Origin: Candidatus Petromonas tenebris
GTDB lineage: Bacteria; Bacillota; Clostridia; Peptostreptococcales; Caminicellaceae
Direction: 5' to 3'
Assembly: GCA_014236755.1 (NCBI GenBank)
Contig: JACCKY010000018.1
Coordinates: forward strand, 1 to 56,559
DNA length: 56,559 nucleotides
This document shows positions 1 through 56,559 of this stretch, one piece after another (within the stretch, counting starts at the first letter, position 1; each line of letters begins with the position of its first letter). The translations under genes and the position numbers were made by a program. The notes beneath the pieces were generated by a model. That model was not told the DNA's origin. It made no database searches and saw only the letters and a list, made by a program, of their open reading frames with translations.

Positions 1-110
1 CTAGCTGTTAGTTTACCCTTTGCATGCTGTTTTTCGATCCTCTTTGCTCCGCCACCTTCCATCACTTTTTGACGGCGCTGACGTAGTTCTTCTAATTTTG
101 GGTTAGCCAT
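1..110 (-). CDS. mmdA: Methylmalonyl-CoA decarboxylase / propionyl-CoA carboxylase carboxyltransferase subunit, N-terminal part
   Basis: Only the first 36 codons are in the window; the gene runs off the left edge. The ATG at 108-110 follows a strong AGGAGG site. The readable protein begins MANPKLEELRQRR and continues with GGGAKRIEKQHAKGKLTA, a typical N-terminus of the biotin-dependent acyl-CoA carboxyltransferase alpha subunit. In the family this subunit moves a carboxyl group between methylmalonyl-CoA and biotin. It sits 73 bp downstream of the epimerase gene on the same strand, which favours methylmalonyl-CoA decarboxylase over acetyl-CoA carboxylase. The exact substrate cannot be told from this fragment. 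Confidence 0.8.
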   Translation of the reverse strand, partial: MANPKLEELRQRRQKVMEGGGAKRIEKQHAKGKLTA

Positions 111-183
111 ATCCTATAATACCTCCTACCACTTATATTAAGCTGTACTTATGTTTAAGCCGCCAACGGGGCCAGCTTTTACT

Positions 184-591
184 TTATTCTTCTCTCTCGC
201 TTAGTTCTACTAACACTCCATGAGAACTCTTTGGATGCATAAACGCTATCTTTGCCCCGCCAGCACCATATCTAGGTTTTTCATCGATCATCCTAAATCC
301 TTTTTCTTTCATATGAGCTATTGCTTCTTCAATATTTTCTACTCTAAATGCAACGTGCTGTATACCTTCGCCCTTCTTTTCTATGAAGCGAGCAATAGGT
401 CCGTCTGGTGCAGTAGATTCTAACAGTTCAACTTCAGTATCTCCAACCGGTAAGAAGGCAACCTTAACTTTCTGCTCTTCAACAGTCTCAGTTCCATGAA
501 GCTCAAGTCCTAAAGCTTCTGTATAAAACTTTAATGTTTCATCTAAATTTTTAACAGCTATACCTATATGATCTACCTTTAAAACTTTCAT
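184..591 (-). CDS. mce: Methylmalonyl-CoA epimerase
   Basis: This 135-residue protein belongs to the vicinal-oxygen-chelate (glyoxalase-like) fold. It opens with [18 protein letters not shown], carries the metal-binding His near residue 8, a second candidate in GIQHVAFRV near residue 79, and ends with [11 protein letters not shown], where a Glu normally completes the metal site. In the family it interconverts the (2R) and (2S) forms of methylmalonyl-CoA, linking the B12 mutase to the decarboxylase. AAGGAGG precedes the ATG. It lies in the mutase-meaB-epimerase-mmdA gene order, so the assignment over other VOC proteins is well supported. Confidence 0.93.
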
Positions 592-676
592 TAATAGTCC
601 TCCTTCATTCTAAATTAATATATAATAAACTTTCATCGGTCAACTGCATATGTCACTTGCCTCAAGTTTTATTATC

Positions 677-1612
677 TTAATCCATTTTTACTTTTTTGAA
701 AACATTTTCGCTTGCTGTATAGGGGTCAGTATTTCTCATAGCTACATCCTTTGATAAGGTATCAATCATGTCTTCCTTGTTGGATTTATCTAATAAAACA
801 CTCATCATTTTTTGCTGAACAAGGTCAATAATTTCAAACTTACTATTTTTTATTCTTCTAGCTTCAAATTCTCCTGTTTCTCTTAAATATTTCTTATGTT
901 CTTCAATATGCTGTAGAAGCTCTTCAATGCCTTTATTTTCTATGGCTACCACCAACTCAACAGGCGGACGCCAATCGGCCTTATTAAAGTCCAACATCAT
1001 ATCGATTTCTCTTGCCGTTCTCTTTGCCCCGTCTCTATCTGCCTTATTTACGGCAAATACATCGCCTATCTCCATTATTCCAGCCTTGATAGCCTGAATA
1101 TCATCTCCTAGGCCCGGAACCATCACCATAACCGTAGTATCACAGGTCTTGACTATATCTACTTCAGACTGCCCTACACCAACGGTTTCAATAAAGATGT
1201 AATCCATGCCATAGATGTCAAGTACCTTTATGGCCCCTTGAGTTGCCTCAGATAGCCCGCCAAGATGCCCCCTGGTTCCCATACTTCTTATAAATACTTC
1301 GGGGTCTGTATTTAGGTCGGACATCCTCACTCTGTCACCAAGAATTGATCCTCCAGTGAAGGGACTTGTAGGGTCAACTGCAATGATTCCAATTTTTTTT
1401 CCTTTATTTCTTAAGGCTTTAGCTAATTTATCAGTTAAAGTACTCTTTCCTGCTCCCGGTGGTCCAGTAATACCTATTACATAGGCATTACCAGATTTGG
1501 GATATAATTTTTTTAATACTTCAAATGCTTTTGGGTCTTTGTTTTCAACCATCGAAATAAGTCTTGCAGCTGCTCTTTTGTCGCCATTTAAAAGCCTTTC
1601 AGAAAGATTCAT
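677..1612 (-). CDS. meaB: MeaB/ArgK-type GTPase, chaperone of methylmalonyl-CoA mutase
   Basis: The 311-residue protein has a P-loop at about residues 48-56 (GITGPPGAGKSTL), the switch-region signature DPTSPFTGGSILGDRVRM, the DIVKTCDTT segment and an NKAD guanine-specificity motif near residue 190. G3E-family GTPases of this type load and protect adenosylcobalamin in methylmalonyl-CoA mutase. Its place directly after the B12-binding mutase subunit and before the epimerase is the classical context. A GGTGGTG ribosome site precedes the ATG. Length matches the family. The older name ArgK (arginine kinase) does not describe its function. Confidence 0.95.
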   Translation of the reverse strand: MNLSERLLNGDKRAAARLISMVENKDPKAFEVLKKLYPKSGNAYVIGITGPPGAGKSTLTDKLAKALRNKGKKIGIIAVDPTSPFTGGSILGDRVRMSDLNTDPEVFIRSMGTRGHLGGLSEATQGAIKVLDIYGMDYIFIETVGVGQSEVDIVKTCDTTVMVMVPGLGDDIQAIKAGIMEIGDVFAVNKADRDGAKRTAREIDMMLDFNKADWRPPVELVVAIENKGIEELLQHIEEHKKYLRETGEFEARRIKNSKFEIIDLVQQKMMSVLLDKSNKEDMIDTLSKDVAMRNTDPYTASENVFKKVKMD

Positions 1613-1694
1613 TTATGCTAACACCACCCATTAAATCACAAGACAAAGCTGCTAAAAGGAACCCTACTCTTTTAGTCAGCCTTACTTTGCTTAG

Positions 1695-2093
1695 TTATTT
1701 TCTTTTTACATTATTTTTTATATAATCTATAGTTACTGTGGTAGGTGTTCCTGGCGTAAATACTTCAGCTATTCCACTCTCCTTAAGGAATGGAATGTCA
1801 TCTTCAGGTATAACTCCTCCACCTATTACTAATATGTCATCAGCTCCTTCTCCCTTCAAAAGATCTACTACCTTAGGAAGAAGTGTGTTGTGTGCCCCTG
1901 ATAAAATACTCAACGCAACTACATCAACGTCCTCTTGGATTGCAGCATTTACTATCTGCTGAGGAGTCTGTCTAAGTCCTGTGTATATAACTTCCATTCC
2001 TGCGTCTCTTAATGCTCTTGCTATTACTTTAGCACCTCTATCATGTCCGTCCAAACCCGGTTTAGCAACTAAAACTCTAATAGGTCTATCCAT
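1695..2093 (-). CDS. mcmA2: Methylmalonyl-CoA mutase, small B12-binding subunit
   Basis: I place the start at the internal ATG (2091-2093), because AAGGAGG lies just upstream of it and the protein then begins [20 protein letters not shown]; the longer reading frame would translate the ribosome-binding site. The 132-residue product is a stand-alone cobalamin-binding domain. It shows DGHDRGAK, the DxHxxG motif whose His ligates cobalt, then [12 protein letters not shown] and GGGVIPEDD, which line the B12 tail pocket. The large subunit is encoded 58 bp upstream, so the enzyme is the split, two-polypeptide form rather than a fused chain. Confidence 0.95.
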
Positions 2094-2151
2094 GCTTTTT
2101 TCCTCCTTCATTTTATAAGTCATTGTCATTAACTACTGGCTATAAGCCATT

Positions 2152-3828
2152 TTATAAATTAACTGACTGCTGGTACTCTCCGAACACTTCTCTCATAACT
2201 CCGCATACTTCTCCAAGAGTTGCATATGCTTTAACTGCATCAATTATATAAGGCATTACATTATCATCGCCTTCACATGCCTTTCTTAATGCTTCAAGCT
2301 TTTCTTTAACCGCATCGTTATCTCTTTCAGCTCTAAGTTTGGCAAGCTTTTCTTTTTGAAGCTCTCCAACTGCCGGATCAACCTTAAGTAGTTCTTTGGG
2401 CGGTTCTTCATCAATTTGGAATTTATTCATACCAACAACTATTCTCTTGCCGGTTTCTACATCTTTTTGATAATCATAAGCAGCATCCATAATTTCCTGC
2501 TGGATGTATCCAACATCTATAGCCCTTGGAGCTCCACCTAATTCATCTATCTTCTTGATATATTCCATAGCCTTTTCTTCAATTTCTTTAGTCTTAGCTT
2601 CAATATAGTAAGAACCTGCAAGCGGATCAACTGTATTTGTTACGCCACTTTCATAGGCAACGATTTGCTGAGTTCTTAAGGCTATTCTTACTGAATCCTC
2701 AGTTGGAAGGGCCAATGCTTCGTCTCTAGAGTTGGTATGAAGTGACTGTGTACCGCCAAGCACTGCGGCAAGCGTCTGGATAGCAACACGAACTATGTTG
2801 TTGTCAGGCTGCTGTGCAGTAAGTGTAGATCCACCTGTTTGTGTATGGAACTTAAGTCTCATTGACTTAGGATCCTTTGCACCGAATCTCTCTTTCATTA
2901 TTCTAGCCCATAGTCTTCTAGCAGCTCTAAACTTGGCAACCTCTTCTAACAGGTCATTATGAGCATTAAAGAAGAAAGAAAGTCTTGGAGCAAACTTATC
3001 AACGTCAAGTCCTGCCTTGATAGCCGCTTCAACATATGCGATACCATCAGCAATTGTAAATCCTACTTCCTGAGCAGCAGTTGAACCGGCTTCTCTTATG
3101 TGATAACCTGAAATACTGATTGTATTCCACTTAGGTACATTTTCTGAGCAATATTCAAATATATTAGTTATAAGTCTCATTGAGGGCTCTGTTGGGAATA
3201 TATAAGTTCCTCGAGCAATATATTCTTTTAATATGTCATTTTGAATAGTTCCTCTTAACTTATCTTGGCTTACTCCCTGCTTTTCTGCAACAGCTATGTA
3301 CATAGCTAACAGCACTGAAGCAGGTGCATTTATAGTCATTGAAGTACTTACTTTATCAAGTGGTATTCCATCAAATAAAATTTCCATATCAGCTAATGAG
3401 TCAATAGCAACCCCAACTTTGCCAACTTCACCTTCTGCAAGGGCATGGTCTGAGTCATAACCTATCTGTGTTGGCAGGTCAAATGCAACTGATAGTCCTG
3501 TTTGACCCTGCTCTAAAAGATACTTATATCTTTTGTTTGATTCTTCTGCTGTAGCAAACCCTGCATACATTCTCATGGTCCAGAATCTGCCTCTATACAT
3601 TGTAGATTGAGCACCACGAGTATAAGGATATTGTCCTGGGAAACCTAAATCCCTGTTGTAGTCAAGGTCTTCTATATCTAGGGGAGTATAAAGTCTTTTA
3701 ACTTCATCTCCTGACCCTGTATAGAATTTTTCTTGTCTTTCAGGTCTCTTTTCCAACGATTTTTGGGTCTTTTCATCGAATGTCTCTAGCTTTTCTTTTA
3801 CCTCAGCTAATTTTTCCTTATCAAACAT
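2152..3828 (-). CDS. mcmA1: Methylmalonyl-CoA mutase, large catalytic subunit
   Basis: The 558-residue protein is the TIM-barrel, substrate-binding part of adenosylcobalamin-dependent methylmalonyl-CoA mutase, which interconverts succinyl-CoA and (R)-methylmalonyl-CoA. Diagnostic segments are [17 protein letters not shown] and [17 protein letters not shown] (residues about 80-120), [45 protein letters not shown] and [12 protein letters not shown]. It lacks the C-terminal B12 domain, which is encoded by the next gene. A perfect AAAGGAGG lies before the ATG. The length fits the split-enzyme large subunit. Confidence 0.96.
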
Positions 3829-3865
3829 CCTTTTTTCCTCCTTTTAGGCAGTTTATAATTTTAAT

Positions 3866-4002
3866 CAAGGCGCAATATCACATAACATTGTCTATCCTCT
3901 ATTAGAATAACATAAGTATAAATGGTTTTTAACATTTTACCCGACTTTTTTGGAGGGTATTACCGTATACTTTTTGTTGAGTGTATATGATATTGCCCCT
4001 TG
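3866..4002. repeat. Long imperfect inverted repeat with two internal hairpins
   Basis: The spacer between the CoA-transferase and mutase genes is almost filled by an inverted repeat. The left arm at 3866-3884 and the right arm at 3984-4002 match at 17 of 19 positions (CAAGGCGCAATATCA against CAAGGGGCAATATCA in reverse complement). Inside are two short hairpins, AAATG/CATTT near 3926-3940 and ACCC/GGGT near 3940-3960. There is no T-run, so it is not a plain terminator. Function unknown. Confidence 0.6.
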
Positions 4003-4008
4003 TATTCT

Positions 4009-5508
4009 TTACTTAATTTTCATTGATCCTGTATCTAAGAATCTTTGATGCCATGATAGTGCCTCACCGATTATATGAGGCTGATGCTTAAACTTACCCT
4101 TTTCTGCTCTTTCCAGATAGTCATAAAGCATATCCTTGTAATCAGGATGAGCACAATTTTCTATTATAAGTTTTGCTCTTTCTCTCGGTGAAGTCCCTCT
4201 AAGATCAGCTAACCCTTGCTCAGTTACTATAACTTCAATATCATGCTCTGTATGGTCTACGTGGGAAACCTTTGGCACTATTGAGGAAATATCTCCATTT
4301 TTGGCAGTTGAAACAGTTGTGAATATTGACAAATATCCATTCCTTGTGAAATCTCCTGAGCCACCTAAACCATTCATCATTCTAGACCCCATTATATTTG
4401 TTGAATTTACATGACCATATATATCTACTTCTATAGCTGTATTCATCGCTATAACACCAAGTCTTCTTGCCACTTCAGGATTATTACTGATTTCCATAGG
4501 CCTTAATATACAGTGCTTTGCATAATGACCCATGTTGGCATGCAATCTCTTTAATCCCTCCTCAGATGGGGTAAAGGATGTACCTGAAGCTACAGTTACT
4601 TTACCTGCATCTATGAGGTCAAACATTGAATCCTGTATAACTTCTGTATAACAAGTCATATTTTCAAACTTAGAATCAACCAATCCACCAAGTACTGCAT
4701 TTGCAACTGAACCTACTCCCGACTGAAGTGGTAATAGATTTTCAGGTAGTCTTCCCATTTTTACCTCATGCTCGAAAAAGTCTATTATATATCCTGATAT
4801 CTTTCTAGAATTTTCATCGATTGGTCCTAAAGGTCTTACTTTGTCAGTAATATCCGTAACAACTATAGCCGCAATCTTTTCAGGATCACATGGGATATAG
4901 GGAGTACCAATTCTATCTCCCGGATGAGTTATAGGAATAGGTTTTCTATGTGGAGGTTTTTCTGTCATGTAAATATCATGTACACCCTCTAGTTCCATAG
5001 GTTGACTAGTGTTTATTTCTACTATAACCTTATCTGCATTTTTTATGGCTTGGGGCATAACTCCAACTGAAGTAGTAGGAATAATTCCACCATCTTCTGT
5101 GATAGCTAAAGCTTCAACTAATGCTATATCTATATTTCCAAAAAATCCGTAATCTATAAACTGTGGCACATGGCTCAGATGCATATCCTGATACATGATA
5201 CTTCCGTCATTTATTCCATTTCTTGAGTATTTGTTTGTTTGATATGGGTATCTTCGAACCATAACTCCTGATCTTGACAACGCTCCATCCAACTCATCAC
5301 CCACAGAAGCTCCTGTAATAACTGTAATCTCTACCTTGTCGCCTTCTTCCGCCCTCTTAGCTAAGGCTAAAGGTACTGCCTTTGGATAACCTGAAGGTGT
5401 AAATCCGCTTGTAGCTACTGTCATACCGTCCTTTATGAACATGGACGCATCTTCAGCAGACATTATTTTGTTTTTAAGATCTTCTTTTCTTATTCTATTT
5501 TCCAGCAT
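4009..5508 (-). CDS. cat1: Succinyl-CoA:acetate CoA-transferase / acetyl-CoA hydrolase family
   Basis: The start is set at the ATG at 5506-5508, which has GGAGGAGG eight bases upstream; the longer frame starts at TTG inside that site. The 499-residue protein matches the Ach1/Cat1 branch of class I CoA-transferases, with two related halves, an early ATSGFTPSGYPKAVPLALA segment, a GVGSVANAVL region and a late VVSHVDHTEHDIEVIVTEQGLADLRG segment typical of the family. These enzymes move CoA between succinate, acetate or propionate. Encoded just upstream of the mutase genes, it most likely activates succinate to succinyl-CoA at the expense of a short acyl-CoA. The precise acyl donor is inferred from context. 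Confidence 0.85.
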   Translation of the reverse strand: MLENRIRKEDLKNKIMSAEDASMFIKDGMTVATSGFTPSGYPKAVPLALAKRAEEGDKVEITVITGASVGDELDGALSRSGVMVRRYPYQTNKYSRNGINDGSIMYQDMHLSHVPQFIDYGFFGNIDIALVEALAITEDGGIIPTTSVGVMPQAIKNADKVIVEINTSQPMELEGVHDIYMTEKPPHRKPIPITHPGDRIGTPYIPCDPEKIAAIVVTDITDKVRPLGPIDENSRKISGYIIDFFEHEVKMGRLPENLLPLQSGVGSVANAVLGGLVDSKFENMTCYTEVIQDSMFDLIDAGKVTVASGTSFTPSEEGLKRLHANMGHYAKHCILRPMEISNNPEVARRLGVIAMNTAIEVDIYGHVNSTNIMGSRMMNGLGGSGDFTRNGYLSIFTTVSTAKNGDISSIVPKVSHVDHTEHDIEVIVTEQGLADLRGTSPRERAKLIIENCAHPDYKDMLYDYLERAEKGKFKHQPHIIGEALSWHQRFLDTGSMKIK

Positions 5509-5569
5509 CTCATATTCCTCCTCCAAATTTTTTCTTTATTTATGACTCTTATGTAATTTCTCATATTAA

Positions 5570-5625
5570 CAAAAAAAGTTAGATTAACCGACTTTTATTA
5601 AATAAAAGAACCAGCTATCTAACTT
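5570..5625 (-). terminator. Terminator between DUF3870 gene and CoA-transferase gene
   Basis: AAGTTAGAT at 5576-5584 pairs with ATCTAACTT at 5617-5625, with a smaller CTTTTATT/AATAAAAG hairpin inside. On the minus strand the stem is followed by a run of T at 5570-5575. A second hairpin (GAACAAAA/TTTTTGTTC, 5643-5663) lies just before it. Together they should insulate the CoA-transferase block from the upstream gene. Confidence 0.6.
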
Positions 5626-5719
5626 CTACTCATTTATTAATAGAACAAAAGGGCTTTTTGTTCCCATAAATAATCGAGTTAAATATCTGCATTATTTTAT
5701 TGTTCAGAACGCTCTGGAT

Positions 5720-6058
5720 TTAATGATTGTTATCTACATTGGGATCGTTTTCTATTATTTGCTTATATTTCTCATGACAAGTTTTCATTGCAGAGATCAA
5801 GGCTTTCTTTGCAGAGCCGTAGTACTTATACTTAAAAGCATTTTGGATTTCATCATAATCCATTATATTTTTTCCTACAACAAGTTCTTTTATAAACTCC
5901 TTTGCCACTCTGGTTACCAGTGAACAGTCAACATCTAAAATTATACCTGAGTGTTTATCAACTATAAGCCCCACAACAATAACCTTGTAAAGTTCTGTAG
6001 CAGTTATTCCTTGAGGAAGTTTTGCATATCCAGTAATAAAAATTTCATATGGCTCCAC
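5720..6058 (-). CDS. DUF3870 family protein
   Basis: The likely start is GTG at 6056-6058, because AGAAAGGTG precedes it and the product then begins (V)EPYEIFITGYAKLPQG; the longer TTG-started frame has no site. The roughly 112-residue protein matches my recollection of the DUF3870 family: an FITGYAKLPQG start, then VVVGLIVDKHSGIILDVDCSLVT and KYYGSAKKALISAMK. No catalytic function is known to me. It follows the AspT/YidE-type transporter gene on the same strand with a 140-bp spacer carrying a stem-loop. A role tied to that transporter or to carboxylic-acid metabolism is only a guess from position. Confidence 0.7.
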   Translation of the reverse strand: MEPYEIFITGYAKLPQGITATELYKVIVVGLIVDKHSGIILDVDCSLVTRVAKEFIKELVVGKNIMDYDEIQNAFKYKYYGSAKKALISAMKTCHEKYKQIIENDPNVDNNH

Positions 6059-6109
6059 ACAAATCACCTTTCTAGGATGCAAAGTTTAATATAATCAATA
6101 ATTCTAAGG

Positions 6110-6143
6110 GGAAACCCATAGATAAGATCTTCTATGGATTTCC
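6110..6143 (-). other. Stem-loop between transporter and DUF3870 genes
   Basis: GGAAA plus CCATAGA (6110-6122) pairs with TCTATGG plus TTTCC (6131-6143), giving about 12 base pairs with one offset. No T-run follows on the minus strand, so it is more likely an mRNA-processing or partial terminator structure than a full terminator. Confidence 0.45.
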
Positions 6144-6221
6144 ACTTTTGTTTATTTTAACATTTTTTTAACATAATGTGAAGTATATGAAACTATTTTT
6201 TATTTACATTATTGTATAAAT

Positions 6222-7592
6222 CTACATTGGCATCTTGTGTAATATTATGGTAAATATAACCATACCTAACAGAGCAAAGGGATAAGTTGCACCGTATCCT
6301 GCTGCTGGGTCATCACTCTCTAGTGCATCAACAGCTGCACCCAATCCTGGTGTAGAGGTCATACCACCACATATAGCTCCTGCTAGCATAACCCAGTTTA
6401 TCTTGAATACGTATCTTCCTATAAAGAATCCTATAAGCATTGCAACTACACCAACTACTAATGAAACTAGAGCCAAATATGCACCTGAACCAAACAGAGC
6501 ATCAAAAACCTTGAACCCGTATCTTAGTCCAACTATTGCCAGGAAGAAAGCAAGGGATAGCTGTCTTACAACTCCTAATATTTTACTATTCATTCTGAAA
6601 TTTATAAAGCCTATTTTACCTATGTATCCAAGGATAAGAGATCCTACTAAAACACCACCTGTAGAGCCTAAGCTAAAGTACCCTAGTGGTCCTAGAAATA
6701 CCTTTATCTTACCTAGTGAATATCCAAAGAAACATGCAACGGCAAAGCCTATAAGGTCAAAGGAAACCTCTGGAATTTCTCTCGCTCCTGAATCACCTCG
6801 AGCCTCTTCCATTTCTCTTTTAAATCTCTGCTTTTCTTCCTCAACGTCTATGCCAAATATTCTTGGGAAAAAATTAACTACAAGAATAACTATAAGTACA
6901 CCAAATGGGTATCCTATTGCGTGGCCCACACCTATACCAGCCTCTGCATCTTTTACAAATTTTTCTTTTTGTTCTTGTGTTAAAGTTGGTGTATTTTGTG
7001 GTGTTAACTGTCCATCAGGGTCAAGAAGATTTAAAAGTCTTTGCTTTCCTTGGTCACTTAATGTTTCATACTTGTTAACCCACTCAGTGGAATGTCCTCT
7101 TGCTGTTTCAATAGCTGCAGCCAACCCTGGTGAACTTGTAAGAGCTCCAGTATAAACACCAGACACTTCATATGGATTTGAACCTTTACTAAATAGTGTC
7201 ATACCATATGTTGCAGCTGCACCTAAGAAGGTTATTAAAAGCCCTAATATAACAAATTTAGCTCCATACTTTTTCAAAACAACCCCCATATCCTTTGCAG
7301 CTAACAATCCAACAGCCGCTACGAATAGGATGAGGAATAAGTAAAAAAAGTCCTTTGGTATAACTCCAGCTTTGATTAGCTTGGTTGCTGCACCATATCC
7401 TGCGTCGCCTTCACTGAAGCCCTTTGAATATCCTAGTACCCACCATCCTATTAAAAGTCCTGTAAACAAAGTTCCTGATACTCCAAAGTTAAATTTACCA
7501 AATTTGATTTTACCGAACATCATACCTGTAAAAACCGCTATAAACATCAGTATAAAGGGATTTGTAATCCAAGCAACAGCATCAAATTTCAT
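6222..7592 (-). CDS. AspT/YidE/YbjL-type membrane transporter
   Basis: The 456-residue protein has ten or more hydrophobic segments arranged as two related halves. Each half ends in the family signature: TGALTSSPGLAAAIETA near residue 150 and GAICGGMTSTPGLGAAVDAL near residue 410. This TSSPG/TSTPG duplication marks the aspartate:alanine exchanger (AAE) family. A hydrophilic loop of about 80 residues separates the halves. Family members exchange amino acids or dicarboxylates. With malic enzyme and fumarase upstream, a C4-dicarboxylate or aspartate substrate is plausible but not shown. AAAGGAG precedes the ATG. Confidence 0.85.
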   Translation of the reverse strand: MKFDAVAWITNPFILMFIAVFTGMMFGKIKFGKFNFGVSGTLFTGLLIGWWVLGYSKGFSEGDAGYGAATKLIKAGVIPKDFFYLFLILFVAAVGLLAAKDMGVVLKKYGAKFVILGLLITFLGAAATYGMTLFSKGSNPYEVSGVYTGALTSSPGLAAAIETARGHSTEWVNKYETLSDQGKQRLLNLLDPDGQLTPQNTPTLTQEQKEKFVKDAEAGIGVGHAIGYPFGVLIVILVVNFFPRIFGIDVEEEKQRFKREMEEARGDSGAREIPEVSFDLIGFAVACFFGYSLGKIKVFLGPLGYFSLGSTGGVLVGSLILGYIGKIGFINFRMNSKILGVVRQLSLAFFLAIVGLRYGFKVFDALFGSGAYLALVSLVVGVVAMLIGFFIGRYVFKINWVMLAGAICGGMTSTPGLGAAVDALESDDPAAGYGATYPFALLGMVIFTIILHKMPM

Positions 7593-7706
7593 AATTATTC
7601 TCCTTTCTTTTTATAATTATAGTTTTGTAAAAAATATTTTTGTTTCATCACCCCTTTCAATTGACTCTTATTTTGCTTGTTCAACCGTTTTTAAAAAATA
7701 AAAAAT

Positions 7707-7801
7707 GCACGACAAGACACACTTTAAGCACGAAAATCTAACTGTAATTGAAATATGCAAAAGCTCTTCAATTCAGCAAAGCTCAATGTGTCATACCGTG
7801 C
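7707..7801. repeat. Inverted repeat with branched interior
   Basis: GCACG (7707-7711) pairs with CGTGC (7797-7801), then after a four-base loop on each side GACACA pairs with TGTGTC (7716-7721 and 7787-7792). An AATTGAA/TTCAATT hairpin lies inside. It occupies the leader of the AspT-type transporter gene. It does not share the sequence core of the element at 7891-8000. Confidence 0.5.
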
Positions 7802-7890
7802 AACACCTACTAAAATGACAAAGGGGATTTGTCAACATAGATATTAAGGTATAAATGGACAACTCTAAGATTCAATTTATATTACTCTAG

Positions 7891-8000
7891 GGATTTTGAG
7901 GTTTCCTTCTGAGCGATTTTGAAGCATTTGTTGCTACTTCTGTCTTCTTTTATTTAAAGAGGGCAAATCTTCACATGAGCCAGAAGGATTCTCAAAATCC
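7891..8000 (-). repeat. Branched structured element, family copy B (minus orientation)
   Basis: Read on the minus strand, an outer stem of 10 bp (GGATTTTGAG/CTCAAAATCC) is followed by an asymmetric loop, AA on the 5' side and AAC on the 3' side, then an inner stem TCCTTCTG/CAGAAGGA. The interior carries GCTCATGTGAAG on the 5' side and CTTCAAAATCGCTCAGAAGG on the 3' side. The same layout and related core words occur at 9945-10056 and 45218-45335, with different outer stem sequences. It lies between the malic enzyme gene and the transporter gene and would be transcribed in the transporter leader. Confidence 0.7.
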
Positions 8001-8034
8001 TAATAAATTAAACCTTCTACTTTGTTATCTATAT

Positions 8035-9150
8035 TTAATTATCAAATCCTATTAACACCTTAGGTAGAATCATATCTACCGACAACTCATCCTCAGAAAT
8101 GGTATTTGCAATGGCATAGGCAGCAGCTATCTTCATCTCCTCGTTTATTTCAGAGGCCCTTACATCTAATGCTCCTCTGAATATTCCCGGGAATGCTAGA
8201 ACATTGTTTACCTGATTTGGAAAATCGGATCTGCCTGTCCCTATTATAAAGGCTCCGCCCTCCTTAGCTTCATCGGGCATAATCTCAGGTACCGGATTTG
8301 CCATGGCAAATACAATGGACTTCTCTTTCATTGAAGATATCATCTCCTTGGTAACTATACCTGGAGCAGATACCCCTATAAAGACATCCTTGCCCTTCAT
8401 TGCATCTTTAAGACTTCCTTTTTCCTTATTCTTATTAGTGACTTTAGCCATCTCAAGTTGAGCCCAGTTGGCTCCCTCGTATTCTTCATCTATTATTCCA
8501 TTTCTGTCACAAAGGACAAGATTTTTGACACCCATATTTAAAAGAAGTTTAGAAATCGCAATTCCGGCTGATCCTGCTCCATTAACTACTACTTCTATTT
8601 CTTCAATTTTTTTGTCTACAATTTTTAGTGCATTTATAAGCCCTGCCGCTACTACTATTGCAGTTCCATGCTGATCATCATGGAATACTGGAATATTTAG
8701 GGTTTCCTTAAGCCTAGTTTCTATTTCAAAGCATCTTGGTGCAGCAATATCTTCAAGATTGATACCACCAAATACAGGTTCCAAAAGCTTTACTGTTTTC
8801 ACTATCTCATCTGTATCCTTGGTATCTAGGCATATTGGAAAGGCATCTACATCTGCAAAGCTTTTAAAGAGTACTGCCTTGCCTTCCATAACCGGAATAG
8901 ATGCATAAGCTCCTATATCCCCTAGTCCGAGAACTGCCGTCCCATCACTTACTACTGCAACGAGATTCGATTTTGAAGTATATTCATAAACGGCATCTTT
9001 GTCATTATTTATTACTCTACAGGGTTCCGCTACCCCCGGAGTATAGGCAGTTGATAAATCATCTTTATTTTCCACCTTTACCTTACTGATTACAGATATC
9101 TTTCCCTTTTTCTCCTTATGTAACTTTAATGCTAGTTCATTATAATCCAT
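8035..9150 (-). CDS. NAD(P)-dependent malic enzyme
   Basis: The protein of about 371 residues catalyses oxidative decarboxylation of malate to pyruvate. It shows the malic-enzyme signature STAYTPGVAEPCR near residue 35, KAVLFKSFADVDAFPI, the catalytic FHDDQHGTAIV, a nucleotide-binding GAGSAGIAIS and FAMANPVPEI. The short prokaryotic form is about this length. The start is either GTG 9151-9153 or the adjacent ATG 9148-9150; GGTGGTG is upstream of both and I chose the ATG. It is 14 bp after the fumarase beta gene, so the two are almost certainly co-transcribed, turning fumarate into malate and then pyruvate. Confidence 0.94.
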   Translation of the reverse strand: MDYNELALKLHKEKKGKISVISKVKVENKDDLSTAYTPGVAEPCRVINNDKDAVYEYTSKSNLVAVVSDGTAVLGLGDIGAYASIPVMEGKAVLFKSFADVDAFPICLDTKDTDEIVKTVKLLEPVFGGINLEDIAAPRCFEIETRLKETLNIPVFHDDQHGTAIVVAAGLINALKIVDKKIEEIEVVVNGAGSAGIAISKLLLNMGVKNLVLCDRNGIIDEEYEGANWAQLEMAKVTNKNKEKGSLKDAMKGKDVFIGVSAPGIVTKEMISSMKEKSIVFAMANPVPEIMPDEAKEGGAFIIGTGRSDFPNQVNNVLAFPGIFRGALDVRASEINEEMKIAAAYAIANTISEDELSVDMILPKVLIGFDN

Positions 9151-9164
9151 CACATGAACACCAC

Positions 9165-9725
9165 CTATTCTATTTCGTATTTTTTTCTCTCACTTTCATA
9201 TAGATTATTTCCTTCACTATCTATTACTACTATCGCTGGAAAATCGGTTACTTTTAGCTTTCTTATGGCTTCTGGCCCTAAGTCTTCATAAGCTACTATT
9301 TCAGATTCTTTAATAGAGTCCGCTATCAAAGCTCCTGCACCACCAATGGCAGCAAAATACACTGCTCCATACTTTTTCATACCTTCTACAACAGTTTGGC
9401 TTCTACTGCCCTTGCCAATCATTCCATTTAGACCCAATTTAAGAAGAGGCACTGTCAAATCATCCATTCTATAGCTTGTAGTTGGTCCGGCAGAACCAAT
9501 AACCTGACCCGGCTTAGCTGGGGCAGGTCCGACATAATATATTATTTGGTCCTTTATATCAAAAGGAAGGGCCTGTCCTTTTTCCAGGGCATCTATAAGT
9601 CTTTGGTGGGCAGCATCTCGTCCAGTATAAATTGTGCCGCTGATGTACACCATATCTCCAGCTTTTAAACTCTTAAGTTTTTCCTCGGTTAAAGGAATAG
9701 TGATTTTTTTGACTTGATTACTCAT
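9165..9725 (-). CDS. fumB: Class I fumarate hydratase, beta (C-terminal) subunit
   Basis: The start is the ATG at 9723-9725, preceded by AAAGGGAGAG; the product begins MSNQVKKITIPLTEE. The 186-residue protein is the swivelling domain of the two-subunit, oxygen-sensitive [4Fe-4S] fumarase, with YISGTIYTGRDAAHQRL, GSAGPTTSYRMDD and the substrate-binding IGKGSRSQTVVEGMKKYGAVYF. Tartrate dehydratase beta is the main alternative; malic enzyme next door favours fumarase. Unusually, its alpha partner is 490 bp away with several structured repeats in between, where these subunits are usually adjacent. The gene name in other genomes may be fumAb or ttdB. Confidence 0.92.
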   Translation of the reverse strand: MSNQVKKITIPLTEEKLKSLKAGDMVYISGTIYTGRDAAHQRLIDALEKGQALPFDIKDQIIYYVGPAPAKPGQVIGSAGPTTSYRMDDLTVPLLKLGLNGMIGKGSRSQTVVEGMKKYGAVYFAAIGGAGALIADSIKESEIVAYEDLGPEAIRKLKVTDFPAIVVIDSEGNNLYESERKKYEIE

Positions 9726-9756
9726 TAAATATTCTCTCCCTTTATAAAAGTTGAAC

Positions 9757-9919
9757 AATTTAGTAGGAGTTTTTTATCCGAGGACTGACTACTCTAATAC
9801 TCTTTCTTTCACAAATGAGAGTAATAGAGCAGTTACAATTCCTGGATTAATTCAGCTATAATTCAGCTGGAGCCCTAAACTCCATCTGAACTAAGTTTCA
9901 CTTAATCTCCTACTAAATT
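9757..9919. repeat. Three-way-junction-like inverted repeat
   Basis: A perfect 13-bp inverted repeat (AATTTAGTAGGAG at 9757-9769 and its complement at 9907-9919) encloses two imperfect hairpins: ACTACTCTAATACTCT against GAGAGTAATAGAGCAGT (about 9788-9833) and TTCAGCTGGAG against CTCCATCTGAA (about 9861-9891). The element sits just upstream of the fumB ribosome-binding site and would be in that leader. Confidence 0.6.
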
Positions 9920-9944
9920 AACTCACCTCGCTAGTTCCTTATAG

Positions 9945-10056
9945 ATATCCTTCAATAATCCTCTTCAAGCTCCGTAGAAGAGCTGTTTTATATAAAAAGG
10001 ATTTAGAGGTAAAAACAGCTCTTCAAAGTCGCTTCAGAGGAAACATTGAAGGATAT
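9945..10056 (+). repeat. Branched structured element, family copy A (plus orientation)
   Basis: Outer stem ATATCCTTCAAT (9945-9956) pairs with ATTGAAGGATAT (10045-10056). It is followed by AA on the 5' side and AAC on the 3' side, then inner stem TCCTCT/AGAGGA. The centre has GCTCCGTAGAAG and a GAAGAGCTGTTTT/AAAACAGCTCTTC hairpin, then CTTCAAAGTCGCTTCAGAGG. The layout and core words match copies B (7891-8000) and C (45218-45335). It lies antisense to the fumarase genes, between fumA and fumB. Confidence 0.72.
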
Positions 10057-10082
10057 TTAAAGCTATACTGTTAGAGTAACTA

Positions 10083-10197
10083 GCACAAGAAGTTAAATTA
10101 TCGTGAAACTTTATCTAACTTCCTTGCTCTATCTCCCACTTCTAGAAGTGAGAGTATTATATAAGTAAAATCACATCTGAAAATGTTTTCCTTGTGC
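10083..10197. repeat. Inverted repeat with internal palindrome
   Basis: GCACAAG (10083-10089) pairs with CTTGTGC (10191-10197). Inside are a GAAGTTA/TAACTTC hairpin and a perfect 14-bp palindrome CACTTCTAGAAGTG at 10137-10150. It ends 18 bp from the fumA stop codon. It is the third structured block in the fumA-fumB spacer and has no close core match to the others. Confidence 0.5.
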
Positions 10198-10215
10198 CAA
10201 AGTATTAATTGCCGG

Positions 10216-11070
10216 CTAAATAATTCTCTCCTCATGTCTTGAAGCATGGCAGTTGATATTAACTGCCACAGGTAATCCTGCTATATGTGTTGCAAACACA
10301 TTTATATTAACAGCTATAGCAGTTGTCCTGCCTCCAAGACCTTGTGGTCCAATTCCAAGATTGTTTATCTTTTTAAGTAACCTTTCCTCCATCTCTTTTA
10401 TATGCTTTAATTCATTATGTTCTCCAATAGGTCTAAGAAGTGCCTTTTTTGCCATATATGTTGCCTTATCTATAGTTCCTCCTATCCCTACACCTACAAC
10501 AATGGGAGGACATGGATTGGGTCCTGCAGCCGATACAACTTCAACCACAAAATCCTCTACCCCCTTCATTCCATCGGAAGGCTTAAGCATTTTTGTTTTG
10601 CTCATATTTTCACTGCCGAATCCCTTAGGTGCAAAGATTATCTTTACTTTATCTCCGGGAACAATATCATAGTATATAACAGCAGGAGTATTATCTCCAG
10701 TATTTTTCCTAATTAAAGGATCTTCCACCACAGACTTTCTTAGGAAACCTTCTTTATACCCTTGTCTTACACCTTCATTGATGGCATCCTCTAAATCTCC
10801 TTCTGTTAATCTTACATCTTGTCCTATTTCCATAAAGATTACAGCCATTCCCGTATCTTGACACATGGGTACTTCTTTGTTCTTAGCTATATCACAATTT
10901 TTTATTAAATTTTCCAGTATTTCTTTTCCTATAGGTGATACTTCTTTTTCCTTGTATGCCTTAAAGGCATCTATTACGTCTTGACCTAAATTATAATTTG
11001 CACTTATACACATTTCCTTTATGGCTTTAGTTATTTCATTAACACTTATTTCTCTCAATATTTTCACCAT
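10216..11070 (-). CDS. fumA: Class I fumarate hydratase, alpha (N-terminal) subunit
   Basis: The 284-residue protein is the iron-sulfur subunit of class I fumarase. It contains CQDTGMAV (first cluster Cys near residue 69), GFGSENMSKTKML, and two further candidate cluster cysteines in GPNPCPPIVVGVGIGGT and NINCHASRH. The reaction is hydration of fumarate to malate with one [4Fe-4S] cluster, in the cytoplasm. The beta subunit follows on the same strand but only after a long non-coding spacer. The ATG is preceded by a weak site, and a folded leader lies at 11104-11178. Confidence 0.93.
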   Translation of the reverse strand: MVKILREISVNEITKAIKEMCISANYNLGQDVIDAFKAYKEKEVSPIGKEILENLIKNCDIAKNKEVPMCQDTGMAVIFMEIGQDVRLTEGDLEDAINEGVRQGYKEGFLRKSVVEDPLIRKNTGDNTPAVIYYDIVPGDKVKIIFAPKGFGSENMSKTKMLKPSDGMKGVEDFVVEVVSAAGPNPCPPIVVGVGIGGTIDKATYMAKKALLRPIGEHNELKHIKEMEERLLKKINNLGIGPQGLGGRTTAIAVNINVFATHIAGLPVAVNINCHASRHEERII

Positions 11071-11103
11071 CCAAGTAAATTTTTAAGATTTGAATCTAAA
11101 AAC

Positions 11104-11178
11104 TTCTCTATTAAGTAACGTAATTCCTATGCCGCATGACTCCTAGGGAAAAGCGATGGGTAAACCACTTAAATAGAA
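11104..11178 (-). repeat. Folded leader upstream of fumA
   Basis: TTCTCTATTAAGT (11104-11116) pairs, with two mismatches, with ACTTAAATAGAA (11167-11178). Between them a CCTA/TAGG hairpin and a block rich in G and C interrupt very AT-rich sequence. It starts 34 bp upstream of fumA on the same transcript, where a cis-regulatory RNA would sit. It does not match any riboswitch class I know. The remaining spacer up to 11389 is AT-rich with no clear feature. Confidence 0.45.
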
Positions 11179-11389
11179 ATCCAGGCACTTTTATATTAGA
11201 TTTTTAATAAGTAATTTTCACACAGATTTAACTATAGACAGTATACTTATATATACGTATTATAAATATTTTTTATGACCATTATATGTAATTATACTAT
11301 TATTAAATATCATTATATAAGATATTCGTTATATATTCAACAATTCCTGCATGTTTTTTTAAATTTCGTGATTTTTTCTCAAAATTTTT

Positions 11390-11785
11390 TTATTTTTTCT
11401 TAGTTTTACTAGCCTCAATAAAATCAGGAACATTAACTATGTACCGGCTGTGATAACCTTCTCCTATCTTTTCCATTTCATCATAGGCTTCTACCTTGAA
11501 CTTCAATTTTTTGCCTTTAATTTCTATTAGCTCTGCCTTTGCCCTTACTTTCATACCAACAGGAGTTGCAGCCATATGCTTTACATCTAAATGAATTCCC
11601 ACTGTTGCGTAGTCATCAGGCAAATAAGAATCTACCGCTTTCAATGCAGCATTTTCCATAATCCCTATCATCATAGGCGTGGCAAAAACTAAAACCTGTC
11701 CACTTCCAAACTCAGCAGCCGTATCCTTTTCTGTAACTACCTTCTCAATTTCTCCAATCATACCTTCCTTTAAATTAAATTCCAT
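11390..11785 (-). CDS. Hotdog-fold thioesterase, FlK-like
   Basis: The 131-residue protein begins MEFNLKEGMIGEIEKVVTEKDTAAEFGSG and continues with VFATPMMIGIMENAALKAVDSYLP and VGIHLDVKHMAATPVGMKVRAKAEL, the pattern of single-domain hotdog thioesterases related to fluoroacetyl-CoA thioesterase FlK. Glu in MENAA and His in KHMAATP fit the family active site. The natural substrate here is probably a short acyl-CoA; fluoroacetyl-CoA is unlikely. GGGAG precedes the ATG. It is a single gene, followed by fumA 320 bp downstream on the same strand. Confidence 0.8.
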   Translation of the reverse strand: MEFNLKEGMIGEIEKVVTEKDTAAEFGSGQVLVFATPMMIGIMENAALKAVDSYLPDDYATVGIHLDVKHMAATPVGMKVRAKAELIEIKGKKLKFKVEAYDEMEKIGEGYHSRYIVNVPDFIEASKTKKK

Positions 11786-11819
11786 TAATATTCACTCCCT
11801 ATTATGTTTAATTTTTATA

Positions 11820-12093
11820 AAAACAAAGCGTCTGTCAACGCATTTGTTAGTTCGTAGTTGGTAGTTCGTAGTTGGTAGCCCTGATTAGCTCTTAGTTCTT
11901 AGCTCTTGGCTCTTGGCAAATCCTAGTCGTTCTTTAGAGTCTTTCTTGCGGCCTGTCACCTTTTTGCCATGAGCGGTCAGCAGTTAGCTGTTAGCCTTTT
12001 TAATATTTAACTGGTGAAATTTTGTAATTTCTTGCATCCCTTGAATTTACTTTGCTTTATACCTGCAATTTTTTTTTTAAATGTTTGAGTTCC
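11820..12093. repeat. Dispersed heptamer-type repeat, long copy R1
   Basis: The region starts with a hairpin (GCGTCTGTCAACGC flanked by ACAAA/TTTGT) and ends with AAATGTTTGAGTTC. Much of it is degenerate 7-bp units, for example TTCGTAG TTGGTAG TTCGTAG TTGGTAG and TAGCTCT TAGTTCT TAGCTCT TGGCTCT. A nearly identical copy lies at 16516-16778 and a diverged one at 20136-20392. The stretch 11786-12180 holds no gene. Confidence 0.8.
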
Positions 12094-12152
12094 TTTACTA
12101 TAAATTAAACCTTGAATTTTGCTATCTATATTATATCAAAATTTTAAGATGC

Positions 12153-12175
12153 AAAAAAGCCCTCGATTTGAGGGC
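12153..12175 (-). terminator. ftsH terminator
   Basis: GCCCTC/GAGGGC (12159-12175) with a five-base loop is followed on the minus strand by six T at 12153-12158. It lies six bases past the ftsH stop codon. Confidence 0.9.
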
Positions 12176-12180
12176 ATTTT

Positions 12181-14139
12181 TTAACTATTTTCATCTTCAT
12201 CCATATCATTATTAATATCTTCATTTTCTTTTATATCAGCCAAGTCACCGGGTATAGGATCTATTCCATCTACTTTTTTATCGGTTTGGCCTTCCTTTTG
12301 CTTTTCTTTTCTCTCCAGTGCTTCAAGTCCTTCTTTAAATACTATTTCAAATTCATCTGCATTCAATGTTTCTCTTTGAAGCAGTGCATTTGCAACTTCA
12401 TGAAGCTTATCAATATTTTCAGATAAAAGCTTTTCTGCTCTCCCATATGCATTATCTATTATATCTCTTATTTCTCTATCTATTTGGGCAGCAACTTCTT
12501 CTGAATAGTCCTTCTTGGCAGTCAAATCCTTACCCAAGAAGACCTCTTCGCCTGTACCATAAGTCATAGGACCGAGGTTTTTGCTCATTCCGTATCTTGT
12601 AACCATATTTCTAGCTATTTCTGTAGTTCTTTGAAGGTCATTTTGAGCTCCAGTACTTATCTCATTTAAAATTAACTGTTCAGCAACTCTACCTCCTAGA
12701 AGATGTACTATTCTTTCTTCCATTTCCGTTTTAGTCATGTAGTACTTATCTTCCTTAGGAAGAATCATAGTAAATCCTCCGGCTCTACCCCGTGGAATTA
12801 TTGTAACCTGGTGAACAGGGTCGGTATTCAGTAGAAGACTGGCAACTACAGCGTGGCCAGCTTCGTGGTATGCTGTAAGCTTTTTATCCTTTTCGCTTAT
12901 AACCCTACTTCTCTTTTCAGGTCCTGCTATTACTTTCGTTATAGCCTCTTCTAATGTATCCATGTGTATTCTTTTGTTATTCATTCTTGCTGAAAGCAAC
13001 GCAGCTTCGTTTAAAAGATTTTCTAAGTCAGCTGGTGTAAAACCTGGTGTCCTTCTTGCCAAAACCTTTAGGTCCACATCATCGGCTAAAGGCTTATTTT
13101 TAGAGTGCACCTTTAGTATAGCTTCTCTACCCTTGATATCAGGAATACCTACAACGACCTGTCTATCAAATCTTCCTGGACGCAGTAATGCAGGATCCAG
13201 AATGTCAGGTCTGTTTGTTGCGGCAATTATTATAATACCTTCGTTTATTCCAAAACCATCCATCTCAACTAACAGCTGATTCAAGGTCTGCTCCCTTTCA
13301 TCATGACCTCCACCTAATCCAGCGCCTCTTTTTCTACCTACGGCATCAATTTCATCTATGAAAACTATACAGGGTGAATTCTTTTTAGCCTGTTCAAATA
13401 AATCACGAACTCTGGAAGCACCTACTCCTACGAACATTTCTACGAAATCAGAACCACTTATACTGAAAAAAGGTACTCCAGCTTCCCCTGCAACAGCACG
13501 TGACAAGTAGGTTTTTCCGGTCCCCGGAGGCCCTACCATCAATACGCCTTTAGGTATTCTAGCACCCAGTTCAATATATTTTCTTGGGTTTTTTAGAAAA
13601 TCTACTATTTCTTTTAATTCTTCCTTTTCTTCGTCGAGTCCAGCAACATCCTCAAAGGTTACCTTCTTCTTTGCGTCTTCTTTGTGGAGCTTGGCCTTAC
13701 TCTTACCGAAGGACATTACTCTGCTTCCTCCACCCTGAGATTGCTGCATAAAGACAAACCAGAATACAACAAATATGAGAACCATAAATACGGATGGAAG
13801 TATATCAATAAACCATGGAGTTCCAGCCGGAGGCTCTCCAGTTAGTTTTAACTCTCCCTCTTCTACGGCAGGCAGAATATACTTGGCTACAAATGTATCC
13901 GTAGCAATTACTCTAGGTATATAGGCTTGAAATTGTTGTCCATCAGCCTTTAGCACGCCTTCTACTCTATTATCTATAAAATGTATTTGTGCTACATTTT
14001 TATTATTCAATTGAGTAATCAGCTCTGAAATATCAAATTCTAATTTTTCCTGGGGTACTCTACCATAAAATTGGACAATCATGACTATTATTATAAATAT
14101 TAGTATATAGAAGCTGGCCCCTCTAAAAAACTTTTTCAA
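12181..14139 (-). CDS. ftsH: ATP-dependent zinc metalloprotease FtsH
   Basis: The start is TTG at 14137-14139, which has AGGAGGAAGG just upstream and gives the usual (M)[15 protein letters not shown]-terminus; the longer frame would overlap tilS by 16 bases. The protein of 652 residues has two membrane segments (about residues 8-25 and 105-125), an AAA+ module with Walker A GPPGTGKT, Walker B FIDEIDA and the SRH region [17 protein letters not shown], and a zinc protease site HEAGH. It degrades membrane and short-lived cytosolic proteins. The C-terminus is acidic. In Bacillus hprT lies between tilS and ftsH; here tilS is directly upstream. Confidence 0.97.
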
Positions 14140-14192
14140 AAACCTTCCTCCTTTCTTAAGCAAAAAACTAAGTCTCTTAATTCTAACATATT

Positions 14193-15599
14193 TTAATTTT
14201 CTATACAACCTTCTTCATAGGTAAATTTAACCACCATATCAGTTTTGCTGTCAATTTTATGGTTTTCATTCATTCTGTATCCTACAATCCAAATTATCCC
14301 CGATTCATCACAAAGGATTGGAATATGATCCCTAAAATCCTTTGGAATCTTTTGATCTATGAAAAAATCCTTGAGCTTTTTACTTCCTCTCATTCCCAGA
14401 GGAGTAAATCGATCTCCTTTTCTTCTATTTCGTACTGTCAAATTGCCCTTTATCTTATTGTAATCAACATATATAGTATACCTATCTCTTTTGCTCAGGT
14501 CAATGTCTTCCTTTGACAATACAGTCGATTTAATAGAACTCTTGAGTTCCTTTATATAAGTAAATTCTCCTACTTTAAAACTATACTCAAATTCCCCAAT
14601 CACATTAGCATTTTTATTGTTTAAATTATACTTGACATCTATACTATTATACCCCAGTTCTACAATGATATGCTCGGGTAAATCTATTCGTCCACCTACA
14701 CTATTATATTTTATTAAATCCAATACAGCATCAATATGTACTAAGCCTATCCCTTTTAAATTGCCTTTTATCTCTTCCAAGGCTTTTCTAATAATCCTTC
14801 TTTTCAGTGCAACATGGAGCTTTTTAAATTTTTTTAAATCAATGGACAGCTTATTCTTAGCCTTAAATGATATATTATTAAAAGTTTTTAACATAACTTC
14901 ATTTAGATAGTCATCGTCGTCTCTTAAGATATTGGCACTCCTCCAAAGGGTCTGAATTATATTGGGGTTGAAATTTTTCTCAATATAGGGTATGAGTTCA
15001 AGTCTTATTTTATTTCTTGTATATACTGTTTCTAAATTGGTCTTATCTATCCTTGGCTTTAATTTATATTTTAAACAGTAATCTTCAATTTCCTTCCTGC
15101 TTATATCAAGAAGGGGCCGTATTATCTTATCTTCTCGAATATAATCTATGGCGGAAAGTCCCTCTAGTCCAGCTCCTCTAATAAGTCTCATCAATACCGT
15201 TTCCGCCTGATCATTACGATTTTGAGCTACCGCAATTTTATTGGAATGTGTTTTATCAGCAACTTTATTGAACAATTTATATCTTAGTTCTCTTCCTGCC
15301 TCTTCAAAGGTTATTCCCATCTTTTTACTGTATTTTTCTACATCCATTGAATATATGAAAGACTTTACTCCTAATTTATCACAAAATTCCTTTACATACT
15401 GGGCATCTTTGTCGGCTTCATGGCCTCTAAATTGGTGGTTTAAATGAACTACAAAGAGCTCAAGATTGTACCTTTCTTTAATGCTCCATAAAAGATGTAA
15501 AAGGCAAATGGAATCGGGTCCTCCAGATACCCCTATTACAATACGATCTCCATCTTCAATTAAATTATGCTCAGAAATAGTCTTAATAAACTGTTCCAT
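14193..15599 (-). CDS. tilS: tRNA(Ile)-lysidine synthase
   Basis: The ATG at 15597-15599, preceded by GGAGAGG, gives a 468-residue protein starting [18 protein letters not shown]. The PP-loop ATP pyrophosphatase motif SGGPDS is at about residues 25-30, followed by [10 protein letters not shown] and the [26 protein letters not shown] segment diagnostic of TilS. The C-terminal [22 protein letters not shown] belongs to the tRNA-binding domain. The enzyme converts C34 of the CAU-anticodon tRNA-Ile to lysidine, and is essential in most bacteria. It lies two bases after the yabT-like kinase gene, as in the Bacillus order. Confidence 0.97.
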
Positions 15600-15601
15600 T
15601 A

Positions 15602-16498
15602 TCAACCTCTCCAAATATCTAAAATGAAAAATACTACAGTAAAAAAGCATATAATACTTCCTACGAAGAAACTATTTACTAAAAAATCAGCTTTATTATT
15701 ATATATTACTTTTGAATCTAAATGGATAGTTTTATAAATATTTTTTAAATTTTTCAAAAAATAATTGAAATTTATTTTTTGTAACAATCCCCCTTCTATG
15801 ATATATACTAGTTTTTTATTTATTTTCCTTCTCTTTAATTCATTTATTATATCATATATTTCCATATTGAGAATCTGCTTTTCATTTTTTAGAATCAGGT
15901 TTACTAAAAGCATGGATAGACTAAATAAATCGTACCCGGCATCTGCCTTTTTCAAACCCATATTCCACTTTGACCTGTCATAAAGAAGAGTAAATTCCTT
16001 AACACTCCCTCCCATGGGAACTACTCCCCCTAAATCGATTATCTTTATTTTTTTGTTTTTCCTATCAACCATTATGTTTTGCGGCTTTAAGTCTCCAAAA
16101 ATAAATTTTTCTTTATGGAGATTCTTTATCATATTTCCTATTATCAAAACTAGTCCTAAACTTTCCTTAATGTCTATTTTATTACTTTCTATATACTGTT
16201 TTAGGTTTTCTCCATCTATATATTCTAATACAATAAAATAATAACTTTCCTCTTTTTCCCAGTAATCGTCTATATCTATCACTTGGGGAACACAGCCCAA
16301 AGAGCTAAATTTATTCAACATATTTGATTCCTTGGTAATACTCTGAAGGTCCTTACTGATTTTTAAAGCACAGTAGTCTCCCAGACAAGGAGCATAGGCT
16401 TTATAAACCTTTCCTATCCCTCCCTCTCCAATTAAATTTTTAACATTATATATATTTTTATTCCATCTGCCTCTTATTGTTTTACCTTCTATATTCAT
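15602..16498 (-). CDS. yabT: YabT-like serine/threonine protein kinase with C-terminal membrane anchor
   Basis: The 298-residue protein has a Hanks-type kinase domain: a glycine-rich loop GEGGIGKVYKA near residue 24, the ATP lysine in ALKIS near residue 48, a catalytic loop FGDLKPQNIM near residue 137 (Phe-Gly replaces the usual His-Arg), and DLGG for DFG. The last 25 residues form one membrane span ending at the C-terminus. Position between yabS and tilS matches B. subtilis yabT, a septum-located, DNA-activated kinase acting during sporulation; that role is inferred from synteny and the tail anchor. The G loop, Lys and Asp needed for activity are all present. Confidence 0.85.
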   Translation of the reverse strand: MNIEGKTIRGRWNKNIYNVKNLIGEGGIGKVYKAYAPCLGDYCALKISKDLQSITKESNMLNKFSSLGCVPQVIDIDDYWEKEESYYFIVLEYIDGENLKQYIESNKIDIKESLGLVLIIGNMIKNLHKEKFIFGDLKPQNIMVDRKNKKIKIIDLGGVVPMGGSVKEFTLLYDRSKWNMGLKKADAGYDLFSLSMLLVNLILKNEKQILNMEIYDIINELKRRKINKKLVYIIEGGLLQKINFNYFLKNLKNIYKTIHLDSKVIYNNKADFLVNSFFVGSIICFFTVVFFILDIWRG

Positions 16499-16515
16499 TA
16501 CCGTAACCCTCTTTC

Positions 16516-16778
16516 AAAAACAAAGGCATCTGACGATGCTTTGTTAGTTCGTAGTTGGTAGCCCTGATTAGCTCTTAGTTCTTAGCTCTTGGCTCTTGGC
16601 AAATCCTAGTCGTTCTTTAGGGTCTTTCTTGCGGCCTGTCACCTTTTTGACATGAGCAGTCAGCAGTTAGCTGTTAGCCTTTTTAATATTTAACTGGTAA
16701 AAGTTTGTAATTTCTTGCATCCCTTCAATTTACTTTGTTTTATACCTACAATTTTTTTCAAAAAATGTTTGAACTCCC
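16516..16778. repeat. Dispersed heptamer-type repeat, long copy R2
   Basis: This copy is nearly identical to the one at 11820-12093 and in the same orientation, from the end hairpin (GGCATCTGACGATGCT flanked by ACAAA/TTTGT) to AAAATGTTTGAACTCCC. It separates yabS from yabT and its right end overlaps the last codons of yabS by about 20 bases. The two copies are direct repeats flanking ftsH, tilS and yabT. Confidence 0.8.
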
Positions 16779-17477
16779 TATTATCTCATAAGTTTCTATG
16801 TTTTTTCCTGTAAGCAATTCTATAGCCCTATAGATAGCCGGAGCTGTTGGTGTAGTTCCTCTAGCATTTATATCACGAATTTTGTTTTTTACTAATGCCA
16901 TATCATCTGTAAAACCATTTAAAACATCTGTCATTTCACCATTTTTTCCCGGGAAGGCTATAACTGAAATTTCACTTTTCCCTTTCCTTGATTGCAATGA
17001 ATTCATTAAATCCAGTATGCTTTCTCTGGCCTTTTTAAGCTTAGTCTTCATGCTTCCGCTGCAGTCCATGAGTATGCAACACTTCAAATTGATTTCATCG
17101 CTTATTTTATCTATATATTCTATAAGTTTGCTTCTACTTTTTGGCTCTATATCTTTTAACTCTGTGCCTATGATTTCCTTTAGCTCTTTGTTTACAACAG
17201 CGCTTAATGTCCTACTTACGGTTTTTTGAGTCATCATTTGTAATGTAGCACTTAAATTTTCTATATAAGTCAGCTCCCATTCTCCTTCGGCGACTTCAGC
17301 TATATTTTTGATTTCCTCAATGGGACTTTCGTCACTTTCATTTCTCCCTGTTATTCCTATAACACTTACTACTATATTATTTTTCCTTGCCTGTCTTGCT
17401 GCCATTACGGGATCTCCCCCGATATTGGATTTCCCATCAGTAACAACAATAATTTGTTTTATTTTCATCTCGCCCAT
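16758..17477 (-). CDS. yabS: YabS-like von Willebrand factor A domain protein
   Basis: I place the start at the ATG 17475-17477 (GGGAGG upstream), giving 239 residues and the usual YabS opening KIKQIIVVTDGKSNIGGDP. A second VWA-like segment near residue 130 reads CCILMDCSGSMKTKLKKA, a MIDAS-type DxSGS motif, followed by FPGKNGEMTDVLNGFTDD and RGTTPTAPAIYRAIELL. It lies between spoIIE and the kinase gene as in Bacillus. The frame stays open 37 codons further upstream and overlaps the spoIIE end, but that start lacks a good ribosome site. Function in sporulation is inferred from position. The last residues are encoded within the R2 repeat edge. Confidence 0.85.
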   Translation of the reverse strand: MGEMKIKQIIVVTDGKSNIGGDPVMAARQARKNNIVVSVIGITGRNESDESPIEEIKNIAEVAEGEWELTYIENLSATLQMMTQKTVSRTLSAVVNKELKEIIGTELKDIEPKSRSKLIEYIDKISDEINLKCCILMDCSGSMKTKLKKARESILDLMNSLQSRKGKSEISVIAFPGKNGEMTDVLNGFTDDMALVKNKIRDINARGTTPTAPAIYRAIELLTGKNIETYEIIGSSNIF

Positions 17478-17572
17478 ATACAATCCTCCCAGCCTATTTT
17501 TCTTTACTGTATTGTTGCCATATTTTGGATTGTATATACATTTAAAGGGCTCTTTAACCATATCAACTTTTA

Positions 17573-19948
17573 TTATTTCCTTTTCCATATCTTTGTAACT
17601 AGTACCGTCATATCATCCTCTATTCTGTTACCACTTCTTTCTATTGCTGCATTTAATATCTCATCTGCAATAGTTTGAGGATTTCTGCTGTCTATTTCCT
17701 TTATGACTTCTATCATCCAATTTGATTTGTTAAGTAGATTTTTGTCGGCATCCAGAACCCCATCAGATATAGTTATTATGAAGTCTCCATCATCCAGCCT
17801 TAACTTTTTACTGTCTATCACTATTTCATTTATTATACCTACAGGCAATGATGGGGTATTTATTACTTCAATATCTCCGTTAGATTTCTTTATAAATGAA
17901 GGAGCTGCTCCAATCTTTATAAATTCTGTCCTGGCACTATAAAGGTCTATTATAGATAAATCAATGGTAGAAAAAGCTTCATCCAAAGACTTAGACATAA
18001 GTACAGAATTAATCGTCTTCAAGGCAATATCTTTATTAAATCCCGCTTCCATCAGCTGCTCTAAAAGTGTTATGGCTGCCATGCTCTCCCGTGCTGCCTT
18101 TTCACCAGTTCCCATACCATCACTTAAGGCTACCATATACTTATTATCGTCCAGGTCAAGAACTGAGTAGTTGTCTCCACTAATCCGATCCTTATTTTTT
18201 GAAGTCTTAGCTACCCCAGTATTTGCTTTATATTTCTGGGCTTCAATGAGGGCAATATTACATTTACCCTTTTTACTATCAGTTTTACAAAATCTATTTT
18301 TTTGTATAAGCTCTTTTCCTATAACTTCCGCCACTATAGGAACTATTGTCTTGTCACAAGCCTTCCTATTATAACAATTTTTCTTTTCAATATTTATCTC
18401 AAATTTTCCTTTTTCATCCTCCAGTACCGTAATGTTATCAACTATTATACCTTCTTTATCAAAAGCAACATAAAGGGCATCCTCTACATCCTTTTTAAAG
18501 TCTATATTCGTAGTTATTTCATTAGACAATTCTTCAATTATTTCCGAAATACCCTTAAACTGTTCTGAAACAAGTTGTCTCATTTCAAAGAGTTTTTTAT
18601 TCCATTTGTAATCCACCTTATAGATTTCAAAGGCTGAGTTAATCGTTCTTATTAAATCATCTACCTTAAGGCATCTTTTTCTTAAATAATCTGGGATATT
18701 ATTTTTATCTAAAGTACCCTTTGCTTCGAGTATAGTTATAGCATCTATCAAGCCGTTATAGGTACTGTAAAAGGAGTTATTCCAACAACTTCTCTTTAAA
18801 CTACAATTTGTACATATTGAATTAGCAATATTATTTATTATACTTGTGATTTCTTTTTGTTCTACAATTTTTTCCTTCTCTGCAATCTGTGAATATGTCA
18901 ATGCAAGCTCTGAAAAAGCTATGGAATATTCCTCCAGATGCCCCAGTATCAACTTTTTTATTCTTTCACTGTAAACTTTATCTGTATGAACTAAATTTAC
19001 CTTAGAACTGATAAATTTTGTCATGTAACTTGATATATTCTTTGGAAGAAGTACAAAAATGGCAAAGGCTATTAGAACTTCCTCAAATTGGATCAATGTT
19101 TCTGTAGAACCATTTATATAGAAGGTCAGTATCGAGTTACCCAAGACCATTCCAAGAGATGTTCCAATCTTGCCCATATCTTTGAATATACCAGCCAGAA
19201 GTCCAGAAAAGGCATATATTCCTATCATTACTGGCGTTCCTATGGTCGACATGCTAGTAATAACTCCTATAGTTACCCCAACAGCGGCCCCTACCGATGC
19301 TCCTCCATTATATGCAAAAATCAGTGTCAAGAAAATTCCTATTATATTCTTCAGCGAGTAACTCCAAATAGTAATATTTGATAACCCCAATACTGCAACT
19401 GCTGAAACTATTGCAATACAGATTACTTCCTCATTTGAGAGCACCCTTCTATTAGATTTAAGTGTGAGGGCCGGTATTGCATAGGATAATATGTATATAA
19501 ACACAAAAACTACAATAGATTCAAAGGCAATCATAAACAAATCATAAAGATAAAAATCCGTTAAAGCCAAATATATGCTTCCCGATAAAAAAGTTATGAT
19601 CCCAGTGATAAATGATAATTTTACAATATTAAATCTGGTATTTTTAACGATATATTTAAATACTGTATAAGTTAACGCCATTGCAAGTATATATCTATAT
19701 TTATCAGCTTCTGTAGTCATAATCCCAAGCAATACGCCTAAACCTACGATTCCATTTTTCCTATCTTTAACCATTAGACTAGCAAAAAAAGCAACTCCAA
19801 ATGGAACTAACCTGTCAAGTATAACTGCCCGTCCTAGTAAAAAAGATAATGCTCCCAAAAATATAAAGTTTTTATTTAATATGTAACTGGCTTGTCCACC
19901 TTGTTCAGTGGTTTCTTTAAGAGTCCCTATATTATTAAGTTTGTCCAT
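17573..19948 (-). CDS. spoIIE: Stage II sporulation protein E, PP2C phosphatase
   Basis: The 791-residue protein has about ten hydrophobic segments in the first 320 residues, a central cytoplasmic region with a CTNCSLKRSCW cysteine cluster, and a C-terminal PP2C phosphatase domain with LSDGMGTGEKAARESM and TISDGVLDAD supplying metal-binding Asp residues. In the family it dephosphorylates SpoIIAA to activate sigma-F in the forespore and helps asymmetric septation. The ATG is preceded by AGGAGGT at 12 bases, set in an unusual hairpin described separately. Gene order with yabS, yabT and tilS downstream agrees with Bacillus. Confidence 0.96.
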   Translation of the reverse strand: MDKLNNIGTLKETTEQGGQASYILNKNFIFLGALSFLLGRAVILDRLVPFGVAFFASLMVKDRKNGIVGLGVLLGIMTTEADKYRYILAMALTYTVFKYIVKNTRFNIVKLSFITGIITFLSGSIYLALTDFYLYDLFMIAFESIVVFVFIYILSYAIPALTLKSNRRVLSNEEVICIAIVSAVAVLGLSNITIWSYSLKNIIGIFLTLIFAYNGGASVGAAVGVTIGVITSMSTIGTPVMIGIYAFSGLLAGIFKDMGKIGTSLGMVLGNSILTFYINGSTETLIQFEEVLIAFAIFVLLPKNISSYMTKFISSKVNLVHTDKVYSERIKKLILGHLEEYSIAFSELALTYSQIAEKEKIVEQKEITSIINNIANSICTNCSLKRSCWNNSFYSTYNGLIDAITILEAKGTLDKNNIPDYLRKRCLKVDDLIRTINSAFEIYKVDYKWNKKLFEMRQLVSEQFKGISEIIEELSNEITTNIDFKKDVEDALYVAFDKEGIIVDNITVLEDEKGKFEINIEKKNCYNRKACDKTIVPIVAEVIGKELIQKNRFCKTDSKKGKCNIALIEAQKYKANTGVAKTSKNKDRISGDNYSVLDLDDNKYMVALSDGMGTGEKAARESMAAITLLEQLMEAGFNKDIALKTINSVLMSKSLDEAFSTIDLSIIDLYSARTEFIKIGAAPSFIKKSNGDIEVINTPSLPVGIINEIVIDSKKLRLDDGDFIITISDGVLDADKNLLNKSNWMIEVIKEIDSRNPQTIADEILNAAIERSGNRIEDDMTVLVTKIWKRK

Positions 19949-19960
19949 TGTAAAAAAAAC

Positions 19961-19993
19961 ACCTCCTGTTACCTAAAAATTATAACAGGAGGT
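19961..19993 (-). promoter_or_regulatory. Hairpin sequestering the spoIIE ribosome-binding site
   Basis: A perfect 11-bp inverted repeat (ACCTCCTGTTA at 19983-19993 on the minus strand, TAACAGGAGGT at 19961-19971) has an 11-base loop. Its 3' arm contains the spoIIE Shine-Dalgarno sequence and is followed by GTTTTTTTT, so it also has the form of an intrinsic terminator. The 5' arm overlaps the upstream edge of the -10 box, so transcripts from the local promoter should lack it. Confidence 0.75.
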
Positions 19994-20011
19994 CTTTGAA
20001 ATATTTGTCAA
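19979..20011 (-). promoter_or_regulatory. spoIIE promoter, Spo0A-type with 21-bp spacer
   Basis: TTGACA at 20011-20006 and TATAAT at 19984-19979 are both perfect consensus hexamers but are 21 bp apart. Known Spo0A-activated sigma-A promoters of Bacillus (spoIIG, spoIIE) have this over-long spacing. A TGTTGAA word, one mismatch from the 0A box TGTCGAA, lies about 75 bp upstream of the -35 box. Transcription would begin near 19972, just before the Shine-Dalgarno sequence. Confidence 0.7.
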
Positions 20012-20135
20012 CATGCCTGCAAAAACCTAAAAAATTTATGACATTTCATATCAATTTTATGCAAAATATATAATTTTTTTAAGTCTTCAACAATGTCTAT
20101 TCTAGTTCAATATAATATTTTTTGAAAACATTGTA

Positions 20136-20392
20136 GAACAAAAGCGTCTAGCGACGCATTTGTTGGTTCGTAGTTAGTAGTTGATAGTATATGAAAGTCA
20201 GACTTTTGAGACTTATTAGTCAGTCATTAGTTCTTAGTCTTTAGCCCTTGGCAAATTCGGATAAACCGTTTTTCGCTATTCAGTTAGGATCAAGCTTGCG
20301 AGCTTTTCCGGTCACCCGTAACCTGTCACCTTTTTTTAAATCTTTTAACTCTTTTTTAGCCGTCATCTGTCATCCTAAAAATGTTTCAACTC
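20136..20392. repeat. Dispersed heptamer-type repeat, diverged copy R3
   Basis: It begins with GAACAAAAGCGTCTAGCGAC, an end hairpin like that of R1, and ends AAAAATGTTTCAACTC. Units include TTCGTAG TTAGTAG TTGATAG and GTCACCC GTAACCT GTCACCT. It lies between the tRNA operon terminator and the spoIIE promoter. Confidence 0.7.
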
Positions 20393-20403
20393 ATAGACAA
20401 AAT

Positions 20404-20429
20404 AAAAGTGCCTCCAGATGGGCACTTTT
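20404..20429 (-). terminator. tRNA operon terminator
   Basis: AAAAGTGCC (20404-20412) pairs with GGCACTTTT (20421-20429). On the minus strand the stem is followed by TTTTATTTTG. It is 11 bp past the last tRNA gene. Confidence 0.9.
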
Positions 20430-20439
20430 ATTTAAGAAC

Positions 20440-20515
20440 TGGAGCTGGCGATGGGACTCGAACCCGCAACCTGCTGATTACAAGTCAGCTGCTCTACCAA
20501 TTGAGCTACGCCAGC
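20440..20515 (-). tRNA. tRNA-Thr (TGT)
   Basis: A full cloverleaf with encoded CCA. The anticodon stem is GCTGA/TCAGC and the loop CTTGTAA gives anticodon TGT. The T-loop reads GGTTCGAGTCC. It is the last of six tRNA genes transcribed on this strand. Confidence 0.97.
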
Positions 20516-20531
20516 ATCTTATTTGGTTTAA

Positions 20532-20608
20532 TGGCGACCCGGAAGGGACTCGAACCCTCGGCCTCTAGCGTGACAGGCTAGCGTTCTAACCAACTGAACT
20601 ACCGGGCC
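20532..20608 (-). tRNA. tRNA-Asp (GTC)
   Basis: The acceptor GGCCCGG pairs with CCGGGTC, CCA is encoded, and the loop CTGTCAC gives anticodon GTC. The T-loop GGTTCGAGTCC is intact. Confidence 0.97.
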
Positions 20609-20725
20609 ATACTTAGCTCTCAGCCCCTAGCTATTAGCTCATGTACAGCCTTTCTTTTAGGTTCTAAAACCTTTAAACTTGCTTTCAAAGTCAGTAACTA
20701 TTAGCCAGTGGGTATTAGCTTATTT
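20609..20725. repeat. Short heptamer-type repeat tracts inside the tRNA operon
   Basis: Words such as TAGCTCT CAGCCCC TAGCTAT TAGCTCA next to tRNA-Asp and ACTATTAGCCAGTGGGTATT before tRNA-Val match the 7-bp family seen elsewhere in the window. They fill the enlarged Asp-Val spacer. Confidence 0.5.
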
Positions 20726-20730
20726 CAATT

Positions 20731-20806
20731 TGGTGGGCGCAACAGGGCTCGAACCTGTGACCCCCTGCTTGTAAGGCAGGCGCTCTCCCAGCTGAGCTAT
20801 GCGCCC
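20731..20806 (-). tRNA. tRNA-Val (TAC)
   Basis: The anticodon stem CCTGC/GCAGG encloses CTTACAA, anticodon TAC. The acceptor GGGCGCA/TGCGCCC and the encoded CCA are intact. Confidence 0.97.
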
Positions 20807-20807
20807 A

Positions 20808-20884
20808 TGGTAGCGGCGAGTGGACTCGAACCACCGACCTTCCGGGTATGAACCGGACGCTCTAGCCATCTAAGCTACGCCGCC
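20808..20884 (-). tRNA. tRNA-Met (CAT), elongator
   Basis: The anticodon stem TCCGG/CCGGA encloses TTCATAC, anticodon CAT. The acceptor begins GGCGGCG and pairs fully, unlike the initiator, and CCA is encoded. Similarity to the Bacillus elongator tRNA-Met pattern makes tRNA-Ile(CAT) unlikely. Confidence 0.93.
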
Positions 20885-20889
20885 ATAAT

Positions 20890-20965
<76 letters not shown>

Positions 20966-20966
20966 A

Positions 20967-21077
20967 CATTAATACAATTAACAATTGAGACTTTACAATT
21001 AAAAGTTTTTATTTTTAGCCTTTAAGGAATGACCCTAAGAAATTGTTAATTGTCAACTGATAATTGACAATTAAATT
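20967..21077. repeat. AT-rich heptamer tracts between fMet and Leu tRNAs
   Basis: ACAATTA ACAATTG near 20973-20990 and GTTAATT GTCAACT GATAATT GACAATT at 21043-21073 keep a 7-bp period, an AT-rich version of the repeat family seen elsewhere. Confidence 0.55.
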
Positions 21078-21167
21078 TGGTGCCGGGGACCGGAATCGAA
21101 CCGGTACGGTCTTTTAAGGACCGCAGGATTTTAAGTCCTGTGCGTCTGCCAGTTCCGCCACCCCGGC
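21078..21167 (-). tRNA. tRNA-Leu (TAA)
   Basis: A 90-nt class II tRNA with a long variable arm (CGGTCCTTAAAAGACCG). The anticodon loop CTTAAAA gives TAA. The acceptor GCCGGGG/CCCCGGC and CCA are intact. It is the first gene of the tRNA operon. Confidence 0.97.
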
Positions 21168-21193
21168 ATTTTTATTTGTTAGCGACAAGAAAC

Positions 21194-21222
21194 ATATTAC
21201 TACAATTTTGGCTCTTTGTCAA
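21194..21222 (-). promoter_or_regulatory. tRNA operon promoter
   Basis: TTGACA (21222-21217) and TAATAT (21199-21194) are separated by exactly 17 bp, a near-consensus sigma-A promoter ending about 27 bp before tRNA-Leu. Confidence 0.85.
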
Positions 21223-21264
21223 TAGTTTTTAATGAAAGTTTGTTTCCAGTTACAGTAAGGCCAG

Positions 21265-22188
21265 TTACATATCTTTCTTTTCACTAAAAATATATCCTTC
21301 CAGATTATCGTAATCACTGATTATAATTTGTTCTACACCTAAAGCTTTAAGTATTTCATATAGTATAATGCTACCGGCTAATATTATATCTGCCCTTTTA
21401 GGCTGAAGGCCCCTTATTTTTTTTCTCGCGTCATTATTAAGGCTTTTAAATCTGTCTATCATATCTTCTATTTCATAAGTTTTCAATTTATAATTATGAA
21501 CCTTATTTCTATCGTACATATCAAGATTTTGATCTATAGCCGCCAAGGTTGTAACAGTTCCTCCTATTCCAAATACTTCCTCGATATTGTATTCCTTTAT
21601 CTTAACTATCACATCTCTTAATATTTTTTCTATATCTTGAGCCAAATTATTAAACTCATCATCTGAGATTGGGTCGGTACTAATATGCTTGTCGGTCATT
21701 CTTACGGCACCAACATCTATGCTGGTCCTGTATTTTATTTCGTTGCCTACACCTATTATAAACTCGGTACTTCCTCCGCCTATATCTATTACAAGTATAT
21801 CTTGGGATTTGCTCATATTTCCATAGATTACTCCAGCAAATCCAAGTTCCGCTTCTTTCTCGCCGCTAATTACATCTATTTCCATACCTAACTCTTCTTT
21901 GACCCTTGTAATAAACTCATCTTTGTTTAACGCATCCCTAACTGCACTTGTAGCAATAGCTTTTATTTCACTTGCCCCGTAGTCTATAGCCAAATCCTTG
22001 AACTTTCTCAAGGCGTCAATACTTCTATCCATTGCATCATCTGACAGTCTTTTTGTCTTGTTTACTCCTTTTCCTATTCGTGTCATTTCCAGCACCTTTG
22101 TACTATTTTTTATTTCACCATCTTTAACCTCTGCTAGCAGCATTCTAATGGAATTTGTCCCTATATCTATAACAGCATATTTACTCAT
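21265..22188 (-). CDS. ppx: Ppx/GppA family exopolyphosphatase
   Basis: The 307-residue protein has the ASKHA-fold phosphate loops of the family: AVIDIGTNSIRMLLAEV at the N-terminus and DILVIDIGGGSTEFIIG near residue 130, then EVFGIGGTVTTLAAI. These enzymes release phosphate from polyphosphate or the 5' phosphate from pppGpp. The length matches the short, single-module form, closer to polyphosphatase than to full GppA. AAGGAGG lies before the ATG. It stands between the S1-domain gene and the tRNA operon on the same strand, a position not seen in the Bacillus order. Confidence 0.88.
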   Translation of the reverse strand: MSKYAVIDIGTNSIRMLLAEVKDGEIKNSTKVLEMTRIGKGVNKTKRLSDDAMDRSIDALRKFKDLAIDYGASEIKAIATSAVRDALNKDEFITRVKEELGMEIDVISGEKEAELGFAGVIYGNMSKSQDILVIDIGGGSTEFIIGVGNEIKYRTSIDVGAVRMTDKHISTDPISDDEFNNLAQDIEKILRDVIVKIKEYNIEEVFGIGGTVTTLAAIDQNLDMYDRNKVHNYKLKTYEIEDMIDRFKSLNNDARKKIRGLQPKRADIILAGSIILYEILKALGVEQIIISDYDNLEGYIFSEKKDM

Positions 22189-22199
22189 AAAGCACCTCC

Positions 22200-22325
22200 T
22201 TAAACAAAGACCGTCTTCGACGCTTTTTCAGTTACATGTTATATGTTGTATGTTTTAAGATTTTGCCTGTGAGCTGTCACCCGTTACCCGTCACCTGTTA
22301 CCTATTTCCTATCTCCTTTTTCCTC
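22200..22325. repeat. Heptamer-type repeat tract, partial copy
   Basis: It starts with the end hairpin form (ACAAAGACCGTCTTCGACGC) and continues with GTTACAT GTTATAT GTTGTAT and CCCGTTA CCCGTCA CCTGTTA CCTATTT CCTATCT CCTTTTT, a clear 7-bp period. It fills the ppx-yabR spacer. Confidence 0.7.
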
Positions 22326-22336
22326 TTATTGCAAAT

Positions 22337-22361
22337 ATAAAACCGGGAGTCATATCCCGGT
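22337..22361 (-). terminator. Terminator after the S1-domain gene
   Basis: ACCGGG (22342-22347) pairs with CCCGGT (22356-22361). On the minus strand TTTATATTT follows. It is 12 bp beyond the stop codon. Confidence 0.8.
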
Positions 22362-22372
22362 ATTATTTCCCA

Positions 22373-22786
22373 TTAAGATTCTTTTCGATTGAACCCATTA
22401 TTTCTTCTTTTATTCATAGCCTTTTTCATGCCCTTTAACTTCTCATCGCTATCCTTCAAAAAATTAGATAACATGTCTTCAAAGGATTCTTTGGGCTTAC
22501 TAGGTTTATAGCTTTCGGTCTTCTGGCTACTAGTGCTTTTTTTATTTCCGTTTTCATGGACTTTTCTGATTGAAAGACTTATTTTCCCTTTACCATTGAT
22601 TTCGATTACCTTAACCTTTACAACTTGATTTTCTTTAAGATAATCCTTTACATCCTTTACATACTCATCTGCTATCTCTGAAATATGACATAGTCCTGTT
22701 ACACCATCCGTCAATTGTATGAAGGCGCCAAAATTCGTTATTCCAGTAACGGTACCTTCAACCACCTGTCCTAATTCCACGGGCAT
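22373..22786 (-). CDS. yabR: S1 RNA-binding domain protein, YabR-like
   Basis: The 137-residue protein has one S1 domain in residues 1-75 (GQVVEGTVTGITNFGAFIQL, then GLCHISEIADEYVKDV and KVKVIEINGKGKISLSIRK) and a basic, low-complexity tail with QKTESYKPSKPKESFEDML. It matches general stress protein 13/YabR, probably ribosome- or RNA-associated. It lies between divIC and spoIIE as in Bacillus, though ppx and tRNA genes intervene before spoIIE. AAGGAGG precedes the ATG. Confidence 0.88.
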   Translation of the reverse strand: MPVELGQVVEGTVTGITNFGAFIQLTDGVTGLCHISEIADEYVKDVKDYLKENQVVKVKVIEINGKGKISLSIRKVHENGNKKSTSSQKTESYKPSKPKESFEDMLSNFLKDSDEKLKGMKKAMNKRRNNGFNRKES

Positions 22787-22879
22787 TAAAAATATTCCTC
22801 CTTAATTTTTTGCATTATTATTTCAAATAAATTATATTTTATAAGACCTGCCATGTCAATACGCTTTTGATTTTTAAGA

Positions 22880-23194
22880 TTAATCGGACTTTTCCTTGTC
22901 TTGAATGATGTATATAATTTCATTCTGCTTTACCATCTTTAGTTTTTCTCTAGCAATTTTTTCTATAAACTCAGGGTTTTCGCTTTCTTCAATTAACTTT
23001 TTCATTTCACTAACTTTTTGTTTAAGCTCTTCTACCCTTTCCTGGGCCTGTTTTTCTTCCTTCATTAGCTGGTTTAACTTAATTTGTTGATTTATCATTG
23101 TTATAGATAAATAAGCAATTAAAATACCTATTAAAATCAGACCTATTTTATTTCTCTTAAAAAAGCTTCCTTTCTTTTTCTTCTTTTGTACCAT
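22880..23194 (-). CDS. divIC: Septum formation initiator DivIC/FtsL-like
   Basis: The start is likely the ATG at 23192-23194 (MVQKKKKKGSFFKRNK), giving 104 residues; a GTGAGG site precedes it. After a basic cytoplasmic tail there is one membrane span (about residues 16-35, GLILIGILIAYLSI) and a leucine-rich coiled coil (EEKQAQERVEELKQKVSEMK) ending in EFIEKIAREKLKMVKQNEIIY, the hallmark of FtsB/DivIC proteins. It acts with FtsL and DivIB at the division septum. Gene order yabQ-divIC-yabR supports DivIC. Confidence 0.88.
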   Translation of the reverse strand: MVQKKKKKGSFFKRNKIGLILIGILIAYLSITMINQQIKLNQLMKEEKQAQERVEELKQKVSEMKKLIEESENPEFIEKIAREKLKMVKQNEIIYIIQDKEKSD

Positions 23195-23277
23195 AGCCTC
23201 ACATCCCCTAATAGAAGGATTGATAATATATAGCTTACCATCAATCAATATATTCTATATGTTTAATAAATATCCTT

Positions 23278-23787
23278 TTATTTTTTATTAAAAATTGTAG
23301 TTGTATATTTTTTTGCTTCCATATACATCCTTTTAGGTATTGTAAAAATTCTTTTAACCTTTCTAAAATATGGACTTAAAAATCTGTAAAGCATGTAGAA
23401 GATATACTTAATGGGCTTAAATATACAAATAAATACTCTTCTTGCTTTATTATACACATACATGTAGAACTTCTTTACAAGATTTAGAAACTTCTTTATA
23501 GATTTTACAACCACCCTACTTAATAGAATGTTGTACATAACTGCTCCCAAAACGAATCCCATAAAAATATACCATCTTAATTCCCCATTATTGCTGTAAA
23601 GGAGTACTGCTAGTGCTATTATCGTAACAACGCACCAAAAAAACAAATCCTGTAATACAGCTATAATTTTTCTAGGCTTTAAAAGACTTCTATATATTTT
23701 ATAAAGGTCATATATAAATCCAATAATTATTCCCCCATAGAAGGTAGCTAAAAATACATACGCTTGATAATATACAAAAGTTGACAT
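23278..23787 (-). CDS. yabQ: Spore cortex biosynthesis protein YabQ
   Basis: The ATG at 23785-23787 gives 169 residues beginning MSTFVYYQAYVFLATFYGG. There are three hydrophobic segments in the first 95 residues (with GGIIIGFIYDLYKIYR and DLFFWCVVTIIALAVLL) followed by a strongly basic, aromatic tail. This matches YabQ, a forespore outer-membrane protein needed for cortex formation in Bacillus. It is directly downstream of yabP on the same strand. Confidence 0.85.
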   Translation of the reverse strand: MSTFVYYQAYVFLATFYGGIIIGFIYDLYKIYRSLLKPRKIIAVLQDLFFWCVVTIIALAVLLYSNNGELRWYIFMGFVLGAVMYNILLSRVVVKSIKKFLNLVKKFYMYVYNKARRVFICIFKPIKYIFYMLYRFLSPYFRKVKRIFTIPKRMYMEAKKYTTTIFNKK

Positions 23788-23809
23788 AGTCCCACGCTCC
23801 ATTTTTTAG

Positions 23810-23838
23810 AAAAAAAATCCTCCATTTTTATAATGGAG
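23810..23838 (-). terminator. Intercistronic hairpin-T8 between yabP and yabQ
   Basis: CTCCATT (23820-23826) pairs with AATGGAG (23832-23838). On the minus strand GA and then eight T follow. It resembles an intrinsic terminator placed inside an apparent operon and may attenuate yabQ. Confidence 0.6.
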
Positions 23839-23841
23839 AAA

Positions 23842-24129
23842 TTATTTAAACATTTTACCTAGGAATCCCATCCCTTTAGAACTCATATCGCTCTTTTCAG
23901 TGTAGGTGATTGCGGTTATATAACCTTCTATTGATATATTTCCGTCATCTAAATTTAGTTTTTTTATGTCTAAATCTTCTCCCTTAATTGTCATATTTCC
24001 TTGTACAGTTACCAATATAATGTTCGATTCATTAAAGCTAATCACATGCTGAACACCTGAAACGCTCATTTTCTCCCTATTTTCCAATATTACATTTTGA
24101 GATTTATGAATAGTTCTTTTTTCTTCCAA
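23842..24129 (-). CDS. yabP: Sporulation protein YabP
   Basis: The 95-residue protein has the YabP pattern: QNVILENREKMSVSGVQHVISFNE, then LVTVQGNMTIKGEDLDIKKL and GNISIEGYITAITY. The start codon is TTG at 24127-24129, preceded by GGGGAGG at 11-12 bases, itself part of a hairpin. In Bacillus YabP assists YabQ in cortex assembly under sigma-E. It follows the yabO-like S4 gene after a terminator, so it probably has its own promoter. Confidence 0.9.
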   Translation of the reverse strand: MEEKRTIHKSQNVILENREKMSVSGVQHVISFNESNIILVTVQGNMTIKGEDLDIKKLNLDDGNISIEGYITAITYTEKSDMSSKGMGFLGKMFK

Positions 24130-24138
24130 AAAAAGACA

Positions 24139-24166
24139 CCTCCCCTTTATAATGATATGAGGGAGG
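24139..24166 (-). promoter_or_regulatory. Hairpin over the yabP ribosome-binding site
   Basis: CCTCCC (minus 24166-24161) pairs with GGGAGG (minus 24144-24139), which is the yabP Shine-Dalgarno sequence, and a T-rich run follows up to the TTG start. CATATCAT just after the 5' arm and ATATATAA 15 bp further upstream loosely resemble sigma-E promoter elements. Confidence 0.5.
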
Positions 24167-24196
24167 CGAGTTATATATTACTTAGAATTGATGATT

Positions 24197-24236
24197 TAAA
24201 AAGACTTTTGGGACCAATTTATTTCCCAGAAGTCTT
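24197..24236 (-). terminator. Terminator after the S4-domain gene
   Basis: AAGACTTTTGGGA (24201-24213) pairs with TCCCAGAAGTCTT (24224-24236), one mismatch, and TTTTTAAA follows on the minus strand. It is 12 bp beyond the stop codon of the S4 gene. Confidence 0.8.
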
Positions 24237-24247
24237 AATATCTATAC

Positions 24248-24490
24248 CTACTCTATGGCTCTATACATTTCTTTTGCCATATCTTTTGTTACGTGGTCCT
24301 TTATGTCAAGTACCTCAATCTTAATTATCCTTGTTCCAAGTTCCAATGTTATTATATCTCCTACTAATACCTCGGTTCCAGGTTTAGCCACCTTATCATT
24401 CACCTTAACCCTTCCCTGTTCGCAGGCCTCCTTTGCTATAGATCTTCTCTTTATCAGTCTAGAATTCTTTAAAAACTTATCTATTCTCAT
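24248..24490 (-). CDS. rqcP: S4-domain RNA-binding protein RqcP (YabO)
   Basis: The 80-residue protein is a single S4 domain: MRIDKFLKNSRLIKRRSIAKEACEQGRVKVNDKVAKPG, then VGDIITLELGTRIIKIEV. It matches YabO/RqcP, which binds the 50S subunit and helps add C-terminal alanine tails during ribosome quality control. The family is a relative of HslR. CAGGAG precedes the ATG. In Bacillus it directly follows yabN; here hup and a decayed island come between. Confidence 0.9.
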   Translation of the reverse strand: MRIDKFLKNSRLIKRRSIAKEACEQGRVKVNDKVAKPGTEVLVGDIITLELGTRIIKIEVLDIKDHVTKDMAKEMYRAIE

Positions 24491-24515
24491 AAATCTTCAA
24501 CTCCTGTCTTTCCAA

Positions 24516-24539
24516 AGAAAAAAAAGCAGCTAAGCTGCT
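24516..24539 (-). terminator. Terminator at the left border of the decayed island
   Basis: AGCAGC (24525-24530) pairs with GCTGCT (24534-24539) with a three-base loop, and eight or more T follow on the minus strand. It lies 17 bp after the stop of a stranded HU-like tail and was probably the original terminator of that gene. Confidence 0.85.
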
Positions 24540-24555
24540 TTTCTTATGTTTCTTT

Positions 24556-24600
24556 TTATTCATTAACCATATCTTTCAAAGCTTTACCAGCAAATCTTAT
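24556..24600 (-). pseudogene. Stranded C-terminal tail of an HU-like gene
   Basis: The last 14 codons before a TAA read IRFAGKALKDMVNE. This is close to the C-terminus of HU proteins; the intact hup at 27355-27639 ends FKAGKSLKDLINEGM. No start or upstream HU sequence is present, and a strong terminator follows. It looks like the displaced 3' end of a hup gene. Confidence 0.55.
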
Positions 24601-24753
24601 ATAAAGCAGCTTACATAGAATTATATCACTTGATACTAGTTTTTACAATAATTAAAAATAAGATATATTTCATTACTATTGAAGGTTTTTACTGTAAGAT
24701 ATAGAACTAATATTACATAAATAAAGCAGTTAAATAACTTGGGTAATATAAAA

Positions 24754-24952
24754 GTAAGCGTCAAATCCATCCCTCATTAACAAGGAACCAACTCCATGAG
24801 ATAATATTCTCGAAGGAGATAATCATATGAATAGCAACGAGGAGAAAGGAACAAAGTGGGCAAGTCGAATTGAAGATTATAGATCTAGTGGCTTGACTGC
24901 TGCTAAGTGGTGTGAATCAAAGGGATATAAGCTTTCTAGACTTAGGTATTAA
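24754..24952 (+). mobile_element. IS66-family remnant (left end and truncated tnpA)
   Basis: The fragment begins GTAAGCGTC, the usual start of IS66-family terminal repeats. With a GGAG site it encodes a 41-codon reading frame at 24827-24952, MNSNEEKGTKWASRIEDYRS onward, including SGLTAAKWCESKGYKLS. That is the N-terminus of the IS66 accessory protein TnpA. The frame stops at TAA exactly where ABC-transporter sequence on the other strand begins. The rest of the IS, including the transposase, is absent. Confidence 0.7.
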
Positions 24953-25254
24953 AAAAAGATTTCATTATTTTCTCAATAAATATTGGTGTTAAATGCTCTG
25001 GTAAAAAATTCGAATCAGGAATGTAACCAATTCTACACTTAATACTTTTTTCGTTATTCTTCCACGGCTTTCCAAATATTTCTACAATTCCTTCCTGAAC
25101 TCTAATCAAGTCCATGATTATCTTTATTATTGTTGTCTTTCCTGCTCCATTGGCTCCAATTAAACCTAAGATTTCTCCTGTTCCTATAGTGAAAGATATA
25201 TTATTAAGTTTAAAATCCCTATATTCTTTTGTTACATTATAGCATTTTTAACAT
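24942..25254 (-). pseudogene. ABC transporter ATPase, N-terminal fragment
   Basis: On the minus strand the frame reads NVTKEYRDFKLNNISF, GTGEILGLIGANGAGKTTI (Walker A), then IIKIIMDLIRVQEGIVEIFGK and RIGYIPDSNFLPEHLTP, after which it ends at the IS66 remnant. The ABC signature, Walker B and switch His are missing. A run of five A after the ATG near 25254 breaks the frame (one base too many), so it is both truncated and frameshifted. It resembles ATPases of bacteriocin or multidrug exporters and probably belonged with the radical-SAM genes upstream. Confidence 0.75.
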
Positions 25255-25650
25255 TTACATGCCTTTCAAAAGGATAAGGCATACTTACAATTTATCATGA
25301 TCTTATTTCTATTAGTTAGAATTATAAGGTTACTATTTATATTTTATGAACTATATAACAATGACAATAATTTGATAGATATTATTCATTAATAATTATA
25401 TATTGTCTGGATAAATTACGCTTCCCATAGCAATGAGTCATTCAAGCTTATACATGCATATTCTATCGAGGTTTCCTGTAAGAGTCATTTAATTCTAAGC
25501 TTTTAATATGCTTATTGGTATCATCGCTATGGATATATTGGGCATTTAGCAATAAAGGTTATCATTTATAAATTTTCCGCCTCTTTCAAGACCAATTAAT
25601 TCTGTGCATTCTAATTTCTACTAATCCTCTCAATCATAGCATTCTAGTTG
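25255..25650. other. AT-rich remnant without intact gene
   Basis: No intact reading frame is seen. On the minus strand just after the radical-SAM fragment, the phase after its stop codon still reads CTELIGLERGGKFINDNLYC between stop codons, suggesting a decayed extension of that locus. The rest (25255-25560) shows nothing I can assign. Confidence 0.4.
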
Positions 25651-26495
25651 CTATACAATTTTACCACAAAATTCCATTGCATTTAAATCAGCTGTAGCAT
25701 AATATTCTATTGCTCTACAGTCAAAACACATTAATTTTCTTTCACAAGAAGTACATTTGTGTATTTTGTTTTTGGATAATTCCCAAAACTTCCTATATTC
25801 TTCTCTTGCAAATACTTCATATAGTTTTTCTTCTTTAAGATTACCTAATATGAAGTCCCTCATCATCATACAAGGATGAACTTTTCCTTCTTCAGAAATA
25901 AAAATATGTCTAAATAAGCATGAATGATATTTTTCTAAGTACTGATAATTATTGATTGATACTATAATATTACTTTGAGTTTTATCATAAAGACTATTAT
26001 GCATCTTGTCACTTGCATATTCATTTGGAGGATATATAGATGACTCAGCATAATCTCTGCTGCCTAAGAACAGTTTTATATCATCTATGTAATCCTCATT
26101 TAGTTCATTAATTAATATCATAAATTGAGTTGGTATTTCGTATTTATCTATTAACTCAATTGATTCTAATAACTTATTAAAACTACCTCTCTTTTGAGTG
26201 ATCATATCATATACTTCTGCATAAGACCCCAGTATTTGTAAGATCAATCTACACAATGGAATGTGCTTAATCTATCATTTTCTAAAAGAAACGTTCGTGC
26301 CGTTTTAATTCTCTCTATTGTAACATTGTTTTCATAATAATCGCCTAAATTATTCTTATGTAAAAATGTTATTACTTCATCTACATCATTTTCTCCATAT
26401 AAACTCTTCACTAATTCTATTTCAACTCCCTTATCAAGTTGTTCCATAATAGCTGCATATTTTTCCTCAAAATTGTATACTTTGTTGCTTATCAA
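25651..26495 (-). pseudogene. Radical SAM/SPASM peptide-maturase-like gene, broken
   Basis: Two overlapping frames make one damaged gene. The first (26495-26244, TTG start) encodes an 83-residue N-terminal region with no motif I recognise. The second (to 25651) encodes the back half of a radical-SAM barrel (LQILGSYAEVYDMITQKRGS, which fits the family's later strands) and a SPASM-type tail with GKVHPCMMM, CTSCERKLMCFDC and a final EFCGKIV. The CxxxCxxC motif for the SAM cluster, normally in between, is missing. The join therefore reflects an internal deletion plus a frame change. Such proteins modify ribosomal peptides or sit in peptide clusters. Confidence 0.7.
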
Positions 26496-27106
26496 ATCAT
26501 GTGCAATAGAGTTTTGTTTTCCTTTAACGCTTCTTCTTGATATGCAATATCAAATTCTGCATCTCTTGTTATACTTTTGAATAATCTATTGAGAAATTGG
26601 CTAGGTTTAAAATCTTTATCTACCGAATCTAAATAAGTATTCTGTAGTTTCTTTAACTTATCAACCACATATCTATTGCTATTTTGTTTCGTATAATACG
26701 CTGTATTTATATCTTTCACTTTAGAAATTCGAATTATTTTATCATCTAAGATTTTATTCTTACTAAAAAAATCTTCAACTTTTTCAATATCTGTTAAGTT
26801 GTCAAAAGTGGTGAGTACTAATAGAGCATTTGCATTATCGTCTTTATCGATATTGTTTTTATTATATTCTTTAAGAATTTTATCTGCTAGGTAAATATTT
26901 TTTATAACCTTTTCAAAGGTTGGAGACCCATTCACTGTAACTCTATTTCTATCATGTTCTTCTTGAGGACCATCTAGGCTTACACTTATTGAGAAATTAT
27001 TATCATACATAAATCTTATTTTAATTTCATCTAGTAAGAATCCATTAGTTGTTATTGTATATCTTACCTTGTTGAATACTAATCTTGTGTTAACACACTT
27101 ATAAAT
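26492..27106 (-). pseudogene. Second radical SAM fragment, 5'-truncated
   Basis: The open frame runs from a stop near 27107 and begins within a radical-SAM barrel: NKVRYTITTNGFLLDEI, then FSISVSLDGPQEEHDRNRV, the well-known strand-4 motif of SPASM-type enzymes. It ends LKENKTLLHMI with no SPASM cysteines. The upstream CxxxCxxC part is absent. Its stop overlaps the TTG of the next fragment, so both may derive from adjacent maturase genes. The AT-rich codon use is like that of the other island fragments. Confidence 0.7.
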
Positions 27107-27234
27107 TTAGACGAACACTTTTAATTTCCTTTGGATTGTCCCCAAGTGATGGCTATGTAGTCCTTGAGGTGGCAAAATCGAAAAATGATGGCAAGACCGT
27201 AAATAGTTTTCGTGTAAAAACTTCAACAATATAA
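27094..27234 (+). pseudogene. C-terminal fragment of an unidentified protein
   Basis: A 46-codon open stretch on the plus strand reads FRRTLLISFGLSPSDGYVVL, then EVAKSKNDGKTVNSFRVKTS, and stops just before a hairpin. It has no start and is cut at the same point (about 27100) where the radical-SAM fragment on the other strand begins, so this is probably an insertion or deletion junction. I do not recognise the family. Confidence 0.35.
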
Positions 27235-27235
27235 A

Positions 27236-27266
27236 AAACCCCCTGTTATAAAATCCAGGGAGTTAT
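27236..27266. terminator. Hairpin at the right border of the island
   Basis: CCCTG (27241-27245) pairs with CAGGG (27256-27260), extended by flanking AAC/GTT. It lies just after the plus-strand fragment's stop codon and about 90 bp beyond hup on the minus strand, so it may serve either side. Confidence 0.5.
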
Positions 27267-27354
27267 TATATTTGGTTATAATATCTTTTATTTTACAGTA
27301 CACCTTATATGTTCACCGCAAATAACAACTTACCAAATCGTTGATAATACTTGA

Positions 27355-27639
27355 TTACATACCTTCGTTAATTAGATCTTTAAGGGATTTTCCTGCCTTA
27401 AATACTGGAGCCTTTGACGCAGGGATATCGATTACCTGCTCAGGATTTCTTGGATTTCTACCTTTTCTAGCCTTTCTTTGTCTTACATCAAATGTACCAA
27501 ATCCAACTAATTGAACCTTTTCTCCATTTACTAAAGCCTCTTCAACACTTTTCATAAATGCATTCAATGCAGCCTCTGCATCTTTTTTTGTAAGTCCTGA
27601 CTTCTCAGCCATACTAGTTACTAATTCTGCTTTGTTCAC
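27355..27639 (-). CDS. hup: HU-family DNA-binding protein
   Basis: The 94-residue protein is a complete HU: MNKAELVTSMAEKSGLTKKDAEAALNAF at the N-terminus, the VQLVGFGTFDVRQRKARKGRNPR beta-arm region and IDIPASKAPVFKAGKSLKDL at the end. It binds and bends DNA as a dimer and compacts the nucleoid. The start is GTG with AAGGAGG upstream. In Bacillus hup is elsewhere; many clostridia have it beside mazG, as here. Another HU-like tail lies 2.75 kb downstream at 24556-24600. Confidence 0.96.
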   Translation of the reverse strand: MNKAELVTSMAEKSGLTKKDAEAALNAFMKSVEEALVNGEKVQLVGFGTFDVRQRKARKGRNPRNPEQVIDIPASKAPVFKAGKSLKDLINEGM

Positions 27640-27712
27640 AATATTACCTCCTTAAATTAGTATTCAAAGTTTTCAATTAGATTACGTATTAGCTAATTCT
27701 ATCTTTTATTGA

Positions 27713-27738
27713 AAAATCCTTCTTTTTAGCAGGATTTT
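27713..27738. terminator. Terminator between mazG and hup
   Basis: AAAAATCCT (about 27712-27720) pairs with AGGATTTTT (27731-27739), with A- and T-runs on both sides, so it can work in either direction. It separates hup from the upstream yabN gene. Confidence 0.75.
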
Positions 27739-27747
27739 TTTCGAAAA

Positions 27748-29223
27748 TTAGGTCTTTCGGTCCATTTTTTTAGCTTCATTCCACAGGATATCCATTTCCT
27801 GCAAATTCATATCTTCTAAATTTTGCCCATTTCTATTTGCAGCTCTCTCTATGTATTCAAACCTTCTTATAAATTTTTCTATCGTTTCATTAAGAGCTAA
27901 TTCAGGCCTTACTTTTAAAAACCTTGCCACATTTACTATTGCAAACAAAAGATCTCCAATTTCTTCTTTAATTTCATCTTGCTTTTCAGTTTTAAATACA
28001 TTAATCAGTTCCTGAAATTCTTCCTTTACTTTTTCCATGGCGCCATCAATGCTATCCCAATCAAAGCCTACCTTTGCCGCCTTTGCTTGTACCTTATAGC
28101 TTTTCATAAGTGCAGGCAGATGCTTTGGAATCCTCATCAGAGACTCTGTATAGCTTTTTTCATCCTTTTCCTGCCGTTTTATCTCTTCCCAGTTTTCTAA
28201 CACCTTATCTGTTGTATCTACGCTTATATCGCCAAATACATGAGGATGTCTTCTAATCAGTTTTTGACATATACCTGTTATAACATCTTTTATATCAAAG
28301 TATCCACTTTCACGGGCTATCTCACAATGAAATACTATTTGTAAAAGTAGGTCCCCCAGTTCTTCTTCCAAAAGGTCTACATCTTCTTCCTCAATAGCTT
28401 CCAAAACTTCATAGCATTCTTCTATGAGATAGGGCTTAAGGCTTTGATGAGTCTGCTTTTTATCCCATGGACATCCTTCTTTACTTCTTAGCTTTTGCAT
28501 AATATTTACTAGATTATCCATTTCATATTTCTTTGTAATATTATTACTGGTTTTCGGGATAAATATACTGGTCAAATGGTCTAAGTGCTCTGTTCTATCC
28601 AATTCATACAAAGGGACCTCTATTATTTTCTCTTCTCCTTTTACCCCTGCACCTCTAATTATTGTTATCATATGTTCTTCATCATAATATTCCATAAGCT
28701 TTATCTTTACTTGGGAAGCAATAAAATTATTATACACTTGGGTAATTATCGTGTCAACGGTTATATCAAGTCTTTGGGAATTTATTTGGAGCCCGTCTAT
28801 TATTTTTAGCCCTCCTATAGGGTCTCTTTTCAACGTATTTACAATTGCTTCTATAAAGCTTACTCCAGCTATAAACTCAAGATGTATGTCCTTATCTTTT
28901 TCGCTTATATCAATAAGTCTTTGAACCGTATATTCTGCTACAAAGGGACTCCCCGGAACAGCATAGACAATGTCCTGATCTTTACATAAGTTTACGAGCT
29001 TATCCACGATTTCATCGTAGACATCTTCAAAGTTTTCCTTGGTATCATAAATATCGTCAAAACTATAAGTTTTTATACCTAAATCCCTTATAAAGCCTAC
29101 TATTGGATGTCTTTCCGTTCTCAGATATAGTATACCAGCCTCTTTAATCTTTTCCAAGGCCTCTAAAGTTAAATACTGCTTCCCTCCAGGGCCTAATCCT
29201 ACTACTGTAATTTTATTCGGCAA
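27748..29223 (-). CDS. yabN: YabN: tetrapyrrole methylase-like and MazG nucleotide pyrophosphohydrolase fusion
   Basis: The start is TTG at 29221-29223 with GAGAAGGTG upstream, giving 491 residues, the length of Bacillus YabN. Residues 1-220 are a tetrapyrrole (corrin/porphyrin) methylase-like domain starting NKITVVGLGPGGKQYLTLEA with VYAVPGSPFVAEYTV. Residues 230-490 hold two MazG repeats, with LRSKEGCPWDKKQTHQSLKP, EECYEVLEAI and EEELGDLLLQIVFH supplying the ExxED-type metal residues. MazG hydrolyses NTPs, including damaged ones. The upstream frame to 29301 lacks a ribosome site and enters repeat DNA. Confidence 0.93.
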   Translation of the reverse strand: MPNKITVVGLGPGGKQYLTLEALEKIKEAGILYLRTERHPIVGFIRDLGIKTYSFDDIYDTKENFEDVYDEIVDKLVNLCKDQDIVYAVPGSPFVAEYTVQRLIDISEKDKDIHLEFIAGVSFIEAIVNTLKRDPIGGLKIIDGLQINSQRLDITVDTIITQVYNNFIASQVKIKLMEYYDEEHMITIIRGAGVKGEEKIIEVPLYELDRTEHLDHLTSIFIPKTSNNITKKYEMDNLVNIMQKLRSKEGCPWDKKQTHQSLKPYLIEECYEVLEAIEEEDVDLLEEELGDLLLQIVFHCEIARESGYFDIKDVITGICQKLIRRHPHVFGDISVDTTDKVLENWEEIKRQEKDEKSYTESLMRIPKHLPALMKSYKVQAKAAKVGFDWDSIDGAMEKVKEEFQELINVFKTEKQDEIKEEIGDLLFAIVNVARFLKVRPELALNETIEKFIRRFEYIERAANRNGQNLEDMNLQEMDILWNEAKKMDRKT

Positions 29224-29307
29224 ATTATCACCTTCTCTTTTTATAAAGTATTTCCATATACGCTTGTATAGATATGTTAAAGTTGATAAAAGTAAAGTCA
29301 AAAACTC

Positions 29308-29530
29308 TAGGTCTTAGCTATTCGCCTTTCGCCACTCGCTGCTCACTACTCGGTTAGGGTCCGGCTTTCGGTCACTTCTTAATTAGTCCCTAGTTCTTAG
29401 TCCTTGGCCCTTAGTTCTTAGCCCTTAGTAAATCCAGATCACTCTTTAGGGTCTTCCCTGTAACCTGTCACCCGTTACCCGTCACCTTTTACCTATTTCC
29501 TATATCCTTTCTCTATATCCTAGCCTTTTT
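29308..29530. repeat. Heptamer-type repeat tract
   Basis: The spacer between yabM and yabN is made of degenerate 7-bp words: TAGTCCC TAGTTCT TAGTCCT TGGCCCT TAGTTCT TAGCCCT TAG, later CCTGTCA CCCGTTA CCCGTCA CCTTTTA and CCTATTT CCTATAT CCTTTCT. The part CACTCTTTAGGGTCTT resembles the centre of R1 and R2. Confidence 0.7.
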
Positions 29531-29544
29531 TACCAAATACTTTG

Positions 29545-31146
29545 TTATTTCCTATAAAACACACTAGTAATCTTTTGTAGTTTACTGCCTCCCGGCATTA
29601 TTTCAAAGTCCTCTTCCGTTAAAGTTCTAGTTACTATTAACATTATACCATAGACCAGAGCACCTACTGCTACGGCTGCTAGTGTAGAAATATTATTTCC
29701 AAAATTAGAATTTAATATTTGATATAAATATTTTACTACTACTGCCATTGCAATAACAGAGATAACTGGCTTAATAATTACATTAATATAATTAAGACTT
29801 ATTTTGGTATATCTTTTGATATATATGAAGTTAAGAACAGCTGCAATACCGTAACCTGTTACCGTGGCTATGGCTGCTCCTCTAACATTCAATTCAGGTA
29901 TACCTATTAATATATAACTTAAAACCAGTTTAACTACAGCTCCAATAAATAAATTTTTTACAGGAACAGATGGTTTTCCCAAACCCTGAAGCATTCCCGT
30001 AAGGGTTTGGAACAGGGATAAAAATATAACTCCAAAACCCAGTACAGATAATATATTGCTTGCATTTATAGCACTTTCGATTTGCATAGGATATAAAAGC
30101 ACCATAATCTGCTTAGAAAGTATTACAAGCCCTACAGCCGCTGGTAGACCGACAAGCAAAGCTATCCTTATCCCCGCCTCAATGGTATCATATAAAGAGT
30201 TCATATCTCTTCTAACTGCCAAGTGAGCAACAGCAGGCACAAGGCTTATTTGAAGGGCTGCTGTTATAACTTGTGGTAAATTTATGAGAGGGTTTGCCAT
30301 TCCCGTTAATTGTCCATATAGTCCATTGGACTCTGCAGCGCTGTATCCAATATCCTGAAGCCTTCTCATTACAATTCCTGCATCAATAGAATTCATTACA
30401 GGAATTACAGCAGCGCCTAATGTGATCGGTATAGCTATAGATAATAGCTTTTTCATAATGGCTCCAAAGCTTTCTTCTTTTCCTGGCTTTCCTTTTTCTA
30501 CACCTTCCATCTTCTTATATTTAAAAAATATATAGGTCATTAAAATCGCACCAAAAAAGGCACCAGCAGTTGCACCAAAAGTAGCTCCTGCCGAAGCCAC
30601 TTCAACTCCTCTATCCAATAAAACTACTGCCAACAATATACCTAGCACTACTCTTCCCAATTGCTCTATCACCTGGGATATGGCCGTAGGCTTCATATTT
30701 TGATGTCCTTGAAAATATCCTCTGTAAGCCGACATAATAGGTACAAAAAAAAGAGCAGGTGCAATAGCTAAAGTGGAATAATAGGCCCTTGGGTTTTCTA
30801 CTAAAACATCAGTATAAAATCGGGCTCCAAAAAATAATAATGATGAAGTAATTATTCCCACAAAAAATAAAACCATAAATGCAACCCTAAAGACTCTATG
30901 GGCTCCATATCTATCTCCTATAGCTACTCTTTCCGACACTAGCTTAGCAATGGCAGTAGGAATCCCCGCAGTAGAAACAACCAATAGAAGCAGATATATC
31001 GGATAGGCAGTTTGATAGTATCCCATCCCATCATCACCAATCAGATTTGCAAGAGGTATTCTAAAAAAAGCTCCTAATATTTTAGTTATAATTCCTGCTG
31101 TACCTAGAATAAAGGCTCCCTTTAAAAAAGAATTGCCCTTTGTCAT
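29545..31146 (-). CDS. yabM: MOP-family flippase, YabM/SpoVB-like
   Basis: The 533-residue protein has 14 or so membrane segments and starts FLKGAFILGTAGIITKILGAFFRIPLANLIGDDGMGYYQ, typical of the polysaccharide-transporter branch that includes SpoVB and MurJ-like lipid II flippases. AYRGYFQGHQNMKPTAISQVIEQLGRV is a second family signature. Position between spoVT and yabN matches B. subtilis yabM. A role in moving peptidoglycan lipid precursors is inferred from the family. GGGAGG precedes the ATG. Confidence 0.9.
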   Translation of the reverse strand: MTKGNSFLKGAFILGTAGIITKILGAFFRIPLANLIGDDGMGYYQTAYPIYLLLLVVSTAGIPTAIAKLVSERVAIGDRYGAHRVFRVAFMVLFFVGIITSSLLFFGARFYTDVLVENPRAYYSTLAIAPALFFVPIMSAYRGYFQGHQNMKPTAISQVIEQLGRVVLGILLAVVLLDRGVEVASAGATFGATAGAFFGAILMTYIFFKYKKMEGVEKGKPGKEESFGAIMKKLLSIAIPITLGAAVIPVMNSIDAGIVMRRLQDIGYSAAESNGLYGQLTGMANPLINLPQVITAALQISLVPAVAHLAVRRDMNSLYDTIEAGIRIALLVGLPAAVGLVILSKQIMVLLYPMQIESAINASNILSVLGFGVIFLSLFQTLTGMLQGLGKPSVPVKNLFIGAVVKLVLSYILIGIPELNVRGAAIATVTGYGIAAVLNFIYIKRYTKISLNYINVIIKPVISVIAMAVVVKYLYQILNSNFGNNISTLAAVAVGALVYGIMLIVTRTLTEEDFEIMPGGSKLQKITSVFYRK

Positions 31147-31261
31147 AGTATATTATCCTCCCTAATGTAGTTATAGCAAATTATTAGAACTATAAAACAA
31201 GTTAATTATATCAAAATATATAGAATAAATCATAATTTATACAAAATTTTTTTGTACAAAG

Positions 31262-31288
31262 AAAAAGTAGTAACACATTCGTTACTAC
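31262..31288 (-). terminator. spoVT terminator
   Basis: GTAGTAAC (31267-31274) pairs with GTTACTAC (31281-31288), and TTTTTCTTTG follows on the minus strand. It is about 30 bp past the stop codon. Confidence 0.85.
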
Positions 31289-31320
31289 ATTGTTATTTCT
31301 TTTATGCTTTTATGTATTTT

Positions 31321-31872
31321 TTAGTGTTCCATTTGTTTTCCTAAAAAACCAGCTGCAGTTTCTGCTATCTTCTTTTCGAGTTCGCCCATTATTCTTTCAG
31401 TATCTTTAGATAAAAGTACTACTGAACCTATTGGATCCCCATGGGTAACTATCGGCACGATAATCTGAGAGTTATATTTTCTCATATCATTCTCTTCAAT
31501 GGTCACAGGAACCAGTTTATCAATTTCGTTAATTATCTTAGACTGTCTTTGTTCCATTATATTTTCTAATTCTTTACTAACTCTTTTTTCCAAATGCTCC
31601 TTCTTTGAAGCACCGGCTATAGCAACCACATTGTCTCTGTCAGTAATTATAGCTATGGCATTTATGGACTCATTTAATGATTCCGCATATTCAGTTGCAA
31701 ATTCATTAAGTTCACCTATTGGAGAATATTTTTTAAGTATTACCTCTCCTTCTCTATCAGTAAAAATTTCTAATGGATCTCCTTCTCTAATTCGTAAAGT
31801 TCTTCTGATTTCCTTAGGGATAACAACTCTGCCTAAATCGTCAATTCTTCTTACAATGCCTGTTGCCTTCAA
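31321..31872 (-). CDS. spoVT: Stage V sporulation protein T
   Basis: The 183-residue protein has an AbrB-type swapped-hairpin DNA-binding domain at residues 1-50 (TGIVRRIDDLGRVVIPKEIR RTLRIREGDPLEIF) and a GAF-like domain after it with NEFATEYAESLNESINAIAI. SpoVT is a forespore regulator under sigma-G. The start codon is TTG with AGGAGGG upstream, giving the expected (M)KATGIVRRID. Downstream on this strand is yabM, as in Bacillus. Confidence 0.97.
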   Translation of the reverse strand: MKATGIVRRIDDLGRVVIPKEIRRTLRIREGDPLEIFTDREGEVILKKYSPIGELNEFATEYAESLNESINAIAIITDRDNVVAIAGASKKEHLEKRVSKELENIMEQRQSKIINEIDKLVPVTIEENDMRKYNSQIIVPIVTHGDPIGSVVLLSKDTERIMGELEKKIAETAAGFLGKQMEH

Positions 31873-32004
31873 TTCCTTTCCCTCCTAAAAAATACTTAAT
31901 GAATTCCATCACGTAAACTTATTATTTGTCCAAATCGTTTTTTTATACATATATGGTAAATTTATTTTTTAGTGTTAAAGAAATTATTTTTTGCATAACG
32001 AGAA

Positions 32005-32060
32005 AGGAGATAGGTCAATAATAAACCTTTCTCCTTTTTCCTATTTCCTTTCTCATTATT
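32005..32060. repeat. Pyrimidine-rich heptamer tract and hairpin
   Basis: CCTTTCT CCTTTTT CCTATTT CCTTTCT CATTATT keeps a 7-bp period and matches the ends of the tracts at 22200-22325 and 29308-29530. Its first part also pairs with GAAAGGAGA at about 32001-32010, so the permease operon end has a hairpin. Confidence 0.55.
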
Positions 32061-32933
32061 TTACTTATTATATTTCGAAATCAACTTAAAAGTCTTTGTG
32101 TATAACCAAACTAAAACTAAAGAACATAATGTCAATATCATATTTATAGCCATGGTATAGGGTCTATGGGTTAAATCAGGATTGGTATATTCTATATAGG
32201 CCTTAACAGGTAATGTTTTGGGGCTTGTAGGTCCCAATAGATATGGTACCTCAAAGGCCCCAAAGGAAAATGCAAATATTATTATAAATGATGAAAGAAT
32301 AGTTGGCATAATCAAAGGTAATAGAATATGCCAAAATACTTGTCTTCTATTTGCTCCTAGGTTTAATGCTGCTTCTGAAAGTTTATCATTGATATTACTT
32401 AAAACTGTATAAACTAGCATAGCTATAAAGGGAATTTCCTTCCATAAATAGGCTGTTATTATGCCTATACCCTTTCTGTCAAATATTAGGGAAGGAAATG
32501 AGGTTTGATTACTTATTATTCCTAAATTATATAATAATCTTGGTAAAATACCACTTTGTGCAAGGACGTTATACACTAGTAGTGCAGCTACAGAATGGGG
32601 TACAATTATAGGTAATTTGTATATTACATCTTCTATTCCCTTTTTATACTTACTTCTTAAAATCGAATAAGCCAAAAGTACCCCTACAATAACTGCTATC
32701 ATTGAAGATAGTAAAGATATATACAAGCTAAATCTTAAAGAAAGCAAAAAATCTTTATCTGTTAGTACATCTTTGTAGTATTTTAGAGTAAATTCAGTAA
32801 GCCCTATAGCTGAAAAATGTCCAAAACTCTGCATGAGTCCCATAATTAATCCTGACACAAATATACCCAAAATAGGTATCATTACAGGTACTAACATTAA
32901 ATAAGGTTTTTTTTGATACAATTTATTATTCAC
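32061..32933 (-). CDS. ABC transporter permease, incomplete import system
   Basis: The 290-residue protein has six predicted membrane spans and a clear binding-protein-dependent permease loop, EAALNLGANRRQVFWHILLP, near residue 210. It starts at GTG within the end of the binding-protein gene (8-base overlap), so the two are translationally coupled. Sequence character resembles the YnjC/thiamine-type permeases. A partner permease and an ATPase would be expected next, but the next gene is spoVT. Either the ATPase is shared from elsewhere or the operon has lost genes. Confidence 0.8.
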   Translation of the reverse strand: MNNKLYQKKPYLMLVPVMIPILGIFVSGLIMGLMQSFGHFSAIGLTEFTLKYYKDVLTDKDFLLSLRFSLYISLLSSMIAVIVGVLLAYSILRSKYKKGIEDVIYKLPIIVPHSVAALLVYNVLAQSGILPRLLYNLGIISNQTSFPSLIFDRKGIGIITAYLWKEIPFIAMLVYTVLSNINDKLSEAALNLGANRRQVFWHILLPLIMPTILSSFIIIFAFSFGAFEVPYLLGPTSPKTLPVKAYIEYTNPDLTHRPYTMAINMILTLCSLVLVWLYTKTFKLISKYNK

Positions 32934-34164
32934 CCTCTACAGGTATGTTTTCTTGCCATATTTCTTCTATTATAGGTATTAAATTTGCTGGCATTTCAGG
33001 TAATCTATGTTGAAATAATACGTCTTGAGGAAGTACTCCTTCTCCTAATTTTACATCATCAAACATTTTCTTTTCTTCATCATTCATTTTACTGTTATCT
33101 AAAACAGGTAAATCTCCCCAATTTTTAGGATCATATTTAGAAGCTTGAGCTTCTGGACTAAGGATAAAGTTAATAGCTACTAATGCTCCTTCCTTGTTCG
33201 TTGCATTATAAGGTATAGCTAAAAAGTGAGTATTCCCTATGGTTCCCTTTTCAAATATAAAAGTCTGTGATGTCTTAGGAAATTCTCCTGTTCCAATCTT
33301 CGATGCAGCACGATTTGGATTATAGCTCATAGTCATTATAACTTCATTATCAGCATACATATTATCTAATTGAGCAATTGTTGCTGGATAAGTTTTTCCT
33401 TCATGCCATAGATAAGGTTTAATCTTCTTTAAATAATCAATAGCAGGTTTTATAGCTTTATAGACCTTTTCTTTATCAGCTTCCATATCCATAAATTGCT
33501 CATATCCTACTATATCATAAATAATATTTCTAACAAAGGCACTTCCTGTGAAATCTGGTGGAGCAGGATATGTAAATTTGCCAGGATTATTCTTAATCAT
33601 TTCAAATAATTCTTCATGATTAGTAGGAAATTTATCTATTTTAGCTTTATCTCCTATCATTACTAGTTGTGCTTTACCATAAGGAGCTTCATATCCTTCT
33701 ACTGGAAAACCAAAATCATATTTAACTTCTATAGACTCAGTGTCTACATATTTATTGTAATTTGGAAGCTTATCTACAAATGGTCCATAAAGCAAACCAT
33801 TTTCCTTAGCTGTAAAGAAGTTTTCTCCATTAATCCAAACTATATCAATAGTACCTTCTTTACTGCCGAGCTGTTTTTCTCCTAACAATTTATTTAAAAT
33901 ATCTTCTATGTTCATTGGTACTCTGTTAAAAGTTATGTCGTATTCTTCCTTCAATCTTTTGCTTACGTAGTTATCAAGCCATTCATTAGTTTTTTGACTT
34001 CCACCCCACCCATAAAAGTTTACAGTTGTTCCTCTAGCCTTTTCTAAAATACTGTTCCAATCACCTTCTAAAGCCTGTTCATTAGGATTTGAATTGTTTT
34101 GCATACATCCAGTTAAATTAATAACTAATAATAGTGTAACTAATAAACTAATTACTTTTTTCAT
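32926..34164 (-). CDS. ABC transporter substrate-binding lipoprotein, YnjB-like
   Basis: The ATG at 34162-34164 with GGGAGG upstream gives 412 residues starting MKKVISLLVTLLLVINLTGC, a lipoprotein signal with an LTGC lipobox. The mature part has TVNFYGWGGSQKTNEWLDNYV and later TIDIVWINGENFFTAKENGL, the pattern of the YnjB (COG4134) binding proteins, whose ligand is not known to me. It is coupled to the permease gene. The leader spacer 34183-34460 is AT-rich and holds nothing else I can name. Confidence 0.82.
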   Translation of the reverse strand: MKKVISLLVTLLLVINLTGCMQNNSNPNEQALEGDWNSILEKARGTTVNFYGWGGSQKTNEWLDNYVSKRLKEEYDITFNRVPMNIEDILNKLLGEKQLGSKEGTIDIVWINGENFFTAKENGLLYGPFVDKLPNYNKYVDTESIEVKYDFGFPVEGYEAPYGKAQLVMIGDKAKIDKFPTNHEELFEMIKNNPGKFTYPAPPDFTGSAFVRNIIYDIVGYEQFMDMEADKEKVYKAIKPAIDYLKKIKPYLWHEGKTYPATIAQLDNMYADNEVIMTMSYNPNRAASKIGTGEFPKTSQTFIFEKGTIGNTHFLAIPYNATNKEGALVAINFILSPEAQASKYDPKNWGDLPVLDNSKMNDEEKKMFDDVKLGEGVLPQDVLFQHRLPEMPANLIPIIEEIWQENIPVEGE

Positions 34165-34461
34165 TTTGCTCCTCCCTTTCAATTTATTTTATAATAAATA
34201 TTTAAATAAGAACTTAGAGCCTATCCAAGCTCCAATGTTAAATATTAAACAAATCGTCAATTTATATTATATATTATAAAAAGCAATGTATATATTTAAG
34301 AAAATTATATTAGATAAATATATATTATATATCCCTATACTTTATATAGTATCAGTAGCTATGGTAAAATAGAAAGTGTAAAATAATTAGATAAGAGGTT
34401 AGGATTATGCATTAAAAAAGATATTCTTTTTGTCAACATAATAAATATAATTTTCTATAAT

Positions 34462-34503
34462 AAAAAAAGAGTTTGCAGTGATAATCACTGTAAACTCTTT
34501 TAA
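34462..34503. terminator. prsA terminator
   Basis: AAAAGAGTTTGCAGTGA (34465-34481) pairs with TCACTGTAAACTCTTTT (34485-34501), one mismatch in 17. T-runs flank both sides. It ends five bases from the prsA-like stop codon. Confidence 0.9.
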
Positions 34504-34505
34504 AA

Positions 34506-35492
34506 TCAACCTAAGTTTTCTTTATATTTTTCTATAATAGCTTTTTCTTTAAGGTTATCTATTTTTTCGCGGAATTTTTCATACTTTATCATATTTTTTA
34601 TTGCCTGTTTTTGAGCTTCCAACTGCTCTTTCGGCATTCCTTCAGCTTCTAGCTTCTGGATGGTCTTTATGTCTTCAACCTTAATTATATGATAACCAAA
34701 CTTACTTTTCACAGGTTCGCTTATCTCTCCGACCTTTAAATCAAAAGCAGCCTTTTCAAACTCTGGAACCATCACACCTCTAGGAAAATAACCTAAGTCT
34801 CCACCCTTATCCTTTGACCCTGGGTCTGTAGAATACTCCTTTGCTAACTTAGCAAAATCTTCTCCATTTTTTATTTTTTGAAGAATATCATTAGCTAAAT
34901 CCTCTTCTTTAACGAGTATATGGCTAGCTTTGACCTGTACCGGATAATCCTTGTAAATCTCATTTAGCTTCTCTTCATTATCAAGCTCAGCCTCTTTACT
35001 GATTTTATCAATCATCTTTTGAATGTTTAGCTCTGTTATTATACGGCTTTTTACAAACTCCTCATCTACATTATTTTCTTCATAGTACTTCTTATCCTCT
35101 TTTGTCAATCCTTCTAAATATCCCTGATACATTTCATTAATCTTGTCTTCATCATGCTTTATGCCCATTTTTTTAACTTCTTGATTGATTAACTCTTCAG
35201 CAATAAGTGTTTCTAAAAGTTCTTCCTTTTTTATCTGTAAAAAAGTTTTACCATCTACTTCCTGGCTCCAAATATTTTTCATATTTTCGCCATATTTTTT
35301 GTTATATTGATTTTTAATTATACTAAAATTTTTATTAAAGGTTTCATAGGTTATAGATTGCCCATTAACCTTCGCAACTAGCTTCTCACCTTTATCTTTT
35401 GGAGCATCAGTCTGGTTACATGCAGCTAAAACACCCATAACTAAAATAAGTATCATTACCACTATAACAGGTCTCTTTTTTATTTGAATCAA
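34506..35492 (-). CDS. prsA: PrsA-like foldase, parvulin peptidyl-prolyl isomerase lipoprotein
   Basis: The 328-residue protein starts at TTG (GAGAGG upstream), has a signal peptide with lipobox VLAACN at about residues 21-26, an N-terminal SurA-like region, and a parvulin domain at about residues 188-280: [58 protein letters not shown]. PrsA proteins fold secreted proteins at the outer face of the membrane. It follows mfd on the same strand 62 bp downstream. No neighbour shows a dedicated client. Confidence 0.9.
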
Positions 35493-35554
35493 TCAAATCC
35501 TCTCCCTCGTCCTTAGTTGTCTTCAATTTAATTATAATTTTATTATATATTATA

Positions 35555-38500
35555 TTAGTTTTCCTGAAAACAACTAATTTTTTCTAACATGTCCTTTATC
35601 TCTTGCATTTTTTTAAGCTGATTTTTCCCATCGTCTGAATATCGATAAATAAAATAGGGCTTGTTGCCACAATTGAAGCTTATATTACGACCAAACTCCT
35701 CTACTGCCTTTGCTATTACAAATGGATCAATCTTATATTTAGGGTGAAATTCAAATTTTAAGCCTTTTTTAGTTTCCGACACGGATGATATCTTTAATTT
35801 TTGACATAATATTTTTATATAAGCTATAGAAATAAGATTGTATATGGGCTTTGGCAGCGTTCCAAACCTATCTTCTATCTCAACTTCAATATCATAGGCC
35901 TCTTCTTTATCCTGTATAGCGGCAATCTTTTTGTATATCTCCAGCTTATGGGTTTCATTTGTTATATAATCATCGGGTATAAAGGCATCTACGTTTATGT
36001 CAATGGAAGTTTCTATGGCTTCTTCCACATCTTCTCCTTTAAGTGTCCTTACTGTATCTTCCAACAGCTTGCAATACAGATCATAGCCTATGGAGGCCAT
36101 GTGCCCATGCTGCTGGGACCCTAGGAGATTTCCGGCACCTCTAATCTCCAAATCCTTCATTGCAATTTTAAAGCCCGATCCAAGCTCTGTAAATTCCTTT
36201 ATAGCCCGTAGTTTCTTTTCCGCAACTTCAGATAAAACCTTATCCTTCATATATGTCAGATAGCAATAGGCTATTCTGTTACTTCTTCCTACTCTTCCCC
36301 TTAACTGATAAAGCTGGGACAATCCCATTTTATCAGCTTCATAAATTATTATCGTATTTACATTTCCTATGTCAAGTCCTGTTTCTATGATGGTTGTGCA
36401 AACCAGCACATCAAATTCTCTATTTAAAAAGTCTATCATAATATTTTCCAATTTTGTCTCACTCATCTGTCCATGAGCATAGGTTATATCGGCCTCTGGA
36501 ACCAGCTTTTTCAGTTTTGAACTTATTTTTTCTATATCCTGTACTCTGTTGTATACAAAATATACCTGTCCTCCCCGTTCCAATTCCTTTACGATGGCAT
36601 CCCTTACCATTTCTTCATTATAAGGAGTTACATAAGTCTGAACTGGATACCTATCCTCTGGAGGGTCCTCAATAACGCTCATATCCCTTATACCAATTAA
36701 TGACATGTGAAGTGTCCTTGGTATAGGAGTAGCTGTAAGAGTAAGTACGTCAACATTTTTCTTAAGTTTCTTTAAAGTTTCCTTATGTTTTACTCCAAAG
36801 CGCTGTTCCTCGTCTACCACCAAAAGTCCTAAGTCCTTAAATTTTACATCCTTTGATAAAAGCCTATGGGTTCCAACTATAACATCAACCATTCCAGTTT
36901 TGATTTTATTAATAATCTTTTTTTGCTCCGCCGAACTCCTAAACCGACTGAGCATTTCAACAGTTACTGGGAATTTGGACAGTCTTTCCCTAAGGGTATT
37001 GAAATGTTGTTGTGCCAGTATTGTAGTTGGTACCAAAAATGCCACTTGTTTTCCATCCATGATGGCTTTAAATGCAGCTCTTATAGCCACTTCAGTTTTT
37101 CCATAGCCCACATCGCCACACAGAAGTCTATCCATAGGCATGCTCTTTTCCATATCTTTTTTAATTTCTTCAATACATCTTAATTGGTCAGGAGTTTCTT
37201 CGTAAGGAAACATGTCTTCAAACTGCTTTTGCCATTCTGTATCGGGAGAAAAAGCATGTCCTTTTGCCGATTCTCTAATTGCATACAATTTTAGTAAGTC
37301 CTTTGCCATATCCTCTATGGCACTTTTTACCTTGGCCTTCGTCTTTCTCCATTCTGCAGTCCCAAGTCTGTTCAGTTTTGGCTCCCTTTCGTCCCCCCCA
37401 ATATATTTCTGTACAAGGTCCATCTGGTCTATAGGAACATAGAGAAAATCTCCACTGGCATATTGAATTTTTAAATAGTCTTTTTTGATTCCTTCAACCT
37501 TCAGCTGTTCTATACCTATATATTTACCTATTCCATGATTTTCATGTACTACATAATCTCCTACCGACAGTTCTCTAAAGGATTTAATCTTTCTTCCTTC
37601 TCTATATCTTTTCTTTTTCCGCTTGTGTCTCTTTACTACTCCAAATATTTCATTTTCGCTTATAACGGCAAACTTAAAGGTATTGTAAATAAAACCATTA
37701 TTCAAACTTCCTGGAATTATGAATGCCTGACCAGAAGAAATATTCTTTTCGCAGGTATCAACATACGTTGCCTCTACACCTCTATCTCTTAATTCTTTCT
37801 CAAGCCCCTTTGCTTTATCTTCTGTGCCCGCCAATAGTGCTATTTTATATCCCTTATACTTTAAGTTTTCAATATCATCTACAAGCAGATTCATTTTTCC
37901 ATGATAAAAATCCATATCTTTTATAGAAAAGGATATTATCTGTGCAGGATTAAAGTCCTGTATCCTCTTTGGCAAGCTGTTTATCAATATAACTATTTTA
38001 TTGCTAAAAACTTTTAATAAGTCATCATAATTTTGAATAATATTAATCTGATTCGGAAGAAGCTCTCCCTTTTCGAAAAACATTTTAAACCTTTCATGAA
38101 AATCATTAGTATATCTCTCTGCCCTTTCCCTTATCCTTGAAGATTCATGAATAAAAATTAAGCTGTCTTTCTTAAAATAGTCCAGTAAATTTTCTGTATT
38201 ATCAATAAAATAATGGATAAAACTATCTATTCCGTCAAAATATATATTGTCCTTAAGCTTAGATAAAATCTCGCCGATTCTTTCCTCCAGCGTTTGAGCA
38301 GAAGAAGATTTCGCCTTTTTTATATAATCGTTAAATTCCCTTTTAATATTTTCTATTCCCTTTTTGATTCTCTCATCATCTATTAATACTTCCCTAGCAG
38401 GTTTTACTTTAACTTCCTTTACCTTTTCTAAAGACAGTTGATTTTCCGCATCGAATATTCTTATGGAATCTATCTCATCATCGAATAACTCTATTCTATA

Positions 38501-39073
38501 GGGGTCATCATCTATAGATGAAAAAAAGTCTATAATTCCTCCCCTTACGCTAAACTGACCCTTAGTCTGAACCATTTCTACTCTTTCATAGCCCATAAAT
38601 ATTAAATTTTTGGTAAGCTCATTTAGATCTACAGTCTCTCCAACCTTTAAACTCATCTCATGCCTTTGCCAGTCCTGACTGGGAATAAGTTTAGATAGAA
38701 TACTGTCCACAGTAGTAACAACCATGCATCTCTTTCCAGTTAAAATCGCATCTATTACCTTGAGTCTTTCTTCATTTATCTGATTGCTGTGGGCATAAAC
38801 GTCATAAAAAACTATTTCCTTTGAAGGAAAATAATAAACATTCTCTTCACCAAAAAACTTTAAATCCTCATATATCTTTTTTGCTTCCAATTCATTGTAA
38901 GTAATGATTACACTCTGTTTAAACTGGCTGTGACTAAGGGAATAGGCGATATGGGCAACAGATGATCCTAATAACCCATTTACTGCTATAGGTGTTATAC
39001 CTTCTTTCATGCTTTTCACAAGCTCACTATATTCTTTCGAACTTTCCAGTACATCTGTAAAGAAATTCGACAT
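35555..39073 (-). CDS. mfd: Transcription-repair coupling factor
   Basis: The protein of about 1172 residues is full-length Mfd. It has the UvrB-homology region (VRGGIIDFFSS), the RNA-polymerase-interacting domain (SVGDYVVHENHGIGKYIGIE), RecG-like translocase motifs (CGDVGYGKTEVAIRAAFKA, VVDEEQRFGVKHKE, TATPIPRTL, GRVGRSNRIAYCYL) and the TRCF C-terminal domain. It removes stalled RNA polymerase and recruits UvrA. The start is ATG 39071-39073 or a GTG nine bases earlier; GGAAGGA is nearer the GTG, so this is uncertain. Gene order with pth upstream agrees with Bacillus. Confidence 0.97.
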   Translation of the reverse strand: MSNFFTDVLESSKEYSELVKSMKEGITPIAVNGLLGSSVAHIAYSLSHSQFKQSVIITYNELEAKKIYEDLKFFGEENVYYFPSKEIVFYDVYAHSNQINEERLKVIDAILTGKRCMVVTTVDSILSKLIPSQDWQRHEMSLKVGETVDLNELTKNLIFMGYERVEMVQTKGQFSVRGGIIDFFSSIDDDPYRIELFDDEIDSIRIFDAENQLSLEKVKEVKVKPAREVLIDDERIKKGIENIKREFNDYIKKAKSSSAQTLEERIGEILSKLKDNIYFDGIDSFIHYFIDNTENLLDYFKKDSLIFIHESSRIRERAERYTNDFHERFKMFFEKGELLPNQINIIQNYDDLLKVFSNKIVILINSLPKRIQDFNPAQIISFSIKDMDFYHGKMNLLVDDIENLKYKGYKIALLAGTEDKAKGLEKELRDRGVEATYVDTCEKNISSGQAFIIPGSLNNGFIYNTFKFAVISENEIFGVVKRHKRKKKRYREGRKIKSFRELSVGDYVVHENHGIGKYIGIEQLKVEGIKKDYLKIQYASGDFLYVPIDQMDLVQKYIGGDEREPKLNRLGTAEWRKTKAKVKSAIEDMAKDLLKLYAIRESAKGHAFSPDTEWQKQFEDMFPYEETPDQLRCIEEIKKDMEKSMPMDRLLCGDVGYGKTEVAIRAAFKAIMDGKQVAFLVPTTILAQQHFNTLRERLSKFPVTVEMLSRFRSSAEQKKIINKIKTGMVDVIVGTHRLLSKDVKFKDLGLLVVDEEQRFGVKHKETLKKLKKNVDVLTLTATPIPRTLHMSLIGIRDMSVIEDPPEDRYPVQTYVTPYNEEMVRDAIVKELERGGQVYFVYNRVQDIEKISSKLKKLVPEADITYAHGQMSETKLENIMIDFLNREFDVLVCTTIIETGLDIGNVNTIIIYEADKMGLSQLYQLRGRVGRSNRIAYCYLTYMKDKVLSEVAEKKLRAIKEFTELGSGFKIAMKDLEIRGAGNLLGSQQHGHMASIGYDLYCKLLEDTVRTLKGEDVEEAIETSIDINVDAFIPDDYITNETHKLEIYKKIAAIQDKEEAYDIEVEIEDRFGTLPKPIYNLISIAYIKILCQKLKISSVSETKKGLKFEFHPKYKIDPFVIAKAVEEFGRNISFNCGNKPYFIYRYSDDGKNQLKKMQEIKDMLEKISCFQEN

Positions 39074-39111
39074 TTTGACCACATTCCTTCCGATTTTTCA
39101 AAGCACCTAAG

Positions 39112-39134
39112 CCCGGATTCTGTTAACCCGGGCA
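39112..39134 (-). other. GC-rich stem-loop between pth and mfd
   Basis: GCCCGG (39112-39117) pairs with CCGGGC (39129-39134), with TTAAC in the loop. No T-run follows on either strand. It may tune read-through or stability between the two genes. Confidence 0.5.
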
Positions 39135-39223
39135 CTAAACTACAATTCAATTAATATTTCAAAGTTTTTTATCCTATAACTGATTTATCTAAATCCTTGT
39201 CGGAATGAATATTCTTTTTACTT

Positions 39224-39781
39224 CTATTTATTATACTCATTCATTGCCTTATCAATACCTTCTCTTATCATGCACTCGACGGCCTCAGCAGCCGACCTGA
39301 TAGAAAAAATAATATCTTCCCTTTCTTCCTCTTCAAATCTTCCCAAAACATGAGGAATAAGTCCCTTACCCTTAGGACTTCCTATACCTATTCTTATTCT
39401 TGGGAAATTATCATTTTGCAGATGATATATTATATTCTTCATACCATTATGGGTTCCTGCACTTCCCTTTTTTCTAATTCTTATTCTTCCTAAATCAATA
39501 TCTATATCGTCATATATCACAACAAGTTTGTCTAAATCAGCATTATAGTATTCATAAATTTCTAAAACACTTTCTCCACTCAAATTCATAAAGGTCTGAG
39601 GTTTAACGAGCATCACTTTTTTTCCTTCAATTATACCTTCCCCAATAAGGGCTTTATGTTTTATCTTTTTTATATCTATATTATTTCTATGTCCAATATA
39701 TTCAACTACTTCAAAACCTACATTATGTCTCGTACCTTCATATTTTTTTCCCGGATTTCCCAATCCCACTATTATATACAT
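39224..39781 (-). CDS. pth: Peptidyl-tRNA hydrolase (SpoVC)
   Basis: The 185-residue protein has the N-terminal IIVGLGNPGKKYEGTRHNVGFEVV, with the essential Asn and His, then LVKPQTFMNLSGESVLE, VIYDDIDIDLGRIRIRKKGSAGTHNGMKNI and RIRIGIGSPKG, covering every family motif. It releases tRNA from stalled peptidyl-tRNA. B. subtilis calls it SpoVC. AAGAGGTG precedes the ATG. It lies downstream of prs, but the ctc (ribosomal L25-like) gene found between them in Bacillus is missing. Confidence 0.97.
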   Translation of the reverse strand: MYIIVGLGNPGKKYEGTRHNVGFEVVEYIGHRNNIDIKKIKHKALIGEGIIEGKKVMLVKPQTFMNLSGESVLEIYEYYNADLDKLVVIYDDIDIDLGRIRIRKKGSAGTHNGMKNIIYHLQNDNFPRIRIGIGSPKGKGLIPHVLGRFEEEEREDIIFSIRSAAEAVECMIREGIDKAMNEYNK

Positions 39782-39794
39782 CTACTTCACCTCT

Positions 39795-39824
39795 TGAAAA
39801 AAGATGGTCGTTTAGACCATCTTT
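39795..39824 (-). terminator. Terminator between prs and pth
   Basis: AAAGATGGTC pairs with GACCATCTTT (39800-39824), with a five-base loop, and TTTTTTC follows on the minus strand. It lies in the 45-bp spacer, so pth may be expressed partly by read-through or from its own promoter. Confidence 0.85.
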
Positions 39825-39826
39825 AT

Positions 39827-40777
39827 TTAGTCAAACAATTCACTTACAGATTCGTTTTCGTATATTCTCTTTATTGCTTCAGCAAATATTGGAGCTACAG
39901 AAATTTTCTTTAAGTTCGGAAGATTTTTTTCCTCAGAAAGCATTATGGTATCAAGCACCACAACTTCCTTGATAACTGAATTTTTTAGCCTCTCTATGGC
40001 AGGTCCAGACAATACAGGATGGGTACAGCAAGCATATATGTCCTTTGCTCCAAAGTCCTTTAGAGCTTTTGCACCTTGAGTTATAGTACCGGCAGTATCT
40101 ATCATATCATCTATGAGAATTACGTTTTTACCCTCAACATCGCCTATTATATTCATGACTTCTGAAACATTTGCCTTAGGTCTTCTCTTGTCAATTATAG
40201 CTAAGGACGCATCTATACGGTCAGCAAATTTTCTCGCCCTCGTGACACTTCCTAAATCCGGCGAAACAACAGTAACATTTTCTAAATTAAGTTCCTTAAA
40301 ATAATTTGCCAGTATAGGAACACCTAGCAAATGATCAACCGGTATGTCAAAATACCCCTGTATCTGAGCAGCATGGAGGTCCATTGTCAATACCCTATCG
40401 GCACCAGCAGTAGTAAGAAGATTTGCCACCATCTTTGCAGAAATTGGATCTCTTGCCTTAGCCTTTCTGTCCTGTCTTGCATATCCATAGTAAGGAATTA
40501 CCGCATTAATTCTCCTAGCCGACGCTCTCTTTAAAGCATCTATTAAGATCAGTAGTTCCATTAGATATCTGTTCACTAAAGGAGGACTTGTAGATTGTAT
40601 AACGTATACATCAGCACCTCTAACAGATTCTGCAATATTAACAGCTATCTCTCCATCGCTAAAGGCGCTCACTTCAGCTTCTCCAAGGGGCAAGTCAAGC
40701 TCGCCACAAATCCTCTTGGCAAGTTCCTTATTGGAATTGCCCGCAAATATTTTAATTTTTCTTCCTTCGATATTCAT
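39827..40777 (-). CDS. prs: Ribose-phosphate pyrophosphokinase
   Basis: The 316-residue class I PRPP synthase starts [17 protein letters not shown]. It has [71 protein letters not shown] and the PRPP-binding loop [17 protein letters not shown]. It makes PRPP for purine, pyrimidine, NAD, His and Trp synthesis, in the cytoplasm. AGGAGG precedes the ATG. It follows glmU as in Bacillus. Confidence 0.98.
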
Positions 40778-40873
40778 ATACTTTCCTCCTAAGTTTAATA
40801 TATAACTCTAAATTTTAATTCTCACCTTTATTGTGAGCTATAATTTTCTCTCAAAAATTTTTAAAATATTTCC

Positions 40874-42244
40874 CTACTCCGTCCATAAGCCTTTCCTCTT
40901 AACCCATCCTTCTTTATTTTTTTGTTTAGCTCTTGCAACGGAAAGGGCCCCTTCAGGTACTTCTTTCGTAATAGTTGAACCAGCAGCTACATAAGCATTT
41001 TTCTTAACTGTAACAGGTGCCACTAGGTTCACATTGCATCCAATAAATGAATTATCTTCCACAATTGTTTTATGCTTATTTTTTGCATCATAGTTTACAA
41101 ATACAACTCCACAGCCTATATTTACATTTTTACCCACTTCTCCATCTCCAATATAGGATAAATGAGAAGCCTTTGAATTGTCCCCTATTTTTGAGTTTTT
41201 CACCTCTACAAAATCACCTATTTTTACATTTTTACCCAGCTCACTGTTGGGTCTTAAATATGCGTAGGGGCCTACTTTGGTATTTGAATCAATATAGCTT
41301 TCTAGAACAGTGGAGTTTCTTATTTCCACTCCGTTTTTAATAATTGAATTTTGTATGCGTACATCAGGTCCTATTATGCAATCTTCTCCTATCTCAGTAC
41401 TACCCTCTATAATTGTACCTGGATATATTATAGTATCCTTAGCCACTTTAACCCTTTTATCTATATAGGTATTGTCGGGACCTATTATCGTTACCCCTTC
41501 TTCCATCAATTTATTTAAAATCCTTTTTCTCATTATCTTCTCGGCCTCAGCTAACTGAACACGAGAATTGACTCCCATTATTTCAGTAAAATCAGTCAGT
41601 TTATAACCACCGATTTTTTTTCCTTTGTTTTTTAATATTTCTATTACATCCGTAAGATAATATTCTCCCTGATTGTTATTATTATTCAGCCCCGATAAAG
41701 ACTCCTTTAGGTCCTTTGCTTTAAAACAGTAGATGCCTGAGTTAATCTCCTTTACCTTCTTCTGCTGACTGTCAGCATCCTTTTCCTCTACTATCTTTAA
41801 AACTTCTCCCCTATCGTCTCTGATAATCCTTCCATAACCCGTAGGATTATCCACTTCAGTAGTTAAAATTGAAGCTGCAAAACCCTCTTTTATGTGGTTT
41901 TCAACAAACTCCCGTATAGATTCTGCATTTATCAGAGGTGTATCTCCATAAAGAACTATAACATTTCCTTGTTCCCCAATAAGATTCTCTGCCTGCATTA
42001 CCGCATGTCCCGTACCCAACTGCTCTTCCTGTAGTACATACTCTATATCCCTATGTTCAGTAGCTTCTTTTACCTTATCTGCTTCATGTCCTATAACAAC
42101 AACTTTTTTGGAACACTTTATTTCCTCTATAACATCTATAACGTGTTCTAACATCGAAACTCCCGCTACTTTATGTAATACCTTTGGAATTTTAGATTTC
42201 ATCCTGGTACCGGCACCGGCAGCTAAAATAATTGACATCAACAT
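40874..42244 (-). CDS. glmU: Bifunctional GlcNAc-1-P uridyltransferase / GlcN-1-P acetyltransferase
   Basis: The 456-residue protein has an N-terminal nucleotidyltransferase domain (ILAAGAGTRMKSKIPKVLHKV, then VVLYGDTPLINAESI) and a C-terminal left-handed beta-helix acetyltransferase with repeated hexapeptides, and HLSYIGDGEVGKNVNIG. It makes UDP-GlcNAc for peptidoglycan. The start is ATG 42242-42244 or the next ATG two codons on; GGAG lies upstream of both. It follows spoVG as in Bacillus. Confidence 0.97.
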   Translation of the reverse strand: MLMSIILAAGAGTRMKSKIPKVLHKVAGVSMLEHVIDVIEEIKCSKKVVVIGHEADKVKEATEHRDIEYVLQEEQLGTGHAVMQAENLIGEQGNVIVLYGDTPLINAESIREFVENHIKEGFAASILTTEVDNPTGYGRIIRDDRGEVLKIVEEKDADSQQKKVKEINSGIYCFKAKDLKESLSGLNNNNNQGEYYLTDVIEILKNKGKKIGGYKLTDFTEIMGVNSRVQLAEAEKIMRKRILNKLMEEGVTIIGPDNTYIDKRVKVAKDTIIYPGTIIEGSTEIGEDCIIGPDVRIQNSIIKNGVEIRNSTVLESYIDSNTKVGPYAYLRPNSELGKNVKIGDFVEVKNSKIGDNSKASHLSYIGDGEVGKNVNIGCGVVFVNYDAKNKHKTIVEDNSFIGCNVNLVAPVTVKKNAYVAAGSTITKEVPEGALSVARAKQKNKEGWVKRKGLWTE

Positions 42245-42303
42245 ATTTAAATATGCACTCCTTTTTTTATTCGAGCTTTCCGCGATATATTATACCATTT
42301 TTC

Positions 42304-42334
42304 AAAAAAAAACAAAAGCTTTTAAAAGCTTTTG
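42304..42334 (-). terminator. spoVG terminator
   Basis: A 22-bp palindrome, CAAAAGCTTTT/AAAAGCTTTTG (42313-42334), is followed on the minus strand by nine T. It is 13 bp past the spoVG stop. Confidence 0.88.
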
Positions 42335-42346
42335 TCAATGTCAAAA

Positions 42347-42625
42347 TCAACCTATGTTAGTAGATAATGTAGTTAGTGCCTTTTCATACTCTGCAAATAT
42401 GATTTCTTGTATCTTAGTCCTTGTTTCCGAGTTAATAGGATGGGCTATATCCCTATAATCTCCCTCTGTAATCTTTCTGCTGGGCATTGCAATAAAAAGA
42501 CCACTTTGTCCCTCTATTATTTTTATATCGTGAACTACAAATGAATCATCAAAGGTTACCGATACCACAGCCTTCATTTTCCCCTCTTCATTCAACTTCC
42601 GAATCCTTACATCTGTAATATTCAT
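42347..42625 (-). CDS. spoVG: Septation/sporulation regulator SpoVG
   Basis: The 92-residue protein is [20 protein letters not shown] onward, with [43 protein letters not shown] and a C-terminal EKAL segment, a near-textbook SpoVG. It binds nucleic acid and affects septation, sporulation and stress genes. AGGGGG precedes the ATG. A sigma-H-type promoter lies about 50-75 bp upstream. It is the first gene after purR, as in Bacillus. Confidence 0.97.
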
Positions 42626-42675
42626 AAAAACCCCCTACCTTTCACGTCCTTTATCTTTAATGTGTTTACTTAGTC

Positions 42676-42701
42676 TATTCGCCAAAAACTACTAATTTCC
42701 T
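42676..42701 (-). promoter_or_regulatory. Sigma-H-type promoter of spoVG
   Basis: AGGAAAT (42701-42695) and CGAATA (42681-42676) are separated by 13 bp. This matches the sigma-H consensus (AGGAWWT then GAAT) and the spacing of the Bacillus spoVG promoter. The distance of 51 bp to the ATG fits a short leader. Confidence 0.65.
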
Positions 42702-42756
42702 TTTTTAAAATAACAAATTTTTTGAATAATTTAAACTTTTTTGTGTTTTCTTAGTT

Positions 42757-43578
42757 TTAAAAGATATTTTCATTTGGATAGATTTCTATTCCCTCTTCTA
42801 AATCTACCTTCTCCAGTGTTATTAGTGAAAGGTATTCATCTACTAATTTATCTCTAGGCTCTTTTGTTGCAATCATTACTCCTATGCCTTTAACATTGGC
42901 ATCAAATTCTTTCATAAGATCTACCATTCCCTTCGCTGTTCCGCCAGCCTTCATAAAGTCATCTATGATAAGTACATTAGCTCCATTTTTTATAGCTCTT
43001 TTAGAAATATACATAGTTTGAATTTTACCTGTAGAACCTGATACATAGTTTATGCTTACCGTTGACCCTTCAGTTACTCTATTATCACTTCTTACGATAA
43101 CCAGTGGAATATTTAATGAGTTTGCAGTCATAAGAGCCAATGGTATGCCCTTAGTCTCAGCTGTCACAACATAGTCTATGTCCTCATCTATAAATTTTGC
43201 GGCAAAAATTTCTCCCATTTTTCTAACATAAACTGGATTGTATATAATATCCGACATAAACAGGAAACTCCCTGGGATTACCCTACTCTTATCCTTCAGC
43301 TTTTGACAAATGTTGTTTAATGCCTCTAGGGTATCCTTTTTATTTAAAAAGGGAATATATTTTACTCCTCCAGAAGCCCCGGGAATTGTCTGTACTTTAC
43401 CTAGTTGCAGCTGCTCCATGAACTTTTTAACTATAACCAAATCCTCGCTTATCGTAGATTTAGCAGCATCAAAAATGCCAGTAAAATGGTTAAGGGTAAA
43501 TATTTTATTTGGGTTATCACTTAAAATTTTTACTAAAGCTCCTATTCTTTCATTTCTTTTAAGTTTACTCACAAGCAT
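42757..43578 (-). CDS. purR: Purine operon repressor PurR
   Basis: The 273-residue protein has an N-terminal winged helix (residues 1-75, with KIFTLNHFTGIFDAAKSTISEDL) and a phosphoribosyltransferase-like domain with VLIIDDFMKAGGTAKGMVDLM, the PRPP-binding loop. It represses purine synthesis genes when PRPP is low. It is divergent from murC, sharing a 234-bp control region. In Bacillus purR is followed by yabJ and then spoVG; yabJ is missing here. Confidence 0.95.
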   Translation of the reverse strand: MLVSKLKRNERIGALVKILSDNPNKIFTLNHFTGIFDAAKSTISEDLVIVKKFMEQLQLGKVQTIPGASGGVKYIPFLNKKDTLEALNNICQKLKDKSRVIPGSFLFMSDIIYNPVYVRKMGEIFAAKFIDEDIDYVVTAETKGIPLALMTANSLNIPLVIVRSDNRVTEGSTVSINYVSGSTGKIQTMYISKRAIKNGANVLIIDDFMKAGGTAKGMVDLMKEFDANVKGIGVMIATKEPRDKLVDEYLSLITLEKVDLEEGIEIYPNENIF

Positions 43579-43812
43579 TTCTCTCCTATCCGAATATTCT
43601 TTTTTTTATATATAATTTTATTCGTTTTTTTAGCTTTATTCAATAGTTTATCCATAATTATTTTCAAAATACTTCAATCTATCTTTTATACTTTTATAAA
43701 CTTATGATATAATTTCAATTATGCAAAAGAAATTTTATTATAGGTCTATCCTTTAATGGCTATAATACATATAATAATAATAGACACAAAGGGACTAAGG
43801 AGAGAGTAAAGT

Positions 43813-45189
43813 ATGTTTGATTTTATAAAAAAGAACAAAATTAACCATGTTCACTTTATAGGCATTGGCGGAATCGGTATGAGCGCCATCGCCGAAATTC
43901 TATTAAACAAAGGATTTATCGTATCCGGATCAGATATAAAATCTTCCCATATAACTAAAAAACTTGAAGCTAAGGGAGCAAAAATTTATATAGGTCACAA
44001 CGAAAATAATGTGGAAGGTCCAGACCTTATCGTTTACACTTCCGCAGTAAAATCCGATAATCCCGAAATAGCCAAGGGAAAGGCTTTGGAAATTCCTATA
44101 ATCGATAGAGCCAAGATGCTGGGAGAGCTTATGAAAAAATATAAAAACAGCATAGCAGTATCTGGGGCCCATGGCAAGACTACTGCCACTTCAATGATAT
44201 CTCTAATATTTGAACATGCAGGTTTAGACCCTACCATTATGGTGGGAGGGGAGCTAAGTGAAATAGGAGGCAATGTAAAAATAGGAAATAGTGATAATTT
44301 AATAACGGAAGCCTGTGAGTATAAGGAAAATTTTCTAAAATTTAATCCTAATGTAGGAATTATACTAAACATTGATGAGGACCATTTAGATTATTTTAGA
44401 GATTTGGATCATATAGTTTCATCCTTTTCAAAATTTGCAAAATTAATTCCGAAGCATGGCTATCTTATCATAAATAACGACGATTATAATGCTCGTAAGG
44501 TTCTTTCCCATGCAGTCTGTAATATAATAGCCTATGGAATCAATCAGGAAAGTGATTTTCAAGCAAAAAATATCACTTTTAATGAAGAGGGTTTTCCATC
44601 CTTTGACGCAGTACATAAAGATGAATTATTAGACAGATTTACTTTATCCGTTCTCGGCTATCACAATATTTATAATGCTTTAGCTTCTATAGCCGTTTGT
44701 TATACATTAGGTGTACCGGTGGATAAAATCAGAGAAAAGCTGAGCCTATTCAAGGGTACCCATAGACGATTTGATGTTTTAGGAGAAAAAAACGAAATCA
44801 AAATAATTGATGACTACGCCCATCATCCAACAGAAATTAAAGCTACCTTAGCCGCTTCTCAAAAGTATCCACACAAAAAAATATGGTGCGTTTTTCAGCC
44901 CCATACCTTTACAAGAACCAAAGCGCTACTTTTAGACTTCGCATCATCCTTTAATGATGCCGATAAAATAATAATCGCTGATATATATGCTGCAAGGGAG
45001 AAGGACACAGGAGAAGTTCATTCGAAAGACCTGGTAGAACTTATCAAAAAAGAAGGAAAAGACGCAGTGTATATCGATTCCTTTGAAAAGATAAAGAACT
45101 ACCTAAAGGATAATGCTAAGCCTGGTGATATAATCTTAACAATGGGAGCGGGAAATGTATATGAAGTAGGAAAAATGTTTTTGAAATAA
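43813..45189 (+). CDS. murC: UDP-N-acetylmuramate--L-alanine ligase
   Basis: The 458-residue Mur ligase has the N-terminal [20 protein letters not shown], the ATP loop [14 protein letters not shown] near residue 116, [11 protein letters not shown] and [14 protein letters not shown] in the C-terminal domain. It adds L-Ala to UDP-MurNAc, first step of the peptide stem. AAGGAGAG lies before the ATG. It is the first plus-strand gene and has a possible -10 TATAAT near 43709. It is convergent with the CLC gene, with a structured element in between. Confidence 0.97.
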
Positions 45190-45217
45190 CCTATTTTTAA
45201 TAGTTTCTTATAATAGT

Positions 45218-45335
45218 AGCCTATAAGAATCTGCTTCAGACTCCGGTGGTGAAGGACTGTTTTCCTTTATAACCAAAAACATCAAACTGGAAAATACATC
45301 CCTTTAAAGCTGGCTCATCAGAAATCTTATAGGCT
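45218..45335 (+). repeat. Branched structured element, family copy C (plus orientation)
   Basis: Outer stem AGCCTATAAG (45218-45227) pairs perfectly with CTTATAGGCT (45326-45335), then AA on the 5' side and AAT on the 3' side, then inner stem TCTG/CAGA. The core has CTTCAGACTCCGGTGGTGAAGG followed by ACTGTTTT on the 5' side and CTTTAAAGCTGGCTCATCAG on the 3' side, corresponding to the core words of copies A and B. It lies between two convergent genes. Confidence 0.65.
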
Positions 45336-45375
45336 GTTTTAGTAAAATTATCTAGTCCAATAAGTTTATTAGAAC

Positions 45376-46701
45376 TTAATCTTTTTTGTACTGTTTTTTA
45401 TCTTTAATTAGTAGAGCATTATATATATTTTTTTGATATATTAGTTTAGTTATAGCACTTCCTATACCACAGGTTAGAAGAATAGGCAGGATTATGGCAT
45501 ATGTATCGGTCAGCTCAAGGAGCATTAGAGTTGCTGTTATCGGTGCATCGGCAAAGGCAGCAAACATTGCTCCCATACCGACAAAGGAATATGTACCCAC
45601 ACTATATATACTTGAAGGAATATAATAATTTAGCACACTTCCAAATATAGAACCAAAGGCTGCACCCAAATACAGTCCCGGCAAAAATACACCTCCAATT
45701 CCGCCTGAGCCCAATGTTGCAGCAGTAGCTAAAGCTTTACCCAAAAACATGGCTATAAGTAGCTTTAAACCAAACCTTTCATCTACTATCTTTCCTATAG
45801 TTCCATATTCTATATCAAATATCTGAGGCAGGAAATAGCCTATGGTTACAACAACAGCTGCACCTATAACAGGATGAAACACCTCTGATACATGTATTTT
45901 TTTTATATATTTTTTTGCTATATCGATAATTTTTATATAGAACACTGCAGCTATACCTATAGTTATGCCCAATAAAGCGTATAGGCCGAGTTCATAATAA
46001 TTAATAATACCTAATTTAGCGCTTATATTTAAAAATGTATTGTCCCCAATCAGACTTCTAGTAATAACCACTGAGGTTATGGATGATATCACAATGGGAG
46101 TAAAGTATTCCAGACAGTCCCTATTCATCAATATTTCCAGTACAAATATCGATGCAGCTATAGGTGTATTAAATACTCCTGCAATACTTCCAGCTGCTCC
46201 ACACCCTATAAGAATCCTTATTTTTCTTTCGTTAAAATTAAACTTGTAGCCTATGGACGAACCTATGGCACCTCCCAAGTATACTATAGGTCCTTGTCGG
46301 CCTGCCGACAGGTTTGAAGCAAGGGTAATTATAGTTCCCATAAGCTTTATCAGTACTAATTTGGGCTTCATTAAAAACCTATTGATATACTTTAGTTCCT
46401 TTAGAACCTGCGATACACCAAATCCTTCATTTACTTCTCCAATCATGTACTTATTGATAAATCCTACCACTAATCCTCCTAAAAGTGGGACAATTATCAA
46501 CCTGTATTTCATTAAAAGATCTACATTCTGAAAAATCCCATAAAATAAAACACCATGAAAAAAACTAAGGGTTTGATTGAATGCTATTGAAAAGATGCCT
46601 GTGAACATACCCACAAGCATCCCTAAGCCCATCATTATAATATTTTCGTATCTTTTTTCATCGCTAATAAACTGTTTAAACTTAGTTCGTATATCAAGCA
46701 T
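45376..46701 (-). CDS. CLC-family chloride channel/transporter
   Basis: The 441-residue membrane protein has the CLC pattern: about 12 helices, NTPIAASIFVLEIL, GSGGIGGVFLPGLYLGAAFG and SFVGMGAMFAAFADAPITATLML. Key positions differ from standard exchangers. The gating-glutamate motif GREGP reads GRQGP (codon CAA), the GSGIP motif reads GFGVS, and the internal proton glutamate of the LFxxEE motif is replaced by Ile. This points to a passive anion pathway rather than a Cl-/H+ exchanger, or to altered selectivity. There is no C-terminal CBS pair. Confidence 0.88.
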   Translation of the reverse strand: MLDIRTKFKQFISDEKRYENIIMMGLGMLVGMFTGIFSIAFNQTLSFFHGVLFYGIFQNVDLLMKYRLIIVPLLGGLVVGFINKYMIGEVNEGFGVSQVLKELKYINRFLMKPKLVLIKLMGTIITLASNLSAGRQGPIVYLGGAIGSSIGYKFNFNERKIRILIGCGAAGSIAGVFNTPIAASIFVLEILMNRDCLEYFTPIVISSITSVVITRSLIGDNTFLNISAKLGIINYYELGLYALLGITIGIAAVFYIKIIDIAKKYIKKIHVSEVFHPVIGAAVVVTIGYFLPQIFDIEYGTIGKIVDERFGLKLLIAMFLGKALATAATLGSGGIGGVFLPGLYLGAAFGSIFGSVLNYYIPSSIYSVGTYSFVGMGAMFAAFADAPITATLMLLELTDTYAIILPILLTCGIGSAITKLIYQKNIYNALLIKDKKQYKKD

Positions 46702-46730
46702 TATAGCTCATCTTCCTACTCAACTAGATT

Positions 46731-47918
46731 TTACGGCATTGCCAAAATGCTCCTTACATTTTCGCCAATATTTTTAGAAAAGTATTTTTTGTCTCCATAT
46801 ATAAAATAATTATTATATACAGATACTTCTTTTATCTCTCCATCTACTAGAAACTTAAGATTAAACCTTAGTTTCTCATCACTAGGAATTTCATCTGCCA
46901 TTTTAAAATCAGACTTAATAATAGCTCTAGGAATTTCTATGTTATAATATGAACCATTTTCCAAATCATATTCTCCATTCATATCCTTAACGGTTACCAT
47001 TTCTGATTTCAAAAGATATTTCAGATTACCAGCATCAGCATTATTTTTCACAGGAAGCTTAGTAGTTACATAATCCCATATACTTTTATCATACTTGCAG
47101 TATAGATAAACTATCGGAGTATCGATAATCATTATATCCTCATTTAAAAGGTGCAGCCTGTATTCATAGTTCTCACGCTTTATGGTAATATCATAATCGG
47201 GATAAACAGCAGGAACTCCAATATAATCCTGCCTATGCTCTATGGATAAAATCTTAAATTTAGCTACAAAATCCTCTGATTCCCTTTCATTCATCACGTA
47301 AACAATGTTTTCATCTGTAGCGTTTAAATATATTCTCTCGGGAACAGGATATAATATTTTTCCCATTTGCGCCTCTATATATGCATCTTGCAATATAGAC
47401 ACAAAATTATCCAGCTCAGTTGTATTAGTTTTATAAACCTCATGAGTGTTATCCTTAACCTGTACTAATATATATCCACTATTTCGATAAAATTTAATTT
47501 TAGTATTCCTTTCTATAATATCTATTTCATAGTCGTAGGAATCCAGATTAAATACTTCTTTTGCAAGCTCTTCCTCAGAACCGTTAGCTTTTTCAAGGCT
47601 CTTAAAGCTTGCCACTATAAAACCCCTATCCTTTCCCCTCAGCTCTACCATATTTGTAGGATTGCTCAAGTTCTTCAGATAAATGCTGCTTATACCGTCA
47701 AAAATGTCGTCTACTGCTAAATCCCTTTGTGATTTTTGTATATTTTCTTCCTTAGTTTCTTTAAAGGTGCTGCTATATTCGGTATTGGGCTTCGGTTTTA
47801 GTTTAACCGCCTTCTGCTCATCTTTCTGTCCAGTAATTACATATGTTATAATTCCGCTTATAAGGGATATAGATATTAAAAAAATAGCCAATGATTTAAT
47901 CTTTGATGAACTCTTCAT
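46731..47918 (-). CDS. Membrane-anchored protein of unknown function
   Basis: I do not recognise this protein. The ATG at 47916-47918 (GGTGG upstream) gives 395 residues with one N-terminal hydrophobic segment (SLAIFLISISLISGIITYVI), so the rest should lie outside the membrane. A charged linker is followed by a mixed alpha/beta region with many Tyr, Asp and Glu, no Cys, and no motif I can name; EFYRNSGYILVQVKD-like strands suggest a beta-rich fold. It ends 30 bp before the CLC gene and is upstream of it on the same strand, with the LCP gene further upstream. A cell-surface or regulatory role is a guess. Confidence 0.7.
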   Translation of the reverse strand: MKSSSKIKSLAIFLISISLISGIITYVITGQKDEQKAVKLKPKPNTEYSSTFKETKEENIQKSQRDLAVDDIFDGISSIYLKNLSNPTNMVELRGKDRGFIVASFKSLEKANGSEEELAKEVFNLDSYDYEIDIIERNTKIKFYRNSGYILVQVKDNTHEVYKTNTTELDNFVSILQDAYIEAQMGKILYPVPERIYLNATDENIVYVMNERESEDFVAKFKILSIEHRQDYIGVPAVYPDYDITIKRENYEYRLHLLNEDIMIIDTPIVYLYCKYDKSIWDYVTTKLPVKNNADAGNLKYLLKSEMVTVKDMNGEYDLENGSYYNIEIPRAIIKSDFKMADEIPSDEKLRFNLKFLVDGEIKEVSVYNNYFIYGDKKYFSKNIGENVRSILAMP

Positions 47919-48030
47919 ACTCACCACCCATGGGATTTTTGTTTTTTTATTTCTATATTACAATATTCTACGTTTTTTCAAAAACACCTTTTAAAATTTA
48001 CAAAGTATACCATCTAATTTATTACATATA

Positions 48031-48049
48031 AAAAAGCAGCAAAGCTGCT
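48031..48049 (-). terminator. LCP gene terminator
   Basis: AGCAGC (48035-48040) pairs with GCTGCT (48044-48049) and five T follow on the minus strand. It starts three bases past the stop codon. Confidence 0.85.
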
Positions 48050-48051
48050 TT

Positions 48052-49005
48052 TTATTCCTGCAAACCTCTTTTATATATTTCTATGATCATCTTTTCCGTT
48101 GCATCAGGATCGTGAATATAGTATGAAAGACCATTATATTTTGCCCTTCCGGGAAGTCTGTAGGTTTCTATATCATTTTTGGTTACTCCTATTGCATTCT
48201 TGGCATAATAAATTATATCCTCAAGGCTCATGCTTGTTTTAACAAACTTAAACATAGTATGAGCAATTACAGGAAGTCTGTAGCTTAAGATCTTGTCAGC
48301 CGCACCCATTAAGAACTGCTGCTGGGCCCTTATCCTTCCTATGTCGCCATCAGGATAACCCGTTCCATCGTTGTTCTTTCTAAACCTCAAAAACTGTATA
48401 GCTTCTTTTCCGCTTAATTCATGAACTCCTTTTTTAAGATGTATATGGAGGGGAGGATCATCATAAGGGTCATCATAATTCATATCGAAGGGTATATTTA
48501 CTTTAACCCCACCAAGAGAATCTACTATGTTTTCCACTCCCTCATAGGACACCTTAACGTAATCATGAATGGGTATATCCCCTAATATATGGGATACGAT
48601 TTTCATAACTCCCTTTACTCCACTACGTCCATAGGCAGCATTTATTTTCTTTTGATCCGGTTCATTATATCCCTCTATATGATAAAAGGTATCTCTAGGT
48701 ATAGAAATCAAGTCTACACTTTTACTGTCAGGGTCAAAGCTTGCCAGTATAATAGTATCAGTCCTCGGTCCTTCCATACCTAAAAGAAGCACATTTACCC
48801 TTTTACTTTTCTCAATTAATTTTTGCAGCTCTGTTTTTTCCTTCCCATCAACTGGTGCAGGTGAAGGAAGAACTGCTATTCCATCTGAATCCCCAGGTTC
48901 AGGATTCTTAGGATTATAAATTTCCATAAAGGCGTAGACACCTGCTCCTATCAAAAGAGTAAAAAAAACAAATGCAATTATAAAACTCTTTAAAAAAGTC
49001 TTCAT
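48052..49005 (-). CDS. LytR-CpsA-Psr family cell-wall protein
   Basis: The 317-residue protein has a short cytoplasmic start, one membrane span (residues 7-28) and an extracellular LCP domain: RVNVLLLGMEGPRTDTIILA, VDLISIPRDTFYHI, NAAYGRSGVKGV, and FLRFRKNNDGTGYPDGDIGRIRAQQQFL. The Arg and Asp residues that bind pyrophosphate are present. LCP enzymes attach teichoic-acid-like polymers to peptidoglycan. GAAAGGAAG precedes the ATG. The leader (49006-49080) can fold with GAAC/GTTC and GTTTC/GAAAC, purpose unknown. Confidence 0.92.
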   Translation of the reverse strand: MKTFLKSFIIAFVFFTLLIGAGVYAFMEIYNPKNPEPGDSDGIAVLPSPAPVDGKEKTELQKLIEKSKRVNVLLLGMEGPRTDTIILASFDPDSKSVDLISIPRDTFYHIEGYNEPDQKKINAAYGRSGVKGVMKIVSHILGDIPIHDYVKVSYEGVENIVDSLGGVKVNIPFDMNYDDPYDDPPLHIHLKKGVHELSGKEAIQFLRFRKNNDGTGYPDGDIGRIRAQQQFLMGAADKILSYRLPVIAHTMFKFVKTSMSLEDIIYYAKNAIGVTKNDIETYRLPGRAKYNGLSYYIHDPDATEKMIIEIYKRGLQE

Positions 49006-49204
49006 GTAAATCTTCCTTTCTCACAAATAGCTGATTATGTATTAGAATGAACCTTGTTTCTACTTCTATTCTAAAGTTGAAACCCTGTAGTTCCATATGG
49101 GTCGATTAAATGAAACCTCAAATAGAAATATACATCTATTTTAAATTTATTATACCAAATATAATTCTATCATATATTTATGTTATTTTTACAATTAAAT
49201 TTTA

Positions 49205-49243
49205 ATTACAAAAATTACAAAGGGACAGCCCGTCTGCTGTCCC
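49205..49243 (-). terminator. Terminator after the crotonase gene
   Basis: GGGACAGC (49222-49229) pairs with GCTGTCCC (49236-49243); TTTGTAATTTTTG follows on the minus strand. It is about 40 bp past the stop codon. Confidence 0.85.
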
Positions 49244-49284
49244 CTTATAAAGCTATAAGTATATTTTATCCGATGAATTATATT

Positions 49285-50064
49285 TTACTTACCCTTAAAC
49301 TCCGGCTTTCTCTTTTCTAAAAACGCCTTCATTCCTTCCTTTTGATCTTCCGTTGCAAAACACAGTCCAAAGAAAGTTGCCTCTATTTCATTGCCACTAT
49401 CCAGATCTACGTCATACCCTTTATTTATGGCAGCTTTAGAATATCTTACAGCTAGCTGTGCTTTCCCGCATATTTTTTCAGCCATAGACATTGCTTCATC
49501 AATCAGTTTATCATGCTCGACTACCTTATTAGCCAAACCTATTCTTTCTGCTTCTTTAGCTTCAATCATATCTCCCGTAAATATTAGTTCCTTTGCCTTA
49601 GCCATTCCAACCAGCCTTGGAAGTCTCTGGGTCCCTGCAAAGCCTGGAGTTATACCTAAGTTTACCTCAGGCTGACCAAACTTTGCCTTTTCACTGGCAA
49701 TTCTTATATCACAGGACATGGCAAACTCACATCCACCACCTAATGCAAATCCGTTTACAGCAGCTATAGCAGGTTTGTTCATTAACTCTAATTTCCTGAA
49801 AATTTTTTGACCCAACATTCCAAAATTCCTTCCCTCTTCAGCATTAAAAGTCGTCATTTCAGATATGTCGGCTCCGGCTATAAAAGCTTTTCCCTCTCCT
49901 GTAAAAACTGATACATATATATCTTCTTTCTCATTTATGTAATCTATAACCTTGTCGAGCTCATCTAACACCTCCGAATTTAATGCATTCAATGCCTTAG
50001 GTCTATTAAATTTCACCAGTGCTATGTTACCCCTTTTTTCAAAAACTAAATTCCTAAAATCCAT
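49285..50064 (-). CDS. crt: Enoyl-CoA hydratase (crotonase)
   Basis: The ATG at 50062-50064, preceded by AAGGGGGAC, gives 259 residues starting MDFRNLVFEKRGNIALVKFN. Crotonase signatures are AGADISEMTTF (oxyanion hole), NGFALGGGCEFAMSCDIRIAS, and GQPEVNLGITPGFAGTQRLPRL with the two catalytic Glu residues. It hydrates short enoyl-CoA. In clostridia it commonly acts in butyrate synthesis, but here it stands alone, without thiolase or bcd genes, so the pathway is unclear. Confidence 0.92.
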   Translation of the reverse strand: MDFRNLVFEKRGNIALVKFNRPKALNALNSEVLDELDKVIDYINEKEDIYVSVFTGEGKAFIAGADISEMTTFNAEEGRNFGMLGQKIFRKLELMNKPAIAAVNGFALGGGCEFAMSCDIRIASEKAKFGQPEVNLGITPGFAGTQRLPRLVGMAKAKELIFTGDMIEAKEAERIGLANKVVEHDKLIDEAMSMAEKICGKAQLAVRYSKAAINKGYDVDLDSGNEIEATFFGLCFATEDQKEGMKAFLEKRKPEFKGK

Positions 50065-50170
50065 CTTTTTTGTCCCCCTTTTTAAACTTTTGATTGCTAT
50101 AAAATATATTCTATTAATTTCTAACAATTCCTCCCTTTTGTTCAAAATTAATAATTCATTCTATAACCTC

Positions 50171-50205
50171 AAACACTCTGAATAAAATCAGAGTGTTTTT
50201 ATTTT
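50171..50205. terminator. Hairpin terminator upstream of crt
   Basis: AAACACTCTGA (50171-50181) pairs with TCAGAGTGTTT (50188-50198), followed by TTTATTTT on the plus strand. No plus-strand gene ends here; on the minus strand it would end transcripts coming from 50,300 onwards. Confidence 0.7.
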
Positions 50206-50368
50206 AAAGTTTTAGAATAAACAAACATTATATTATATAAGAAATTATTAATATGAATTGAGCATATGTATTTTTAATCAATACGTTATTTACGCATCAT
50301 AAGTGGTATCTATATAATAAATTTATTGATTAATATAAAACAAACAAATTATAATTGAAGGTTTTTGT

Positions 50369-50526
50369 ATGGGTAAAAAAATATTAATTGTCGGTGGAGT
50401 AGCAGGTGGGGCTTCTGCAGCGGCTAGACTTAGAAGGTTAGGAAAAGATAATAGGAGTAGTCCCAGATACAAAACTAGCTTCTGAAAAGATTTTAAATGT
50501 ATATGAGCTTCTTTTACTGACTTTTT
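50369..50526 (+). pseudogene. CoA-disulfide reductase / NADH oxidase-like gene with internal deletion
   Basis: From ATG 50369 the frame reads GKKILIVGGVAGGASAAAR, then LRRLGKD, an FAD-binding Rossmann N-terminus of the CoA-disulfide reductase family. It then runs into a different phase reading GVVPDTKLASE, which in intact proteins lies about 200 residues later (the GxxPNxxLA motif), and ends shortly after. An internal deletion and frame change have removed most of the gene. An upstream AT-rich region (50206-50368) probably held its promoter. The stretch 50530-50656 shows nothing I can assign. Confidence 0.7.
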
Positions 50527-50656
50527 AAATAAATCATCCAAATGTCCAGATTCTATACTCCTTTATCTATTCTTAATAATTTAAGAAGTTTAAGATGTTC
50601 TTTAAGTTCTTGACTTTTACCTAATTTTTTTATGCAACACTAGTGATAAGTATTAA

Positions 50657-50980
50657 TTAATGCATAAAAGCTTCAAGCAAAAGACCTATTATCATCATAA
50701 CTATTCCCATAATGGCAGGACCCACACCTTCAGCGCCACGTAAAGGGTCCTTCATTTTCTCTTCTTCACTTCTATCAAAGTATTCTCTCCTCATTTTAGG
50801 TGTACCAATTAACAAAATAGCTGAAATAAGCATAGTCAGTACTCCTGCTCCCAGTACAAAGATATATGCTCCCTTTAATAGTTTCCATCCCATCATAAAG
50901 GAAAAAGCCACTCCTATAATAGCTAAAGGTATTGGGTATATAAGTCCTTTGACTATGTACTTAATCAATGTCTTTATCAT
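50657..50980 (-). CDS. Small membrane protein, unknown function
   Basis: The 107-residue protein has three hydrophobic segments: residues 13-32 (GLIYPIPLAIIGVAFSFMMG), 37-58 and 86-105, with a charged segment MRREYFDRSEEEKMKDPLRG between the second and third. AGAAAGGTGAG precedes the ATG, and the reading frame is well kept. It lies downstream of aspartokinase on the same strand but a terminator separates them. I do not recognise a family. Confidence 0.7.
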   Translation of the reverse strand: MIKTLIKYIVKGLIYPIPLAIIGVAFSFMMGWKLLKGAYIFVLGAGVLTMLISAILLIGTPKMRREYFDRSEEEKMKDPLRGAEGVGPAIMGIVMMIIGLLLEAFMH

Positions 50981-51063
50981 AAGGATCTCACCTTTCTAAG
51001 TTAGCTAAAGTCGCACTTTGGTTTTATTATAGCTTATTTTTATATTAATATCATAATGAAAAA

Positions 51064-51097
51064 GAAATAAAGCCGTCAACATTGACGACTTTATTTC
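51064..51097 (-). terminator. Aspartokinase terminator
   Basis: GAAATAAAG plus CGTCAA (51064-51079) pairs with TTGACG plus CTTTATTTC (51082-51097) with one bulge. It lies about 40 bp past the stop codon. Confidence 0.8.
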
Positions 51098-51136
51098 TAA
51101 CTAATATATATTCATATGGGGGTATGAATATCAAAT

Positions 51137-52342
51137 TTATAAATTAAATTCTCTAGCTATTGCAACAATAGCCTTTTCCTTATCTCTAGTATCTATTGTA
51201 TAGGATATTCTTATTTCAGAAGTTGTTACCTGCTTAAAAGCTATTCCATTCTCCGCAAATATTTTAAACATCTTTGCTGCAACTCCAGATTGACTTCTCA
51301 TACCTATACCGACAACCGACAGCTTAGTTATATTTGTTTCCATATCAATTTCTATTTCCGGAAGCTCTTTCTTTATCTCTTCAAGAATCTCTTCTATTAC
51401 ATATCTCTCATTTTCCGGAGCAGTGAAAGATATATTTACATAGCCATGGGATGGCGCAGTTTGACTTATCATATCTATATTTACATCCTTGGAAGCCATC
51501 TTTTCAAATATCATAGATACATTCCCTACCTTGTAAGGAATGCGATTAACAGTGACCATCATATCGTCATCACTAACTGATAAACCGGTAATAACATTAC
51601 TTTCCATTGACGCATCAAACTCCTTTATATAAGTTCCAGGCCATTCTTCGCTACTCAAAGCTACATATATGGGTACACCATACTTTTGGCCTATTTCTAT
51701 AGATCTTGTTTCCATAACTCCTGCACCAAGGCTTGCCATCTCCAACATTTCTTCATAGCTTATATAATCCAGCTTTCTAGCCGTTGGAAAAAGCCTAGGA
51801 TCTACCGAATAGATTCCATCAACATCTGTATAAATCTCACATGTACAGCCTAATTTAGCAGCCAAAGCCACTGCAGTTGTATCGGAACCACCTCTCCCTA
51901 GAGTGGTAATGTTTCCTTCCTCATTTATACCCTGAAAACCTGCAACTACAACTATTTTTCCATCACTAAGATGCTTCTTTACATTTTCAATTTCTATGTC
52001 TGAAATGCGAGCCTTTGTATGATAGCCTTTGGTAATTATTCCCGCCTGGAATCCCGTAAGAGATACAGAATCATATCCTAATTCCTTAAGGGCAATCGAC
52101 AAAAGGGCTATAGATACCTGCTCACCAGTAGACATAAGCATATCCAGTTCTCTTCTATCGGGGTCTTTAGAGATTTGTTTAGCCATATCTATAAGTATAT
52201 CTGTAGTCTTTCCCATGGCAGATACAACTACTACAACATCATCTCCCTTTTCCTTTCGCTTTGCAACTCTCTTTGCCACGTTTTTAATTTTTTCTATGTC
52301 ACCTACTGATGTTCCTCCATATTTTTGAACTACTGCTGCCAT
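51137..52342 (-). CDS. lysC: Aspartokinase
   Basis: The start is ATG 52340-52342 (AGGTG upstream), giving 401 residues. The kinase domain starts VVQKYGGTSVGDIEKIKNVA, with STGEQVSIALLSIAL and the GRGGSDTTAVALAAKL nucleotide region. Two ACT domains follow (NVSMIFEKMASKDVNIDMISQ and VVGIGMRSQSGVAAKMFKIF). It phosphorylates aspartate at the start of Lys, Thr and Met synthesis. The lysine riboswitch in its leader and the ACT pair suggest the lysine-responsive isoform. Confidence 0.96.
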   Translation of the reverse strand: MAAVVQKYGGTSVGDIEKIKNVAKRVAKRKEKGDDVVVVVSAMGKTTDILIDMAKQISKDPDRRELDMLMSTGEQVSIALLSIALKELGYDSVSLTGFQAGIITKGYHTKARISDIEIENVKKHLSDGKIVVVAGFQGINEEGNITTLGRGGSDTTAVALAAKLGCTCEIYTDVDGIYSVDPRLFPTARKLDYISYEEMLEMASLGAGVMETRSIEIGQKYGVPIYVALSSEEWPGTYIKEFDASMESNVITGLSVSDDDMMVTVNRIPYKVGNVSMIFEKMASKDVNIDMISQTAPSHGYVNISFTAPENERYVIEEILEEIKKELPEIEIDMETNITKLSVVGIGMRSQSGVAAKMFKIFAENGIAFKQVTTSEIRISYTIDTRDKEKAIVAIAREFNL

Positions 52343-52500
52343 ACATTTCACCTACCCGTTTTTACATTAGTTATAGATTCGACTTAAAAGTTTATATCTA
52401 ATAGATATGTTTGTCTTTACGACTTATTCAACTGTATTTTATAGTTTTTAGTTTAGTAATTATAGGCAACTAACTTGTAATCTTAATATTAAAAATTGAT

Positions 52501-52540
52501 AAAACAAAAGCAGTCAAGAGCAAAAGGGCGCCATGACTGC
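52501..52540 (-). terminator. Expression-platform terminator of the lysine riboswitch
   Basis: GCAGTCA (minus 52540-52534) pairs with TGACTGC (minus 52516-52510) and is followed by TTTTGTTTT at 52509-52501. It lies 30 bp after the aptamer and about 160 bp before lysC, as expected for lysine-dependent termination. Confidence 0.88.
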
Positions 52541-52570
52541 TGATAATCATCTAAACACCTTTCACCCTGT

Positions 52571-52754
52571 GTAAATTAGCTCTTCTGCGGAAGATTGGGC
52601 TATCAACCGAAGACAGTACTATACTTGTTTAGCATAGTCCCAACATATTGTTCTAGGGAAAAACAATATGTTTCGGCAGTCATACCTTTCCCTTAGCCAT
52701 ACGGTTCCCTTACCTAGGCTAAAGTACTCTTTATAACTGCGGCCTCTAATTCAC
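52571..52754 (-). ncRNA. Lysine riboswitch (L-box) aptamer
   Basis: Read on the minus strand, P1 forms between GTGAATTAG (52754-52746) and CTAATTTAC (52579-52571). The conserved junction reads AGAGGCCGCAGTTATAAAGA, followed by GGGAACCGTATGGCTAAGGG and AAAGGTATGACTGCCGAA, then a long ACATATTGTTTT/AACAATATGT arm, GGGACTATGC/GTATAGTACTGTC and AGAAGAGC near the 3' end. These match the L-box core. It sits between a strong promoter and a terminator upstream of lysC. Confidence 0.93.
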
Positions 52755-52786
52755 AACACAAAAGGAATAATTATTCATTTCTTCGT

Positions 52787-52815
52787 ATTTTAACACAGTT
52801 TTTGATCTTTGTCAA
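52787..52815 (-). promoter_or_regulatory. lysC promoter
   Basis: TTGACA (52815-52810) and TAAAAT (52792-52787) are 17 bp apart. Transcription would start near 52780, about 26 bases before riboswitch P1. Confidence 0.85.
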
Positions 52816-52889
52816 CTCTAATTTCAGTATTTGTCTATAGCTTTCTATTCTTTCTTACGACTTCGTCTCGTTTTACTGTTTGTGACTCT

Positions 52890-53099
52890 GCAATTTTGGG
52901 AAGGCGGCCTTCAAATCCCTATAATTGCTTCTGCTAGAATAGCAGCAACTATAACTATTATGAGTGGATAGTCCTGGAATGACATATGTGATGCACTGGA
53001 TACTTTCCGGTGTAGTTCCTACAATGATTTATTACGGATTACAAATTCTTTGAAAAAGTTTCAGATGAAGACGTGCATGGAAAGGAAGTTACTGCATAA
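52890..53099 (+). pseudogene. Degenerate C-terminal remnant of a membrane protein
   Basis: Three plus-strand phases carry consecutive protein-like pieces: GGLQIPIIASARIAATITIM, then TYVMHWILSGVVPTMIYYGL and EKVSDEDVHGKEVTA before a TAA. They read as hydrophobic helices ending in a charged tail, as at the end of a transporter, broken by at least two frame changes. A strong hairpin terminator follows at 53124. I cannot name the family. The stretch 52816-52890 shows nothing. Confidence 0.45.
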
Positions 53100-53123
53100 A
53101 AAATAATCTTTTATTTTAAATAT

Positions 53124-53160
53124 AAAAAAAGAGCCGGAGCAAAGCCCTGGCTCTTTTTTT
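53124..53160. terminator. Bidirectional terminator
   Basis: AAAAAAAGAGCC (53124-53135) pairs with GGCTCTTTTTTT (53149-53160). It serves the minus-strand transporter gene ending at 53173 and originally the plus-strand pseudogene. Confidence 0.9.
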
Positions 53161-53172
53161 ATTTATTAATAT

Positions 53173-53721
53173 TTAAAATAATCCATGGGTTACGGCTGAC
53201 CAGAATAAGAATAATCCTCCTATACCTATGAGTATGTTCAGCAGACCAGCCACCTTTATCATTTCAGGCTTAATTCCATGTAGTGCAATAACTAATGATA
53301 CCATCAATCCAATAATAAGTGCTAAAACTGTTCCTAAGGGCCAAACTAACCCTAGCTTAAAGGCTATAACAGTTAAGAAAACAGTCATAATTCCTACTGC
53401 ACCACAGAAATTTCCAAGCATCTTTTTGTCTCCACCATATCTGAAGTGGTTTGAAGCAACCAACCAGAAGAAACCATAAAGACCAAATACAGTACCAACA
53501 TATATAGACTTTGGTCCTGCAAAGCCAAAGGTATACATATAGATTGCAGTAAATACCTGAGCTACTCCTCCAAACCAAAAAGCCACATAGGATACCTCTT
53601 TACCGATTTCTGTATGATCTCCTCCTTTGGTCCCAATCCCAATTTGCTCAAGACCAAATACAAAAACGGTTATAACCAATCCTAAAACGCCCAATGCTTC
53701 AGGGTTCATAACATTAACCAT
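53173..53721 (-). CDS. GPR1/FUN34/YaaH-family transporter (acetate/succinate type)
   Basis: The 182-residue protein has six hydrophobic segments. Family marks are NPEALGVLGLVITVFVFGLE near the N-terminus (a divergent form of NPAPLGLxGF), FWFGGVAQVFTAIYMYTFG and FGLYGFFWLVASNHF. Known members (SatP, Ady2) carry acetate or succinate across the membrane. The N-terminal motif differs from consensus, so the substrate may differ. AAAGGAGG precedes the ATG. The leader contains a 111-bp inverted repeat at 53793-53903. It is followed by the bidirectional terminator. Confidence 0.7.
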   Translation of the reverse strand: MVNVMNPEALGVLGLVITVFVFGLEQIGIGTKGGDHTEIGKEVSYVAFWFGGVAQVFTAIYMYTFGFAGPKSIYVGTVFGLYGFFWLVASNHFRYGGDKKMLGNFCGAVGIMTVFLTVIAFKLGLVWPLGTVLALIIGLMVSLVIALHGIKPEMIKVAGLLNILIGIGGLFLFWSAVTHGLF

Positions 53722-53792
53722 ATTTTTCCCTCCTTTCTAATCAAAATTAGAATCTTTTAATAATTCATCAAATATTTTAATATGTAATCAAA

Positions 53793-53903
53793 AAATAAGT
53801 ACGACACAGCCCGTTTTTAACTCGGGCAAATGTCGCACTATTTCTACTGGTGCGGATAAAGGGTTTTATACCCAGATAGAAATATGACATATAGTACTTA
53901 TTT
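53793..53903 (-). repeat. Structured 111-bp inverted repeat upstream of the transporter
   Basis: AAATAAGTAC (53793-53802) pairs perfectly with GTACTTATTT (53894-53903). Inside are a GCCCG/CGGGC hairpin and a longer arm TATTTCTA plus CTGG pairing with CCAG plus TAGAAATA. GTGC and GCAC words could form a pseudoknot. On the minus strand the outer 3' arm runs into TTTTTTG, so it may act as a terminator or switch for the transporter gene. Confidence 0.55.
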
Positions 53904-54078
53904 ATGTTAAACAAAATATTTTCTACACAATTATACGATTTTTCGACAATACTTGTCAAAATTTTTTTGAAAAATTTTTTGCTTTTTTTGTTCATCTTTC
54001 TTTTGTTACTAAATATTGGATTAAGTATTGAAATATATTATAATTAAGCTAGAAAAACATTTTAAAAGAAGGAATATT

Positions 54079-55458
54079 ATGAATACTAATATAATTAATA
54101 TCAAATATACTTATTTAACAATTTTTATCAGTTTAGCTTCTATTATAGCAGCCATATTATTAAGGGCAGCTGTATATTGGGGACTGTTTGCAGGCTTTAT
54201 AGTTGCAGTAATAGTTTCTTTTATAAATGGGTATTCTTTAAAAGAAGTCTACAGTATGACTGTCACTGGCGTCAAAAGAGCGTTACTAGTCTTAATCATG
54301 CTCTCTTTGATAGGTATGCTTATCAGTATCTGGATGGCCAGTGGTACCATTCCCTCTATGATATTTTACGGCTTTAAATATTTGTCAGGAACAAACATCA
54401 TTTTAGCTGCATTCATCACATGCTCAGTTATATCCATGGTATTGGGAACAGCTTTAGGTACCATCAGTACTGTAGGGTCAGTTTTTTTAAGTCTAGCAAT
54501 AGGTTTGGGATTTCCCTTGGCACCCCTGGTAGGAGCCGTAGTGTCGGGATCTTATCTAGGGGATAGAACCTCACCAATGTCTAGCAGTGCAAATTTAACT
54601 GCCGTAATAACAGAAACCAATATAATCGATAACATTAAACATATGATGTCAACCACCATCCCTGTATTTTCCGTAACGGGACTAGTATATATGATTATTG
54701 GTAATAAGTTTGTAAGCAAAGCCGGTAATTTATATGAGATAGAATATATCCAAAACCTGTTGTCTTCAAATTTCAATATTTCTTTTATTTCCTTAATACC
54801 GCCTCTATTAATTTTGCTGACATCAGTTATTTTAAGACTACCCATAGTTAAGAGCATTGCAATAGGTCTCTCGGCCAGCGTTTTGATTTTTCTAATTAGA
54901 GATGGCGCTCTATTAAAAGACACCCTCTATATAGCAATTAACGGATATTATCCGATAGATAAATATATAGCAAAGATTATGGCCGGTGGAGGACTTATAT
55001 CAATGAAAAATGTACTACTGGTAATAATCTTCTCTACTGCCCTGAACGGTATCTTAGAGGGTACCAGAATGATTGCACCTTTGATCGAAAGATTTTCAAG
55101 CAGTATAACAAACTTTAAAAATCTCATACATAAAACCTCAATTTTGTGTATAGCCATATCAGTAATAACCTGTAACCAAACTCTTTCATCCATAATTCCG
55201 GGGCAGTATCTAAAAAAAACTTATGAAAATTTTTCTATTTCTCGAAATACTTTAGCTAGAACAATATCAGATACAGGGATAATTATAGTCCCTCTTATTC
55301 CCTGGAATGTAAATGCGATTTTAGTGTCATCAATCATGGGAATTTCTGCATTAAAATATATTCCCTTTGCTTTCCTTTGTTATCTATTGCCAATGCTTAC
55401 TTTTATTTATCCTAGTTTTAAAGGAACTCAAGTCAAAAGTAAGCAAGGACTGGAATAG
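54079..55458 (+). CDS. NhaC-family Na+/H+ antiporter-like transporter
   Basis: The ATG at 54079 with GAAGGA upstream gives 459 residues; the longer frame has no site. About 11 hydrophobic segments are seen. Family segments are WGLFAGFIVAVIVSFINGYS, TALGTISTVGSVFLSLAIGLG, VSGSYLGDRTSPMSSSANLTA (a conserved NhaC loop with Asp) and DTGIIIVPLIPWNVNAILVS. NhaC proteins exchange Na+ for H+, and relatives exchange malate or other organic ions. The gene is 66 bp upstream of the UPF0173 hydrolase gene. Confidence 0.88.
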   Translation: MNTNIINIKYTYLTIFISLASIIAAILLRAAVYWGLFAGFIVAVIVSFINGYSLKEVYSMTVTGVKRALLVLIMLSLIGMLISIWMASGTIPSMIFYGFKYLSGTNIILAAFITCSVISMVLGTALGTISTVGSVFLSLAIGLGFPLAPLVGAVVSGSYLGDRTSPMSSSANLTAVITETNIIDNIKHMMSTTIPVFSVTGLVYMIIGNKFVSKAGNLYEIEYIQNLLSSNFNISFISLIPPLLILLTSVILRLPIVKSIAIGLSASVLIFLIRDGALLKDTLYIAINGYYPIDKYIAKIMAGGGLISMKNVLLVIIFSTALNGILEGTRMIAPLIERFSSSITNFKNLIHKTSILCIAISVITCNQTLSSIIPGQYLKKTYENFSISRNTLARTISDTGIIIVPLIPWNVNAILVSSIMGISALKYIPFAFLCYLLPMLTFIYPSFKGTQVKSKQGLE

Positions 55459-55524
55459 AACTAAAAAAGTGTTCATTTCCACAAGGATTTAGACAAAACT
55501 AATTTTATTATAAGGAGTGATTTT

Positions 55525-56244
55525 ATGAAAATCAAATATTTAGGTCATGCCGGATTCTACATAGAGGATGGTGATTTCAAAGCCCTTATTGATCCTTTTC
55601 TATCGGGAAACCCTAAAGCAAAGGCTTCAGTAGATGAATTTGATGATATAAATTATATCTTTGTAACCCATGGTCATGGAGACCACTTGGGAGATACTGT
55701 GGAAATAGCTAAAAAGACTAGTGCTAGTGTAATCACAAACTTTGAAATATCTCTTTATTTAGGAGAACAAAATGTTACTACCCATCCAATGCATATTGGT
55801 GGAAGAACTAAGTTTGACTTTGGAACTGTAAAGATGACTACTGCACTCCATGGTTCAGGCATCCAAACTCCCAACGGAATAATATATGGAGGTAATCCCT
55901 GTGGTTTTATAATAGAGAGAAATGGCAAGAAAATATATCATGCCGGTGACACAGGACTTACTCTTGATATGAAGCTTCTTGAGGATGAAAACATTGATCT
56001 TGCAATACTTCCTATTGGCGGAAACTTCACTATGGATGTTGACGATGCTATAAGGGCAGTAGATTTCATCAAGCCTAAAAAGGTTGTTCCTATACACTAC
56101 GGCACTTTCCCTGTTATAGAAGCTTCTCCCGAAGCCTTTAAAAATAAAGTAATTAATGCGGAAGTAATTATACTAAAAGTGAATGGCGAATACACTTATA
56201 TCTGTTTAAATCTACCCACAAAAAGATATAATCATATTGATTGA
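55525..56244 (+). CDS. UPF0173 metal-dependent hydrolase, beta-lactamase fold
   Basis: The 239-residue protein starts [20 protein letters not shown] and has the metallo-beta-lactamase motif [10 protein letters not shown] near residue 50, a later [14 protein letters not shown] with the bridging Asp, and [13 protein letters not shown] with the last His. It matches the YtkL-like UPF0173 family, whose substrate is not established. ATAAGGAG precedes the ATG. It is followed by the EamA gene 43 bp on, so the three plus-strand genes may form an operon. Confidence 0.92.
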
Positions 56245-56287
56245 AAAAGTCATAAAATAATATATACTTTAATAAGAGGTGTTTTTA

Positions 56288-56559
56288 ATGAGACAAGAAA
56301 GTAAAGGCATAGTGTTTATTCTTTTATCTTCATTCTTTTTTGCTGTTATGGCTGCTGCGGTCAAAGCCGTTCCCCATATACCGATTGCAGAAAAGATATT
56401 TTTTAGGAATCTGGTAGGCGTTTTAGTAATGGGAGCCATAATTATAAAAAATAAACAAAGTTTTATAGGTAGCAATATAAAACTTTTAACCTTAAGGTCT
56501 TTGTTCGGTTTATTAGGAGTGGTAGCATACTTTTATGCAATTTCAAAACTTCCTCTTTC
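56288..56559 (+). CDS. EamA/DMT-family transporter, N-terminal part
   Basis: The gene runs off the right edge; 90 codons are visible. It starts at ATG with AGAGGTG upstream and reads RQESKGIVFILLSSFFFAVM, then AAAVKAVPHIPIAEKIFFRN, and LRSLFGLLGVVAYFYAISKL. Three hydrophobic segments with the R-N and R-S-L-F-G-L pattern mark the drug/metabolite transporter superfamily. The substrate is unknown. Confidence 0.82.
   Translation, partial: MRQESKGIVFILLSSFFFAVMAAAVKAVPHIPIAEKIFFRNLVGVLVMGAIIIKNKQSFIGSNIKLLTLRSLFGLLGVVAYFYAISKLPL

Follow-up and report, generated by a model that had tools for sequence, protein, structure and literature searches.

A foldback core common to MITEs with IS630-like and IS982-like ends in Candidatus Petromonas tenebris and its relatives

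Three foldback stretches in the window, a 56,559-nt stretch of DNA from Candidatus Petromonas tenebris that was analysed as a whole, are very probably parts of non-autonomous MITEs moved in trans by insertion sequence (IS) transposases, with one homologous foldback core inside elements of both end types. As judged from sequence comparison, this core is common to MITEs with two unrelated IS end types, which is the new part of the finding; the MITEs themselves are of a known kind. MITEs are commonly taken to be degraded copies of a single insertion sequence. That one core occurs with two unrelated end types in related genera, each end type showing the same bias in direction, raises the testable question of whether a MITE interior is a leftover or is selected in its own right, and warns that dispersed “RNA motifs” with covariation can, in clostridia, turn out to be mobile DNA.

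A preliminary description had placed foldback stretches of one architecture (outer stem, AA/AAC internal loop, inner stem, central helix) at 7891–8000 (minus strand; copy A), 9945–10056 (plus strand; copy B) and 45218–45335 (plus strand; copy C), and this was confirmed by folding and by a strict structural scan. Fold z-scores on the strands named there, each from 200 shuffles, are −5.3 for A, −9.2 for B and −4.4 for C. The scan, which allowed at most one G-U pair in the outer stem and used the loop pattern AA/TC...GA/AAY, gave exactly three matches on both strands of the window, copies A, B and C, against a mean of 0.035 and a maximum of 1 in 200 first-order random windows. By the same scan the outer stems measure 10 bp (A), 15 bp (B) and 11 bp (C), and in all three copies they differ in sequence yet are complementary, as had been claimed. 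The common AA/AAC loop is present in the three copies, but it is not universal: among the family consensuses discussed below it is kept in ownA, ownB, ownC, MA and G4A and absent from MB and G1B, where the stem is continuous. The opinion that no Rfam class fits was also borne out, the only matches in the window at gathering cut-offs being a lysine riboswitch and six tRNAs, with none to the elements, and those at E up to 10 being weak and far below their cut-offs. For the loops, kink-turn and similar simple RNA motifs were weighed as candidates and set aside.

The bounds of 110–118 nt first given to the copies proved too short. In alignments that include the flanks, conservation extends beyond them and then breaks off sharply, and end alignments place terminal inverted repeats outside, the whole elements measuring about 173–184 bp. 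The family A element, with IS630-like ends, occupies 7850–8033 (minus strand; 94% over 194 nt by BLAST of a full A copy), with A-type terminal inverted repeats at 7850–7872 (element 3′ end) and 8011–8033 (element 5′ end), both on the minus strand and drawn from a 27-copy A alignment that gives their inner bounds approximately. The family B element, with IS982-like ends, is 173 bp long (9921–10093, plus strand; end alignments, duplications and BLAST) and lies between two copies of a TAAATTA target duplication (9914–9920 and 10094–10100). Family C is represented by an old copy with degenerate B-type ends at 45190–45369 (plus strand; bounds approximate and set by eye), and B-type left ends are found in other C copies (L052, L053, L055, L056 and L057). 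Families B and C thus have an end type in common, whereas family A has a different one, of which a solitary remnant lies at 12100–12130 (minus strand; 90% over 31 nt; repeat D19).

Flank alignments give the ends of family B as TTAACTTGCCTCGCTAGTTCCT ... AGTAACTAGCACAAGAGGTTAA and those of family A as TATAGATAACAAAG... at one end and TATAGATAGACAACTC... at the opposite end, with TATAGAT/ATCTATA in other A copies. The B-end pattern occurs at 171 sites in the genome, compared with 6 for a reversed control, and 40 of the 61 family B elements with both ends are 172–173 bp long. The target duplication of this family is 7 bp, TAANTTA; the outer 7 nt of the elements with both ends are identical in 25/61 and alike in at least six of seven positions in 46/61, the null for exact duplications having a mean of 7.35 and a maximum of 16 (1000 shuffles of partners). 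In an alignment of 12 B-type copies from Maledivibacter halophilus, several likewise have target duplications recognisable by eye. The family A boundary is TATA, which is consistent with, but does not prove, a TA duplication. Family B copies lie against or inside family A fragments as nested MITEs (right flanks of L012 and L017; left flank of L011). Being short, free of a transposase gene and present in many dispersed copies, the elements class as MITEs, in agreement with the mobile option of the preliminary description; its other option, a trans-acting RNA, is not supported, the copies being interiors of MITEs with IS-like ends.

The 2.94-Mb genome (120 contigs) contains family B, that of window copy 9945, at 40 sites among the best 40 of 165 candidates (93–100% identical) and family A, that of window copy 7891, at 40 sites among the best 40 of 91 candidates (85–100% identical). 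Family C, that of window copy 45218, was found at ten sites at E < 1e-6, the other nine being 70–80% identical to the window copy. A first covariance model, trained on nine B and C copies that included copy C and not copy B, returned at least 125 matches among the best 150 of 2,030 candidates scored, copies A and B being matched; at least one site is counted on both strands, because the elements are palindromic. Copies of at least 80% length occupy at least 134 distinct sites among the loci extracted (82 B, 40 A and 12 C). The covariance-model search proposed at the outset did recover many further copies. The notion of one dispersed family held for the dispersal and the high copy number, but A and B are separate families with different ends and C is a diverged relative of B. 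A 121-bp derivative with TTA/TAA edges, which lacks the central helix and keeps the basal stems, is a second-generation mini-MITE; its five dispersed copies (L137 732–852, L137 1181–1301, L138, L139 and L140) indicate that the central helix is dispensable for spread.

Four genomes were searched for genes of two transposase families. In the relative G001, the gene of an IS982-type transposase (L259; NF033520, 250 bits against a cut-off of 130) has a B-type end beside it that matches at 18/19 nt, with its outer edge 94 nt past the stop codon (maximum 15 in 60 first-order shuffles). In the genome of Ca. P. tenebris itself, where the IS630 genes are fragments, two IS630-type remnants each have one A-type end: 21/26, 28 nt past the stop, in L261 (shuffle maximum 19 or 18, depending on the query) and 24/26, about 120 nt from the matched domain, in L263 (shuffle maximum 18). 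The A-type end of an IS630-type gene in G004 (L262) is weaker, at 20/26 where the best of 60 shuffles reaches 19, and lies 2 nt past the stop; close to this remnant, L262 also holds an ORF (2201–2677) that we take to resemble an IS200/IS605-type TnpA. The single own-genome match to PF13612 (L260) has a poor best B end (14/19) and falls below cut-off throughout against IS5, IS1182 and IS982 models, so an IS982 partner with a B end is found in the relative G001 only and none in the own genome. An autonomous partner was also sought by end pattern, in 20 stretches from the 100 B-end sites listed of the 171; all 11 unpaired ends read there proved to lie on shortened MITE remnants. The preliminary description had named a match to a known IS end as evidence against its RNA family: the ends do match, partial IS630-type genes having one A end each and the IS982-type gene a single B end, but the four genomes searched for transposases yielded no intact autonomous element flanked by a pair of such ends. 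Family A is called IS630-like and families B and C IS982-like by their ends, because like ends adjoin such transposase genes, and we infer that these IS630- and IS982-type enzymes have moved them.

Searched with the first model, 4/60 genomes match, namely the own genome, G002 and, with single weak matches, G036 and G044. A second model, built from 53 copies, matches 6/393 genomes order-wide at E 1e-3: the own genome, G001, G002 and G004, all of one family, and G036 and G100, of another family, with weak single matches. The class-wide search matches 1/391 genomes at E 1e-4, the own genome; low-copy families would be missed in the order- and class-wide searches, because these scored nine candidates per genome. 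G002 is M. halophilus M1 (Peptostreptococcales, Caminicellaceae by NCBI), which carries both end types in many copies each. The weak matches in family f11 comprise L237 (G100), with A-like flanks by eye, L102 (G036), weakly like L237, and L103 (G044), which is unproven. Two A-type elements of M. halophilus lie 2.3 kb apart (L122 850–953 and 3129–3232; L123) on a stretch that is also an IMG/VR viral contig.

Homology of the core across end types is evident in M. halophilus, where the consensus with A ends (MA) and that with B ends (MB) are 81% identical over 79 nt; the family consensuses were made partly by eye, and one, g29, is a single copy, L237. MA is 70% identical to own family A over 100 nt and 77% identical over 111 nt to G4A, with which it has ends in common, while MB and G1B are 87% identical over 103 nt. 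Corresponding figures are 72% over 99 nt for ownB and ownC and 75% over 61 nt for ownA and ownB, and a covariance model from B and C alone recovers copy A at E 3.2e-13. Chimeric copies, C/B in L057 and L042 and B/A in L132, can also be detected. Taken with the homology of the cores, these suggest that the core has probably been exchanged between MITE families by recombination.

In a 53-copy alignment fitted to the structure, both partners change in 23/28 pairs and 90.9% of cells are paired, compared with 35–52% in slid-partner controls; shuffles give a mean of 19.6 pairs changing on both sides, with 2/500 reaching 23, all of these statistics ignoring kinship. The predicted covariation is therefore present in changes on both sides, above slid and shuffled controls, but further pair types show no excess (330/500 shuffles). 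Over the nine-base arms of eight families, 8.4/9 positions are paired within a family (range 7–9) and 5.1/9 across families. The 83 copies of family B, in which a double change to another pair affects just 6 cells, have 70 single changes to G-U, 61 to A-C and 97 to other mismatches, without the asymmetry of G-U over A-C. Counts of G-U against A-C in the outer and inner stems of the other sets, which are small, are 21 and 12 in A, 5 and 8 in C and 6 and 2 in M; the family A count excludes the central helix, where a bulge puts the register off, and includes three misregistered outermost outer pairs. In 7/8 family consensuses it is the reverse strand that gives the better fold, by a slight margin or more, and the strand first described is the more stable in 6/41 A, 35/83 B, 4/13 C and 1/17 M copies. 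Changing but complementary stems had been taken as a mark of selection on RNA as such, a reading that the location in MITEs with IS-like ends, the even B mismatches and the better folding of the reverse strand do not uphold. We read the figures to mean that resident copies decay freely and complementarity is kept in the spreading lineages.

Both neighbouring genes could be called (ORFs of at least 100 aa) at 119/134 own-genome sites, 89 of which lie between tandem genes. The earlier remark that orientation relative to genes is mixed is true of three copies, but genome-wide the core sense strand reads with the tandem genes at 64 sites and against them at 25 (p 4e-5; A 24:5, B 35:19, C 5:1), and an ORF threshold of 70 aa gives similar figures. 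Two relatives together have 35 with and 7 against (p 1.5e-5), made up of M. halophilus A 11:3 and B 17:4 and G004 A 7:0, five G001 copies at edges falling outside this count; an overlapping sample of 20-kb stretches from M. halophilus gives 28 with and 9 against. Relative to replication, 77 of 113 own-genome copies are on the leading strand and 36 on the lagging strand. Transcription and replication are inseparable as causes of the bias, because the lagging strand carries too few of the tandem genes (2/86 in the own genome, 0/37 in M. halophilus); convergent and divergent sites divide 16:11 (leading:lagging) in the own genome and 6:3 in M. halophilus. The presence of the bias in both end types suggests that its cause is the core rather than the transposase. 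That it is weaker in family B, where both strands fold about equally, is suggestive only.

These observations can be accommodated if family A is moved in trans by an IS630-type enzyme and families B and C by an IS982-type enzyme, as the like ends observed would imply, and if the foldback core passes between MITE families by recombination. Arms would stay complementary in multiplying lineages while inserted copies decay. The likeliest role of the core, to which we give slightly less than an even chance, is one within the transcripts of the genes that it lands between, so that insertions reading with those genes would be tolerated or favoured and those reading against them removed. It is quite unlikely, as a bolder proposal would have it, that the core is a passenger module that swaps vehicles between MITEs of unrelated transposases, keeps its structure, acts in one orientation in host transcripts and is itself the unit of selection. 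Complementary arms could also arise by mutation, if template switching in an imperfect palindrome copies arm onto arm so that stems change together in a spreading MITE; compensatory changes do fall mainly between families, with the 6 cells in 83 copies noted within B, and the internal loop has given way to a continuous stem in MB and G1B. Such switching should, however, erase the unpaired AA/AAC loop, which persists in the five other consensuses, and we consider this origin of the arms unlikely.

A DNA foldback, in which the core, single-stranded or as a cruciform, draws the two ends together and raises transposition with any transposase, would suit a core common to two end types, the lack of an RNA-strand signature in family B and the retention of basal stems by the five derivatives without the central helix; but a symmetric foldback does not by itself predict an orientation bias, although strand-biased insertion relative to the replication fork could give one, and its role is doubtful, if a serious possibility. 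If the copies were instead a structured RNA family in its own right, whether it acted in trans or as a cis-regulator, the orientation bias would be at home there, as would the 23/28 pairs changing on both sides and, as a weak lean subject to the register caveat, the 21 G-U against 12 A-C in the outer and inner stems of family A. Against such a family stand the position of the copies within longer elements that have transposon ends and, in family B, duplicated targets, the lack of a strand signature in B with the reverse strand often more stable, the lack of an Rfam match and the spread of five derivatives without the central helix, which together make it highly improbable. Movement as MITEs remains the reading that we prefer.

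In literature coverage that left most subscription journals outside, no description was found of these elements or of one core common to two IS end types. By description they resemble the bcr1–bcr3 repeats of the Bacillus cereus group, which are intergenic, high-copy and MITE-like, and 84/165 and 62/155 copies of the bcr families (all 18 families together) are found in transcripts; the part of that account available makes no mention of one core common to two IS end types (PMC3446304). RUP of Streptococcus pneumoniae is described in the available portion of its source as about 107 bp long, with a transcript that folds and ends resembling those of IS630-Spn1, and BOX of the same species as modular (PMC3049150). 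Unlike RUP and BOX, the present elements belong to another host, have IS982-like ends as one end type and carry homologous cores across both. IS982-family ends are also found in a Cardinium MITE of about 240 bp, said to derive from a parent IS982 element, for which the accessible text mentions no foldback core (PMC9769881). Correia and ERIC are likewise foldback MITEs and, according to the sections available, affect transcripts, Correia through RNase III cleavage and ERIC through an RNase E site in one orientation (PMC10969869, PMC3049150).

A second dispersed repeat set in the window is built from words that resemble TTAGTTCTTAGCTCTTGG and CCTGTCACC in degenerate form; it lies at 11858–12075 and 16541–16758, and the copies near 20211, 22254, 29397 and 42412 are weaker. 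Words like these also adjoin truncated MITEs in other parts of the genome (L128, L129 and L130). The six tRNA genes form a cluster at 20443–21167 (minus strand), and the lysine riboswitch (RF00168, 116.7 bits; 52569–52756, minus strand) lies upstream of an ORF of 404 aa that has the same orientation.
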